From Verrucomicrobium sp. BvORR034 (GTDB taxonomy: Bacteria > Verrucomicrobiota > Verrucomicrobiia > Verrucomicrobiales > Verrucomicrobiaceae), in NCBI RefSeq assembly GCF_000739635.1, contig NZ_BATQ01000107.1, positions 1-46,388 on the forward strand: 46,388 nt of DNA, given 5' to 3'. The notes below the pieces were generated by a model. The model was not told the DNA's origin. It did not search any database and saw only the letters and a list, made by a program, of their open reading frames with translations. The translations under genes were made by a program, and so were the position numbers. Positions 1-46,388 of this stretch are shown piece by piece. Numbering within the stretch: the stretch's first letter is position 1; every line of letters begins with the position of its first letter.

Positions 1-905
1 AGCCCGTCGGACTTGGAGACATGCGCCTGCGCCTTGGCGGAGGAGGGTGTCAGGCCCAGCGCCCGGGCCGTGAGGAACCTGCCCTTCACTTGCTCCCATC
101 TCATCCCCTTGGGCAACGCAGCAACGTTTAGAAAACCCAGCGCCGCCGCTGCCCCGCTCTCCGTCACGACCAGACGTGCTTTCCCCAGGCGGATGACGAG
201 CTCCTTGTCCGTGAGGTCGCGGGCCTTTTCCTCCAGAGCCCGAGTCAGCTCTGCCTTGGTCATCCTGCCTTCCATCAAAGGCCACAGATCCTTGCCCACC
301 GCGCTCACAGTTTCCCCTTGGGTCCCGTCGACCAATGCCAGACGCGTGAGGATCAGGTCAGACAGGAAAGGTTCGGCCCATCCCCGCAGGAGGGCGTGGC
401 GCATCTCCGTGGAGCCGCTCTTCCGGGCACCCACGGTCTTTCCAGCCAGCAGGTCCAGGACCTGCGTCGGAGTGGGCAAATCGCTGGTCGGCAGCCTGTG
501 CTCCCGCCTGAGGACGCACGCCCGCAGCCCGTCAGCCTTGGAGATATGCGTCTGCACCTTGGCAGAAGGGGGCATCAGGCCCAACGCCCGGGCCGTGAGG
601 ATTTTGCTTTTGACCTGCTCCCACTTCATTCCCCTCGGCACTCCGTTGACACCCAAGAGACTTAGCGCTGCCTCTGCCCCTAATTCCGTCAGAGCGTAAC
701 GTGCTTTGCCCAGGCGAATGGCGAGTCCCTTTGCCACGAGGCCACTGGCTCTTGCCTCCAGATCACGCGCCAGCCCAGGCTTGGTCCACTTGTCTTCCAC
801 CAGAGGCCACAGATCCCGACCCACGGCGCTCGCAGTTTCACCCTTGCCCGGCGGGGCCAGAACCAACCGCGCCAAAGTCAACTCAGAGAGGATGTCAGGA
901 TTCAT
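1..905 (-). CDS. Tandem-repeat winged-helix-like protein, 3' end missing (partial)
   Basis: Reading the minus strand from an ATG at 905 gives 301 codons with no stop to the window edge. The protein is two copies of one unit: residues 5-126 match residues 180-301, a period of 175 residues (525 bp). Both copies carry DLWPL, RLGKAR, WEQVK and LTARALGL in the same order. Each unit is a predicted short-helix/wing pattern (KARYALTELGAEAAL resembles a winged-helix wing and last helix), followed by a linker that has been seen only once. The start overlaps the last 11 bases of the DUF559 gene, so the two are probably translationally coupled. I do not recognise a named family. A DNA-binding or adaptor role is inference. 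The plus-strand reading here is a shadow. Confidence 0.75.
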   Translation of the reverse strand, partial: MNPDILSELTLARLVLAPPGKGETASAVGRDLWPLVEDKWTKPGLARDLEARASGLVAKGLAIRLGKARYALTELGAEAALSLLGVNGVPRGMKWEQVKSKILTARALGLMPPSAKVQTHISKADGLRACVLRREHRLPTSDLPTPTQVLDLLAGKTVGARKSGSTEMRHALLRGWAEPFLSDLILTRLALVDGTQGETVSAVGKDLWPLMEGRMTKAELTRALEEKARDLTDKELVIRLGKARLVVTESGAAAALGFLNVAALPKGMRWEQVKGRFLTARALGLTPSSAKAQAHVSKSDG

Positions 906-2166
906 GGGGTTCACGCGGGCTCCTATAGCGAATTACACTAAGAATTGCATCTAAAATGTCCTCCAGACGTGTCACCACATCCGCCGCCAGAAAACGGAGA
1001 ACAAAAAAGTCGTGCTTCTGCAGCAGCACATCCTTTCGCCGGTCACGCCGATAGGCATCCACATCGGCAAAATGGTGATACCCGTCGATCTCAATGACCA
1101 CCCCAGCCTCTACTGCCAGCAGATCCACTTCGGCCCGTTGGTTGCCAAAGGTCATCGCCAGCCGCTGATTCAGGCGGAACTTGCCCCGGGTCTTGGGCAA
1201 TCGTTCCAGCACTTCAAAGAGGAAGGACTCGGCGGCGCTGCGAGCCTCATTCTCCTCCCTTGCTGATTCCCCCTTCGCAGGTTCCGCCACAGCTTGCTCC
1301 CCCAATATTTGCAGCTGGGCAAGCTCTGCAGACGACAGTTCACCGCCCTCCCGAGCGATGAATTCCAATGCGCGGCTGAGCCTATTCTCTCTCCAGGCGG
1401 TGTCCTCTGAGACGGAGGAGCCCGTACCTCGTGGGCTGGCTGGACTCACCACCGCCACCAACCCCTCGCGCAAAAGCACTTCCCAGCGGGTCGCAATCTC
1501 GCTAGTGGCCAGCGCAGCCACCTGCGGCTCGCTCAGCGTCACCGCCACCGGAAGCCGCGGCACGACTTCCGCGAACCGGCACAATGCCTGCACATCCGCC
1601 GCTGCCACTTCCATACGTCCGCTCTGCGGCCGCAGGAGCATGGCAGGCAGCATCTCAGGAGGCATGAGGCGATTGAAAACCTTGACGGAAGTCTCGAGGT
1701 CTCCCGTCAGGTCCAACACTTCCCTTACGAGTTGCTCTGACGTCCGCGGGGCCACACCGTGGCGAAGTATGGTTTTGCAAACCTGCCTTTCAAGTTCGTC
1801 GAGTTTCCCGGCAGTCACCTGCTCCAAAAACAGGCCCAGCTCCAATTCCGTCTTGTTCGCCAGGGCGGACGCCACCTGCTCCAGATCGTCGCCTTTCAAC
1901 CGGGCCACGAAGGCGATGCACAACGGCAGAAGATGAGGCAGGTTCAGCAGGCAACCCACCCACTCGATCGCCACCCGACCTCCCTCAAAGGAATCGATGC
2001 AAACCACCGGCCGGCCGACGCGCCTCCATGCACCGATCCACTGCTGATGCACCTCCCACACCGCTCCGTGAAGCGCTGAAACCATTGGTACGCCCTGGTC
2101 TCTCCGCTTCTGGTGCACCTGCATTGTTTGGTCCATGAACGATGAAAACTGCAAAAAGCTTGGCAC
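895..2166 (-). CDS. DUF559-domain (PD-(D/E)XK nuclease-like) protein
   Basis: 423 residues. The C-terminal ~110 residues form a DUF559/VSR-like endonuclease fold: AEVDLL around D348, then VVIEIDGYHH with E359 and D361, then the RRDRRKD block near 375 and the FFVLRF strand. These are the usual family landmarks. The N-terminal ~300 residues are not recognised. They are helical, include a GRPVVCIDSFEGG segment that could be a degraded NTPase or effector domain, and end in a charged linker (about 270-310). The start at 2166 is uncertain; ATGs at residues 11 and 28 are also possible, and none has a convincing Shine-Dalgarno. DUF559 proteins are often found in DNA-repair or defence contexts. Here it overlaps the repeat protein downstream by 11 bases. 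DNA cleavage is inferred. Confidence 0.75.
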   Translation of the reverse strand: MPSFLQFSSFMDQTMQVHQKRRDQGVPMVSALHGAVWEVHQQWIGAWRRVGRPVVCIDSFEGGRVAIEWVGCLLNLPHLLPLCIAFVARLKGDDLEQVASALANKTELELGLFLEQVTAGKLDELERQVCKTILRHGVAPRTSEQLVREVLDLTGDLETSVKVFNRLMPPEMLPAMLLRPQSGRMEVAAADVQALCRFAEVVPRLPVAVTLSEPQVAALATSEIATRWEVLLREGLVAVVSPASPRGTGSSVSEDTAWRENRLSRALEFIAREGGELSSAELAQLQILGEQAVAEPAKGESAREENEARSAAESFLFEVLERLPKTRGKFRLNQRLAMTFGNQRAEVDLLAVEAGVVIEIDGYHHFADVDAYRRDRRKDVLLQKHDFFVLRFLAADVVTRLEDILDAILSVIRYRSPREPHES

Positions 2167-2272
2167 CAGGCATCACGTCGCAAGGTTCCCGATGGTTGAG
2201 TGAGTTCCTCTATCAAATAGCCGCAAAGCATTCAAGCAAGAGCAAGACCAAAACGCCTGAGAAAACGCTCCA

Positions 2273-3100
2273 TCAAGTTTTACCCTCGCATGCGCCTCGC
2301 GGGACACTCCCTGGTTCATCGCCCTCGGATTGAGCCTGATCGCCCTGGCGAATCAGACGACGTGAAGCCCGCTCCCAGGCCAGATCCGCACGCAGTCCGG
2401 CAATGAAGCGGCCCATCCCCCGCCAGATGGCGCGGTAGAACTCTCTGTCGGTGGCCCCCATGCCAATTAATGCCCCGCGATGATTGACCCAAAGCACCGT
2501 GCCAGCTGCCAGACCACGCAAGCGAAACTGCAACTCCCAGAGCCAGCCATAGTGCCGTCGATGCCGGATCCCCTCACTCGTGAGCCTTGCCCGGTGGAAG
2601 GCAATGTGCCCCGCTTCATCGCGGTTGATCAAGTCGCACATGGCACGGATCGCCACGTCATCACAATGACGCCGCAGCAGCTTGTAGTACTGATGACTGA
2701 CAATCTCCGTCAGCAGCAAAGCATAGAGCTCAAACTGAACCCCCAGCCATTTCCTCAAACCACAGAACAGGGAGAAACTCCAGTGGGACTGAATCTCCGG
2801 TGCTCCCAACCGGCGCAGCGCACAACCGAGCAGTCGTGAATGCTCCTCTTCTTCCTTGAACCACAAATCTACCAGCACCTTGATGCTCCCGCTCCCGCTG
2901 AGCACCCCTGCCCGGTCCCGGGCAATCAGGTATGCGGGGCCACCACCATCCCCCAGCTGGAATTGCTGCAGGGACCGGACCAGCATCGCGAACTGGCGGG
3001 GTGAGAGCTGCTTACGCAAGGTACTCGGGCTCTCCCAAGCCGGTTCGGGGCGATAATTCTGGTTGTTGCGGAAGTGATTGATCCAGTGGCTGAAGTTCAT
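2273..3100 (-). CDS. Ferritin-like diiron-type protein
   Basis: 275 residues, long helices throughout. Two ExxH metal-binding motifs are visible: E84-H87 in an EEEEH run and E162-H165 in RDEAGH. E132 in the third helix (TEIVSHQYY) is a further candidate ligand. This is the four-helix-bundle ferritin-like arrangement used by diiron oxygenases and hydroxylases. The expected first-helix glutamate is not obvious; the equivalent region reads QQFQLGDGGG. The C-terminal ~90 residues contain a hydrophobic stretch near 195-215 and a basic tail. The ATG at 3100 follows an AGGAG ribosome-binding site about 6 bases upstream. The substrate is unknown, and neighbours give no pathway hint. A non-catalytic stress or iron-related role is also possible. 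Confidence 0.7.
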   Translation of the reverse strand: MNFSHWINHFRNNQNYRPEPAWESPSTLRKQLSPRQFAMLVRSLQQFQLGDGGGPAYLIARDRAGVLSGSGSIKVLVDLWFKEEEEHSRLLGCALRRLGAPEIQSHWSFSLFCGLRKWLGVQFELYALLLTEIVSHQYYKLLRRHCDDVAIRAMCDLINRDEAGHIAFHRARLTSEGIRHRRHYGWLWELQFRLRGLAAGTVLWVNHRGALIGMGATDREFYRAIWRGMGRFIAGLRADLAWERASRRLIRQGDQAQSEGDEPGSVPRGACEGKT

Positions 3101-3240
3101 CGTGGGCTCCTCTCAACAAGGTGGGGTTGCTGTCCTCGTGAACAGCCTCCCACTCCTGTGTGCAGGAACTTTGAAGGGACGATGAAATGACGGTGAATTC
3201 CCTGCGGAGGAATCCTCACTCCAAAGAAGCACCGGAAACG

Positions 3241-3723
3241 CTAGGGAGTCTGCGCGACCGCTCGCGCGCCCCGCAGACCGAGAGCCAACCCGAAGGAAAC
3301 GCTGGCTGCCAGCAGGCTGAGTATCCAGAAAGGTATCGACGGAATCTCAATCGGCGTAGTCATCCCCACCGCACCGCGGAACACATTCTTAAGGATGATC
3401 ATGGCAAAGAGGTGGTAAAACCCAGACACCGCCCAAAACCGCCGGACTTTGTTCGGGTAACCTGCTGGCCAGGTGATGCGGTAGTAGCCGAGGCATACCC
3501 AGAGCCCGGGCAATCCCACCGCGCCAGTGAACAGGATGAACCACAAAAACCTGCTCAGGTCCGCCTGGCCCTTGTCAGTGGCAAGAAAAGACTGGATGCC
3601 CACAAATGCCACGAAGAGCGCCAGGCCAACACTGGCAAGAAGGGTCAAGACAGAGGTGCAGAGCGTCCAGACACCCAAGGGGAGGGTTAACTTCAGCGGT
3701 GTGGGTTCGTTTGCATTCACCAT
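3241..3723 (-). CDS. Small multi-pass membrane protein, unknown function
   Basis: 160 residues with four hydrophobic segments (approximately 15-45, 60-80, 95-112, 128-150) separated by short polar loops, so an integral inner-membrane protein. The loop YPNKVRRFWAVSGFYHL is the most distinctive part. No family was recognised. It starts only six bases after the stop codon of the DUF7003-like gene upstream on the same strand, so the two are likely co-transcribed. Confidence 0.6.
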   Translation of the reverse strand: MVNANEPTPLKLTLPLGVWTLCTSVLTLLASVGLALFVAFVGIQSFLATDKGQADLSRFLWFILFTGAVGLPGLWVCLGYYRITWPAGYPNKVRRFWAVSGFYHLFAMIILKNVFRGAVGMTTPIEIPSIPFWILSLLAASVSFGLALGLRGARAVAQTP

Positions 3724-3729
3724 GATCTG

Positions 3730-4461
3730 CTAAAAGGTACCACTTCCGGGCCAGTTTTTCCAGTGCGTATTGGGTAGCTCCGTCGGGCCGTATTTTGTGA
3801 CATCGCCCGTTTCCAGTACGGCCGCAAGCTGCCGGAATGTCTCCGTGGAGCCTGCCGTCTCCCCACTGGAGAGATCCGGATGGTGCCATTCATCCAGCTT
3901 GAGCACCAGCTTCAATTCAGGAGGAAGGTTTACCACCAGTTCCTCCGGCGTGCAGAGCACGAGCTCGCGGCGGGTCGCTGCCAGATACCGGCACAGTTCA
4001 TACACTTGAATCCGATCTGGATCTGCCAGCTGTACCGCCGCCTCCTCATACTCGTGACGCGAAGGAAGGGGAACATAATTCCCACGAACCACCACCTCCC
4101 CGACGCCGGAGGCAACCTGTTCGCCATACTGCCAGCTGCCGCTTTCAAGGGGAAAGACAAAGCGCGTCTCGTCATGCGGATGGTTCGCCTGATGTTGATG
4201 CCAGGCGTGGTCATTGAAGAAGTCCTCCTGACCCGGTCGATTGATCAGCTTACTGCCAGAGGAGTACACTTGCACTTCCGGCTCACCCGAGCGGGGCGAG
4301 AACCCAAACACTTCGATGGTCATGGCCCAATCATTTTCGGAGCGATACAGAAACAACCTGCTCGCCGCCAGATGCAGATGGCCATTGCCCAAACTGGGAA
4401 AGCTGAACTTCCGGCAGCAGGCATCCCAGACTCCCAAGATCAGATCAGCAGTCCAAGTCAT
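3730..4461 (-). CDS. DUF7003-like protein
   Basis: 243 residues from the ATG at 4461, which is preceded directly by AGAAAGGGGG, a plausible ribosome-binding site. A start 63 bases further upstream (4524) is possible but adds a non-conserved-looking leader. The N-terminal half contains GNGHLHLAASRL followed by SENDWAMTIEVFGFSPR, the pattern I associate with the DUF7003 family; that assignment is from memory and not checked. The C-terminal half has a TPEELV segment and a short DEWHHPD motif. It is soluble and has no signal peptide. Function is unknown. It is the first gene of a minus-strand pair with the membrane protein at 3241-3723. Confidence 0.6.
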   Translation of the reverse strand: MTWTADLILGVWDACCRKFSFPSLGNGHLHLAASRLFLYRSENDWAMTIEVFGFSPRSGEPEVQVYSSGSKLINRPGQEDFFNDHAWHQHQANHPHDETRFVFPLESGSWQYGEQVASGVGEVVVRGNYVPLPSRHEYEEAAVQLADPDRIQVYELCRYLAATRRELVLCTPEELVVNLPPELKLVLKLDEWHHPDLSSGETAGSTETFRQLAAVLETGDVTKYGPTELPNTHWKNWPGSGTF

Positions 4462-4668
4462 CCCCCTTTCTATTGAGGTTTCAGTGAATTCGGCAAGGAC
4501 AAAAGACGCCGCAAGAAAATCCACAGGCAGGAATCTCCCCCTCCCCTCAAATTAGACTTCCACATTTGCGGAAGGTCTCCAATCGTGTTGCAATCCCGTC
4601 ACAAGAATGGCATGGAATAAACAGCTCAATTTCCGAGTGGATGTTGGGTTAGTTGCAGCACACAACGG

Positions 4669-4706
4669 CCCGCCATTCTTTCAATGAAGGAGTGGTGGGT
4701 TTTTTT
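4669..4706 (+). terminator. Rho-independent terminator, no annotated upstream gene on this strand
   Basis: A 12-13 bp stem with some G-T pairs (4669-4680 with 4687-4699), a six-base loop and seven T residues. The T run lies on the plus side only. All annotated genes to the left are on the minus strand, so the transcript that would end here is unexplained. Confidence 0.6.
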
Positions 4707-5048
4707 ACATTTCAGAAGGGCCCATCTGCGATAATTCCGGCATCGCAATAATATAAGAACTTTCTCAATATGTACTTGCATTATTGAAACTTCTTAACTA
4801 ACGTGAATCATCGTTAGGAAATAAAGCGAAAGCCGAATTCCGAGCGAAGCTGTTGGATGCAGCGCAGGGGCTCCCGGCATTCCGCGGTCAGGGGCCCCTG
4901 TTCTGTCTAAACTCCCCCGCCCTTGGCTGGATCCTCCCCATGAGACAAGGGATTGAAAAAATCTTTGTGCCCACACCTCCAGTGCGCTCACCAGCTACGA
5001 AATGCTGATGTTGTTGTGTGAATTGTTGAGTTTATCGAGAGAGCACCC
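4707..5048. other. Gene-free, partly AT-rich region between two terminators
   Basis: No convincing coding sequence. The stretch 4735-4800 is AT-rich (several ATAAT-like and TTATTGAAA-like strings) and could hold a promoter directed toward dhaK. Bases 4866-4912 can fold, with CAGGGGC pairing to GCCCCTG. A short reading frame begins with ATG at 5002 and opens with MLMLLCELLSLS, rich in leucine codons. It stays in frame with dhaK, but its coding quality after this start is poor. Confidence 0.35.
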
Positions 5049-5091
5049 TGCCCGCCTGCGCAGTCACCTGTGCAGGCGGGCATTTTTCTTT
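5049..5091 (+). terminator. Strong rho-independent terminator or attenuator upstream of dhaK
   Basis: A 15-bp GC-rich stem (5049-5063 with 5068-5082, one G-T pair), a TCAC loop, then TTTTTCTTT. It sits about 150 bases ahead of the dhaK start. It either ends a small RNA or works as an attenuator in the dhaK leader. Confidence 0.75.
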
Positions 5092-5244
5092 CCGGACCGC
5101 AGCCACCCTTCCTACCCCGGCATGGCACCCCAAAGCCACGGTCCATGCGGCTCGTCTCGCTTCCTAGTTGACCAGCGGGCTGCCCTCCGCAAAACTCGCC
5201 TTCCGTTTTCTCCAGCAACCGCTTCTTTCCGACTTCCTCCTCTC

Positions 5245-6255
5245 ATGAACACGAATCCTGCCAAAAAAATCATCAACGATCCCCTGAAGTGTGCCGACGA
5301 CCTTTTTGAAGGCCTCGTGCTCGCTTATGATGGCAAGGCCCGCAAAGTGGGCACCCGCTCGATCGTGATGAATGATCTGCGTCCTGACGCGCCCGCCCTC
5401 CTCATCGGCGGCGGTGCAGGGCATGAACCGATCTACCACGGCCTCGTCGGCAAGAACATGGCGGATGGTGCTGCGATCGGCGACATCTTTGCCGCCCCCC
5501 CTCCTGATATCGTGCTGGAGGCCACCCAGGCCGTGAACCGTGGCAAAGGGGTGCTCTACCTCTATGGCAACTATGCGGGAGACGTCATGAACTTCGATAT
5601 CGGCGCGGAACTCGCGGTCGAAGAGGGCATTGAAGTCAGAACGGTGATCATCAATGACGACGTGGCCTCTGCCCCGGTCGATCAGAAAGGCAATCGTCGT
5701 GGCGTGGCCGGTCTCGTGCCGATCGTCAAACTAGCCGCCGCCGCAGCGGCTACGGTGGACACTTTGGACGAACTGGCCCGCCTCGCTCAGAAGGCAAATG
5801 ACCACACCCGCTCAGTTGGGGTGTCCACGAAGCCAGGCTCCATTCCCGCCACCGGACTGCCAACTTTCGAACTCGCTGACGACGTCATCGGTCTCGGCAT
5901 GGGCATTCATGGGGAAAAAGGCGTCGCCCTGATCCCCATGTGCACCGCCAAGGAGCTCGCCCCCAAGATGCTTGACATCATCTTCGGCGACGACCTTCCG
6001 CTCAATCCTGGCGACGAGATTGTCTTCTTCGTCAACAGCCTGGGCTCCACGCATATGATGGAGCTGCTCATTCTCCTCAAGGAGGCCCGCCCGCTGCTCG
6101 AAGCCCGCGGATTGAAGATCCATCAGACCATTGTGGACAGCATCGTCACCTGTCAGGAAATGGCAGGCGTGTCCTTCAGCATCACCAAGCTGGATGCCGA
6201 GCTGAAAAAGCTCTGGGACATGCCCTGCGAATCCGTCGGATACACCAAGCTCTAA
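5245..6255 (+). CDS. dhaK: Dihydroxyacetone kinase substrate-binding subunit DhaK
   Basis: 336 residues, normal length for DhaK. Dihydroxyacetone kinase transfers phosphate to dihydroxyacetone. DhaK holds the substrate as a hemiaminal on a histidine, and DhaL carries the nucleotide or phosphate. All substrate-site landmarks are present: GGGAGHEP (H60), GNYAGDVMNF (D113) and GMGIHGEKG (H222, the covalent-binding histidine). The start ATG at 5245 fits the family N-terminus (KKIINDP). The frame stays open upstream to 5002, but that part is not DhaK-like. No dhaL or dhaM lies in the window; the next genes encode a dehydrogenase complex. A hairpin follows at 6276, so co-transcription with the E1 genes is uncertain. 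It may pair with a DhaL encoded elsewhere, or act as a binding protein. Confidence 0.92.
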   Translation: MNTNPAKKIINDPLKCADDLFEGLVLAYDGKARKVGTRSIVMNDLRPDAPALLIGGGAGHEPIYHGLVGKNMADGAAIGDIFAAPPPDIVLEATQAVNRGKGVLYLYGNYAGDVMNFDIGAELAVEEGIEVRTVIINDDVASAPVDQKGNRRGVAGLVPIVKLAAAAAATVDTLDELARLAQKANDHTRSVGVSTKPGSIPATGLPTFELADDVIGLGMGIHGEKGVALIPMCTAKELAPKMLDIIFGDDLPLNPGDEIVFFVNSLGSTHMMELLILLKEARPLLEARGLKIHQTIVDSIVTCQEMAGVSFSITKLDAELKKLWDMPCESVGYTKL

Positions 6256-6275
6256 ATCCCAAGGGTTTTCACGTG

Positions 6276-6306
6276 CCCGCCTCAACCCATTGCCGGGTGG
6301 GGCGGG
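6276..6306 (+). terminator. Stem-loop after dhaK, possible weak terminator
   Basis: CCCGCC at 6276-6281 pairs with GGCGGG at 6301-6306, with an inner ACCC/GGGT stem. No clean T run follows (TTCGTCGTTG), so it may only slow or partly end dhaK transcription. Confidence 0.35.
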
Positions 6307-6321
6307 TTCGTCGTTGTCGCG

Positions 6322-6339
6322 TGTCACAAGGATGTCACA
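6322..6339. promoter_or_regulatory. Possible operator: TGTCACA direct repeat
   Basis: Two exact copies of TGTCACA begin at 6322 and 6333, 11 bases apart, which places them on the same face of the helix. They lie in the 290-base gap between dhaK and the E1 alpha gene. A regulator binding site is inference. Confidence 0.25.
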
Positions 6340-6545
6340 CACGAAGTCGGCAGAACTCCTGTAGGACTCATCCCTCGTCCTGCTCAGTGAGATTTTGCCG
6401 TTGAGATTGAACTCATTGGGACTTTTCACATTCTCAGTCAGGATGACGCGTGCAAAAGCCAAAATTTGATAGATCTTGAACAATTAAGGACTTCCCATCC
6501 GCGTCCTCGTGTGTCATTGTTTCAGCACTCCAAACCATTCGACCT

Positions 6546-7580
6546 GTGACTACATCACTCAGTGTTGAACTCGCTCCCTCCGCGGAGGCATGGAAAGCCT
6601 CGTTTCTAGCGGCCCTCCACCACATGACGGCTGCCCGGGTGTTGGAAGAAAAACTTGCCAGCCTCTACCGTGCCGGTGGGCGCATCGTCGGCGGCGTCTA
6701 CTTGGGCAAAGGCCAGGAAGCCTTCAGTGTGGCTCTGGGTCTCCAGCTCTCCAAAGGCCGGGACATTTTTGCCGGGCTGATTCGCGATCAAGCCGGGAAG
6801 CTGGCCTTTGGTGAACCGATGCTTGATGCCACACGGACCTATCTAGGTTCTGCCCTCGGCCCCATGCGTGGGCGGGATGGCAACATTCACCGTGGCCGTC
6901 CCAAGGAAGGATTGCCCGCCATGATTTCCCACTTGGGCTCCATGGTCAGCGTCGTGGCGGGCATGCTCATGTCCCGCCGCTTGCAAGGGCGTCTGGGTGA
7001 CGCCGTCGGTGCCAGCGCCATTGGTGACGGCGGCACCTCCACCGGAGCGTTCCATGAAGGCTTGAACCTCGCGGCGGTGGAAAAGCTTCCCCTGATCATT
7101 GCCGTGGCCAACAACCAGTACGCGTACTCCACCCCCAACAACCGGCAGTTTGCCTGCGCGAACCTTGTGGATCGCGCCAAAGGCTATGGTGTGGAGGGCT
7201 ACGAAGTGGACGGCAAGGACCTTCTGGCCTGCCTGCAAGTCTTTCAGCATGCCATCAGTCGCGCGCGCGCCGGGCACGGCCCGCAGATGGTAGTTGGCTC
7301 CTTGCTCCGTCTCGGCGGGCACGGTGAGCACGATGATGCCTCGTACATTCCGGATACGATCAAACACTCCGAGCATGGGCGGGATTGCCTGCAATTGGCC
7401 GAAGAGTGTGCCCTGGAGCGGGGTTGGGCCACCGTGACGGAGCTGGCCGCCCTGCGCGAAAGTTCCCAGAAGGAAGTGGACAGAGCCCTGGCCCAAACGA
7501 GCCGTGAACCGTCGCCCGATCCTTACAAAGAATCGTGGCGCGCCCTCGCAACCTCGGCTTTGGTGGACGAAGAGAAATGA
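6546..7580 (+). CDS. Thiamine-pyrophosphate-dependent dehydrogenase E1, alpha subunit
   Basis: 344 residues. The E1 alpha chain of pyruvate/acetoin/branched-chain oxoacid dehydrogenase complexes. It binds thiamine pyrophosphate and, with E1 beta, decarboxylates or cleaves the substrate and loads the lipoyl arm of E2. The thiamine-pyrophosphate motif starts at GDGG (160-163) and ends at NNQYAYS (189-195). GKGQEA (55-60) is the usual early family motif. The start is GTG at 6546; the next in-frame ATG (6624) would cut the first conserved helix. No Shine-Dalgarno was seen. The stop overlaps the E1 beta start in an ATGA. The true substrate cannot be read from sequence; acetoin-dehydrogenase-type is as likely as pyruvate-type. 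Confidence 0.88.
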   Translation: MTTSLSVELAPSAEAWKASFLAALHHMTAARVLEEKLASLYRAGGRIVGGVYLGKGQEAFSVALGLQLSKGRDIFAGLIRDQAGKLAFGEPMLDATRTYLGSALGPMRGRDGNIHRGRPKEGLPAMISHLGSMVSVVAGMLMSRRLQGRLGDAVGASAIGDGGTSTGAFHEGLNLAAVEKLPLIIAVANNQYAYSTPNNRQFACANLVDRAKGYGVEGYEVDGKDLLACLQVFQHAISRARAGHGPQMVVGSLLRLGGHGEHDDASYIPDTIKHSEHGRDCLQLAEECALERGWATVTELAALRESSQKEVDRALAQTSREPSPDPYKESWRALATSALVDEEK

Positions 7581-8542
7581 GTCTGACCTACCTCGAAGCC
7601 ATTCGCGAAGCCCAGTACGAAGCCCTGCGCCGTGATCCGCGCGTCTTCATCTACGGGCAGGACATCGGAGAATTTGGCGGGGCCTTCAAGGCCACCAAAC
7701 GCCTTAGCGCGGAGTTTCCCGGCCGGGTGCTGGACTCCCCCATCAGTGAGGATGCCATGGTCGGCATGGCCATTGGAGCTGCTGTGGAAGGAAGTCGGCC
7801 CATCGTTGAGATGCAGTTTGCAGATTTCAGCAGCGTTGGATTCAACCAGATCGTCAATCAGGCCGCCACGCTGTACTGGCGCACCAATGTACCCTGCCCC
7901 ATTGTGATCCGCCTGCCCAGCGGGGGCACCCCCGGCAGTGGCCCGTTCCACAGCCAGAGCATGGAGAGCATTTACGCCCACTACCCCGGGCTGGTGATCT
8001 TGACTCCTGCAACCGTGGAGGATGCCTACCATCTCCTGCTCGATGCAGTGGAACTGGAAGACCCGGTGATCTTCTGTGAACACAAGTTCCTCTATTATCA
8101 CCTGAAGGCCGATGCGCTGCCGACTTCCACCTTGCCCATTGGCAAGGCCCGCATCGCGCGTCCTGGCCGTCATGCAACCGTGGTCGCTTATTCCGCCATG
8201 GTGCACGAGAGCATCCGCGCCGCTGAGGAGCTTCAGCAAGACGGCTATCAAATCGAGGTCGTGGACATGCGGAGCGTGAAGCCTATCGATACTGGCACCA
8301 TCCTGGCCTCGGTGGCCCGGACGGGACGCCTGCTCTGTGTGGGGGAATCCTTCCCTTGGGGCGGCGTCACTGCAGAGGTGATCTCCCGCGTGGTCGCCGA
8401 TGGCTTTCACCTCCTCGATGCCCCTCCCCAGCGCCTGAACTCCAAAGACACACCGATCCCCTACCATCCCAATCTTTGGCGCGCTCACCGGCCCACGGCT
8501 GCCAGCATTGTGGCTGAGCTTCGCAAGCTTTTGAAGTTCTAG
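7577..8542 (+). CDS. Thiamine-pyrophosphate-dependent dehydrogenase E1, beta subunit
   Basis: 321 residues, typical for E1 beta. It forms the alpha2beta2 E1 heterotetramer and helps bind thiamine pyrophosphate at the subunit interface. Family marks in order: TYLEAIREAQ at the N-terminus, GQDIGEFGGAF (~26-36), DSPISEDAMVGMAIGAA (~52-68), MQFADF, GPFHSQSMES (~125-134) and KPIDTGTI (~226-233). It starts at 7577 in an ATGA overlap with E1 alpha, so translation is coupled. The E2 gene follows after 80 bases. Together with E2 it forms most of a 2-oxoacid or acetoin dehydrogenase complex; no E3 (dihydrolipoyl dehydrogenase) gene is present here. Confidence 0.9.
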   Translation: MSLTYLEAIREAQYEALRRDPRVFIYGQDIGEFGGAFKATKRLSAEFPGRVLDSPISEDAMVGMAIGAAVEGSRPIVEMQFADFSSVGFNQIVNQAATLYWRTNVPCPIVIRLPSGGTPGSGPFHSQSMESIYAHYPGLVILTPATVEDAYHLLLDAVELEDPVIFCEHKFLYYHLKADALPTSTLPIGKARIARPGRHATVVAYSAMVHESIRAAEELQQDGYQIEVVDMRSVKPIDTGTILASVARTGRLLCVGESFPWGGVTAEVISRVVADGFHLLDAPPQRLNSKDTPIPYHPNLWRAHRPTAASIVAELRKLLKF

Positions 8543-8622
8543 CCAGCAGCTTCCGCGCCCCCATAGACGGCACACAGACGACCGCTTGCGCCCCTTCACT
8601 CTCCCTTCCTCGACAGCATCTC

Positions 8623-9861
8623 ATGCCCGCCATTCCGATTCTCATGCCCCAACTTGGGGAGTCCATCGCCGAAGCCACGATTGTCAGAGTGCTCATCGAG
8701 CCCGGACAGGACGTGGATGAAGGCCAGGAGATCTTTGAGGTGGAGACGAACAAAGCCGTGATGACTGTCACCGCCCCTTGCAAAGGCAAGGTGGGTGAAC
8801 TCACGGCGCAGGTGAATGTGAGCTACCCAGTCGGCTCCAATCTGGGAGCCCTGGAAGTCTCCTCCCAGATGGCCAAAGACATGGGAGTGGACCCCATCAA
8901 GTCCGCCCCGAAGCCTCAATCATCGTCCAACCATCACGAGGATGGGGAGCCCGCCAATCTGCATTTCAAGATCAGTGATGCCGACACCATCCAGGAGCGG
9001 CTGCCTACCGTGGAACCCGTAGTGGGCGGCCTGCCGGTGCCCGCTGGCGCTACCGGGGCCCACTACATCTCCCCGCGCATGCGTGCCCGGATGAATGAAC
9101 TCGGGCTCAACGCCTCAGACCTCTCTGCCGTGGCCGGTACCGGCGCAGGTGGACGCGTCACTGTGGAGGACTTCGAGCAGTTCCTGCGCAACCTGGACGC
9201 CCATCGCATGACCAACGCGTCCCCCATGCGCATCGCGGTAGCGGACTCCATGCGCCGCAGTTGGAGCCGACCACTGGCGACCGTGGGATCCCCCGTCGTG
9301 CTGGACCCTTTGCTGGCCCACCGCAAGAAAGCGAATCCGAAACCCGGCCCTGCTCTGTACGTCATCCGGGCCCTCGCCCTCGCGCTGAGCGAAGACACAG
9401 CCGTTGCTGGCCGCCTCGTGGGCAATCGCATTGTCCACCCCAGAGCGATAGATATCGGCTTCGCCGTGGAAGTGGCCGACGGCGTGCTGGTCCCCACCCT
9501 CCGTGAGGTGGAGAAGAAGCCGCTGGCAACCCTGGTGGAAGTTTACAACAAGCTGGTGGAACAAGCCCGCAGCCGTCGGCTGCCCAATGAGGCCAGCCGA
9601 CCAGGCATCGCCACCGTTACAAACTTCGGCACGTTCGGGATCGTGTGGGCCACCCCGATTCCCCTTCCCGAGCAGAACTTGGTGTTGGGACTTGGCGCGG
9701 GCCGAAAGGCTCCCGTCTGGAGTGAGGAAGTGAAGACCTTCATCCCCGTAACCGAAGCCGAGCTGACGTTGAGCTTCGACCACCGCATTCTTGACGGTGG
9801 CGGGGCAGGCCGACTGCTGGCCCGCGTGGCGCAGCTCCTTCAGACTCCAGAAAAACTCTGA
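8623..9861 (+). CDS. Dihydrolipoamide acyltransferase E2 of a 2-oxoacid/acetoin dehydrogenase complex
   Basis: 412 residues with the three E2 parts. The lipoyl domain spans 1-80, with the attachment lysine at K44 in ETNKAVM. A flexible linker runs ~85-145. The peripheral-subunit-binding domain is ~148-188 (YISPRMRARMNELGL, GAGGRVTVEDF). The catalytic acyltransferase domain is ~197-412 and ends with SFDHRILDGG, where H387 and D392 are the usual catalytic pair. The N-terminal motif MPQLGESIAEATI is standard. The catalytic domain is slightly short. The lysine needs lipoylation, and a lipoate-protein-ligase-type gene is in this window at 22588-23325. Placement directly after E1 alpha and beta supports one complex. 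Confidence 0.9.
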   Translation: MPAIPILMPQLGESIAEATIVRVLIEPGQDVDEGQEIFEVETNKAVMTVTAPCKGKVGELTAQVNVSYPVGSNLGALEVSSQMAKDMGVDPIKSAPKPQSSSNHHEDGEPANLHFKISDADTIQERLPTVEPVVGGLPVPAGATGAHYISPRMRARMNELGLNASDLSAVAGTGAGGRVTVEDFEQFLRNLDAHRMTNASPMRIAVADSMRRSWSRPLATVGSPVVLDPLLAHRKKANPKPGPALYVIRALALALSEDTAVAGRLVGNRIVHPRAIDIGFAVEVADGVLVPTLREVEKKPLATLVEVYNKLVEQARSRRLPNEASRPGIATVTNFGTFGIVWATPIPLPEQNLVLGLGAGRKAPVWSEEVKTFIPVTEAELTLSFDHRILDGGGAGRLLARVAQLLQTPEKL

Positions 9862-9904
9862 TGGGGTTTCCTGCAGCGTCCTCAACTCCCTTTTGATCGT
9901 CTGA

Positions 9905-10858
9905 ATGAAGCTCACCGTTCTCGATGCCTACACTGCCAATCCAGGGGACCTCTCCTGGGATGCCTTACACGCACTGGCGGAGTGCACCTTTCATGATCGT
10001 ACGCCTGCCAGCGAGGTGGTGAAGCGAGCCGAAGACTGTGAGCTGATCCTGACCAACAAGACCGTCATCAGTGGTGATGCGATCCGATCACTCCCCAAGT
10101 TGCGGTACATCGGGGTGCTCGCCACTGGCTACAATGTCGTGGACGTCACCGCCGCCAAAGAACGCGGGATCACCGTCTGCAATGTTCCGGGATACAGCAC
10201 CGCTTCGGTGGCTCAAACAGTGTTTGCCCTTCTGCTGGAGTTGACCCATCGGGTCGGCCATCACGCGCAGACCGTTCGAGAAGGCCGCTGGAGTTCCTGC
10301 CAGGACTTCAGCTACTGGGACGGCTCCTTGGTGGAGTTGAGCGGTCGCACGCTGGGCATCCTCGGGTATGGAGCGATTGGAGAAGCTGTGGCCCGTATCG
10401 CGCTTGCCATGGGCATGAAAGTCATTGCCAATCGTCGCACATGGTCGTCGGAACCCCTTCAAGGCGTTGAGAAAGTGGATCTTGAATCGTGTTTCAATAA
10501 TTCAGATGTATTAACATTACATTTTCCCTTAACACCGAACACTTCAGGCATCATCAACCGCGAAAATATTGCGAAAATGAAACCTGGAGCGTTCTTGATC
10601 AACACCGCTCGCGGCCCGTTGATCAATGAGGCCGATTTGGCCGAGGCCCTCAACACAGGTCGTCTCGCCGGCGCTGGCCTGGATGTCCTTTCCTCAGAGC
10701 CACCCGCGGCGGATAATCCATTGATCACCGCCCGCAACTGCATCATCACCCCGCACATCGCTTGGGCAAGCCTGGAAGCCCGTGCTCGATTGATCCAGGT
10801 GGCCACTGAAAATGTGCGTGCTTTCCTGGCCGGGGTGCCACAGAACCCGGTGGGCTGA
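9905..10858 (+). CDS. D-2-hydroxyacid dehydrogenase (glycerate dehydrogenase/hydroxypyruvate reductase-like)
   Basis: 317 residues. NAD(P)-dependent reduction of 2-oxoacids or oxidation of D-2-hydroxyacids. The Rossmann motif GYGAIG is at 154-159. The catalytic triad is visible: R236 (NTARG), E265 (SSEPP) and H284 (TPHIAWAS). D260 is in the usual GLDVLSSEPP context. Length and the GYNVVDVTAAKERGI segment resemble glycerate dehydrogenases. It starts 43 bases after the E2 stop on the same strand, so it probably belongs to the same operon. A role linking glycerate or hydroxypyruvate to the dehydrogenase complex is inference. Confidence 0.88.
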   Translation: MKLTVLDAYTANPGDLSWDALHALAECTFHDRTPASEVVKRAEDCELILTNKTVISGDAIRSLPKLRYIGVLATGYNVVDVTAAKERGITVCNVPGYSTASVAQTVFALLLELTHRVGHHAQTVREGRWSSCQDFSYWDGSLVELSGRTLGILGYGAIGEAVARIALAMGMKVIANRRTWSSEPLQGVEKVDLESCFNNSDVLTLHFPLTPNTSGIINRENIAKMKPGAFLINTARGPLINEADLAEALNTGRLAGAGLDVLSSEPPAADNPLITARNCIITPHIAWASLEARARLIQVATENVRAFLAGVPQNPVG

Positions 10859-10937
10859 AAATTTATCAATTCGGTTGTCAGAAAATCACGCTTTCGGGCA
10901 GTATCACTCCCCCTGCGTTTTGGATTTTTCTGACCTC

Positions 10938-12431
10938 ATGAAACTGCTTCCCGTCGCCGCCTGCTGTCTCCTCTCCGCCACCCCCCTTTTTGCCGGAGAT
11001 TGGGTTAACCTTTTCAATGGCAAGGACCTTGCCGGATTTGTACAACGGGGAGGCAAGGCGACCTATGCGGTGGAAGATGGAGCCGTGGTGGGCACCACCG
11101 CCCCCAACACACCTAACAGTTTCCTCTGCACCGAAAAAGACTACGGCGATTTCGTCCTTGAGCTTGAGTTCAAGGTGGACCCTCGAATGAACAGCGGAAT
11201 TCAGTTTCGGAGTGAATCCAAACCTGACTACAAGGCAGGACAGGTTCACGGCTATCAGTTCGAGATTGATCCAGCGGATCGCGCCTGGACGGCCGGCATC
11301 TACGACGAAGGCCGCCGCGCCTGGCTGGCTCCTCTGGAGACCAACGACGCCGCCCGGTTTGCCTTCAAGCAAAACGAATGGAACAAGGCCCGGGTGGAAG
11401 CTGTGGGTGACCAGTTGCGCACCTTCCTCAACGGAGTGCCCGCTGCAGGCCTGAAGGATGGCATGACCCCGAAAGGATTCATCGCCCTGCAAGTGCATGG
11501 CATTGGCAAAAGCGATGCCCAGATGCAGGTGCGCTGGCGCAACATCCGCCTGATGGAAAACCCATCCAAGGCAGACCTCAGCCCTGAAGCCGCCGCCCCC
11601 AAAGCTCCCGCATCTCTTGTGGCGGAAGGTGCAGAAGTGAAGCTGCTCCAGGGCGGGTTCAAATTCACCGAAGGGCCTGCCCTCGCGCCAGACGGCCGGA
11701 TTTACTTCACCGACATCCCCAACAACCGGATTCACATCTATGACCCGGCCACGGGACAAACGACCGTTCATCGTGAGAACACCGGTGGCGCCAACGGCCT
11801 GATGTTCACCCCGACAGGTGCCTTGCTGGCCTGTGAAATGAAGGCTCGCAAAGTGACCCGGGAAGCCAACGGCGAGATCAAGACAGTCGTCGAAAAGGTG
11901 GGCGGCAAGCGGGTCAATCAGTCCAACGATGTGGATCTCGACGGCAAGGGCGGGTACTACTTCACCGATCCCAACTACGGCCAGAAGGACGACATCCAGA
12001 TGGAGAAAGAGTGCGTGTACTACGTGGACCGTGGTGGCAAGGTCACCCAGGTGGTGGACGACTGCCTCAAGCCCAACGGCATTGTGCTGTCGCTCGACAA
12101 GAAGACGCTCTATGTCGGCGACAATGGATCCAACAAGGTCCGCGCCTACGACATCCAGGACAACGGGACTGTGAAAAATGGCCGTGACTTTGCGAAGATG
12201 GCCGAAGGCCAGGCCACTGGCGGCGATGGCATGACCATTGACCAGTTTGGCAACGTCTATGTCACGGCCCAGGAGTTCGTCTGGGTCTTTGATCCCGCAG
12301 GCAAAGAGGTGACCAAGATCAAAGTCCCGGAAAACCCGGCCAACTGCACCTTCGGTCGTGACAACATGCTCTACATCACCGCGAAGACTGGCTTCTATGG
12401 TGTGAAAATGAACGTCTCCGGCCGTCGTTAA
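10938..12431 (+). CDS. Secreted DUF1080 (3-keto-disaccharide hydrolase) fused to SMP-30/gluconolactonase-like propeller
   Basis: 497 residues from an ATG at 10938. The first 19 residues (MKLLPVAACCLL...FAGD) form a signal peptide. Residues ~20-205 are a DUF1080 domain (WVNLFNGKDLAGF, NSGIQFRS, WNKARVEA, GFIALQVHG), a concanavalin-like fold in which some members hydrolyse 3-keto-glycosides. Residues ~225-497 are an SMP-30/gluconolactonase-like six-bladed propeller (FTEGPALAPDGRIYFTD, PNGIVLS, GGDGMTID). The longer reading frame from 10812 would overlap the hydroxyacid dehydrogenase gene and lose the signal peptide position. Fusion of hydrolase and lactonase domains suggests two steps of sugar-derivative breakdown outside the cytoplasm. 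Activity is inferred from family. Confidence 0.87.
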   Translation: MKLLPVAACCLLSATPLFAGDWVNLFNGKDLAGFVQRGGKATYAVEDGAVVGTTAPNTPNSFLCTEKDYGDFVLELEFKVDPRMNSGIQFRSESKPDYKAGQVHGYQFEIDPADRAWTAGIYDEGRRAWLAPLETNDAARFAFKQNEWNKARVEAVGDQLRTFLNGVPAAGLKDGMTPKGFIALQVHGIGKSDAQMQVRWRNIRLMENPSKADLSPEAAAPKAPASLVAEGAEVKLLQGGFKFTEGPALAPDGRIYFTDIPNNRIHIYDPATGQTTVHRENTGGANGLMFTPTGALLACEMKARKVTREANGEIKTVVEKVGGKRVNQSNDVDLDGKGGYYFTDPNYGQKDDIQMEKECVYYVDRGGKVTQVVDDCLKPNGIVLSLDKKTLYVGDNGSNKVRAYDIQDNGTVKNGRDFAKMAEGQATGGDGMTIDQFGNVYVTAQEFVWVFDPAGKEVTKIKVPENPANCTFGRDNMLYITAKTGFYGVKMNVSGRR

Positions 12432-12454
12432 CAGCCCGCAACCATCGATTTCTC

Positions 12455-13468
12455 ATGAAACTTCACCACCTTCCCTTTCTGGCCGGGCTTCTCGCCTGCT
12501 CCTCTCCATTGTTCAGCGCAGAGTACAGCTTCAAGGACACGCCGGCCAAGCACCTGGACATCCTGCGTGATGGCAAGGTCATCGCGCGTTGGATGACCGC
12601 CTACGACATCTCCAGCAAGGAGCAGATCCACGATACCTACAAACCCTTCCTGCACGTCTTCGATGCAGAAGGCGGCGGACCGATCACCAAAGGACCAGGT
12701 GGCGACTTCACCCATCACCGCGGCATCTTTGAAGGCTGGAACAAACTGGTGGTGGGCGACAAGACCTATGACCGCTGGCACATGAAGGACGGGGCGCAGG
12801 TACATGTGAAGTACCTCAATCAGTCCGCCACTGCGGATGGGGCCACCTTTACGTCTCTCGTCCGCTGGCAGGGCAAAGGCGAAGCCGCCGAGCCGGTGTT
12901 GGAGGATGAGCGCACCTTCAAGTTCCTGCCCCCCTCAGGTCAGTTCTACTCGATCATCGACGTCACGACCAAACTGAAAGCAATCGCCGGGGACACCACC
13001 TTCGACGGCGACCCTGAGCACGCTGGCCTCCAGTTCCGCCCGGCTCAGGAAGTGGACCGTTCCAAGACGGCCTACCTCTATCCCGTGGCGAAGGCAGATG
13101 CCCACAAGGATCTCGACTACCCCTGGTTCGCTGAAACCTACTCCCTCAACGGAAAGAGCTACAGTGTGGTTTACCTGAACCATGCCTCCAATCCCACCGG
13201 CACGCGCATCTCCGCGTACCGCGACTACGGCCGGTTTGGCGCCTTCTTCAAGACGAGCATCAAGAAGGACGAAACGCTGACTCTGCAGGTCCGCTTCCTG
13301 ATCGCCGAAGGAGGGCTCCCTTCCGCCGAGGTGATTCAGAAGGCCTGGAATGAGTACACCGGAAAAAGCGCCCCTACGCCGGAAGTCACGCAAAAGCCGG
13401 CCGAAGGCGCTGGCAAACCGGCAGCTCCGAAGGCAAAAACAGCCCCGGCGCCAACAAAGTCGAACTGA
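12455..13468 (+). CDS. Exported PmoA-like (DUF6807) protein
   Basis: 337 residues with an N-terminal signal peptide (residues 1-21, ending FSAEYS). The body fits the DUF6807/PmoA-like family: THHRGIFEGWN, RWHMKDG, HAGLQFRPAQEV, DYPWFAETYSLNGKSYSVVYLNH and GRFGAFF. The family has a beta-sandwich fold and is common in Planctomycetes and Verrucomicrobia; its enzymatic activity is not established. The last ~35 residues are a low-complexity P/A/K-rich tail. It lies 23 bases after the DUF1080/SMP-30 gene and is followed by a terminator, so it is probably the last gene of this operon. Confidence 0.85.
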   Translation: MKLHHLPFLAGLLACSSPLFSAEYSFKDTPAKHLDILRDGKVIARWMTAYDISSKEQIHDTYKPFLHVFDAEGGGPITKGPGGDFTHHRGIFEGWNKLVVGDKTYDRWHMKDGAQVHVKYLNQSATADGATFTSLVRWQGKGEAAEPVLEDERTFKFLPPSGQFYSIIDVTTKLKAIAGDTTFDGDPEHAGLQFRPAQEVDRSKTAYLYPVAKADAHKDLDYPWFAETYSLNGKSYSVVYLNHASNPTGTRISAYRDYGRFGAFFKTSIKKDETLTLQVRFLIAEGGLPSAEVIQKAWNEYTGKSAPTPEVTQKPAEGAGKPAAPKAKTAPAPTKSN

Positions 13469-13485
13469 TTTCGCTCCGCGATGTC

Positions 13486-13527
13486 AAAAAAGCGGCACTC
13501 CACTCCTGGACGTGCCGCTTTTATTTC
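13486..13527 (+). terminator. Terminator after the PmoA-like gene
   Basis: AAAAGCGGCAC near 13488-13498 pairs with GTGCCGCTTTT at 13512-13522, with a 13-base loop and TTTTATTT. A matching A run on the left makes it potentially bidirectional. Confidence 0.8.
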
Positions 13528-13590
13528 CCCATCCCAACTCCCGTTCAATTTTCATGAGCATTCCAGGCTGAGACCAACGAGACCCCTCTG

Positions 13591-13732
13591 CACGCGTTCG
13601 TGCCGCCTTTCATTGAAGGCGCAAGAACGCTGACCACAGCGTCGCCCACGCGTCCGGGAAGAACTTCACGGACGTTTTCTCATGGGCGCATGACGCTGTG
13701 ATACTCCTTGCTACCCCTCCGTCGCCAGACGG
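13591..13732 (+). ncRNA. Candidate structured leader RNA: run of five hairpins
   Basis: Upstream of the malectin-protein gene, five perfect or near-perfect hairpins follow each other: CACG/CGTG (13591-13602), CGCCTT/AAGGCG (13604-13621), ACGCTG/CAGCGT (13627-13642), CGTCCG-GAA/TTC-CGGACG (13651-13674, then TTTTCT) and CCGTC/GACGG (13719-13732). The fourth looks like a terminator. ACGCGT at 13592 can instead pair with ACGCGT at 13648, which would break hairpins 1 and 4. No known riboswitch class was recognised. Confidence 0.4.
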
Positions 13733-13774
13733 TCCGGTGGCTAGGAACCTCTTCTCGTATCTCAAGCCAGTTTC

Positions 13775-16333
13775 ATGACTTTTCGTTCCACCGCCTTTTC
13801 CGTGGCGTTATCCACGGCTTTGCTGACTTTCATGGTCGGCCTTCCTCACGCTGCGCGGGCAGCCGCGCGCCCGTTTGAACCCCTTCGCATCAACTGCGGG
13901 GGCGGCACCATCAAGGACCGCCTCACGGGGCATGTCTGGCTGTCCGACAAGAACTATGTGGTTCGCGGCAAGAAGTATCGGTTTAATCAGAGGCTGAATC
14001 TTAAAGAGGCTCAGGAACCCGCCCCTGAACTGGTGTACCAGTCGGTGCGCAGAGCCAACCTCAACTACCGGATACGAAGCGTGGCAGATGGCACCTACTT
14101 GGTGCGACTGCACTTTGTCGATGGCAAACAGCAGGCCGAGCGCAGCATGGACTTCTGGATCGAAGGCGAGCACCTGCTGCAGAACTTCAGTCCTCGAGAA
14201 GCCGCAGGTTCGTCAAACCGCGCCTATATTTATGAAGCCGTGGTGCAGGTGAAGGATGGCAACGGACTCGATATTCGTGGCACTCGCGGGAGAGGTGATG
14301 ATGTGTTCCTCAGTGGGATCGAAGTCCTGCCCGCTCCCGCCGGAGCCCCCCTCACCCGCCCTCCATTGGCCAGCCCAAGCGCTCCCGCGGACTTGGCGCA
14401 ACAACTGCGCGATTTTGCAGAGGGTCCAGCCCGGGTGGTGTGGACGCGCACAGAGGATGAAGAGGATTTCTATCTGAAAGGCGGCACTGGCGTGCTCTAT
14501 GGATATGACACCGAGGATGGCAAAGGCGAAAGAGCCATCCTCTCCGACATCCGAAGCTACGCGAGTCCGATGCTTACTCCGGATGGCAGGCAGGTGGTGT
14601 TCACGGACCAAACGAAACACAAGTGCTACGTGGTTGGTTTCGACGGGGCCGGGCTTCGAGAACTGTCGGCCGGTTACGCATCCGACATCTGGGAGGATCC
14701 CTCCACCGGGACCACCTGGGTGTATGTGCGGACCGGATGGCGGGACGTGAAAGCCCCAGTCAGGCGCTTCCGGCTCGATGATCCTTCTGTCTCCGAGGAG
14801 GTCTGGACCAAATCTGGGACCGGACAGCCGCAAACCGCGTGGTTTCATCTCTCCGGAGATGGCAAGCTCGCGGCCGATGCCTTCCCCTGGCCGCAATGCG
14901 GTCTGGCTGATCTGGGTTCGGGCGAATTCAAAGTGATGGGCAAAGGATGCTGGCCCGCCGTGGCACCAGACAGCAGTCACCGGTCGTTCTATTTCATTGG
15001 TCAACACACCGGCGTACAGTTCTTCGACACCCCCCAGGCGACGCCGCGCACGATCAACCTCGCCACCGTACCTGGATGGACCGGGCGGAAAGTCTACCAC
15101 CCTAGATGGACGAATGATGTGCGCTTCGTCACCCTCACGGCCCCCCAATGGATGCCGGAAACGGAGCTCTATATCGGCAGGTTTGACGCCGGATTCACCG
15201 AGGTGGAAAGCTGGTTTCGCGTAACCTACAACCACACGGCAGACTTCTTTGGAGATGCCTGGTTTGCGGCTTCCAGCAAACACAATGCCCCCAGCAAGCC
15301 GGGATCGGGCAGCACAGGACTGCTGGCCCAGTCGAACGAGAACGGATTGCCTGGCACAGTCTTCGTCTGGGAAAACGAACGCTCCCGCAACGTCATCACC
15401 GCACCCGATGGCAAGGTGCTCCGCAGCTGGTCCGCCCGCTACGAAGGAGCCACCCGTCCGAACCGCTGGTTCGGCGCCTTGATCCGCCAAGGTTCCCTTC
15501 GACCGGACGAGGATGCTGCTCCCGCTTTCGGCAGGGCTGCCGCCACTTCGGGAGCCTTCTCATTTGCGTTGGACCTTGAACCCGCCTCCACATCTGGGAA
15601 ACAGGAAGCAACCGTGCTGTCCCTGGCAAACTCCAAGGAGAAGCCCATTCTCGAACTCATCCAGAACCAGGCCACACTGTCAGTTGCCGTGACCGACAAA
15701 GACCGGAAGCCAGTGAAGCTCGCCCTGGGAGAAGTCACGCCGGGAACATCAACCCAGGTCGTGGTCACCTACACTTCCGGACAGCTCGTAGGATACCGTG
15801 ATGGCAAGGAAAAAGCCCGCATCTCTGCGGCATGCGAGCCGGCAGAATGGGATGCCACCACCTTGGTCTTCGGCAACGACGTCCTCCGGAGTCGGCCTTG
15901 GGAGGGCTCTCTCGAGAACATTCGCCTGCTCGACCGCGCGGTGTCCGCCGGGGAAGTCGCCACGCTGAATGAACGGTCTGTGAAAACAAGGCAGGGACGG
16001 CAAACCGCCGCTCGCGTCGTGGTGGAAGCGGAGTTGCTTCAAGCTTCAGAGCCTGATGAGCCAGCCACCATCGCCCCCTATGTGCGAAGCCTGGGGGAGA
16101 ACGTTTACAAGGTGAAGCGCGTGTTGTCCGGGCAACTGGAAGACACCGAGATCATCGTCCTGCAATGGGTGGTGCTGGGAGGCCAGACGCTCGCCTCGTC
16201 CGAACGCGAAGAAGGTCACGTCTATCGCCTGGAATTGGAGTCAGCTGACAGCCACCCGGAACTCACCGGAGAACATCGTTCCACCGACATCTTCGAGCCA
16301 GTGATGAACGTGTACTACGACGTCAGCCTGTAG
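13775..16333 (+). CDS. Large secreted protein: malectin-like, beta-propeller and LamG-like domains
   Basis: 852 residues with a signal peptide (~1-29, ending ARAA). Residues ~33-185 are malectin-like (RINCGGG, YLVRLHFVD, GIEVLP), a carbohydrate-binding fold. Residues ~215-500 have TolB-like propeller repeats (SYASPMLTPDGRQVVFTD, DGAGLREL, GDGKLAADAFPWP, PAVAPDSSHRSFYF). Residues ~545-720 are a concanavalin/LamG-like domain (GAFSFALDLEP, NIRLLDRAVSAGEVATL). The last ~120 residues form another beta domain. It is probably exported and binds extracellular sugars or cell-surface glycans; no catalytic residues were identified. It is transcribed alone, with the hairpin-rich leader in front. Confidence 0.8.
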   Translation: MTFRSTAFSVALSTALLTFMVGLPHAARAAARPFEPLRINCGGGTIKDRLTGHVWLSDKNYVVRGKKYRFNQRLNLKEAQEPAPELVYQSVRRANLNYRIRSVADGTYLVRLHFVDGKQQAERSMDFWIEGEHLLQNFSPREAAGSSNRAYIYEAVVQVKDGNGLDIRGTRGRGDDVFLSGIEVLPAPAGAPLTRPPLASPSAPADLAQQLRDFAEGPARVVWTRTEDEEDFYLKGGTGVLYGYDTEDGKGERAILSDIRSYASPMLTPDGRQVVFTDQTKHKCYVVGFDGAGLRELSAGYASDIWEDPSTGTTWVYVRTGWRDVKAPVRRFRLDDPSVSEEVWTKSGTGQPQTAWFHLSGDGKLAADAFPWPQCGLADLGSGEFKVMGKGCWPAVAPDSSHRSFYFIGQHTGVQFFDTPQATPRTINLATVPGWTGRKVYHPRWTNDVRFVTLTAPQWMPETELYIGRFDAGFTEVESWFRVTYNHTADFFGDAWFAASSKHNAPSKPGSGSTGLLAQSNENGLPGTVFVWENERSRNVITAPDGKVLRSWSARYEGATRPNRWFGALIRQGSLRPDEDAAPAFGRAAATSGAFSFALDLEPASTSGKQEATVLSLANSKEKPILELIQNQATLSVAVTDKDRKPVKLALGEVTPGTSTQVVVTYTSGQLVGYRDGKEKARISAACEPAEWDATTLVFGNDVLRSRPWEGSLENIRLLDRAVSAGEVATLNERSVKTRQGRQTAARVVVEAELLQASEPDEPATIAPYVRSLGENVYKVKRVLSGQLEDTEIIVLQWVVLGGQTLASSEREEGHVYRLELESADSHPELTGEHRSTDIFEPVMNVYYDVSL

Positions 16334-16776
16334 GACACCCTTCTCGACCATGGGGCTAAAAAAACGACGAATTGCATGTTCGAAAAGAACTCTTGAAAAC
16401 CCGGTTTCGCTGCCTAGCTTCGCCGCTTCTTGAATCAGAAAGACATCATCATTCCAGCAGTTTCAACGGACACGCCGGTGATTCCGCCGTGAAGCATGCG
16501 CTGGTACAGCGATGATCTTGCACAACAGGTTTCCTCAGCGGAGACATTGTCCAGCCTAAGAACCCGGGTGTTGCTTCGCACACCTTCGAGCGTTCAAGGC
16601 AAAGAGCATCCTTCTGATTGCACGCGTTTCCCGCCACGAACTGGGCCGCAGTTCCGGGTTCGATGCATACGTCACCTCAAGCCCGCCTTCCCTCCAGGGT
16701 TGGGGAGCGGCATGGTCTGCAGCGCAATCATCCTACGCAAGTGTAACACCAAGACCGGATAGAGCAATTTCAGTCC
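16334..16776. other. Intergenic region with no recognisable gene
   Basis: About 440 bases between two plus-strand genes. Short open frames occur on both strands (62 and 88 codons) but have no ribosome-binding site or protein-like composition. No strong hairpin with a T run was seen. It presumably carries the SulP promoter. Confidence 0.5.
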
Positions 16777-18267
16777 ATGATCGACATCAACTGGCAACAA
16801 ACAAAACAAGAGTGGTTTCCTAATGTCCGCAAAGACCTGCTGGCAGGCCTGGTAGTAGCGCTGGCCCTTATTCCAGAGGCAATCGCATTTTCCATCATCG
16901 CGGGTGTTGACCCAAAAGTCGGACTGTATGCCTCGTTCTGCATTGCCGTAGTCACCGCATTTCTGGGGGGACGGCCCGCCATGATTTCTGCGGCCACCGG
17001 GGCCATGGCATTGCTTATGGTCAATCTGGTCAAGGAGCATGGGCTTCAGTACCTTCTAGCAGCGACCCTGCTCACTGGCTTCTTCCAGATCATTGCAGGG
17101 GCACTACGACTGGGGGACCTGTTAAAGTTTGTCTCCCGGTCTGTGATGACGGGCTTCGTCAATGCTCTCGCCATCCTTATTTTTCTGGCTCAGCTACCCG
17201 AGTTTCACGGAGCCGGGTGGCAGATGTACGCGATGGTGGCTGCGGGTCTGGCCATCATCTACTTGCTGCCCCTCATGACGAAGGCAGTGCCATCCCCATT
17301 GGTGTGCATCGTTGTTTTGACCGCCTTCTCCATCATCACCGGGCTCAATCTGCGCACGGTGGGCGACTTGGGCGAACTCCCCTCCACGCTTCCCATATTC
17401 CTGCTTCCAGATGTCCCGTTGAACTTTGAAACACTCTCTATCATACTACCCTACTCGATTCCCCTGGCTGTCGTCGGCCTTCTGGAATCGCTGATGACGG
17501 CGTCCATCGTGGACGATCTCACGGACACAGACAGTTCCAAGAACCGGGAGTGCGCCGGCCAGGGAGCCGCCAACATGGTAGCGGGTCTTTTTGGCGGCAT
17601 GGCAGGTTGCGCCATGATCGGCCAGACTGTGATCAACGTGCAATCGGGTGGTCGCGGGAGGTTGTCCACATTTTCCGCTGGCGTGCTGCTTCTGACGATG
17701 ATCGTGACTTTGGGTGATTGGGTGAAGCGAATCCCCATGGCGGCCCTGGTCGCAGTCATGATCATGGTGTCCATCGGGACCTTCAACTGGGCGTCTCTGA
17801 AGAACCTTCGCCTCTATCCCAAAAGCTCCAGCATGGTTATGATCGTAACCGTGATGGTGGTCGTCTTCACCCACAACCTCGCGCTGGGTGTGTTTGTAGG
17901 CGTGTTGATGAGCGCCCTTACCTTCACCCGGAAGATCTCACAGATTGTAAGGGTCAGCTCGACCTTCGACGAAAAAGAGAACAGACGGACCTACCTGGTG
18001 CGAGGACAGGTGTTTTTTGTTTCCGCCGGAGCTTTTGCCAGGGCCTTCGACTTTCGAGAAGCCCTACAAGAGGTCACGATTGATGTTTCTCATGCGCACT
18101 TCTGGGACATCACTGCGATCACCGCCCTCGACAAAGTGGTCCTGAAGTTCCGCCGAGAGGGCGCCCACGTGACTATCAGCGGCATGAACGAGGCCAGCGC
18201 CACCTTGGTTGACCGCTTGGCTGTTCACGACAAGCCAGGAGCCATGGACCGAATGCTTGAACACTAG
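16777..18267 (+). CDS. SulP-family anion transporter with STAS domain
   Basis: 496 residues. SulP proteins move sulfate, bicarbonate or other anions across the inner membrane. The N-terminal ~390 residues hold the 14-segment transmembrane core with [30 protein letters not shown] near 22-52 and [24 protein letters not shown] near 268-292, both family signatures. The C-terminal ~80 residues are a compact STAS domain ([30 protein letters not shown]). Substrate cannot be assigned; short SulP proteins of this type include bicarbonate transporters. It is a single gene between a large gap and a convergent minus-strand gene. Confidence 0.9.
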
Positions 18268-18382
18268 CTCCCCGGATGCTGGACGAAGACACGCAGTCGC
18301 ACCGGACCCGGCTCGCCATTGCCCCCTCGAATGACAACCCAAGGGGGCATCTCAGCGTGGAACCGTCTCCCCCAGTCCCACC

Positions 18383-19009
18383 TCATGGTACGAGGAACGT
18401 GTTGCCGGTGCGAGGATCACGGGCCTTCTGCCCCGGAGCCAATCCCCGCACATCGAGCATGTTGGCCTCGTTCCGTTCCGCACCCGGAGGATAAACAAAG
18501 CCCGCCCGGCCGGCGACGGGAACAGCGTAGCTCAGGGGTGCTGGCGGGCCCATGATTTCGCTGGACCCAGCAGTCTTTTCCGTCGCGCCAGCTCCCTTGT
18601 CCGACTTGGATTTGGAGCTTCCGCTGTTTGACCTTTCGCCTCCGTCAGATCCGGTTCCCGGGTTGGCGGGATCTTCACGGAGGTACTGAGTATCCCCTCT
18701 GCGGCCTGAGTTCACGCCGGGGATTGGTTGCGACGCAGCCCCGTCGGACGTCTGAGGTCTCCGGCCCGTCCTCGGCTTGGGTTGGGCGGCGGTGGGAGGC
18801 GGCAGTGCTTTCGGGGGCTCCTGCGACTTTTCGAAGTCGCGTGTCTTCTTGAAGAGGAAGCTTCCCATCTTCTTGAAGAAATTTGGATCCTCCTCCTTGG
18901 GAACTGGGGCGGAAGGAGGTGCAGTCATCCCGTTCATGGACCATCCGGCCACGATGGTGAGGATCAGAGCGCACCGACGGGCAGATTGCCAGGAGGAAGT
19001 GACTTTCAT
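18383..19009 (-). CDS. Small exported protein with conserved C-terminal DVRGLAPG motif
   Basis: 208 residues from the ATG at 19009; a start at 19033 would put eight extra polar residues before the signal peptide. The N-terminal ~30 residues form a signal peptide (ALILTIVAGWSMNG). Next is a basic helix (FFKKMGSFLFKKTRDFEKS) and a ~100-residue low-complexity, P/S/G/K-rich linker. The C-terminal ~40 residues look folded (GFVYPPGAERNEANMLDVRG, then LAPGQKARDPRTG, ending TFLVP). I recall similar tails in other verrucomicrobial small proteins, unverified. Function unknown. It is convergent with the SulP gene. Confidence 0.6.
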   Translation of the reverse strand: MKVTSSWQSARRCALILTIVAGWSMNGMTAPPSAPVPKEEDPNFFKKMGSFLFKKTRDFEKSQEPPKALPPPTAAQPKPRTGRRPQTSDGAASQPIPGVNSGRRGDTQYLREDPANPGTGSDGGERSNSGSSKSKSDKGAGATEKTAGSSEIMGPPAPLSYAVPVAGRAGFVYPPGAERNEANMLDVRGLAPGQKARDPRTGNTFLVP

Positions 19010-19234
19010 CAGATCAGGGGGCTTAATTTTCAACGCCCGCCCGGGAAACTCGGGAGCAACGGGAGTTTACGATAAATGGAGCTACTTGAACAGGTCTATT
19101 GCAAGCAAACGATACGGAACATCCCAGTGGTTCCCCACCGCGATGAATTACTTTTATTCTGCAAGGGATTGCCTTTCGCCAAACGCGACGCTTACTGAAC
19201 GCCATTTTCATTTCCCGCCCCCACTTCATTCGCC

Positions 19235-20392
19235 TTGAACCGCCCCACCGTTGCCAGCTACTGCACGACATTTCTCAAGCCGGAGATGCTTCACATCTAC
19301 CGTCAAATCAAAGGTTTGCGACGGTATCAGACGTTTGTGATCTGCAAAGAGCGGCAGAGCGAAGACCTCTACCCCATGCCTGATGGCGGCATCGAAGTGG
19401 CTCCGGGGGTGAAGAGCAACTTTCTGAGGCGTTTTTGGCTAAAATATATCAAACACGAGCCAGCGATTGTCTATCGGGGAGAATACGGGGTGCTGGCGGG
19501 TCTGCTGAATCGGCGTGAGGCCGATCTGATGCACGTCTATTTTGGCCATACCGGCGTGCACCTGCTGCCCTTCATCCAACGATGGCCGAAGCCGACCGTG
19601 GTTTCATTTCATGGGATGGACGTTCAGACGCGGGCACATGACCCGTCCTATGAAGTCCGTCTACGGGAACTGCTGAAAGCATCCCGACTGGTGCTGGCCC
19701 GCTCCCAGTCCTTGCTGGACCGGCTTCTCGAACTGGACTGCCCGGAGGACAAGGTCCGTATGAACCGCACTGGGATCCCCTTGGACCAGTTTCCCACCAT
19801 CAGCCGTTCATGGCCTGAAAACGGGGCTTGGCACTTGGTACAAGCCTGTCGGCTGATCGAGAAGAAGGGGCTGGACGATGCCATCCACGCTTTTGCCGCC
19901 TTTGCCAAGGTCCATCCGCAGAGTCAGTTTACCATCGCCGGTGAAGGTCCGCTCCTTGAGCCTCTCAAAAGACTGAGGGATGATCTGGGACTACAGAACA
20001 AAATTCAGTTCCCTGGATTTGTGAAAGGTTCCGCGCTGTGTGACCTCTTTCACAGTGCCCACCTCTTCATCCATCCCAGCCGCATGACGGCCGATCAAAA
20101 CCAGGAAGGCGTACCCAATGCCATGCTAGAGGCCATGGCCACGGGATTGCCCGTGGTGGCAACGCTGCATGGTGGCATCCCGGAAGCGGTGAGAAACGGT
20201 GTCACGGGGCTGCTTGTCCCAGAGCGCGACCGGGCTGGACTGGAGCGGTCGTTGCATGAACTGAGTGACAGCCCTGCCCTCTGGGAGCGCATGGGGGCTG
20301 CGGCAGCGTTGGACGTGCGGGAAAACTTTGAATCTTCTGAGCAGATCGCCAAACTCGAGCAGGCGTACGACGAAGCCAGGGAAAGACGTTGA
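19235..20392 (+). CDS. GT4-family glycosyltransferase, first of a tandem pair
   Basis: 385 residues, GT-B fold. The N-terminal domain carries the unusual TTFLKPEMLHIYRQIKG segment; the C-terminal donor-binding domain (~200-370) has RLIEKKGLDDAI, the GEGP loop, HPSRMTADQNQEGVPNAMLEAMA with the family's EX7E-type glutamates, and HGGIPEAV. It transfers a sugar from a nucleotide donor, probably in the cytoplasm for surface glycan synthesis. The start is TTG at 19235; starting at the next ATG would remove the FLKPEM motif that the neighbouring copy keeps. The downstream gene is a clear paralogue, so this arose by local duplication. Confidence 0.87.
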   Translation: MNRPTVASYCTTFLKPEMLHIYRQIKGLRRYQTFVICKERQSEDLYPMPDGGIEVAPGVKSNFLRRFWLKYIKHEPAIVYRGEYGVLAGLLNRREADLMHVYFGHTGVHLLPFIQRWPKPTVVSFHGMDVQTRAHDPSYEVRLRELLKASRLVLARSQSLLDRLLELDCPEDKVRMNRTGIPLDQFPTISRSWPENGAWHLVQACRLIEKKGLDDAIHAFAAFAKVHPQSQFTIAGEGPLLEPLKRLRDDLGLQNKIQFPGFVKGSALCDLFHSAHLFIHPSRMTADQNQEGVPNAMLEAMATGLPVVATLHGGIPEAVRNGVTGLLVPERDRAGLERSLHELSDSPALWERMGAAAALDVRENFESSEQIAKLEQAYDEARERR

Positions 20393-20470
20393 AGCGGCTC
20401 TCCCTTGAGCCATCATAAACACCAGTATCACCACTCCCAGCCGGGGCGGCTCCGCTGACCCCCACCGTAC

Positions 20471-21688
20471 ATGCCATCCTGTTGCCCCGACGCCCTAGAC
20501 AAATCCAAACCGCTGGTCGTCTCTCTTTGCGGCACCTTCTTGAAGCCGGAAATGCAGAGCATCTACCGGCAGGTGACGGGATTCCAACGGGTGCGAACCA
20601 TCGTCTATACCCAGAGCCACGAAAACGCGGATCTGTTCCCTTTTGAACCGGTCAAAGTGCTGAAGAAGCTGCCCCGGCCCCGGCCTCGCGGGAACTTCGT
20701 GAAGCGCTTCTGGTACAAACACGTGCTCAAGGTTTGGCCTCCGCCACGGCCCATCGAGCGGCACGTGCACCCCTACTACCCGTATGATCTTGTCGCCCGC
20801 CTCAAGAGAAATGATCCTGCGCTGGTGCACGTGTACTACGGCCACAAAGCGGTGCACTACTACGAAATGCTCCGGGCCTGGGGAGGACCTTTTGTAGTCT
20901 CATTTCATGGGGTGGATGTTTCCAAGTTTCTTGACCGCCCCGCCTATGTGGCCACCCTCAAGAAGGTGTTCGCAAACGCGAAGCTGGTGATGGCGCGAAG
21001 CCAGTCCCTGTTGGACAGGCTGGTCCTGCTAGGTTGCCCCCAAGAAAAGCTCCGGCTCAATCGCACACCGATCCCGTTGGAACACCTGAACGCGGTGCCC
21101 CGGACACCACCTCCCGATGGCGAATGGCGTCTTGTGCAGGCATGCCGGTTGATTCCCAAAAAAGGGATCATCACGGCCCTCAAGGCATTGAAGATCGTTA
21201 CGGAAACACATCCCAACGTCAAATACGTCATCTGCGGCGTGGGCCCACTTGCCGGTAAAATCCAGCGTACCGCCGCCGAGTTGGACCTGAGCTCACACTT
21301 GGAACTCCGGGGATGGATGAGCCAGGATCAGCTGCTGCAGGAGTATGAAGCGGCACACATCTTCCTCCACCCCAGCGAGACGACGAAAGACGCAGACCAG
21401 GAAGGCATTCCCAACTCCATGCTTGAAGCCATGGCCACGGGACTTCCCGTGGTGGCCACTCAGCATGGGGGTATTCCCGAGGCCGTGACGCACGGATTTG
21501 ATGGACTGCTCGTCCCCGAACGCAGTCCAGAGCAACTGGCCGAAGCCTTGCTCACCCTGATGAACGCGCCTGCGCTGCTAACCACCCTGTCCACGAACGC
21601 CGCCGCTTCAGTACGAGCCAACTTTGGCAGCACTGCCCAGGTGGCTGCCATGGAAGACGTGTACTTCGAGGCTATCAGTCGTAAGTAG
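20471..21688 (+). CDS. GT4-family glycosyltransferase, second of a tandem pair
   Basis: 405 residues. It aligns along its whole length with the preceding gene: CGTFLKPEMQSIYRQVTG, VSFHGVDV, RSQSLLDRLVLLGCP, RLIPKKG, the GVGP loop, HPSETTKDADQEGIPNSMLEAMATGLPVVAT and HGGIPEAV. It differs by a longer basic segment near 70-105 (PRPRPRGNFVKRFWYKH). The start ATG at 20471 gives a slightly longer N-terminus than its neighbour. Divergence is substantial outside the motifs, so the two likely use different acceptors. The exported rhodanese gene follows after 20 bases. Confidence 0.87.
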   Translation: MPSCCPDALDKSKPLVVSLCGTFLKPEMQSIYRQVTGFQRVRTIVYTQSHENADLFPFEPVKVLKKLPRPRPRGNFVKRFWYKHVLKVWPPPRPIERHVHPYYPYDLVARLKRNDPALVHVYYGHKAVHYYEMLRAWGGPFVVSFHGVDVSKFLDRPAYVATLKKVFANAKLVMARSQSLLDRLVLLGCPQEKLRLNRTPIPLEHLNAVPRTPPPDGEWRLVQACRLIPKKGIITALKALKIVTETHPNVKYVICGVGPLAGKIQRTAAELDLSSHLELRGWMSQDQLLQEYEAAHIFLHPSETTKDADQEGIPNSMLEAMATGLPVVATQHGGIPEAVTHGFDGLLVPERSPEQLAEALLTLMNAPALLTTLSTNAAASVRANFGSTAQVAAMEDVYFEAISRK

Positions 21689-21708
21689 GCTCCTTTTCCC
21701 CAAGTCTC

Positions 21709-22161
21709 ATGCAGACTCACGCCACTCTCCTCTGCCACACCTTGCTGGTGTCGCTCATGATGGGAGCCGTCCCGATGCTGGCCCAGGCCCCTGCGGCTCC
21801 TCCGCGCCCTCCTCCCGTGGTGCTGCCAGCGACTGCCAGATACATCAGCGTGGTCGAGGCCAGGGAACTCCTAAGGGAAGGCAAACTGGGGGGGATCATT
21901 GATGTCCGCACTTCCGAAGAAGTCACCGGCAACAATCACCTTCCCGGCGCAAGGTTCGTGAACCTCTTTGTGTCGAACTTCGACCAGTTCATTCTGAATC
22001 TGGAACTGGACCGCAACCGCCCCTGTCTGGTGTACTGTGCCCTGGGTGGACGGGCGGCCCGCGCCGCCTCAAGGCTGGATGCCCTCGGGTTCAAGGAAGT
22101 ACTGGTCCTGCAAGGAGGCTTCGAAGCCTGGTGCCGGCAGAGCGGGGAACTGGGGCAATAG
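21709..22161 (+). CDS. Exported rhodanese-like protein
   Basis: 150 residues. Rhodanese domains carry sulfur on an active-site cysteine. A signal peptide (residues 1-26, ending MLAQA) is followed by a short proline-rich stretch (29-40). The single rhodanese domain (~43-147) has YISVVEAREL, IDVRTSEEV and the active loop VYCALGGRA with C110. It therefore acts outside the cytoplasm. It follows the second glycosyltransferase by 20 bases, but no functional link is evident. The 30 bases downstream meet the convergent GGCT gene. Confidence 0.85.
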   Translation: MQTHATLLCHTLLVSLMMGAVPMLAQAPAAPPRPPPVVLPATARYISVVEARELLREGKLGGIIDVRTSEEVTGNNHLPGARFVNLFVSNFDQFILNLELDRNRPCLVYCALGGRAARAASRLDALGFKEVLVLQGGFEAWCRQSGELGQ

Positions 22162-22192
22162 CAAGAGCCGAATCCCCAACTGGATCGGAGCA

Positions 22193-22591
22193 TCAACTTT
22201 CCCGCCAATCATCACCCGCGTCGTCCCGCCCCATGATGGACCACCGGTAGAGGTAGGTGAAAACTTGCCCGCTGGCAAAAGGCTCCTCCAGGTCCACCGG
22301 GACCAGTTCATAGAGCCCCACCGCAACGTCCTCCAGAAGGTCCAGTTCCTTGCGGCAGATGGCATCCACCTCCCAGACCTCCCCATGAACTCTGAGCCCC
22401 CCCTCCTCCTCCGGCACCTCATAGAGGCCCGGATAACCTCCCGCATTCACCATGCGGTATTTCGGCAGGGTGCGGGCCGTGCCCACAAAAGTCTGGCCGT
22501 TCAGATAATGGGCATTGCTCAAGCCGCGCTTCAGCGTCCCGTAAACAAAGATGCGCTGCAAAGAGGCCGCAACCCGCTCTGGAGCACTCAT
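22193..22591 (-). CDS. Gamma-glutamylcyclotransferase-like (GGCT/AIG2) protein
   Basis: 132 residues from the ATG at 22591. It begins with the family motif IFVYGTLKRGLSNAHYL, then MVNAGGYPGLYEV, VHGEVWEV and LDLLEDVAVGLYEL, whose acidic residue matches the catalytic glutamate position. Such enzymes release 5-oxoproline from gamma-glutamyl amino acids; some act on other gamma-glutamyl amines. The start overlaps the last bases of the lipoate-ligase gene in an ATGA, indicating translational coupling. Confidence 0.85.
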   Translation of the reverse strand: MSAPERVAASLQRIFVYGTLKRGLSNAHYLNGQTFVGTARTLPKYRMVNAGGYPGLYEVPEEEGGLRVHGEVWEVDAICRKELDLLEDVAVGLYELVPVDLEEPFASGQVFTYLYRWSIMGRDDAGDDWRES

Positions 22592-23325
22592 GGCAAGACG
22601 GTGGATCCAGCACCCGCAATCCGCGGCCCGGGGTTCGAGGAAGGTGCACTCCGATGGAGCGTCCATTCCATGGTCTCATACTTGTCCCGGGCCAGTTCCC
22701 GGGCTGCAGGCAGAAGCCGGGCCTCCATTTCCATTTGATCCATCACGACGACATCCATCGCCAGTTGACGTGCAAACAGCAGGCCAAAGTCAGCGGGTAA
22801 TTTCACAGGCTGAATGGTGCCCTGATGGAGGAATCCAGTCTTGGCCCGACGTTGAGCGGCACCGGCGATCTTTTGCTCCTGCCACACCACGTCGAACTTC
22901 GCAGGCTCAACAAAGCAGACCCCCATGCCATCGGAGGTGTTCTCAGACTGCAAGGAGCAGTCACCCATGCCCGCCTCATGAAGGGCACGGATCATCGCCT
23001 CGTGGATCTCGCGGTAGGTTTCCACCGCACGCTGCTCGCTGAGGTCACTCCCAGCGGGTGCCGCCAGGGTGTAGGTCCAGTCACCATCATGGACCACCAC
23101 TCCCCCGCCCGTCCATCGTCGCACCATCGGCCAGCCCGCCTGAGTATCAGGAATCACTGAGATCGGCTGGGAAAAACCAATGCTGACACTCGGCTCCTCC
23201 CAACCATAGACCCGCATCCATACCCCTTCAGCCTGGAGCAGCATGGCCTCATCTAATGCCATGTTCAGGGGGCCCTGACGGGGCACCAGGTCTTGCCAGA
23301 GATGAAGGCGGGGAAGGGATGGCAT
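22588..23325 (-). CDS. Lipoate-protein ligase/octanoyltransferase-family protein
   Basis: 245 residues from ATG 23325; a GTG four codons upstream is possible. BPL/LplA/LipM-type fold: GPLNMALDEAML, the RRWTGGGVVVHDGDWTYTL block near 90-110, and KIAGAAQRRAKTGFLHQGTI (~150-170) with the conserved lysine that contacts the lipoyl-AMP group. Proteins of this kind attach lipoyl or octanoyl groups to E2 and glycine-cleavage H proteins. The E2 at 8623-9861 in this window is a possible client. Whether it is a ligase or a transferase cannot be settled from sequence. It heads a two-gene operon with GGCT. Confidence 0.83.
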   Translation of the reverse strand: MPSLPRLHLWQDLVPRQGPLNMALDEAMLLQAEGVWMRVYGWEEPSVSIGFSQPISVIPDTQAGWPMVRRWTGGGVVVHDGDWTYTLAAPAGSDLSEQRAVETYREIHEAMIRALHEAGMGDCSLQSENTSDGMGVCFVEPAKFDVVWQEQKIAGAAQRRAKTGFLHQGTIQPVKLPADFGLLFARQLAMDVVVMDQMEMEARLLPAARELARDKYETMEWTLHRSAPSSNPGPRIAGAGSTVLP

Positions 23326-23397
23326 TTTCAATAACACAGTTGAGATATCCTACGTTCTGGGACTGGCGATGGTGCCTGCTCAGCCGACGGCAGTGCT

Positions 23398-24183
23398 CTA
23401 GCTCCCCATCAGTTCCTTGACCTTGCCGTCGATGGCGTCGGCCCAGATTTCATATCCCTTGGGTGAGAGATGCAGACGGTCGGGCATGATTTCCTGGGAG
23501 AGGGTGCCGTCGGGTTGGAGGAATTTTTCACCCAGGTCCATGTAGAAGATGGACTTGCCGTCGGCATACGTCTTGATCACGCTGTTGGTGGCGATGTTCT
23601 GCTTGCGGAAGGCATCGTTGTTATCCGTGCCTCGTGGGAAAATACCGAGGAGGAGCACCTTGGTACCCGGACACTTTTGCTGCACCTTGGTGATGATGGC
23701 CTTCACGCCCTCTGCGGTCTGTTCCGCACTGCACAAGTACCCGTTGCGGTTCTGATGGCCAGTGTTGTTCGTGCCAATCATCAGCACCACCAGCTTGGGC
23801 TTGAGGCCATCGAAGTTCCCGTTCTCCAGACGCCAGAGCACGTGCTCTGTGCGATCACCACCGATGCCAAAGTTGGCGGCACCGAGGGGGGCCCAGTGCT
23901 TCTCCCAGGCGACCTTGCCAGCCCCTTCCCAGCCTTGGGTGATGGAGTCTCCGAGAAAGACGAGGGGGGCCTCCCCTTTTCTAGAGATCTCATTGAACCG
24001 TGCATGTCGTGCCTGACACCCGGGTTCTGGACGTTCCACGGGAGTCACTGCCACTTTGGGATTTGCCACCGGCGCGGGCGTCGGAGCGACTGAGGTCTTG
24101 GCAGGATTCGCACCAGTCGCGGGAGATTGCTGGGCCAGTGCGACGGGAGCGGTGCAGAGCAGGAGGGCGAGGATGGATTTCAT
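23398..24183 (-). CDS. Secreted SGNH/GDSL-family hydrolase
   Basis: 261 residues from the ATG at 24183, whose next residues form a signal peptide (ILALLLCTAPVALAQQ). A proline/alanine-rich linker (~20-50) follows, then an SGNH esterase domain. All four blocks are present: GDSIT with nucleophile S80, GIGGDRT (G108), GTNNTGH (N140) and DRLHLSPKGY (D235 and H238). The closest named relatives by layout are platelet-activating-factor acetylhydrolase-like esterases, which in Verrucomicrobia often deacetylate extracellular glycans. Substrate here is unknown. Confidence 0.88.
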   Translation of the reverse strand: MKSILALLLCTAPVALAQQSPATGANPAKTSVAPTPAPVANPKVAVTPVERPEPGCQARHARFNEISRKGEAPLVFLGDSITQGWEGAGKVAWEKHWAPLGAANFGIGGDRTEHVLWRLENGNFDGLKPKLVVLMIGTNNTGHQNRNGYLCSAEQTAEGVKAIITKVQQKCPGTKVLLLGIFPRGTDNNDAFRKQNIATNSVIKTYADGKSIFYMDLGEKFLQPDGTLSQEIMPDRLHLSPKGYEIWADAIDGKVKELMGS

Positions 24184-24283
24184 GGTTGAATCAGAAACCG
24201 GAATACGTGGATCGTGGACATACTTCATGCGTCCAAATCCTGACAAATGGGAAATTAAGACTCCCCCACATCAGCCCCTGCGG

Positions 24284-24958
24284 TCATGACGACCAGATCT
24301 GCAGGTCATGGAATCCGGCGTCCCGAAGCGTCCGGTGCGCGGTGGCAGCAAAACTGAGCAATCCCTGTGGATCCGCATGGTGAGCGTGACGCCCCGTGGA
24401 GGTCATCCACTCCTCACGCAGATACTCCCCTACCACATCCGCGACCGGCAGTTGGAATACCACCGACACCGCCGCCCAAACCGTCGCCAGATGAACTTCG
24501 CGAGCCTCGGCATCGATCCGCTGCCGCAGGTGGCCAAGCACTCCTTGATATTTGGCACCCCGAGTACTCTTCAGCAGAAGCTCCCCTGCAAGCAGGCTCC
24601 TGGAGAGCTCCTCGGAGGAAAGCTGCTTCCCCAACCGAACGTCCACCGCGAGAAGTGCGTCCAGATCCCCGGCGTCTGCCGCCCGCCAGGCATCCAACAG
24701 GCAGGGAGCGATGGAGTCTTTCCAAGGACGGTCCAGAAAGGCCTCCCAGTCCTTGATCATCGTATGCCGTCCTGCCTCGCCATGGGTCAGGAACAGGATC
24801 GCCTCACACTGCGCGCGCACACTCTGAAACATCCACCGCACCCATGAGAGATTCTCGTCATGCTCTGCCCGGGACTCTGCACTATGCAACGCCAGTTTCC
24901 CGTCTGGATCGGTGCCGGACGAGCGTGACGTTGAAGGCTGGGGAAACCGGGCTATCAT
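24284..24958 (-). CDS. Helical protein, possibly UreF-like
   Basis: 224 residues, mostly helical. The centre and C-terminus (IAPCLLDAWRAADAGDLDALL, then SSEELSRSLLAGELLLKS, then HLATVWAAVSVVFQLPVADVVGEYLREEW) resemble the pattern of urease-accessory UreF proteins, including the H...A...LP...YL arrangement. The N-terminus lacks the usual glycine-rich UreF start, and no urease genes lie in the window. The assignment is tentative. The ATG at 24958 has no clear ribosome-binding site, and the first ~35 residues look non-conserved, so the real start may be downstream. It is divergent from the YkgJ gene, 62 bases away. Confidence 0.5.
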   Translation of the reverse strand: MIARFPQPSTSRSSGTDPDGKLALHSAESRAEHDENLSWVRWMFQSVRAQCEAILFLTHGEAGRHTMIKDWEAFLDRPWKDSIAPCLLDAWRAADAGDLDALLAVDVRLGKQLSSEELSRSLLAGELLLKSTRGAKYQGVLGHLRQRIDAEAREVHLATVWAAVSVVFQLPVADVVGEYLREEWMTSTGRHAHHADPQGLLSFAATAHRTLRDAGFHDLQIWSS

Positions 24959-25020
24959 GGCAGACTGGCTATTTTAGCGGACCAACGACCGCAGAAAACC
25001 TAAAAGTCCCTCTCCTCTGC

Positions 25021-25365
25021 ATGTCGCTTGACACCTCGAAAGTCTCTTATCTGTGCCAGCGCTGTGGCAACTGCTGCCGCTGGCCCGGCGACGTGATTGT
25101 GACTCCCGCGGAAGTGGATGCCATTGCCCGCCACGTGGGCATGGAGGTGGACGAATTCATCCAAACACGTACGCGGCTCAGCGCGAACCGGAAACACCTG
25201 TCCATCATCGACAAGGGCGATGGCTCCTGCTTCTATCTGGAAGGCCAGAACTCCTGCCTCATCCAGCCGGTGAAGCCTGCTCAATGCAGCGGATTTCCCA
25301 ACGCCTGGCAGTTTCCTGGCTGGCGCGATGTATGCGAAGCCATTGAGATTCCCGCGAAGGGGTGA
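25021..25365 (+). CDS. YkgJ-family cysteine cluster protein
   Basis: 114 residues from the ATG at 25021. It has the family's cysteine pattern CQRCGNCCRW (C12, C15, C18, C19) and later CFYLEGQNSCLIQPVKPAQC, the candidate ligands for a metal centre, probably zinc or iron-sulfur. Biochemical function of YkgJ proteins is not established. A frame-open extension upstream to 24844 overlaps the divergent gene and lacks conservation, so it is rejected. Confidence 0.82.
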   Translation: MSLDTSKVSYLCQRCGNCCRWPGDVIVTPAEVDAIARHVGMEVDEFIQTRTRLSANRKHLSIIDKGDGSCFYLEGQNSCLIQPVKPAQCSGFPNAWQFPGWRDVCEAIEIPAKG

Positions 25366-25381
25366 CGGCAGCCCTGCCAAC

Positions 25382-25409
25382 AAAAAAGGCGCGGATTGCT
25401 CCGCGCCTT
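25382..25409 (-). terminator. Terminator for the minus-strand SHD1 gene
   Basis: AAGGCGCGG (25386-25394) pairs with CCGCGCCTT (25401-25409), and the minus strand then runs into six T residues. It lies between two convergent genes. Confidence 0.75.
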
Positions 25410-25444
25410 CGAGATTCAGATGATTGGCCAGGTGTCTGAGCGAC

Positions 25445-26233
25445 CTATTTCGAGCTGGCCGCTTTCAGTTCTTCCGCACGCTTCTTGGAGGCATCATTCA
25501 GTTTGGCCAGGGGCACATCCACTTTGTTGCCGTTTGCCAGTTGGAGCACCACTTTGTCCGCAGCCACCTCAAGCAGGGTTGCCTGAATGGTGCGTCCATC
25601 GGAGCTGGTCCACCCTTCCGTACTGGCCCCTTGGATGGCCACTGAGCCAGCGGCACCTGCCGCAGGGGCGGTGGTCGGAGCGGCACCAGGGGTGGCCGGT
25701 GCAGGAGTGGGCGCAGCGCCTGGAGCTGTAGCGGGAGCAGCAGCCGTGGGCTTGGGCGGATTCTTGGCCAGTTCTTTGATTTCCTTGTTGAGAGCCTTCA
25801 CTGCATCTTCCCCACCGTCGATGAGTTTGGCAGCAGGCACTGAAGTCAGCACCACGCTCCCAGTGTGATCCATGGCGACCACTCGGGGGTATTCTTTGCC
25901 GAGATCTTTGGCATTGATCGCTGCTGGCAGCGCAGCGGGAAGCCGACGGGCCCACTCCCCGGCAGAGTTGGGGCGCAGCACGACGACGGTGTTGTCTTTC
26001 TCAAGGCCCCAGTAGGTGATCTTCCCGGCACCTTCCACCTTGGCATCCTCTGTCCGCTCGTTCACAAGCAGGAACACGATGGGATCTTTCTTTTTGGCGG
26101 ACTGCTTCTGAGCGTCTTCGAAGCTATAGACGCCGAAGGCCTCCTTGGGGATGGCTTTCGCGGCTTCTTCCTTTGCGGCATAGAGCCCGACCGTAGCGGT
26201 GGCGAGAAGGGTGAGGATGAGCTTGGATTTCAT
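25445..26233 (-). CDS. Exported SHD1-domain protein
   Basis: 262 residues from the ATG at 26233. A signal peptide (KLILTLLATATVGLYA) is followed by a ~130-residue domain with a thioredoxin-like look (EDAQKQSAKKKDPIVFLLVNE, YPRVVAMDHTGSVVL) but no CxxC. Next is an A/P-rich linker (~165-205) and a C-terminal SHD1 domain (~212-260: WTSSDGRTIQATLLEVAADK, ANGNKVDVPLAKLNDAS). SHD1 domains are typical of Planctomycetes-Verrucomicrobia-Chlamydiae exported proteins. Activity is unknown. A terminator lies just downstream. Confidence 0.8.
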   Translation of the reverse strand: MKSKLILTLLATATVGLYAAKEEAAKAIPKEAFGVYSFEDAQKQSAKKKDPIVFLLVNERTEDAKVEGAGKITYWGLEKDNTVVVLRPNSAGEWARRLPAALPAAINAKDLGKEYPRVVAMDHTGSVVLTSVPAAKLIDGGEDAVKALNKEIKELAKNPPKPTAAAPATAPGAAPTPAPATPGAAPTTAPAAGAAGSVAIQGASTEGWTSSDGRTIQATLLEVAADKVVLQLANGNKVDVPLAKLNDASKKRAEELKAASSK

Positions 26234-26301
26234 GGATTGGTGGTACAATTTCGTGGGCGGAGTTTGTCCAACGCCGCCCACGTGATTTCTTTTGCATGCA
26301 T

Positions 26302-26748
26302 TTAGCTGAAGAATTTCTTCAGGTCACCTCCCAACAGGCTTTGCAGCCCCTGTTGCAGTGCACTTCCTGATACGGATTCGCCATTGGGGGTGAGCTGGTC
26401 AACCAGACCTGGGAGGATCTGGGCCAGCCCGTTCGCGGCCGTTTCGGTGTCCGTACCGGATTCATCGGCAATCTGTTGTACCTGACCACGGCCAAGCACC
26501 TGCATGATTTGCTCCCCATTTATTGGCAGATTGCCACCCCGACCCACCCAGGAGGAGATCAGATCTCCCAGACCGCCTTGTTGGAACTTCGCAATCAGTC
26601 CGTCGAGTCCCCCGGATTGATTGACCAATGCAATGCCCAGTTGCACGAGGTTTGGGCTTCCCGGGGCGTTGGCTCCGGGCGTGAGTTCACTTTCCTCTCC
26701 AGGCGCGCCACTCATTAGCTGGCGCGCCAGATCTCCTAGCATGCTCAT
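26302..26748 (-). CDS. yidB: YidB-family (DUF937) protein
   Basis: 148 residues. The family's marks are GGLDGLIAKFQQGGLGDLISSWVGRG, INGEQIMQVLG and LAQILPGLVDQLTPNG. The cellular role of YidB-type proteins is not settled. There is no signal peptide. It lies between the SHD1 gene and nspC on the same strand with about 100 bases of non-coding sequence on the nspC side. Confidence 0.87.
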   Translation of the reverse strand: MSMLGDLARQLMSGAPGEESELTPGANAPGSPNLVQLGIALVNQSGGLDGLIAKFQQGGLGDLISSWVGRGGNLPINGEQIMQVLGRGQVQQIADESGTDTETAANGLAQILPGLVDQLTPNGESVSGSALQQGLQSLLGGDLKKFFS

Positions 26749-26847
26749 AGTGGTAAATACCCGGGGAGTCCTCCGGGTGGGATGAGTCTGGCAGGAAGAG
26801 GAAAATCTAGCAATGGTCTTTTTTTCGGGGTCACGTCCCCCTCCCTC

Positions 26848-28008
26848 TTAGGACAACCGGTTCCGGAAATCTTCGTAGCCAAAACGGCGGACCACCCGCA
26901 GCTCTTCGGTGGCAGGATCATAGGTATCAATGTCCGGGTGGGGCACCCCGTTGAACGTGGTGGTCTTGACCATCGTGTAGTGGCCCATGTCGGTAAAGAC
27001 AAGTTTCTGACCCAGTTGCAGGGGCTCAGGGAACGAGTAGGCCCCGATCACATCACCCGCCAGGCAAGATGTGCCTCCCAGTTTGTAGGTGTGTGCATGC
27101 TCACCCGGCAGACCGGCCCCAATGATCTGGGGGCGATAAGGCATCTCCAGCACATCTGGCATATGGCAGGTGGCAGAGGTATCGAGGATGGCGGTTTTCT
27201 CTTCTGCCCCCACGATGTCCAGCACCGAGGTGACCAGGTAGCCAGTGTTCAGCGCGATCGCCTCACCGGGCTCCAGATACACTTCCACATTGTGACGCTC
27301 ACGAAACGCCTTCACGATCCGCACGAGACGTTCCACATCGTAGCCAGGTTTGGTGATGTGGTGGCCTCCTCCCATGTTCACCCACTTCACCTGCTTGAGG
27401 AATTTGGGGAAGCGGCGCTCTACAGATTCGATAACTCGCTCCAACACGTCGGAGTTCTGCTCACACAGAGCGTGGAAGTGGAGTCCTTCGAGACCAGTCA
27501 AATCAGCCCCTTCCAGCTCGATGTCGCGGGTCCCCAGCCGGCATCCTGGAGAACAGGGATCGTAGAGGGCCACTTCCACCGTGGAGAGCTCGGGGTTCAC
27601 CCGTAGGCCTGGGCTCGGGCGATTGCCTTCAACGGCTTCCAAAACCGGTTTGAATCGCTGCCACTGGGCCAGGGAGTTGAATGAGATGTGGCAGGCGATG
27701 GGCAGGATCTGCTCCATCTCCGCTTCTTTGAACGCCGGGCAGTAAACATGCACTTCCTTGCCAAACTCATGGTGGGCCAGCAGTGCCTCGTTGAGCCCAC
27801 TCGCGCAACATCCATGCAGATACTCGCGAACGAGCCCAAAGGTGGAAAACATGGAAAAGCCTTTGAGGGCCAGCAGAATCTTCGCCCCCGACGCCTCCTG
27901 CACATGGTGCAGCAGGGTGAGGTTCTTCTTCAATAGAGCGAGGTCCACCACATAAGCAGGTGTGGTGACACGGGCGGAGTCAAAAGAAGTCGGGGCAGTG
28001 TGGGACAT
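26848..28008 (-). CDS. nspC: Carboxynorspermidine decarboxylase
   Basis: 386 residues from the ATG at 28008. A PLP-dependent alanine-racemase-fold decarboxylase that makes norspermidine or spermidine from the carboxylated precursor. PLP lysine K49 sits in LLALKGFSMF. Also seen: VNPELSTVEV, GLHFHALCEQ, VNMGGGHH, YLEPGEAIAL and, near the C-terminus, GGTSCLAGDVIGAY, whose cysteine contributes to the dimeric active site. A carboxynorspermidine dehydrogenase gene is not in the window. The 28 residues before this start look non-conserved. Confidence 0.92.
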   Translation of the reverse strand: MSHTAPTSFDSARVTTPAYVVDLALLKKNLTLLHHVQEASGAKILLALKGFSMFSTFGLVREYLHGCCASGLNEALLAHHEFGKEVHVYCPAFKEAEMEQILPIACHISFNSLAQWQRFKPVLEAVEGNRPSPGLRVNPELSTVEVALYDPCSPGCRLGTRDIELEGADLTGLEGLHFHALCEQNSDVLERVIESVERRFPKFLKQVKWVNMGGGHHITKPGYDVERLVRIVKAFRERHNVEVYLEPGEAIALNTGYLVTSVLDIVGAEEKTAILDTSATCHMPDVLEMPYRPQIIGAGLPGEHAHTYKLGGTSCLAGDVIGAYSFPEPLQLGQKLVFTDMGHYTMVKTTTFNGVPHPDIDTYDPATEELRVVRRFGYEDFRNRLS

Positions 28009-28161
28009 TGTGAAGGCAGATCTGAACGAACGAGATGAAAAGCACGCCACAGGCGTGACCTGCATGCTTACGCCTCCCCAGCCTGTTGGCATCCGGTTTT
28101 AGCAGGAAATTCCGTCACGTTCGGGGGTCCACGACTGGCAAACCATAAAAAATGCGTGCCT

Positions 28162-28198
28162 GTGGCATCTTTTTGCCACCAGGGGACTTGTAGTCCCC
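28162..28198 (+). promoter_or_regulatory. Two adjacent hairpins in the lipoprotein gene leader
   Basis: GTGGCA/TGCCAC (28162-28179) and GGGGACT/AGTCCCC (28182-28198) lie just upstream of the start codon at 28210. They could limit translation or protect the message. No T run follows on the plus strand. Confidence 0.35.
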
Positions 28199-28209
28199 GA
28201 TCTCCGGGC

Positions 28210-28497
28210 ATGAAGACCATTCCTACTCTCCTCGCAGCCTCCCTTGCCGCAGTTACCACGATGCTGGTGTCATGCGACTCCAAACAGGAGCAAGCACGCG
28301 AACGCAGTCTCGAAAACAAAGCCGATGCCCTGGAACACCAGGCGAAGGCCGTCAAGAAAGAGGGCGAACAGCACGCGGATGCGATTGAAGACGCCAAGAA
28401 GGTCAACGATTTGAACGCCGAGGCGACCCGCAAAGAAGCAGAAGCCAAGGCTGAAGCACTGAAACGCGAGGCGGAAGCAACCCGCGAGCAGAAGTAG
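28210..28497 (+). CDS. Small lipoprotein with coiled coil
   Basis: 95 residues from the ATG at 28210. A lipoprotein signal peptide ends in the lipobox LVSC, so it is anchored to a membrane by C22. The rest is a highly charged A/E/K-rich helix that should form a coiled coil. No family was recognised. It is followed by a long stem-loop. Confidence 0.7.
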   Translation: MKTIPTLLAASLAAVTTMLVSCDSKQEQARERSLENKADALEHQAKAVKKEGEQHADAIEDAKKVNDLNAEATRKEAEAKAEALKREAEATREQK

Positions 28498-28515
28498 GAA
28501 GTTTCTGTCCCACCG

Positions 28516-28570
28516 ACGCCGACGCCTGATTCCGGGATATCCCGATCAGCCTGTCGGCGTTGCTCTTTTC
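28516..28570 (+). terminator. Long stem-loop terminator overlapping the stop codon of the convergent permease gene
   Basis: ACGCCGAC (28516-28523) pairs with GTCGGCGT (28553-28560). Inner stems CTGAT/ATCAG and CGGG/CCCG extend it, and a loose T-rich tail (TGCTCTTTTC) follows. The permease stop codon at 28546-28548 lies within the structure. Confidence 0.55.
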
Positions 28571-29532
28571 AGCTGACGTCTGCTCCGGTTCCGCCGCAAG
28601 TAATCGTCGGCAACCGCGCCCATAAGGATCACCATACCAAGGACGACAAACTCCAACTGGGTGGCGATGCCCAAAATATTGATCGCGTTGAGCAGAACCC
28701 GAATCAGGGCCGTTCCGATCAAAACGCCCACGACGCTCCCCTCGCCCCCTCGCAGGCTGCATCCGCCGAGAACAGCAGCAGCAATCGCATAGAGCTCGTA
28801 AAAGTTTCCTTGCGAGGCGGGTTGCACCGTATTGACGTCCAGTGCGAAGAGGATGCCACCGATACCAGCGACGGTGGAGCACAAGACGTAGGAGAGGATC
28901 ACCAGGCGGTCCGTGCGAATGCCGCTGTACCGCGCGGCCTCCTCGCTCCTCCCCAGTGCAAACAAGTGACGCCCCCAGACGGTCTTGTTCAAGAATACTG
29001 CTGCGAGACCGGCGATCACTGCCAGGATGATCAAGGGTGCCGGAAAGCGGTAGTCTCCCAAAAAGGGAATGGCGATGCGACCGTTGGCGAACCAGCGCAG
29101 CCCATCATAGGCCGTACCGAAACCAAGGGTGCCGTCGTGCACCAGCCATCGCGCCACCCCGCGGTAGATGAGCAGGCCGCACAAGGTCACCACGAACGGC
29201 TGCAACTTCACCTTGGTGATGAGAAGACCGTGTACCAGCCCAATGGAGGCTGATAGCGCCACCGTGGCCATTAACGCCAGCGGCACGGGCCAGCCCTTCT
29301 CTACCAACAGCCATCCCAGGACGGTGCCCACCAGACCGACCACGCTGCCGATGCTAAGGTCAATCCCTCCGGTGATGATGACAAAGGTCACCGCCACACC
29401 GATGATCGCGTAGAGGGACACCCAGTTGACGAGATTCTCGGCGTTGTAGGGTATCAAGAAGTTTGGATTCACCAATGCGGTGACCACGCAGACGAGCAGC
29501 AAAAGCAGGCTGATACCCAAGTTTTTTTTCAT
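28546..29532 (-). CDS. Sugar ABC transporter permease (RbsC-like)
   Basis: 328 residues, an eight-to-ten-segment permease of the ribose/xylose-type importers. Family marks: ITGGIDLSIGSVVGL (~54-68), PFVVTLCGLLIYRGVARWL, the ALGRSEEAARYSGI coupling region and GSVVGVLIGTALIRVLLN near the C-terminus. It is the last gene of a three-gene operon, starting 16 bases after the ATPase stop. The substrate is likely a monosaccharide or sugar alcohol but cannot be named. Confidence 0.92.
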   Translation of the reverse strand: MKKNLGISLLLLLVCVVTALVNPNFLIPYNAENLVNWVSLYAIIGVAVTFVIITGGIDLSIGSVVGLVGTVLGWLLVEKGWPVPLALMATVALSASIGLVHGLLITKVKLQPFVVTLCGLLIYRGVARWLVHDGTLGFGTAYDGLRWFANGRIAIPFLGDYRFPAPLIILAVIAGLAAVFLNKTVWGRHLFALGRSEEAARYSGIRTDRLVILSYVLCSTVAGIGGILFALDVNTVQPASQGNFYELYAIAAAVLGGCSLRGGEGSVVGVLIGTALIRVLLNAINILGIATQLEFVVLGMVILMGAVADDYLRRNRSRRQLKRATPTG

Positions 29533-29548
29533 GCTATGGACAAAGATA

Positions 29549-31060
29549 TCAATTCAGGCTTCGCTTTGGGGCCGTGATGCCCGTGGCCAGTTCCATAATG
29601 CTCTCCTCGGTCGCTTCGGCACGGGAGAGTTCCCCGCTCAGCCGCCCTTCGTGCATCACGAGCACACGATCGGACATGGCCAGCACCTCCTCCATCTCGC
29701 TGCTGGCGAAGAGCACCGCCATGCCCTCAGCGGTCAACTTCTCCATCAGCTGGTAGATTTCAGCTTTGGCACCCACATCGATCCCGCGAGTGGGCTCGTC
29801 CAACAATAGCACCTTGGGGGCTAGTGCCAGCCACTTGCCCAGGACGACCTTCTGCTGATTGCCACCGGACAGGGTGCCGACCAAGGTATCGGGAGAGGCG
29901 GCCTTGATCCGCAGCTGTTGGCTGAGGTCCTCGGTCAGGGTGAAACCGGCCTGTTCATTCACAAAGATTCCAGCCTTGGCATCGCGAGCCAGTGTGGTCA
30001 GGGCGACATTCCATTGCACAGACTCCTCCAAGAAGACACCCAGGGTCTTCCGGTCCTCTGGCACCAAGGCAAGACCGGCTGCAACTGCCTGATCCGGATG
30101 ACGTGCCGGAAGCAACTGCCCCGCCACTCTCACCTCCCCAGCAAGCGGAGGCTCCACCCCGAACAGGGCGCGCAACACCTCAGTCCGACCCGCACCCACC
30201 AAACCGGCCAGGCCGACCATCTCGCCACGACACACGTGAAAGGTCAATGGGTTGGCGGGAAAGGCCCGCGTGCGGAGCGATTTCACCTCCAGCACCACCT
30301 CTCCTGGCGGTCGTGCCTCCAATGGCCGGGCTCCAGAAAGATCCCGCCCCACCATCAGCCGCACCATGGCGTCATGCGTTATTTCCTCACGCGCGAGCCC
30401 TCCCGCATTTCGGCCGTCCCGCAGGGCCACCACCCGATCTGCGAGTTGTTTCACCTCACCCAGCCGGTGCGAGATGTAGAGGATGCTCAATCCGCGACTC
30501 CGAAGGTCTGCAATGACGCGAAAGAGAGTCTCTGTTTCCCTCAGCGAGAGACTCGAAGTCGGCTCATCCATGATGACCAGCTTCGCGTCCAGTGAGAGCG
30601 CCTTGGCAATCTCTACCAGCTGACGCTGGCCAAGGGACAAATCTGCGACAGGCGTGGTGGCCGAGAAGCCAGAGCCCAGTTGGTCCAGCAGGACCTGGGC
30701 GCGCTGCCGCATCACCTCGTGGCGGATGAAAATGCCCTTCCGAGGCTCCCTGCCCAGGAAGACGTTACCAGCGGCATCGAGATTGTCCGCCAGCACCAGT
30801 TCCTGGTGAATCAAAGCGATCCCCAGAGACTGCGCATGCTGGACTCCTGCCAAACTCACGGCGCGCCCTTCAAATTGGATCTGTCCGCGGTCAGGGGACT
30901 GCAGGCCCGCGAGGATCTTCATGAGCGTGCTCTTGCCAGCTCCGTTCTCCCCGATGACAGCCACCAGTTCTCCTTTTGCGACTGCCAGACTGACATCATC
31001 CAGCGCCCGGACACCGGGAAACTGTCTGCTTAGATTCTGAACTGACAGCAGATCACTCAT
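29549..31060 (-). CDS. Sugar ABC transporter ATP-binding protein with two cassettes (RbsA-like)
   Basis: 503 residues, two nucleotide-binding domains in one chain. The first has Walker A GENGAGKST (~37-45), signature LSLGQRQL and Walker B VIMDEPTSSL. The second has the family's degenerate Walker A GLVGAGRTE, signature LSGGNQQKVVLGKW and LLLDEPTRGIDVG. It powers sugar import with the permease at 28546. Its start is 11 bases from the stop of the binding-protein gene. Confidence 0.94.
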   Translation of the reverse strand: MSDLLSVQNLSRQFPGVRALDDVSLAVAKGELVAVIGENGAGKSTLMKILAGLQSPDRGQIQFEGRAVSLAGVQHAQSLGIALIHQELVLADNLDAAGNVFLGREPRKGIFIRHEVMRQRAQVLLDQLGSGFSATTPVADLSLGQRQLVEIAKALSLDAKLVIMDEPTSSLSLRETETLFRVIADLRSRGLSILYISHRLGEVKQLADRVVALRDGRNAGGLAREEITHDAMVRLMVGRDLSGARPLEARPPGEVVLEVKSLRTRAFPANPLTFHVCRGEMVGLAGLVGAGRTEVLRALFGVEPPLAGEVRVAGQLLPARHPDQAVAAGLALVPEDRKTLGVFLEESVQWNVALTTLARDAKAGIFVNEQAGFTLTEDLSQQLRIKAASPDTLVGTLSGGNQQKVVLGKWLALAPKVLLLDEPTRGIDVGAKAEIYQLMEKLTAEGMAVLFASSEMEEVLAMSDRVLVMHEGRLSGELSRAEATEESIMELATGITAPKRSLN

Positions 31061-31071
31061 GATGGACCGGG

Positions 31072-32088
31072 CTATTCCACCTGCTTTTTCAGCTCCGTCC
31101 AGAATATGTCCACGTCGCCTTTTTTCACGGCCTTGGCTGGCACCTCGACGAACTTGCTGGCGGGGACAACGCTCTTATCCCCCTTGGCAAGGGCAGCGAG
31201 GATGCGCACACTCTCGTGTCCGTATTGGTGGGGATTCTGCACGACGGTGGCGTAGATATTGCCCTCCTGAATGCCGCGCAGGGTGTCTTCCTCCTCATCA
31301 AATCCGACAATTTTCACCTTCCCAAACAGATTGGCCTCTTTGACCGCCTCGTAAATTTTGGGCGTATTGTAAGAGAAAAGCCCCACCAGACAGCCAATGT
31401 CTGGGTGGCGGGTGATGGATTCCTGCACATTGGACTTGGCCTTGGCAAAGTCCACCTCATCCGTCCGGGTGCCAAGGACGGTGTACTTTTCGCCCTTCAG
31501 TTCCGCGTCAGGCGGATCGTCATGCCGCTCCCCTTCAGGCCTTCCCAGAAGCTCATCCACGCAGCCCTGGCGACGCTCCTTGGCATTGAGCTGACCGGCA
31601 CGGCCCACAAAAAACATCACGCTGCCCCCGTCGGGCATCGCTTCCTTCACCAACTTGCCGCAGAGCCGACCGGCTTCATAGTTGTCCATCCCTACAAAGC
31701 AGAGCCGGGGTGAATCGGGAGCGTCGCTGTCTTGGGTGATCAAATGAGTCTGCTGGGCCATCGTTTTCATCAGATCCAGCTGATTCTTGGGATCGGCCGG
31801 GCTGAAGGCGATGCCGTCCACGCCCCGTGCCAGAAGCTCCTCGACCATCCGTTTTTGATCGGTGGCGCCGTTCTGCGGCATACGCACCTCCACATCCACC
31901 CCATACTCGGCGGCGGCCTTGCGGGCCCCCTTCTCAGCGATCGTCCAGAAAGGAGCAATCGCGTTTCCGATGTAGGCAACGCGGGGCTTTTTGCCGCCTC
32001 CGCCATTCGACGAAGGCCCGCATTGCACGAGGAAAGAAGCTGCCAGGACAGGAAGGGCCAGGGGAAGCAGGAAGCGGCGGCGTTTCAT
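31072..32088 (-). CDS. Sugar ABC transporter substrate-binding lipoprotein
   Basis: 338 residues from the ATG at 32088. A lipoprotein signal peptide ends in LVQC, followed by a glycine-rich linker. The body is a type-1 periplasmic-binding fold (YIGNAIAPFWTIAEKGARKAAAEYGVDVEV, LARGVDGIAFSPAD, ITQDSDAPDSPRLCFVGMDNYEAG, VGFDEEEDTLRGI). It delivers the sugar to the permease. It is the first gene of the importer operon, and its promoter should lie in 32089-32225, divergent from flotillin. A longer frame upstream lacks lipoprotein context and is rejected. Confidence 0.92.
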   Translation of the reverse strand: MKRRRFLLPLALPVLAASFLVQCGPSSNGGGGKKPRVAYIGNAIAPFWTIAEKGARKAAAEYGVDVEVRMPQNGATDQKRMVEELLARGVDGIAFSPADPKNQLDLMKTMAQQTHLITQDSDAPDSPRLCFVGMDNYEAGRLCGKLVKEAMPDGGSVMFFVGRAGQLNAKERRQGCVDELLGRPEGERHDDPPDAELKGEKYTVLGTRTDEVDFAKAKSNVQESITRHPDIGCLVGLFSYNTPKIYEAVKEANLFGKVKIVGFDEEEDTLRGIQEGNIYATVVQNPHQYGHESVRILAALAKGDKSVVPASKFVEVPAKAVKKGDVDIFWTELKKQVE

Positions 32089-32225
32089 GGATGAAAGTGG
32101 AGATGGAAACAGGCGGGAACCACGCATGGTACGAAATCCCAAACGGCTCCGGCAAGGCAAATGTTTGCATGCAGAAATGCACCTTCTTTGTTGTCTCCAC
32201 AGTGCCACCATGCCAACATCTTTTC

Positions 32226-33683
32226 ATGCCCTCCACAGCCGATCTCCCCCTGTTGTTCCTTGTTGGCGGTGTTGCCTTTCTGGTGCTGTCCACCTTGTGG
32301 ATCCTGACGACCCGCTTCAAGCGGTGCCCGTCGGACAAGATACTGGTGGTGTATGGCAAGGTCGGCAAGGGGTTGAGCGCCCGATGCATTCATGGTGGGG
32401 CCACCTTCATCTGGCCGATGATCCAGGACTACCAGTTCCTCGATCTCATCCCGATCCCTATCGACATCAAGCTGACGGGTGCTCTTTCCAAGCAGAACAT
32501 CCGCGTCAATACGCCTTCCACCTTCACCGTCGGCGTCTCCACCAAGCCCGGCACGATGGAAAACGCTGCCGAACGTATGCTGGGGCTATCCAACGAGTCC
32601 ATCCGGGAACTGGCCAAAGACATCATCTTTGGCCAGATGCGCGTGGTTCTCGCCACCATGTCCATCGAGGAGATCAACGCCGACCGCGACAAACTCATAG
32701 AGAATATCAGCCGCGGTGTTGAGGTGGAACTGGAGAAGGTAGGCCTCCAGCTCATCAACGTAAACATTCAGGACATCACAGATGAGAGCGGCTACATCGA
32801 GGCCCTGGGTCAAGAGGCCGCCGCCCGCGCCATCAACGACGCAAAAATCAAAGTATCCCAGGCAGAGCGCGATGGGGAGATCGGTCGTGCTCAGGCCCAG
32901 AAGGAGCAGAAGATTGTCGTGGCCCAGGCCCAGGCAGAAGCCACCACCGGTGAAAACCTTGCCGCTGTGGACATCGCGAACTCCAATGCCAACCGGCTTG
33001 TGCAGGAGGCGGAGGCCAACCGACAGGCTGAGGCCGCCCAGAATGTCGCCAATGCCCGCGTCCAGCAGGAAGCCTACCTCGCCCAGCGTGAGGCGGAAGT
33101 CGCCCGTGCAGAGAAGGATAAAGCGTCCCAGTATGCCAGCGTCGTGGTGCCTGCTGAAGTGGAGAAACTGCGCATGGAGACCATCGCCGCCGCCGATGCC
33201 GCACGCATCCAGATTGAGGCGAAGGGCAAGGGCGATGCCATCCGCTACGTGCAACAGGCTGAGGCAGACGGCCAGAAGGCTCGTTTCCTCGCTGAGGCAG
33301 ACGGCCAGCGCGCCCGTCTTCTCGCCGAAGCCGAGGGCACGGAAAAGGTGCTCAAGAGCAAGGCGGAAGGTTTCCGGGCCCTGGTGGAAGTCACCGCCTC
33401 CCGTCCAGAACTCGCGATCAACCTGCTCATCACCGAGCAGCTTCCCCGACTGGTCGAGGAGCAGGTCAAAGCCATCAGCAACATCAAGGTGGACAAGATC
33501 ACGGTGTGGGACAGCGGGGTCGGAGCCGACGGGAAAAACAGCACCGCCAGCTTCCTCAGCGGCCTTGCCGGCAGTCTGCCCCCGATTCATGAGCTGGCGA
33601 AAAACGCCGGTATTGAACTTCCCAGCATCCTTGGCAAGACTGGTGAGATGGGCGGCGGCAAGCCCTCCGGCCCGTCCGCCTAG
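32226..33683 (+). CDS. Flotillin-like SPFH protein
   Basis: 485 residues from the ATG at 32226. One transmembrane segment (~6-27) is followed by the SPFH/PHB domain (~30-210: RCIHGGATFIWPMIQDYQFLDL, NIRVNTPSTFTVGVSTKPG, GLQLINVNIQDITDESGYIEALGQEA). A long E/A/Q-rich coiled-coil region (~210-400) contains repeated AEADGQ/AEAEG units. Flotillins form membrane-microdomain scaffolds. The nfeD-like gene follows, the usual partner of flotillin in bacteria. The frame extends to 31827, but that region is antisense to the sugar-binding gene. Confidence 0.92.
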   Translation: MPSTADLPLLFLVGGVAFLVLSTLWILTTRFKRCPSDKILVVYGKVGKGLSARCIHGGATFIWPMIQDYQFLDLIPIPIDIKLTGALSKQNIRVNTPSTFTVGVSTKPGTMENAAERMLGLSNESIRELAKDIIFGQMRVVLATMSIEEINADRDKLIENISRGVEVELEKVGLQLINVNIQDITDESGYIEALGQEAAARAINDAKIKVSQAERDGEIGRAQAQKEQKIVVAQAQAEATTGENLAAVDIANSNANRLVQEAEANRQAEAAQNVANARVQQEAYLAQREAEVARAEKDKASQYASVVVPAEVEKLRMETIAAADAARIQIEAKGKGDAIRYVQQAEADGQKARFLAEADGQRARLLAEAEGTEKVLKSKAEGFRALVEVTASRPELAINLLITEQLPRLVEEQVKAISNIKVDKITVWDSGVGADGKNSTASFLSGLAGSLPPIHELAKNAGIELPSILGKTGEMGGGKPSGPSA

Positions 33684-33756
33684 ACGAGGTCCCGAGGCAC
33701 GTGCCCCGTCCCTTGTTGCCAGCTCGAACTCCTCTCCCCCACCCTCCTGACCCTCC

Positions 33757-34329
33757 ATGAACTTCCTCTTTGACTGGAGCACGCTTGGCGTTGCGGAGAA
33801 AATCTTCACCGCCATCGGCACCGTGGCCATCGTGCTGATCCTGCTGCAGTCCTTGATGTCGTTGGTGGGGGGGGACGTGGATCACGACTACGACATCAGC
33901 GACATGGATGGGCATGCCGGGCACTCCTGGGGCCTGCTGTCGATTCGAGGGCTCTTTGGGTACATGCTGGGTCTGGGCTGGGGCGGCGTCATCGCCCTGC
34001 GTTATGGATTCGGGGTCTTTGCGGCCACCTTGTTGGGGAGCGCCTTGGGGGTAGCCATCGGCTTGTTGCTCGGCCTGCTCATGAGGGCTATGCACTCCCT
34101 CCGCAGCGAAGGCACCCTGAACCTTCAAAACGCCATCGGGCAATCCGGCACAGTCTATCAGCGCATTCCGGCTGGCAGAGGCGGCATCGGTAAAATTCAG
34201 ATTCTGGTACAGGGTCGGTTGCAGACTCTGGAAGCATGCACAGATGCTCCCGCTGACCTCTCCCCCCAGCGCCAGGTGAAGGTGCTGCAGGTGGTCTCAG
34301 GAAACACCCTCTTGGTAGAACAGGTCTGA
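33757..34329 (+). CDS. NfeD-like membrane protein, flotillin partner
   Basis: 190 residues. Three hydrophobic segments lie at about 14-38, 60-85 and 88-110, separated by an acidic, histidine-rich loop (GGDVDHDYDISDMDGHAGHS). The C-terminal ~75 residues are the NfeD beta-barrel (OB-fold) domain (IGQSGTVYQRIPAGRGGIGKIQI, VKVLQVVSGNTLLVEQV). The short form without the ClpP-like domain is the one usually paired with flotillin. It begins 73 bases after the flotillin stop. Confidence 0.87.
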   Translation: MNFLFDWSTLGVAEKIFTAIGTVAIVLILLQSLMSLVGGDVDHDYDISDMDGHAGHSWGLLSIRGLFGYMLGLGWGGVIALRYGFGVFAATLLGSALGVAIGLLLGLLMRAMHSLRSEGTLNLQNAIGQSGTVYQRIPAGRGGIGKIQILVQGRLQTLEACTDAPADLSPQRQVKVLQVVSGNTLLVEQV

Positions 34330-34342
34330 TGCGATCATCGCA

Positions 34343-35683
34343 ATGAATCCTTCAAACCGCGCTGTTTCATGCCGTCGCGCATTCCTGCGAACCAGTGCGG
34401 GGGCTCTTCCAGTGCTCCTTTCCGGGCAGGCAATGGCGCTCGCCCCAGAGCGCGCCAGTCCCACGAAGGGACCTGCCGAGGCGGCCCATGCGGAGATCTG
34501 GCGTCGCTTCGTCACTGCGGACCACGGCACGCTACTGCATTACGCCGGATTAAATGGCGAAGTCGTGCTTCCCACCCCAGAAGACTGCGAAGCCGCGCGC
34601 CCCAACGGTATGAGTTGGTCCACTCCCATTGAGGACGGCCCGTTCTTCGGCGGGCTCTATCTCGCCGCCCTCTGCCAGCGCTGGCAGGTGCTCAGAACGC
34701 CTGAAGCTGCAAAAAGCGCCCGCCGCATTGCGGGTGGTTTGGTCAAACTTGCCAAGGTCGGTCAGACGCCAGGCTTTGTTGCACGGGGCCTGGCCTCCGA
34801 TGGCCGCAGCCACTACCCCGCCAGTTCTGAAGACCAGTTCTTCCCCTGGCTCTATGGCCTCTGGCACTTCGTGAAGTCTGATCTCCCCAGCGAGACTGAG
34901 AAACGCGAAGTCCATGCTCTCATGGAGAAACATGTGCTGGCCGTGGAGGAACACCAGTGGCGCGTACCATGTGATCCGCCAGCCTTTGGATTTCGCGGAG
35001 ATTTCTTGCGCCCCAAGGCCACCGATGCCGCCCGTCTGCTCTTCATCCATCGTATCATGCACACCCTGACGGGCCAGGAACGATGGCGGCTCCGTTACCG
35101 TGAACTGGCACAGGAAAAGGTAGGCAAGGTGCCCAGATCCAGGCTGGAGTGGTGTGCCGCGGGACTTGCCCTCGATCCGCCGGAAGTGGGGGAATCGTTT
35201 CTCTGGACGTCCAGTATGTCCCAGGCAGCCCTTCGCACCCTCTGGAAAACGGAAGAAGATCCCCAGTGGAAGAAAGCCTATGCGCAAGGACTTTCAGCCA
35301 CGGCCAGAGCTGCCGTGCCTCATCTTGCGAGACGATACAAGTACCGCCGCGACAACAAGAGCACGTTTGACATTGACTGGCGTTTCCTGAACCAGCATTG
35401 GATTGCCCAGGCGGATTGCGATGCCGCCATCCAACTCGCCCGCACTCAGCTTCCCAAGTGGGCGGAACACAGTCCTCGCAGCCCGTGGGAAGATGATTGC
35501 ATGCGAGAGCCGCTCTTTGCAGCCTGGATGATCAGCCTGAGTGCAGATGATGACGTGATGGCAGAAACCTATTCACGCGTGACCGAACTTCTCAGCACCT
35601 ACGAATGGGGCGGCTTGTACACCAGCTTGTTTTTCATCGCGGTGGCAGTGCACTACCAGACTGAACTGCACCACCTTGAATGA
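34343..35683 (+). CDS. Tat-exported protein with helical barrel-like body, unknown function
   Basis: 446 residues. The start carries a twin-arginine signal (SCRRAFLRTSAGALPVLL), so it is exported folded. The body is helical with motifs such as EIWRRFVTADHGTLLHYAG, GPFFGGLYLAAL, QDQFFPWLYGLWHF-type segments and EWGGLYTSLFFIAVAVHY near the end. This resembles the (alpha/alpha)6-barrel layout of glycan-active enzymes, but catalytic residues were not identified and no family is claimed. It begins 13 bases after the nfeD stop, so it is part of the flotillin operon. Confidence 0.65.
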   Translation: MNPSNRAVSCRRAFLRTSAGALPVLLSGQAMALAPERASPTKGPAEAAHAEIWRRFVTADHGTLLHYAGLNGEVVLPTPEDCEAARPNGMSWSTPIEDGPFFGGLYLAALCQRWQVLRTPEAAKSARRIAGGLVKLAKVGQTPGFVARGLASDGRSHYPASSEDQFFPWLYGLWHFVKSDLPSETEKREVHALMEKHVLAVEEHQWRVPCDPPAFGFRGDFLRPKATDAARLLFIHRIMHTLTGQERWRLRYRELAQEKVGKVPRSRLEWCAAGLALDPPEVGESFLWTSSMSQAALRTLWKTEEDPQWKKAYAQGLSATARAAVPHLARRYKYRRDNKSTFDIDWRFLNQHWIAQADCDAAIQLARTQLPKWAEHSPRSPWEDDCMREPLFAAWMISLSADDDVMAETYSRVTELLSTYEWGGLYTSLFFIAVAVHYQTELHHLE

Positions 35684-35859
35684 CCCATGAAGCAACCGAT
35701 CCCGGCCGCTCCCTCAGTCGTCAAGCGATTGGGCTGCCCTCTCCACTTCAAGATCTCCTGTCAAACAGGCCCAAAGGTGCTCTTCATCCAGGGCACGGTG
35801 CCGGATGGTTGCCCCAGGGTGATGAGATCAGGTCAGGACCTTTTGGGCCAGCGCCTGGC

Positions 35860-38091
35860 TCAGTCACTCTGGGAAGCGCTCAGTTCACAACCGATGCTGA
35901 CAGGCCGCCTTCCCAACACGGGAACTTCGGTCTGTAGCGACAGATTGGGATTGAAGTAGGGATCCACCGTTTTCTCAAGGTGCCAGCGCCGCACGACGGC
36001 GGAATACTGCTCCACCTCCGCAGCGCGACGAGCGCGGGCACGGCGTCCGCAGGCGGTTCGCGTTGACTGGAACACCAGCGAAGCAAATGGCGTGCATACC
36101 TGACGCAACCCGGACGAACGCAATCGTAAGCATAGATCCAGGTCCGCATGCACGTCTGGTAGTGTGGCTTCATCAAACCCGCCTGCTTCCTCGAACCGGC
36201 TTTTCATCACCGCCAGGCAGTCGCCCGTCACTGCGGTGACCTCGCGGACCAAGTCTGGACGCCCACCGATCGTGTTGGCGTCAGGCAGCCAGTTTCTGAA
36301 CAAATGGCCTGTCGAACCATTCATGCCCAGCACGATACCCCCGTGCTGAATCGTGCCCAGAAGGTCCAGCAACTGCCCCCCGACCGCTCCCACACCGGCT
36401 CGACAGGCCTGGCTGCAGAGCTCTCTGAGCCAGTCTGGCGAAGAAGGACGAAGGGAAGGATTGAGGAAAAGCAGCACGGTCCCAAGTGATTCGCGGGCAG
36501 CGTGATTATTCAGCCGGGACCACCCGGTCAGTCCTGCGGCGTTGATGACTCGAACCATGGCTCGTGTTGACAGCCAGTCGCGCAGAGCAAGTTCCGCAGG
36601 CGTATGGGCCAAGCCGGTGTCCATCACCAGAATTTCGTAATTTGCATAGGTCGTGATACGTTCGACGGTCTCCACGGCATCGCGAACGTCATCGAGGGGT
36701 TCGAGGCTGGATACGACGATACTCACCAATGGCGGGCTTGCCGGCAAAGGCCAGTGCAGACGCCAGCCATCATGTGGCTCGGGCAACTCCTCCATGCGAA
36801 CCCCCGGATGGTGACGCGCTAAATGGTCCTTCACGGCCCGTCTGGCGGCCACCCGCGCGTAGGGCTTGGCATCCATACTGGAAGCAGTGGACTGAGGCAG
36901 GATCCGCCAGTGGTAGAGCACGCGAGGGATGTGGGCGACAGCCTCCCTGGGCACTCGTTCAACCACTCTCAGGGCCAAATCCCAATCTTGACTGCCCTCG
37001 AACCCCGGTCTGAAGCCTCCGATCTCCCGAAGCAAGGACGTCCGGAAGGCACCCATGTGGCTCACGCAATTCTCACCAAGCAGCAGATCGTAGTTCCAAC
37101 CTGGTTTGAAGTAGGGACCGGATCGAACCCCACTCTCGTCGATCTTGTCTTCATCAGAGAAGATCATCATGACATCCGGTTGGTGTACGATGCGCTCCGC
37201 AACGTGGAAGAGCGCATCAGGGGCCAGTTCATCGTCATGATCCATCAAGGCGGTGAAAACGCCGCGACAGTTCTCAAGCGCCGAATTGGATGCATTGCAA
37301 ATGTGCCCGCTCCTCAGTCGCCAGGTGATACGGATCCGAGGGTCCCGCGCGGCAAATTTCCGCAACGTGCGTCGCACCTGTCGCGACTGGGAGCCATCGT
37401 CTGCGATGCACAGCTCCCAGTTTGAATAGGTTTGGGCTCTCACCGACTCGATGGCTCGTTCCAGCCATTTTGCAGGGGTGTTGTAAGTGGGCATCAGGAC
37501 CGACAACAAAGGTCGATCCGCCAGCGCGGCCTCGGTCGTCCGCATGGCCCGCAAGTCGAGTGCAGAGGGATCATGCTCCAGACGCGCCCACGCTTCATAT
37601 TCACTCAGGCACGCGGGGCGGTACACCCGCGCCTTCAGCGGCCACCAAGGGGAGAGCCAGACCCGGCATACCGCAAATTCACGCCAGCGACGGCTGACCT
37701 CCTCCTTGAACTCAAGCTGGATGATATTCCATCCCAACTGAAGCCGCACGGCCACGGCAAAGCCGCTCTCAAGGGAAAAGGGGTGATCAGGAAAGCGATG
37801 CCAGACATCATGCCGGCGATGCTTGCGGCGCGCGACATAAAGCTGCTCCCCTTGACGGGCACGAAGCCCTCGGATGCCGCTGGCTTCCGGCGGCACAAAC
37901 CAGCCCACGATCGTCATATCAGGCGACAGTGCCTCCGCCACGTAGTCAGCACCATCTCTTGCCAAACCGATTCCAGCCTCCTCAGAGGCCCGCTGCCGTC
38001 GCGCGGGCTCAAACTGCACCTCATGCAAGGAGCAGCCAGAATCATCCATGCGTTGAGCACGCCCGGCGATGTCGTGTAGCAGGAAGTTCAC
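35860..38091 (-). CDS. Two-domain GT2 glycosyltransferase
   Basis: 743 residues. The N-terminal ~190 residues are a beta-rich domain seen in front of some surface-glycan GT2 enzymes. The first GT2 domain (~193-420) has VLMPTYNTP, ADDGS, MDHDDEL (metal-binding acidic motif) and SQDWDLALRVVE. The second GT2-like domain (~460-690) has VSIVVSSLEP and the DLDLCLRLRSSG end motif. However, where similar proteins read LNND it reads FLNPSLRP, so it may be inactive or altered. It lies 33 bases after the methyltransferase gene on the same strand. Confidence 0.85.
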   Translation of the reverse strand: MNFLLHDIAGRAQRMDDSGCSLHEVQFEPARRQRASEEAGIGLARDGADYVAEALSPDMTIVGWFVPPEASGIRGLRARQGEQLYVARRKHRRHDVWHRFPDHPFSLESGFAVAVRLQLGWNIIQLEFKEEVSRRWREFAVCRVWLSPWWPLKARVYRPACLSEYEAWARLEHDPSALDLRAMRTTEAALADRPLLSVLMPTYNTPAKWLERAIESVRAQTYSNWELCIADDGSQSRQVRRTLRKFAARDPRIRITWRLRSGHICNASNSALENCRGVFTALMDHDDELAPDALFHVAERIVHQPDVMMIFSDEDKIDESGVRSGPYFKPGWNYDLLLGENCVSHMGAFRTSLLREIGGFRPGFEGSQDWDLALRVVERVPREAVAHIPRVLYHWRILPQSTASSMDAKPYARVAARRAVKDHLARHHPGVRMEELPEPHDGWRLHWPLPASPPLVSIVVSSLEPLDDVRDAVETVERITTYANYEILVMDTGLAHTPAELALRDWLSTRAMVRVINAAGLTGWSRLNNHAARESLGTVLLFLNPSLRPSSPDWLRELCSQACRAGVGAVGGQLLDLLGTIQHGGIVLGMNGSTGHLFRNWLPDANTIGGRPDLVREVTAVTGDCLAVMKSRFEEAGGFDEATLPDVHADLDLCLRLRSSGLRQVCTPFASLVFQSTRTACGRRARARRAAEVEQYSAVVRRWHLEKTVDPYFNPNLSLQTEVPVLGRRPVSIGCELSASQSD

Positions 38092-38124
38092 TCAGCAATC
38101 CCGGTAAGAATTCTGACCCTGAAA

Positions 38125-39021
38125 TCAATTGCGAGCAGAAGTTGAAGGCTTGGCGCGATCATATTCTTCCACCGTGGTCTTTCGCAAAATGAAGATGCCC
38201 TCGATTCCATTCTTCATGTAGCATTCCATTTCATAGCTGAGATCAAAGTCTGAGCGCAGATCGTTGATGAGCCTGATCATCCCTGCCTGATCCCAAACGT
38301 GATAGTGGATGTCCAAGTGAGGCAGGGCCATCACCACAGATTCGGAGTCAAGCTCCCCCACCGGCGTCTCAGAGACCAGGGTGCTGAATTCGACGTAATG
38401 GTCATAGCGCTTCTCGAGTGGTCCCGTCCGGTGGTCCTGAACGATGTGTTCGTAGGGGGTCAGTGGTCGGCGGTAGTCAAAGGTGTATCGCTTGTCCGGC
38501 AGTGCGATGAAAAGAATCCCCTCCGGTTTGAGGACGCGATAGAAGTTCTTCAGAACCCGCACAAAATCTTCACAGTGCTCCAGCATGTGATTGGCGATGA
38601 CGAACCCCAGGCTGCCGTCGGGAATCTCATCCAAAGTCTCGCCATTCATGATCAGATCCACATCCACCATGTGGGTGGGATCGAGCTCAGGGTGCTTGCG
38701 CATGCTGTCCTCTTTGGACTTGTAGTCAGCATAGATGACCTTCACTCCCGGTGGCACCGCAACGGGGCAGTGCATGGCACCAATCTCCATACCCTCCCCT
38801 TTGAGATACCTCGCCGCGAGCAAGCGGCGGGCCTCAATCAGGGATGCCATGGAGTGATCCAAAGGCAGAGACGAGCCGTTTATCTGCTTGATCGTATCGG
38901 TCAGTTCTCTGTTGCGCGCCTTGAGCCCTTCCCTCTCTTTTCTAGCCTCATCCCTTTGTTTCCGGAGTTCCAGACAGCGGGCATCGCGTTCATCAAGTCT
39001 TTTTCGGGTGCGGCCAAACAT
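38125..39021 (-). CDS. SAM-dependent methyltransferase with N-terminal coiled coil
   Basis: 298 residues from the ATG at 39021. Residues ~5-50 are a charged coiled coil (RTRKRLDERDARCLELRKQR). The Rossmann methyltransferase domain follows: MEIGAMHCPVAV (motif I area), VIYADYKS, IPDGSLGFVIANHMLEHCEDFVRVLKNFYRVLKPEGILFIALPD (motifs IV-V). Such proteins with GT2 partners often modify glycan ends; this is inferred. It is the first gene of the operon with the GT2 gene. Confidence 0.83.
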   Translation of the reverse strand: MFGRTRKRLDERDARCLELRKQRDEARKEREGLKARNRELTDTIKQINGSSLPLDHSMASLIEARRLLAARYLKGEGMEIGAMHCPVAVPPGVKVIYADYKSKEDSMRKHPELDPTHMVDVDLIMNGETLDEIPDGSLGFVIANHMLEHCEDFVRVLKNFYRVLKPEGILFIALPDKRYTFDYRRPLTPYEHIVQDHRTGPLEKRYDHYVEFSTLVSETPVGELDSESVVMALPHLDIHYHVWDQAGMIRLINDLRSDFDLSYEMECYMKNGIEGIFILRKTTVEEYDRAKPSTSARN

Positions 39022-39203
39022 AGAATGCAGTGGGAGTAGGTGTGGGGCCGTTGGAGAAGCAAAATCGAGTCCATCACCCAAGAGCGCCGACTGGACTCCT
39101 CCCAACAACTCCCCTCTATCGGATCTCATCCCATCCTGGCGGCATCATTTCTAGTTTTTTTAGCAGAAAATTTAATACCACCCAACTTTTCAGAAGCCAC
39201 TCC

Positions 39204-39548
39204 CTACTTTCTGAACATGAAATACACAGCGCCGCACATGCACAGCGCGGCCCACACGAAATCCCATTTCAGCGGCTGCTTCATGTAGAACAACGCGAAG
39301 GGCACAAAAACAGAGAGCGTGATGACTTCCTGGAGAATCTTGAGCTGAGGAAGGCTGAATTCAGTACTGCCGATCCGGTTGGCCGGCACCTGGAGGAGGT
39401 ACTCAAACAGGGCAATCCCCCAGCTGAGCAGAGCAGCTACAATCCACGGCTTGGACTTCATGTCCTTGAGATGGGCGTACCACGCGAAGGTCATGAAGAC
39501 ATTCGAGGTTGCGAGCAGAAGGACGGTTTTCCAGGCGGCGGGAGACAT
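39204..39548 (-). CDS. DUF486 small membrane protein
   Basis: 114 residues from the ATG at 39548, four transmembrane helices. Signature segments: SNVFMTFAWYAHLK, LLSWGIALFEYLLQVPANRIG, LPQLKILQEVITLSVFVPFALFYM and the C-terminal CGAVYFMFRK. DUF486 belongs to the drug/metabolite transporter-like superfamily; no substrate is known. A start at 39593 would add a non-hydrophobic leader and is less likely. Confidence 0.85.
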   Translation of the reverse strand: MSPAAWKTVLLLATSNVFMTFAWYAHLKDMKSKPWIVAALLSWGIALFEYLLQVPANRIGSTEFSLPQLKILQEVITLSVFVPFALFYMKQPLKWDFVWAALCMCGAVYFMFRK

Positions 39549-39602
39549 ACAGGATGCGGTCGGCAAAGAGCATCTATTAGGCGCAAACGACAATTTTGCT
39601 TC

Positions 39603-39632
39603 TTGACTAACACTAAGAATTACCCCTATTAG
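39603..39632 (+). promoter_or_regulatory. Probable sigma-70-like promoter for the lipoprotein gene
   Basis: TTGACT (39603) and TATTAG (39627) are separated by 18 bases. The start codon of the lipoprotein gene is at 39657, which fits a short leader. Confidence 0.45.
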
Positions 39633-39656
39633 GCATCAAAAAGAGCCCAGTCAACC

Positions 39657-40010
39657 ATGCGGAAATTTGCCTCTGTAGGAAAACTCGCCATCGTCGGTCT
39701 TTTGGTCCTGTGTAGCCCAGCTTGCACGGAGCATAAACGCCTTGCCAGTGAGACCGTCATCATGCGGCAAAAAATCGATGAGGAAGAGCAAAAGTTCAAG
39801 GACCTCAACGACGAGTATCGGATCCTTGCGGATAACCTGAACGCATTGAAGGCTGACCCTTCGCTGAAGCATTCAGGCAAAACAACTCCTGAAGATCGCG
39901 CAAAAAAGTTGCAGATCGAGATCGATTCTTTGACCAGCCAGAAGGCAGATGCTGAGAAGGCACTGGCAGTGTTGAAAGAGGACTTCGAAACCTACAAGAA
40001 GGCAAACTAA
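39657..40010 (+). CDS. Coiled-coil lipoprotein
   Basis: 117 residues. A lipoprotein signal peptide ends in CSPAC with the acylated cysteine at about residue 23. Residues ~28-110 are a charged coiled coil (IDEEEQKFKDLNDEYRILADNL, KADAEKALAVLKEDF). Its neighbour, 36 bases downstream, is also a coiled-coil envelope protein, so they may act together. No family assigned. Confidence 0.7.
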   Translation: MRKFASVGKLAIVGLLVLCSPACTEHKRLASETVIMRQKIDEEEQKFKDLNDEYRILADNLNALKADPSLKHSGKTTPEDRAKKLQIEIDSLTSQKADAEKALAVLKEDFETYKKAN

Positions 40011-40046
40011 GGCATTCTCCGCCAAGCAAATTCAGCTGATTATCTT

Positions 40047-40919
40047 ATGGAAAACCGCGTCGTAGGCATGCTGGCCGCATTCTTCTTCATCGTCCTGTTC
40101 GCAGTCGGTGTAAGCTACTTTTTTGAAATTGACTCCCGACGTTCCGAGTACAATCAGGCGAAGAGCCTGCTTGAATCCAACCAAACCGGCATCGCGAACA
40201 AGCAGTCGCAGTTGGACGCTTTGCGAATTCAATATGACGCCACCCGGGAAGTGGTGGAGCGCAACTCAGGCCTCAGTGACGCGAAGTCCAGACTCACCCG
40301 CGAGATCGCCGAACTCAAGGCTGCCAAGGAAAAGCTGGTGTCTGATTTTGCGGGTGAAGTGATCAAGGTACGCAGCGGATCTGAAGGCGCAGACCTGGGT
40401 GTGATCACTTTGGCAACCGGGCAAGGGCTACAGGCCGCCAAGATCCAGAAAGTGACCGAGGATGACGTAACGTTTACCCACAGCCTTGGCGTGACCAAGG
40501 TTGCCCCGGAAAACCTGCCTGCTGACCTCCGCCAGAAATTTCGTCATGACATGGTCCCCTTCACCCTGCTGAAGCCCGGAGCCGAGCCTACCCCGGTGGC
40601 CAGCTTACCAGCCGCGGAGACGGCCCCTTCCCCAACGGCCGCCCTTTCAAAGGTCAACCGCATCCAAGTCGAGATCGATCAGAAGCAAAACCAGATCGCT
40701 CAACTTGAGCAGGTTCGGTCCCAGTGGTTGAGCAAAGCGGGCCAACTTCGGAGCCAGGCTTCGATGGCGCAATTCAACGGGCGCCCCACCTACACCTTCA
40801 ACGCCCAGGCCGCACAATGCGAACAGAACGCCGCCCAAGCCTCCCAGCAGACACTGTCTATCAAGAACGAGATTGCGCGCCTCCAGGCAGACCTTTCCAA
40901 CGCCGCAGCGGGAAGGTAG
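40047..40919 (+). CDS. Membrane-anchored coiled-coil protein
   Basis: 290 residues. One transmembrane helix (~7-27) is followed by a coiled coil (~30-100), a small beta domain (~110-165: LGVITLATGQGLQAAKIQKV, VTFTHSLGVTKVAPENLP) and a second coiled coil (~205-285) after a P/A-rich linker. Probably an envelope scaffold; function unknown. It follows the coiled-coil lipoprotein and is ended by a terminator. Confidence 0.7.
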   Translation: MENRVVGMLAAFFFIVLFAVGVSYFFEIDSRRSEYNQAKSLLESNQTGIANKQSQLDALRIQYDATREVVERNSGLSDAKSRLTREIAELKAAKEKLVSDFAGEVIKVRSGSEGADLGVITLATGQGLQAAKIQKVTEDDVTFTHSLGVTKVAPENLPADLRQKFRHDMVPFTLLKPGAEPTPVASLPAAETAPSPTAALSKVNRIQVEIDQKQNQIAQLEQVRSQWLSKAGQLRSQASMAQFNGRPTYTFNAQAAQCEQNAAQASQQTLSIKNEIARLQADLSNAAAGR

Positions 40920-40945
40920 CCCTTTGGTAGTTTATTTTCTCTTTG

Positions 40946-40980
40946 AAGCCCCGCCCGGTTCTCCCTGGCGGGGCTTTTTT
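40946..40980 (+). terminator. Terminator after the coiled-coil gene
   Basis: AAGCCCCGCC (40946-40955) pairs with GGCGGGGCTT (40967-40976), and a run of T residues follows. Confidence 0.85.
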
Positions 40981-41107
40981 ATTCGGCTCTTATAGCCGGC
41001 ATCCTTGCCTCAACCCCTGCTCCGTTCTGGGATTAGGAAGATCCGCCCCCCCGTCCAAATCCAATCTCCTTGCGAGTTGTCGACGCAGGACAACCCTAAG
41101 GATGGGC

Positions 41108-41217
41108 GGATATACAAGCTTTTGTCGCTGTCCTCAAAAGGGGGGGCAAGATGATTTTCGCCCTCTCTCGATCACCAACTCCCAAGCTGGCAAGAACCCA
41201 CTCGCAATTGTATATCC
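41108..41217. repeat. 110-bp element bounded by perfect 10-bp inverted repeats
   Basis: GGATATACAA (41108-41117) is the exact reverse complement of TTGTATATCC (41208-41217). It lies in the non-coding stretch 40981-41262 between two convergent genes. A second inverted pair, ATCCGCCC at 41041 and GGGCGGAT at 41104, overlaps its left end. No open frame or target-site duplication was seen. It may be a small mobile element remnant or a structured RNA. Confidence 0.45.
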
Positions 41218-41262
41218 TTTTCCAATGGCTCAGACAAAACGAGATGCTATACGGTCTGTCGT

Positions 41263-42822
41263 TCAGAGCGTCACTTTCTGCCCCAAAGCCCGTATACTGG
41301 TTAATATCGTCAGCACTGTAGCTAGAGCCATTCCGCTCTCCCAAAGCAGCCAGAAAAACACCAAACTCACCTCCCACCGCCACGGAACCGCCAAGTGGAG
41401 CGCCGTTGCCAAACTGACGCAGCCGACGATACCCAAATACAAGAGCACTCCGCCGTGGGATTCCCAAGTGCTTTGTCTGCCCCGAGCATCCCCTGTGGCC
41501 ACCCAATGGAAGTTGCGCGAGCGGCAAAAGGCAGTCATGGAACACAAGTGGACAAGAGAGCGCAGGCGACTTACCACCATGTGGGCAGGTCTCCACGGTG
41601 CGAAACGATATCGCCACATCCAAAAGCGGCAGACTGCGAGTGGCAGGAACCACCAAGCATACTTCCAATGAAGCGTTACCTCCGGGAGCCAGCCCAGGAT
41701 CACCAACTGAAATGGCAGAAAGGCCCCCAACCCGCTCCGAAGATAGTTCAAGACATTCCCCAGCCAGAGGGTGCGCTGCCACGGCGTCATCTTCAGCGAC
41801 CAAAAGAGTTTCGAAGTCATGTTCAGAAACGCTCCATGGCACCAGCGTGACTGCTGCCGGGCGAAGGCATCATAGCTTTCAGGCGTGTGCCCTGCAGAAA
41901 GCACCAGCGGCAGGTAAATCACCCGGTAACTTTTGGCATTGACCAGCAACCCCTGCTTCACATCTTCGCTTGCAGGTGCCAGGGAAAATCCGCTTTCAGC
42001 GATGGTCGCCCGTCGATAGAGGGCGCTGGTCCCCACACACATGGCGGCACGGTGGGCGTTGCGGTAGGGCAACACAAATCGGTAGAAGTCCTCCACCGTC
42101 GCCGCTGAGGCACGAGAAAAGGCGGTGGCGGCAACCTCGGGTTCGTGAAAATCAAAATATTGCGGCGACTGAACGATACCCACTTCTGGATTCTCCAGCA
42201 GCCAGGGTAGCATCTCTTCGATAATCTGCGGATGTGGGGCAAAGTCCGCATCCAGCACGAGATAGAACTCTCCCGAGGTATGCGCAAAGCCGTAGGCCAG
42301 ATTTCCGGATTTGGCATGCTCCCCCCGGTTTGGCCGGGTTAGACAACGGAAACCAAATTCCCCAGCCAGCATCCGGATTTCATCATTGGCCGAATCGTCC
42401 AGAACGGTGATCGTGAGGTTAGCGTATCGAATCCTGGCAACGGCTTCCCAGGTCCGGCGGAGAACGGCGAGAGGCTCGCCGCACACCGGGAGCAGAACAT
42501 CCACTTCGGCAAGGACCGCACGGTCTCGAAGTCGAGACTTGCGTTCACGTTGAGTCTTGAAGTCGTACTCTGGTCTCTGCAACTTCGCCAGCACCGTCAA
42601 AACCTCGTGAAGAACGATCACGACCAGGATCGGTGCGAAGCCCCACATGATGGGGTGCAGCATGAGCAGCCGCCATGAGCCGATGACAAACAGCCCCAAC
42701 GCTCCCAACATCAACCCGCCAAGCATCCGCACCTGAGCCGGTGCGGGCCTGGCATATCGCAGCTTGGGAAAACGAGGGCCGCGCCGCTCATCTGACGAGG
42801 ACACCAGTGCTCTGGAGGGCAT
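41263..42822 (-). CDS. Cellulose-synthase-like family 2 glycosyltransferase
   Basis: 519 residues from the ATG at 42822; a TTG ten codons upstream (42852) is possible. Processive beta-glycosyltransferase layout: two N-terminal transmembrane helices, then a cytoplasmic GT2 domain with DVLLPVCGEPL, VLDDSAND, VLDADFAPHPQ (DxD), ASEDVKQG (general base region) and QQSRWCHGA (QxxRW), then four or five C-terminal helices. It lacks the PilZ domain of bacterial BcsA, so it is not obviously controlled by cyclic di-GMP. The product polymer cannot be named. No bcsB or bcsZ neighbours are present. Confidence 0.88.
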   Translation of the reverse strand: MPSRALVSSSDERRGPRFPKLRYARPAPAQVRMLGGLMLGALGLFVIGSWRLLMLHPIMWGFAPILVVIVLHEVLTVLAKLQRPEYDFKTQRERKSRLRDRAVLAEVDVLLPVCGEPLAVLRRTWEAVARIRYANLTITVLDDSANDEIRMLAGEFGFRCLTRPNRGEHAKSGNLAYGFAHTSGEFYLVLDADFAPHPQIIEEMLPWLLENPEVGIVQSPQYFDFHEPEVAATAFSRASAATVEDFYRFVLPYRNAHRAAMCVGTSALYRRATIAESGFSLAPASEDVKQGLLVNAKSYRVIYLPLVLSAGHTPESYDAFARQQSRWCHGAFLNMTSKLFWSLKMTPWQRTLWLGNVLNYLRSGLGAFLPFQLVILGWLPEVTLHWKYAWWFLPLAVCRFWMWRYRFAPWRPAHMVVSRLRSLVHLCSMTAFCRSRNFHWVATGDARGRQSTWESHGGVLLYLGIVGCVSLATALHLAVPWRWEVSLVFFWLLWESGMALATVLTILTSIRALGQKVTL

Positions 42823-42852
42823 CCTCCCCGATGAAGCAGGCAGGGCATTCAA

Positions 42853-43156
42853 TCAAGGTGCTTTTGAAGAGCAGAAGAGGTGTGGAAAGGCTTGATGCTG
42901 CCAGGGACCAGAAGATTACCCGGAGCAGCACCTGCGTGTCCCGCGAACTCGCAAACATCTCCACATCGAGCCTATCGGCCCCCCGACCACTCCCCCCACC
43001 CAGCCACGACAACAATTGATCTGCGATGGAGTGTCGCTAATACGAACACAAAATGTGACGGCTGAATTGCCGACCTTGCTAGATCCACCACTTGAACCTT
43101 TAATTCCCTAGCGTCCATAGCACTGCATGGGGAATCACGTGCACAACAGACCAGGA
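42853..43156. other. Gap upstream of the glycosyltransferase gene
   Basis: About 300 bases with no recognisable gene; it presumably holds the promoter of the minus-strand glycosyltransferase gene. Confidence 0.4.
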
Positions 43157-43183
43157 ATACTCGAGGGGCAGCACCTCGAGTAT
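43157..43183. repeat. Perfect 9-bp inverted repeat with XhoI-like core
   Basis: ATACTCGAG (43157-43165) and CTCGAGTAT (43175-43183) with a nine-base loop. It lies at the 3' end of the suspected pseudogene, where it could act as a hairpin terminator or mark an old rearrangement edge. Confidence 0.4.
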
Positions 43184-43640
43184 AACATCTGCGTTTCACC
43201 ATTGCCCAGATCCGAGGTGCTGGCGGTCTTGGGTTCGTTGACATTCCCGCTCACCTCCACGCACTCCCCCACCGCACTGGCCTTGACCGCCTTCACGGCA
43301 CTCCGCTTTGAGTCCGTTTCCTTGAACTCGAATCCCGGAGGGGCCGGTGAGCTCAAAGGACTTGTCAAAACCGGGGCCGGACACACGCCTCACCTGGCCC
43401 TCGGCCTTGATCTCCAGCCCAACATTGCGACCGCCGACGGTGCCCGACATTCCGACAAGGCGGTCGATGACATACTGCCACTGGTCACTACCAATGAAGT
43501 GAAACATCACGAGGGGGGCGCCCAATGGAAAGGAATCACTTTACCTTGCGAGGACTCCCCTCAATAGTGAAGGGCACATAGCCAGACAAGTCACGCATCT
43601 AACCCGGTTCGTGAACAAGAGGCAGGTTGAAAAACACCGC
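43184..43640 (-). pseudogene. Probable decayed gene with frameshifts
   Basis: Protein-like strings appear in three different minus-strand frames in succession: GYVPFTIEGSPRKVK, then HFIGSDQWQYVIDRLVGMSG and EGQVRRVSGPGFDKSFELTG, then FEFKETDSKRSAVKAVKASA and ECVEVSGNVNEPKT. No single frame covers them. This looks like a gene carrying at least two frameshifts. The family was not recognised. An alternative is that these strings are chance. Confidence 0.4.
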
Positions 43641-43922
43641 TCACCCTCCCCCACTGTTGCCGGGAACGAACACTGGATGGTGGCGGAACCGTGTGTTTCT
43701 GCGTTCGGATGGTAAGGGAGCATGCCCATAAAGCCCCTGCTCACGAGACGCTTGTTTTGGAGCCCAATTTGTCGAAAGCAGCCTGCTGGCACGGCCTGCT
43801 ATGGGTTGTCAAGTTTTCGATCCCAAGTCCTATCGACCTGCCTTCGGTCCGTCCATTTACGATCAGCACCGCAAGATTGCCCAAAGCTGATAAACTGTCA
43901 ATCGATTGTCGAGCGCCTGCTT
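43641..43922. other. Intergenic stretch, nothing recognised
   Basis: About 280 bases downstream of the putative immunity gene; open frames on both strands are short and unconvincing. Confidence 0.35.
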
Positions 43923-44576
43923 TCACATCTCTACTCCGGCCTTTCGAAGAAGATCGAGTTCTGCCATCGACTTCTCGTAGTTGCGGCTCTCCTTCGATGG
44001 CATGCTAAAGATTCCTTCAGTTGCACCGTCGGCACTGACTTTTCTTGCCATCAAACGCCAATAGCTAAGTCCGCCGATACCGAGACTCTTCCAATCAACT
44101 GTATTCATTTTCCCAAGATCAATTTTCACGTGTAGCTGGGGATCTATTCTGACGCGTTTCACATCAATCCCAGTGATGCTCAACTCACCATTATATCCGC
44201 TGATATCCAAAGAACAGCCGCCTTTACAAGCATGCGTTGATCGAAGCAACTCTGCTTTCCCAGAGGGCCTTATCCAGAGCATCCTAGGGCTTTCTTTGCC
44301 TTGAATCGTGACATTTCGCATGGCAACCTCCGATGCGATATGCATGGCATCCCCACACTCGAAGTTTGTAAAAACCACCTCATCAAGAACTGAGCCTGCC
44401 TCGATGACACATGTCCCTGGTGTCACCCTACAACCTTCAAACTTGACGCCACGCATTAGGAATCTGCTGGCGCCTGGAGGACTCAAAGTAAAATCCGAGA
44501 AGACTTTGTTAGTAAATGTCTCATCCGTCAAAATCCGCCCTAATGAGTCAGGCTTAAACGTATCAATCAGTTCCAT
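43923..44576 (-). CDS. Possible immunity protein for the RHS toxin (beta-solenoid-like)
   Basis: 217 residues. The sequence from ~20 to 140 shows short repeated beta segments (FTNKVFSDFTL, MRGVKFEGCRV, LDEVVFTNFEC, MRNVTIQGKES, LDISGYNGELSITGIDV) that suggest a right-handed beta-helix or pentapeptide-like solenoid. No signal peptide. It starts 15 bases after the stop of the RHS gene on the same strand, the usual place for a cognate immunity gene. Its base composition is lower in GC than neighbouring genes. Immunity is inferred from position only. Confidence 0.6.
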   Translation of the reverse strand: MELIDTFKPDSLGRILTDETFTNKVFSDFTLSPPGASRFLMRGVKFEGCRVTPGTCVIEAGSVLDEVVFTNFECGDAMHIASEVAMRNVTIQGKESPRMLWIRPSGKAELLRSTHACKGGCSLDISGYNGELSITGIDVKRVRIDPQLHVKIDLGKMNTVDWKSLGIGGLSYWRLMARKVSADGATEGIFSMPSKESRNYEKSMAELDLLRKAGVEM

Positions 44577-44591
44577 AGTCTTTGGCTAGTT

Positions 44592-46388
44592 TCATTCAAG
44601 CCACTTAATAAATTTGTAGCCCAAATCACTCGGTATTGAATCGTAGGTGACTACCGCATCCACTGCGGCACGTCTTTGGTGGCTCCATATTGAACTCCAA
44701 CTTCCGCCCGTAATGTCAAACCCAAAACCACCCGGGCCAATAAAATCTTGCGGAGCGTTTGTTCGCCCAGTCCATCGAAGACCTGTCAAGACACTTTTAG
44801 GATCTCTTTTCACAATCTCAGCAACATTGCGAGCAACTCGAGTCTCCACTGCCGTTCCAAAGAATAGCTGCATGCGCCACGGTTCCTCTGCGATGCTAGC
44901 GATCTGTGATGGCGTAAGCTCACTCAACAACTTGTCGAAGTCGTTAACTAATTCATTTCTTGCTGACGTTGCAAGTCGTGCCAGTTCCCTTTGTTGGATC
45001 AGGGTGATGGGCATGGTTGACGTTTCTGCTACCCTGACAAACCGACCGGCGACGCCTCCGCCAAATCCACCAAAGGCAGTGGACATCAAGACCCTAGTCC
45101 CATCGCTCCTCCAAGACCCAGCGTAGGCATACCCTCCGAGACCTGCGCTCGCTCGGTCAACACCAATGTCGATGGTAGCAGCGGTAAAACCTTGCCCCAT
45201 ACCCACTAGCGCTCCACGACCGACTTTTGCAGGAATTGTAGCACCAGCCTGAATAAACTTGGTGCCAGTGCCCCATAGGAGCACATCTCGCCCTAAAAAG
45301 AGTGGCGCCGCCCACCATTTGCCATCCACCATGGATTCTCCCACCTGCCATCCGGGCAAAATCGAGAGCACATCGTTAGCGGTGGTGATTCCGTCCACCA
45401 CTTCCTCACCATGCAGTCCATCCACGATGTTCTGCGCACTTCCCAGGAATACCTGCTCGGCCCAGTATTGGGCCATTGGCCCCCCGCCCTTTGCCAGAAG
45501 AGATCGAAGATGAATCCCTTGATTTACCGGAATCCGGACCGTCTGCCGATGTACGTTGGGCGTCCAAGAAGGATTGTACATGCCTGACGCCACCGGTCCA
45601 GGCGTGCTCCATTCCCTCGCAATCTCCACGCTGGCTCTGAAAATGACTCCCACATTAGTAGGTACCGGATCGATTCGCAAACTACCCTTTACAACGTCCC
45701 ACATTCCCAAGTAATCCCGCCCATTCACCGGGTCATTCCCGCAATACCCGTACAAATTAAACCCACCGCTCTCCCCCAGCGGATCCCGACTGATCCATCG
45801 CCCAAGCTTGGCGCTGTAATACCTGAACCCAAAGTAGCTCAGACCCGTCTCCCCGTCGTAGAATTTGCTCTGGTAGCGGAATGGGCAGGCATCGACCTCA
45901 CCGCTCTCGGCGATGATTTCACCGAAGGGGGCGTAGTCGTACGTGGCGACGGTGTCGCCATTGCCTGCATGGATCAAGGCGGTGATGTTGCCCAGACCGT
46001 CATGGACGGGCAACAGGGTGCGCCCGCCTTCCTCCTGAATGGCCAGGAGACCGCCGATGCCGCCAGCACCGTCCCAGCTCCCGCTCACATCCTGTCCCCA
46101 GACAAACCAGCGACGGCTGGCGGTGCCGCTGTCCACGGATATCTCCTCGCACACCGGCAGCCAGTCCGACCAATAGAGCTTGCTGGTCTCCACCCTGTCG
46201 GGGGCATCCTCATAGGTCCGGGTCCGGGTCTTGAGCGTACGATGACCGTCCGCGTCGTAAACGAACGCGATAGTTTCTGAGGTGAGCTCTGGATCGGGGC
46301 TGGTGCCCGACTTGCGCTGCATCGACACCAGACGGCCCATGCCATTCCAGGTATAGTCCCAGAGGCTGTCCGCCTCCAGGCGTCCGGC
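44592..46388 (-). CDS. RHS-repeat protein with variable toxin-like C-terminus (5' end missing)
   Basis: 598 residues seen; the frame is open at the right edge, so the N-terminus lies outside. Residues before ~228 are the end of the RHS cage, with YDYAPFGEIIAESG, FRYQSKFYDGETGLSYFGFRYYS, the RWISRDPLGE junction and GNDPVNGRDYLG. The next ~370 residues (45704 to 44592) are the variable tip, with a transmembrane-like glycine-rich stretch and a C-terminal ~90-residue domain (ETRVARNVAEI, APQDFIGPGGFGFDIT, WSHQRR). This domain could be a PD-(D/E)XK-type nuclease toxin, but the third lysine is not obvious. The putative immunity gene follows. Confidence 0.82.
   Translation of the reverse strand, partial: AGRLEADSLWDYTWNGMGRLVSMQRKSGTSPDPELTSETIAFVYDADGHRTLKTRTRTYEDAPDRVETSKLYWSDWLPVCEEISVDSGTASRRWFVWGQDVSGSWDGAGGIGGLLAIQEEGGRTLLPVHDGLGNITALIHAGNGDTVATYDYAPFGEIIAESGEVDACPFRYQSKFYDGETGLSYFGFRYYSAKLGRWISRDPLGESGGFNLYGYCGNDPVNGRDYLGMWDVVKGSLRIDPVPTNVGVIFRASVEIAREWSTPGPVASGMYNPSWTPNVHRQTVRIPVNQGIHLRSLLAKGGGPMAQYWAEQVFLGSAQNIVDGLHGEEVVDGITTANDVLSILPGWQVGESMVDGKWWAAPLFLGRDVLLWGTGTKFIQAGATIPAKVGRGALVGMGQGFTAATIDIGVDRASAGLGGYAYAGSWRSDGTRVLMSTAFGGFGGGVAGRFVRVAETSTMPITLIQQRELARLATSARNELVNDFDKLLSELTPSQIASIAEEPWRMQLFFGTAVETRVARNVAEIVKRDPKSVLTGLRWTGRTNAPQDFIGPGGFGFDITGGSWSSIWSHQRRAAVDAVVTYDSIPSDLGYKFIKWLE

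Follow-up and report, generated by a model that had tools for sequence, protein, structure and literature searches.

A candidate toxin module at the tip of an RHS protein and a putative beta-solenoid immunity protein encoded beside it

At one end of the 46,388-nucleotide stretch of DNA analysed here (the window; contig NZ_BATQ01000107.1 of Verrucomicrobium sp. BvORR034, assembly GCF_000739635.1), an RHS gene with a long variable tip is followed by a small gene for a solenoid-like protein. Which part of the tip is the toxin, what might it do, and is the neighbouring protein the antidote? We estimate at roughly 80% the probability that the C-terminal ~140 residues of the RHS protein form a mobile antibacterial toxin module, for which the 217-residue solenoid would be the cognate immunity protein; this reading draws on comparisons of sequence. 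In outline, the RHS shell would carry the module to neighbouring cells, the module would be released and would attack a target inside the cell, and the producer and its kin would make the solenoid, which would bind and block the module.

The RHS gene and the boundaries of its module

The RHS frame (44592-46388, minus strand) stays open up to the edge of the contig, beyond which the gene starts. It includes the 3′ end of an RHS core (45705-46388, minus strand; TIGR03696, E 5.2e-24, above cut-off). The core ends with NGRDYLG at residue 228, and a tip of 370 residues follows. Numbered C94 here, the window is one of 200 contigs in a genome of 8.58 Mb. The RHS protein has 13 matches in that genome, itself included, which makes it probable that a repeated core is where the contig breaks. 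Three other cores of the same genome, on contigs C160, C52 and C54 (loci L002, L003 and L004), are 69, 65 and 80% identical to that of the window, and their tips and downstream genes differ. The arrangement that the first-pass annotation had described, an RHS core giving way to a variable tip, is thus borne out both by the core profile and by the related cores with differing tips.

That annotation had also reported a change of composition where the core ends, followed by a tip of ~370 residues. GC content drops from 0.62 for the core to 0.565 for the first stretch of the tip and 0.486 for the last 142 residues, compared with 0.478 in the 217-residue gene and 0.586 in the window; these steps show that the sharp change belongs to the last ~140 residues and not to the end of the core. 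When the tip was compared with seven related frames by blastp, residues 231-370 alone found a match, in the toxin gene of one genome (G830; 61% identity over 140 residues), and this limits the mobile module to 44595-45014 (minus strand). A piece 66% identical in record CP036272.1, a family alignment and leave-one-out profiles, all described below, support the same C-terminal module of ~140 residues. The preceding ~230 residues (45015-45704, minus strand) are absent from the related toxin genes compared and have no Pfam match, and we regard them as a tip linker. A toxin comprising the whole tip was therefore rejected, as the part shared in the blastp comparison is the last ~140 residues. The length of the tip and its role as a variable toxin tip stand; the size of the toxin itself and the position of the compositional change are revised. 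The C-terminal APQDFIGPGGFGFDIT block that had been pointed out is present in the tip. Neither the tip nor the 217-residue protein matches a Pfam or NCBIfam family, giving weak sub-threshold lines only.

A gap of 15 bases (44577-44591, minus strand), as first described, separates the RHS stop from the start of the downstream gene (43923-44576, minus strand; ATG at 44576), which encodes the 217-residue immunity candidate. Further along lies a repeat of ~220 bases (43598-43818, minus strand), a possible 3′ arm for cassette exchange, which has six copies in the genome. All six are found downstream of RHS cores and in the same orientation, on C94, C52, C54 (twice), C18 and C108. The cores on C18 and C108 are 37 and 43% identical to that of the window, and the C160 core, at 69%, has no copy of the repeat. 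This distribution suggests that tip-plus-immunity cassettes may be exchanged by means of similar stretches that flank them, at any rate among C94, C52 and C54. Judged by its sequence, the locus is an RHS polymorphic toxin locus: the core precedes a variable C-terminus, similar cores in the genome carry different tips, and a putative immunity gene is co-inherited downstream.

A module and a solenoid found together in distant bacteria

Used as single-sequence queries against 288 genomes of the window's own phylum, the tip and the solenoid were found in their own genome alone. The search was extended to 343 Planctomycetes genomes (G288-G630), none of which, to judge from the numbering, is among those 288. 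The tip gave a single strong match there (6.7e-58), to the record CP036272.1 of Planctomycetes bacterium SV_7m_r (G288), which was also the one relative in a scan of genome contigs. The module at this first SV_7m_r locus is 66% identical to the last 142 residues of the tip and is an orphan with an internal stop codon; directly behind it lies an intact 216-residue homologue of the window's solenoid, with 36% identity along its length. Just upstream of the orphan module stands a frame that matches Tox-MPTase4 above cut-off (PF15640, E 6.6e-8; L013). Among the neighbouring cassettes of the loci compared, one (L022) matches SMI1_KNR4 above cut-off.

Alignments built from these hits reached further. 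A two-row solenoid alignment matched two of the 343 genomes, SV_7m_r and G469; in the latter the solenoid sits behind a ~30-residue remnant of the tip C-terminus and is cut by a stop near its end. With three rows, the solenoid alignment matched four of 170 genomes in the order of G469, namely G469 itself, G755 (two loci), G774 and G777. The toxin genes upstream of the solenoid on contig C30 of G755 and in G777 have ends that share the pattern E...DF(I/V)G...FD(I/V)T...H. The toxin protein of G777 has 1,883 residues and a PT-HINT domain (E 1.1e-26); that of G755, cut at a contig end, is without a Pfam domain. A four-row toxin profile also matched four of the 170 genomes, the new ones being G654 and G690 (a match to a 33-residue tail only), both of which the solenoid search had missed, yet both have a solenoid directly downstream. 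An eight-row toxin profile matched four of 188 genomes in the class of SV_7m_r, adding G830 and a second SV_7m_r locus, each with a solenoid next to the module and with PT-HINT at 1.7e-8 and 1.1e-15, respectively; the PT-HINT matches at G777, G830 and the second SV_7m_r locus are all above cut-off.

Against 184 genomes of the window's phylum, the eight-row profile returned the window and two weak matches, in G126 (2.2e-4) and G075 (3.2e-4). These were dropped as unrelated genes, which we take to be a PEP-CTERM-like and a signal-peptidase-like frame, respectively, with no solenoid in the matched-strand frames. Four further weak matches (0.003-0.01; L017-L020), for which the plus-strand frames were examined, were dropped as noise. 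The six weaker toxin matches (E 2e-4 to 0.01) are excluded from the pairing count given below.

The module also occurs in E. coli. When plasmid records were searched by tblastn with the G654 toxin, two from E. coli matched, with 46% identity, and the E. coli proteins, searched in turn, returned the same two records only. In CP061270.1 the module ends a Rhs frame of 1,611 residues, which lies downstream of VgrG and a DcrB-related gene and matches Rhs_assc_core above cut-off and the NCBIfam PAAR model at 44.1 bits, below its cut-off of 124. A 236-residue 'hypothetical protein', which starts 22 bases past the Rhs stop, belongs to the solenoid family by profile. The second record has a break in its Rhs frame. 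A search of 5,426 complete E. coli genomes gave 159 that match the pair, 158 of them with at least 80% of its length, so the pair is not limited to obscure bacteria. Among the 25 matches listed, the solenoid gene is annotated as 'hypothetical protein' in the 24 records with the whole pair. In two chromosomal regions examined, the pair stands between cusS and nrfB and is followed by an orphan zincin-type Rhs tip. One of these, from strain 13C1079T, has an intact solenoid gene beside VgrG and Rhs genes that the annotation marks as incomplete; in the other, only the end of the solenoid gene is kept. A survey of E. coli PAAR-Rhs tips reportedly exists that may list this E. coli toxin.

Searches of mobile elements with other members were negative: plasmid records gave no match to the window tip, the window solenoid or the G777 toxin, phages none to the G755 toxin or the E. 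coli solenoid, and viral contigs none to the window solenoid, the window tip, the four-row toxin profile, the G777 toxin or the E. coli toxin. PADLOC returned nothing useful, with one match at 0.011.

Nine toxin-module loci were matched at E <= 1.2e-6 (the window, SV_7m_r twice, G755:C30, G777, G654, G690, G830 and E. coli, its two records counted once), and a solenoid homologue lies directly downstream in all nine. Toxin queries reached six of the eight loci outside the window, that is, both SV_7m_r loci, G654, G690, G830 and E. coli; the toxin profiles that reached G654, G690, G830 and the second SV_7m_r locus included rows (G755 and G777) first met through the solenoid. Solenoid searches led to six loci outside the window, with the toxin present at the first SV_7m_r locus, G755:C30 and G777, and a remnant at G469. 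At the other two, G755:C188 and G774, the solenoid occurs without the toxin, and no tip is found in the 240 bases upstream; the G755:C188 copy is cut by a stop, and G774 has two copies in tandem. The internal stops in the solenoid genes of G469 and G755:C188 indicate that survival without the toxin is partly decay.

Both families hold together in profile comparisons. Leave-one-out profiles recovered 13 of 13 solenoids at E <= 2.6e-25 and 8 of 8 modules at <= 3.2e-19, three short toxin pieces being left out of the 11 module rows, and the best of 200 shuffles of each member scored E >= 0.94. Profile-profile comparison of the window-like and the distant subgroups gave E-values, each for one comparison, of 3.8e-12 for the toxin and 1.2e-15 for the solenoid, against 0.11 for a toxin-versus-solenoid control. 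Since blastp matches the window tip to G830 and to none of the other related frames among the seven compared, it is the profiles that connect it to the distant modules. For eight pairs, the matrices of sequence identity for toxin and solenoid correlate with r 0.65, a value from a small sample and partly driven by the two subgroups; of 40,320 permutations of the labels, 108 gave a correlation as high.

The carriers of the module include an RHS core, PT-HINT proteins, the VgrG-linked Rhs of E. coli and an orphan cassette. The first-pass annotation had proposed the unnamed adjacent gene as an immunity candidate, and the presence of a solenoid next to all nine strong toxin loci, on such differing carriers, speaks for that proposal; by these comparisons the two are very likely a cognate toxin-immunity pair. 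It has to be weighed whether the solenoid instead serves as a loading or secretion accessory, like the pentapeptide-repeat TvpB/TagB of some type VI clusters. Pentapeptide-repeat proteins do exist in type VI loci, where the available parts of two reports (PMC13373197, PMC3942780) describe them as accessory or as having no known function. Here the solenoid follows the module and not the carrier, standing behind RHS, PT-HINT and an orphan module alike; moreover, it is intact beside the broken CP036272.1 module and is found without any module in G774. We consider an accessory role very improbable.

Fold of the solenoid and predicted activity of the module

A 13-row profile of the solenoid family, which does not depend on any structural model, was compared with PDB sequences and matched AlbG (2xt4; 8.8e-5 and 1.2e-4), QnrB1 (0.026) and MfpA (0.14), the best match, to AlbG, covering ~60 positions and possibly reflecting the repeat fold alone. 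The AlbG match supports a beta-solenoid. Three of the 13 members match Pentapeptide_4 (best E 1.7e-5), with scores of 25.2, 19 and 18.5 bits where the cut-off is 38, and the window's solenoid matches no Pfam family, the Pfam pentapeptide models included, above cut-off; formal membership of the Pfam pentapeptide family is not claimed. Considered against the right-handed quadrilateral beta-helix of pentapeptide-repeat proteins, a structural model made from three rows has a mean pLDDT of 61.6, with block means of 65-92 and regular short strands over residues 1-100, and a second half that is mostly poor. With this model, Foldseek gave weak matches, the best being AlbG (E 0.012). VIA-align placed AhQnr (Z 10.3; 131 aligned, rmsd 2.9) and AlbG (Z 9.7; 147 aligned, rmsd 4.6) at the top, effectively tied as they lie within 1 Z, and SV2 luminal solenoids came close behind the pentapeptide-repeat proteins. 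Profile, model and structural alignment agree with the initial impression that the neighbour looks like a beta-solenoid, and support describing it as a predicted pentapeptide-like beta-solenoid that is no formal member of the pentapeptide family.

The same resemblance suggests a different route to protection, in which the solenoid would shield or rescue the toxin's target, as has been proposed for McbG, AlbG and Qnr with DNA gyrase. The nearest solved relatives by profile (AlbG, QnrB1 and MfpA) and the top VIA-align matches (AhQnr and AlbG) are all of this kind, which speaks for such a role. However, the best profile match may reflect the repeat fold alone, and the joint divergence of toxin and solenoid points to a mutual interface more readily than to the shielding of a target that is itself conserved. 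Target protection is thus improbable in our judgement, and direct binding and blocking of the module by the solenoid is the reading that we carry forward.

For the module, residues are numbered along the 142-residue piece at 44595-45020. Positions G55, E59, A63, D92 and F93 are invariant in the eight rows that cover them; the codon of E59 lies at 44844-44846 and that of D92 at 44745-44747. The motif FD[IVL]T, which includes D102-x-T104 (codons at 44709-44717; all on the minus strand), is present in nine of ten rows, the exception being the G469 tail, which starts after the motif and is misaligned there. H114 is kept in eight of nine rows and is K in the other. The first-pass annotation had suggested a possible nuclease-type domain. 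E, (P/Q)D and FD-x-T follow one another in an order, and with a spacing of ~10 residues from one aspartate to the other, that resemble a PD-(D/E)xK site in which the lysine is replaced. In this respect the module is like the Tox-REase group of restriction-endonuclease-fold toxins, in which a conserved E is followed by D and by another acidic residue. It differs from them in having D-x-T (nine of ten rows, with no K there) in place of the [DEQ]-x-K that characterises PD-(D/E)xK and Tox-REase domains, and in matching none of their profiles. Scans of the module, its relatives and the toxin genes gave no Pfam, NCBIfam or PDB sequence match and no match to a known REase-toxin profile, and a structure predicted from the single sequence was unusable (mean pLDDT 44.3). 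The suggestion thus survives in part, through the conserved E, D and D-x-T; the usual lysine and any family match are absent.

We lean slightly towards a nuclease. The activity, a motif-level guess, would be that of a metal-dependent enzyme of a distant PD-(D/E)xK-like type, using E59, D92 and D102, with threonine in the lysine's usual place. It is also quite conceivable that the pair is a true toxin-immunity pair with a toxin other than a nuclease, in which some other chemistry would be served by the conserved E, D, D-x-T, H and Y. The missing lysine, the lack of a nuclease family match and the unusable module model would all sit well with this; the order of the acidic motifs and their spacing, which resemble those of PD-(D/E)xK sites, argue against it.

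Comparison with known toxin-immunity systems

Polymorphic toxins carried by RHS and PT-HINT proteins were catalogued by Zhang et al. (2012; PMC3482391), together with immunity proteins built of LRR, ankyrin and HEAT repeats. The locus described here resembles those systems in its variable C-terminal module behind a conserved carrier, in the immunity gene directly downstream, and in the occurrence of orphan cassettes and orphan immunity genes. It differs in that neither the module nor the solenoid is matched by any Pfam or NCBIfam toxin or immunity model, and the terms 'pentapeptide', 'beta-helix', 'solenoid' and 'DxT' do not occur in the part of that catalogue's text available here. The pair thus adds a putative toxin module and an immunity fold that are invisible to such models. 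In searches of the open-licence PMC literature we found no description of this pair, nor of solenoid immunity for a Rhs toxin. The available part of PMC12419801 places pentapeptide repeats beside a Wnt-like domain and not as an immunity protein, and the immunity frames given for strain EDL933 in the available part of PMC7216683, at 129-609 bases, are shorter than this solenoid gene. A solenoid as immunity protein had at first been called unusual. This is fair, but it is softened by the LRR, ankyrin and HEAT-repeat immunity proteins already on record and by the parallel with McbG and AlbG.

Within the family, the VgrG - DcrB-related - Rhs locus of E. coli is like the window in having a homologue of the module with a solenoid, of 236 residues, downstream. 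It differs in its VgrG-linked Rhs carrier and in sequence, the module being 25% and the solenoid 17% identical to those of the window. In short, by sequence this is a known kind of system, with a new candidate toxin module and an unusual immunity fold, in bacteria that are far apart.

The closest functional comparison is with AlbG, McbG, QnrB1 and MfpA. According to the available part of PMC7897471, the pentapeptide proteins McbG and AlbG are believed to guard gyrase against the poisons with which they are paired. The solenoid resembles this group as a beta-solenoid, by profile and model, and in a protective role against a toxic agent. It differs in its partner, which here is a candidate protein toxin and not a gyrase poison. 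A bolder idea, which we hold to be rather doubtful, is that the whole solenoid family is dedicated to immunity, acting as a nucleic-acid mimic that would plug a new class of nuclease toxins, found from Planctomycetes to E. coli on RHS, PT-HINT and VgrG-linked Rhs carriers. If this bolder reading is true, one DNA-mimic scaffold would have been put to two uses, in the gyrase-protecting solenoids McbG and AlbG and in solenoids that block toxins. Any solenoid able to block a protein toxin would put the DNA-mimic idea to the test, taking it from gyrase protection to nuclease inhibition.

Repeat copies behind RHS cores

In the genome of Verrucomicrobium sp. BvORR034, a repeat of about 220 bases (window positions 43598-43818) was found in six copies, comprising that of the window itself, two on contig C54 and one on each of contigs C52, C18 and C108. 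Every copy (6/6) lies downstream of an RHS core and in the same orientation as that core, and the repeat possibly acts as the 3' arm in tip exchange. The sister RHS gene on C52 (locus L003) has a tip end that we take to be HNH-like, and the tip is then followed by a 151-aa protein that, judged by eye, appears SMI1/KNR4-like.

Solenoid genes with and without a toxin

At L037, in the Planctomycetes genome G654, the toxin stop and the solenoid start overlap by one base. We also see several similar frames in succession on one strand of this locus, with a sequence that appears HINT-like by eye. In G774, of the same order, two solenoid genes stand in tandem without the toxin at a contig end (L031, 6920-8384), preceded by a gene that looks helicase-like by eye. 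At the E. coli locus L054 (NZ_CP096587.1), all that is left of the solenoid gene is its final portion, which lies between a PAAR gene that the annotation marks as incomplete and the orphan zincin tip.

Small genes behind the solenoid in G469

In G469, a third genome of that order, a row of small genes lies behind the solenoid (L022, 2395-4195). One of these gives an SMI1_KNR4 match above the cut-off, and the row as a whole resembles a group of immunity genes left as orphans.
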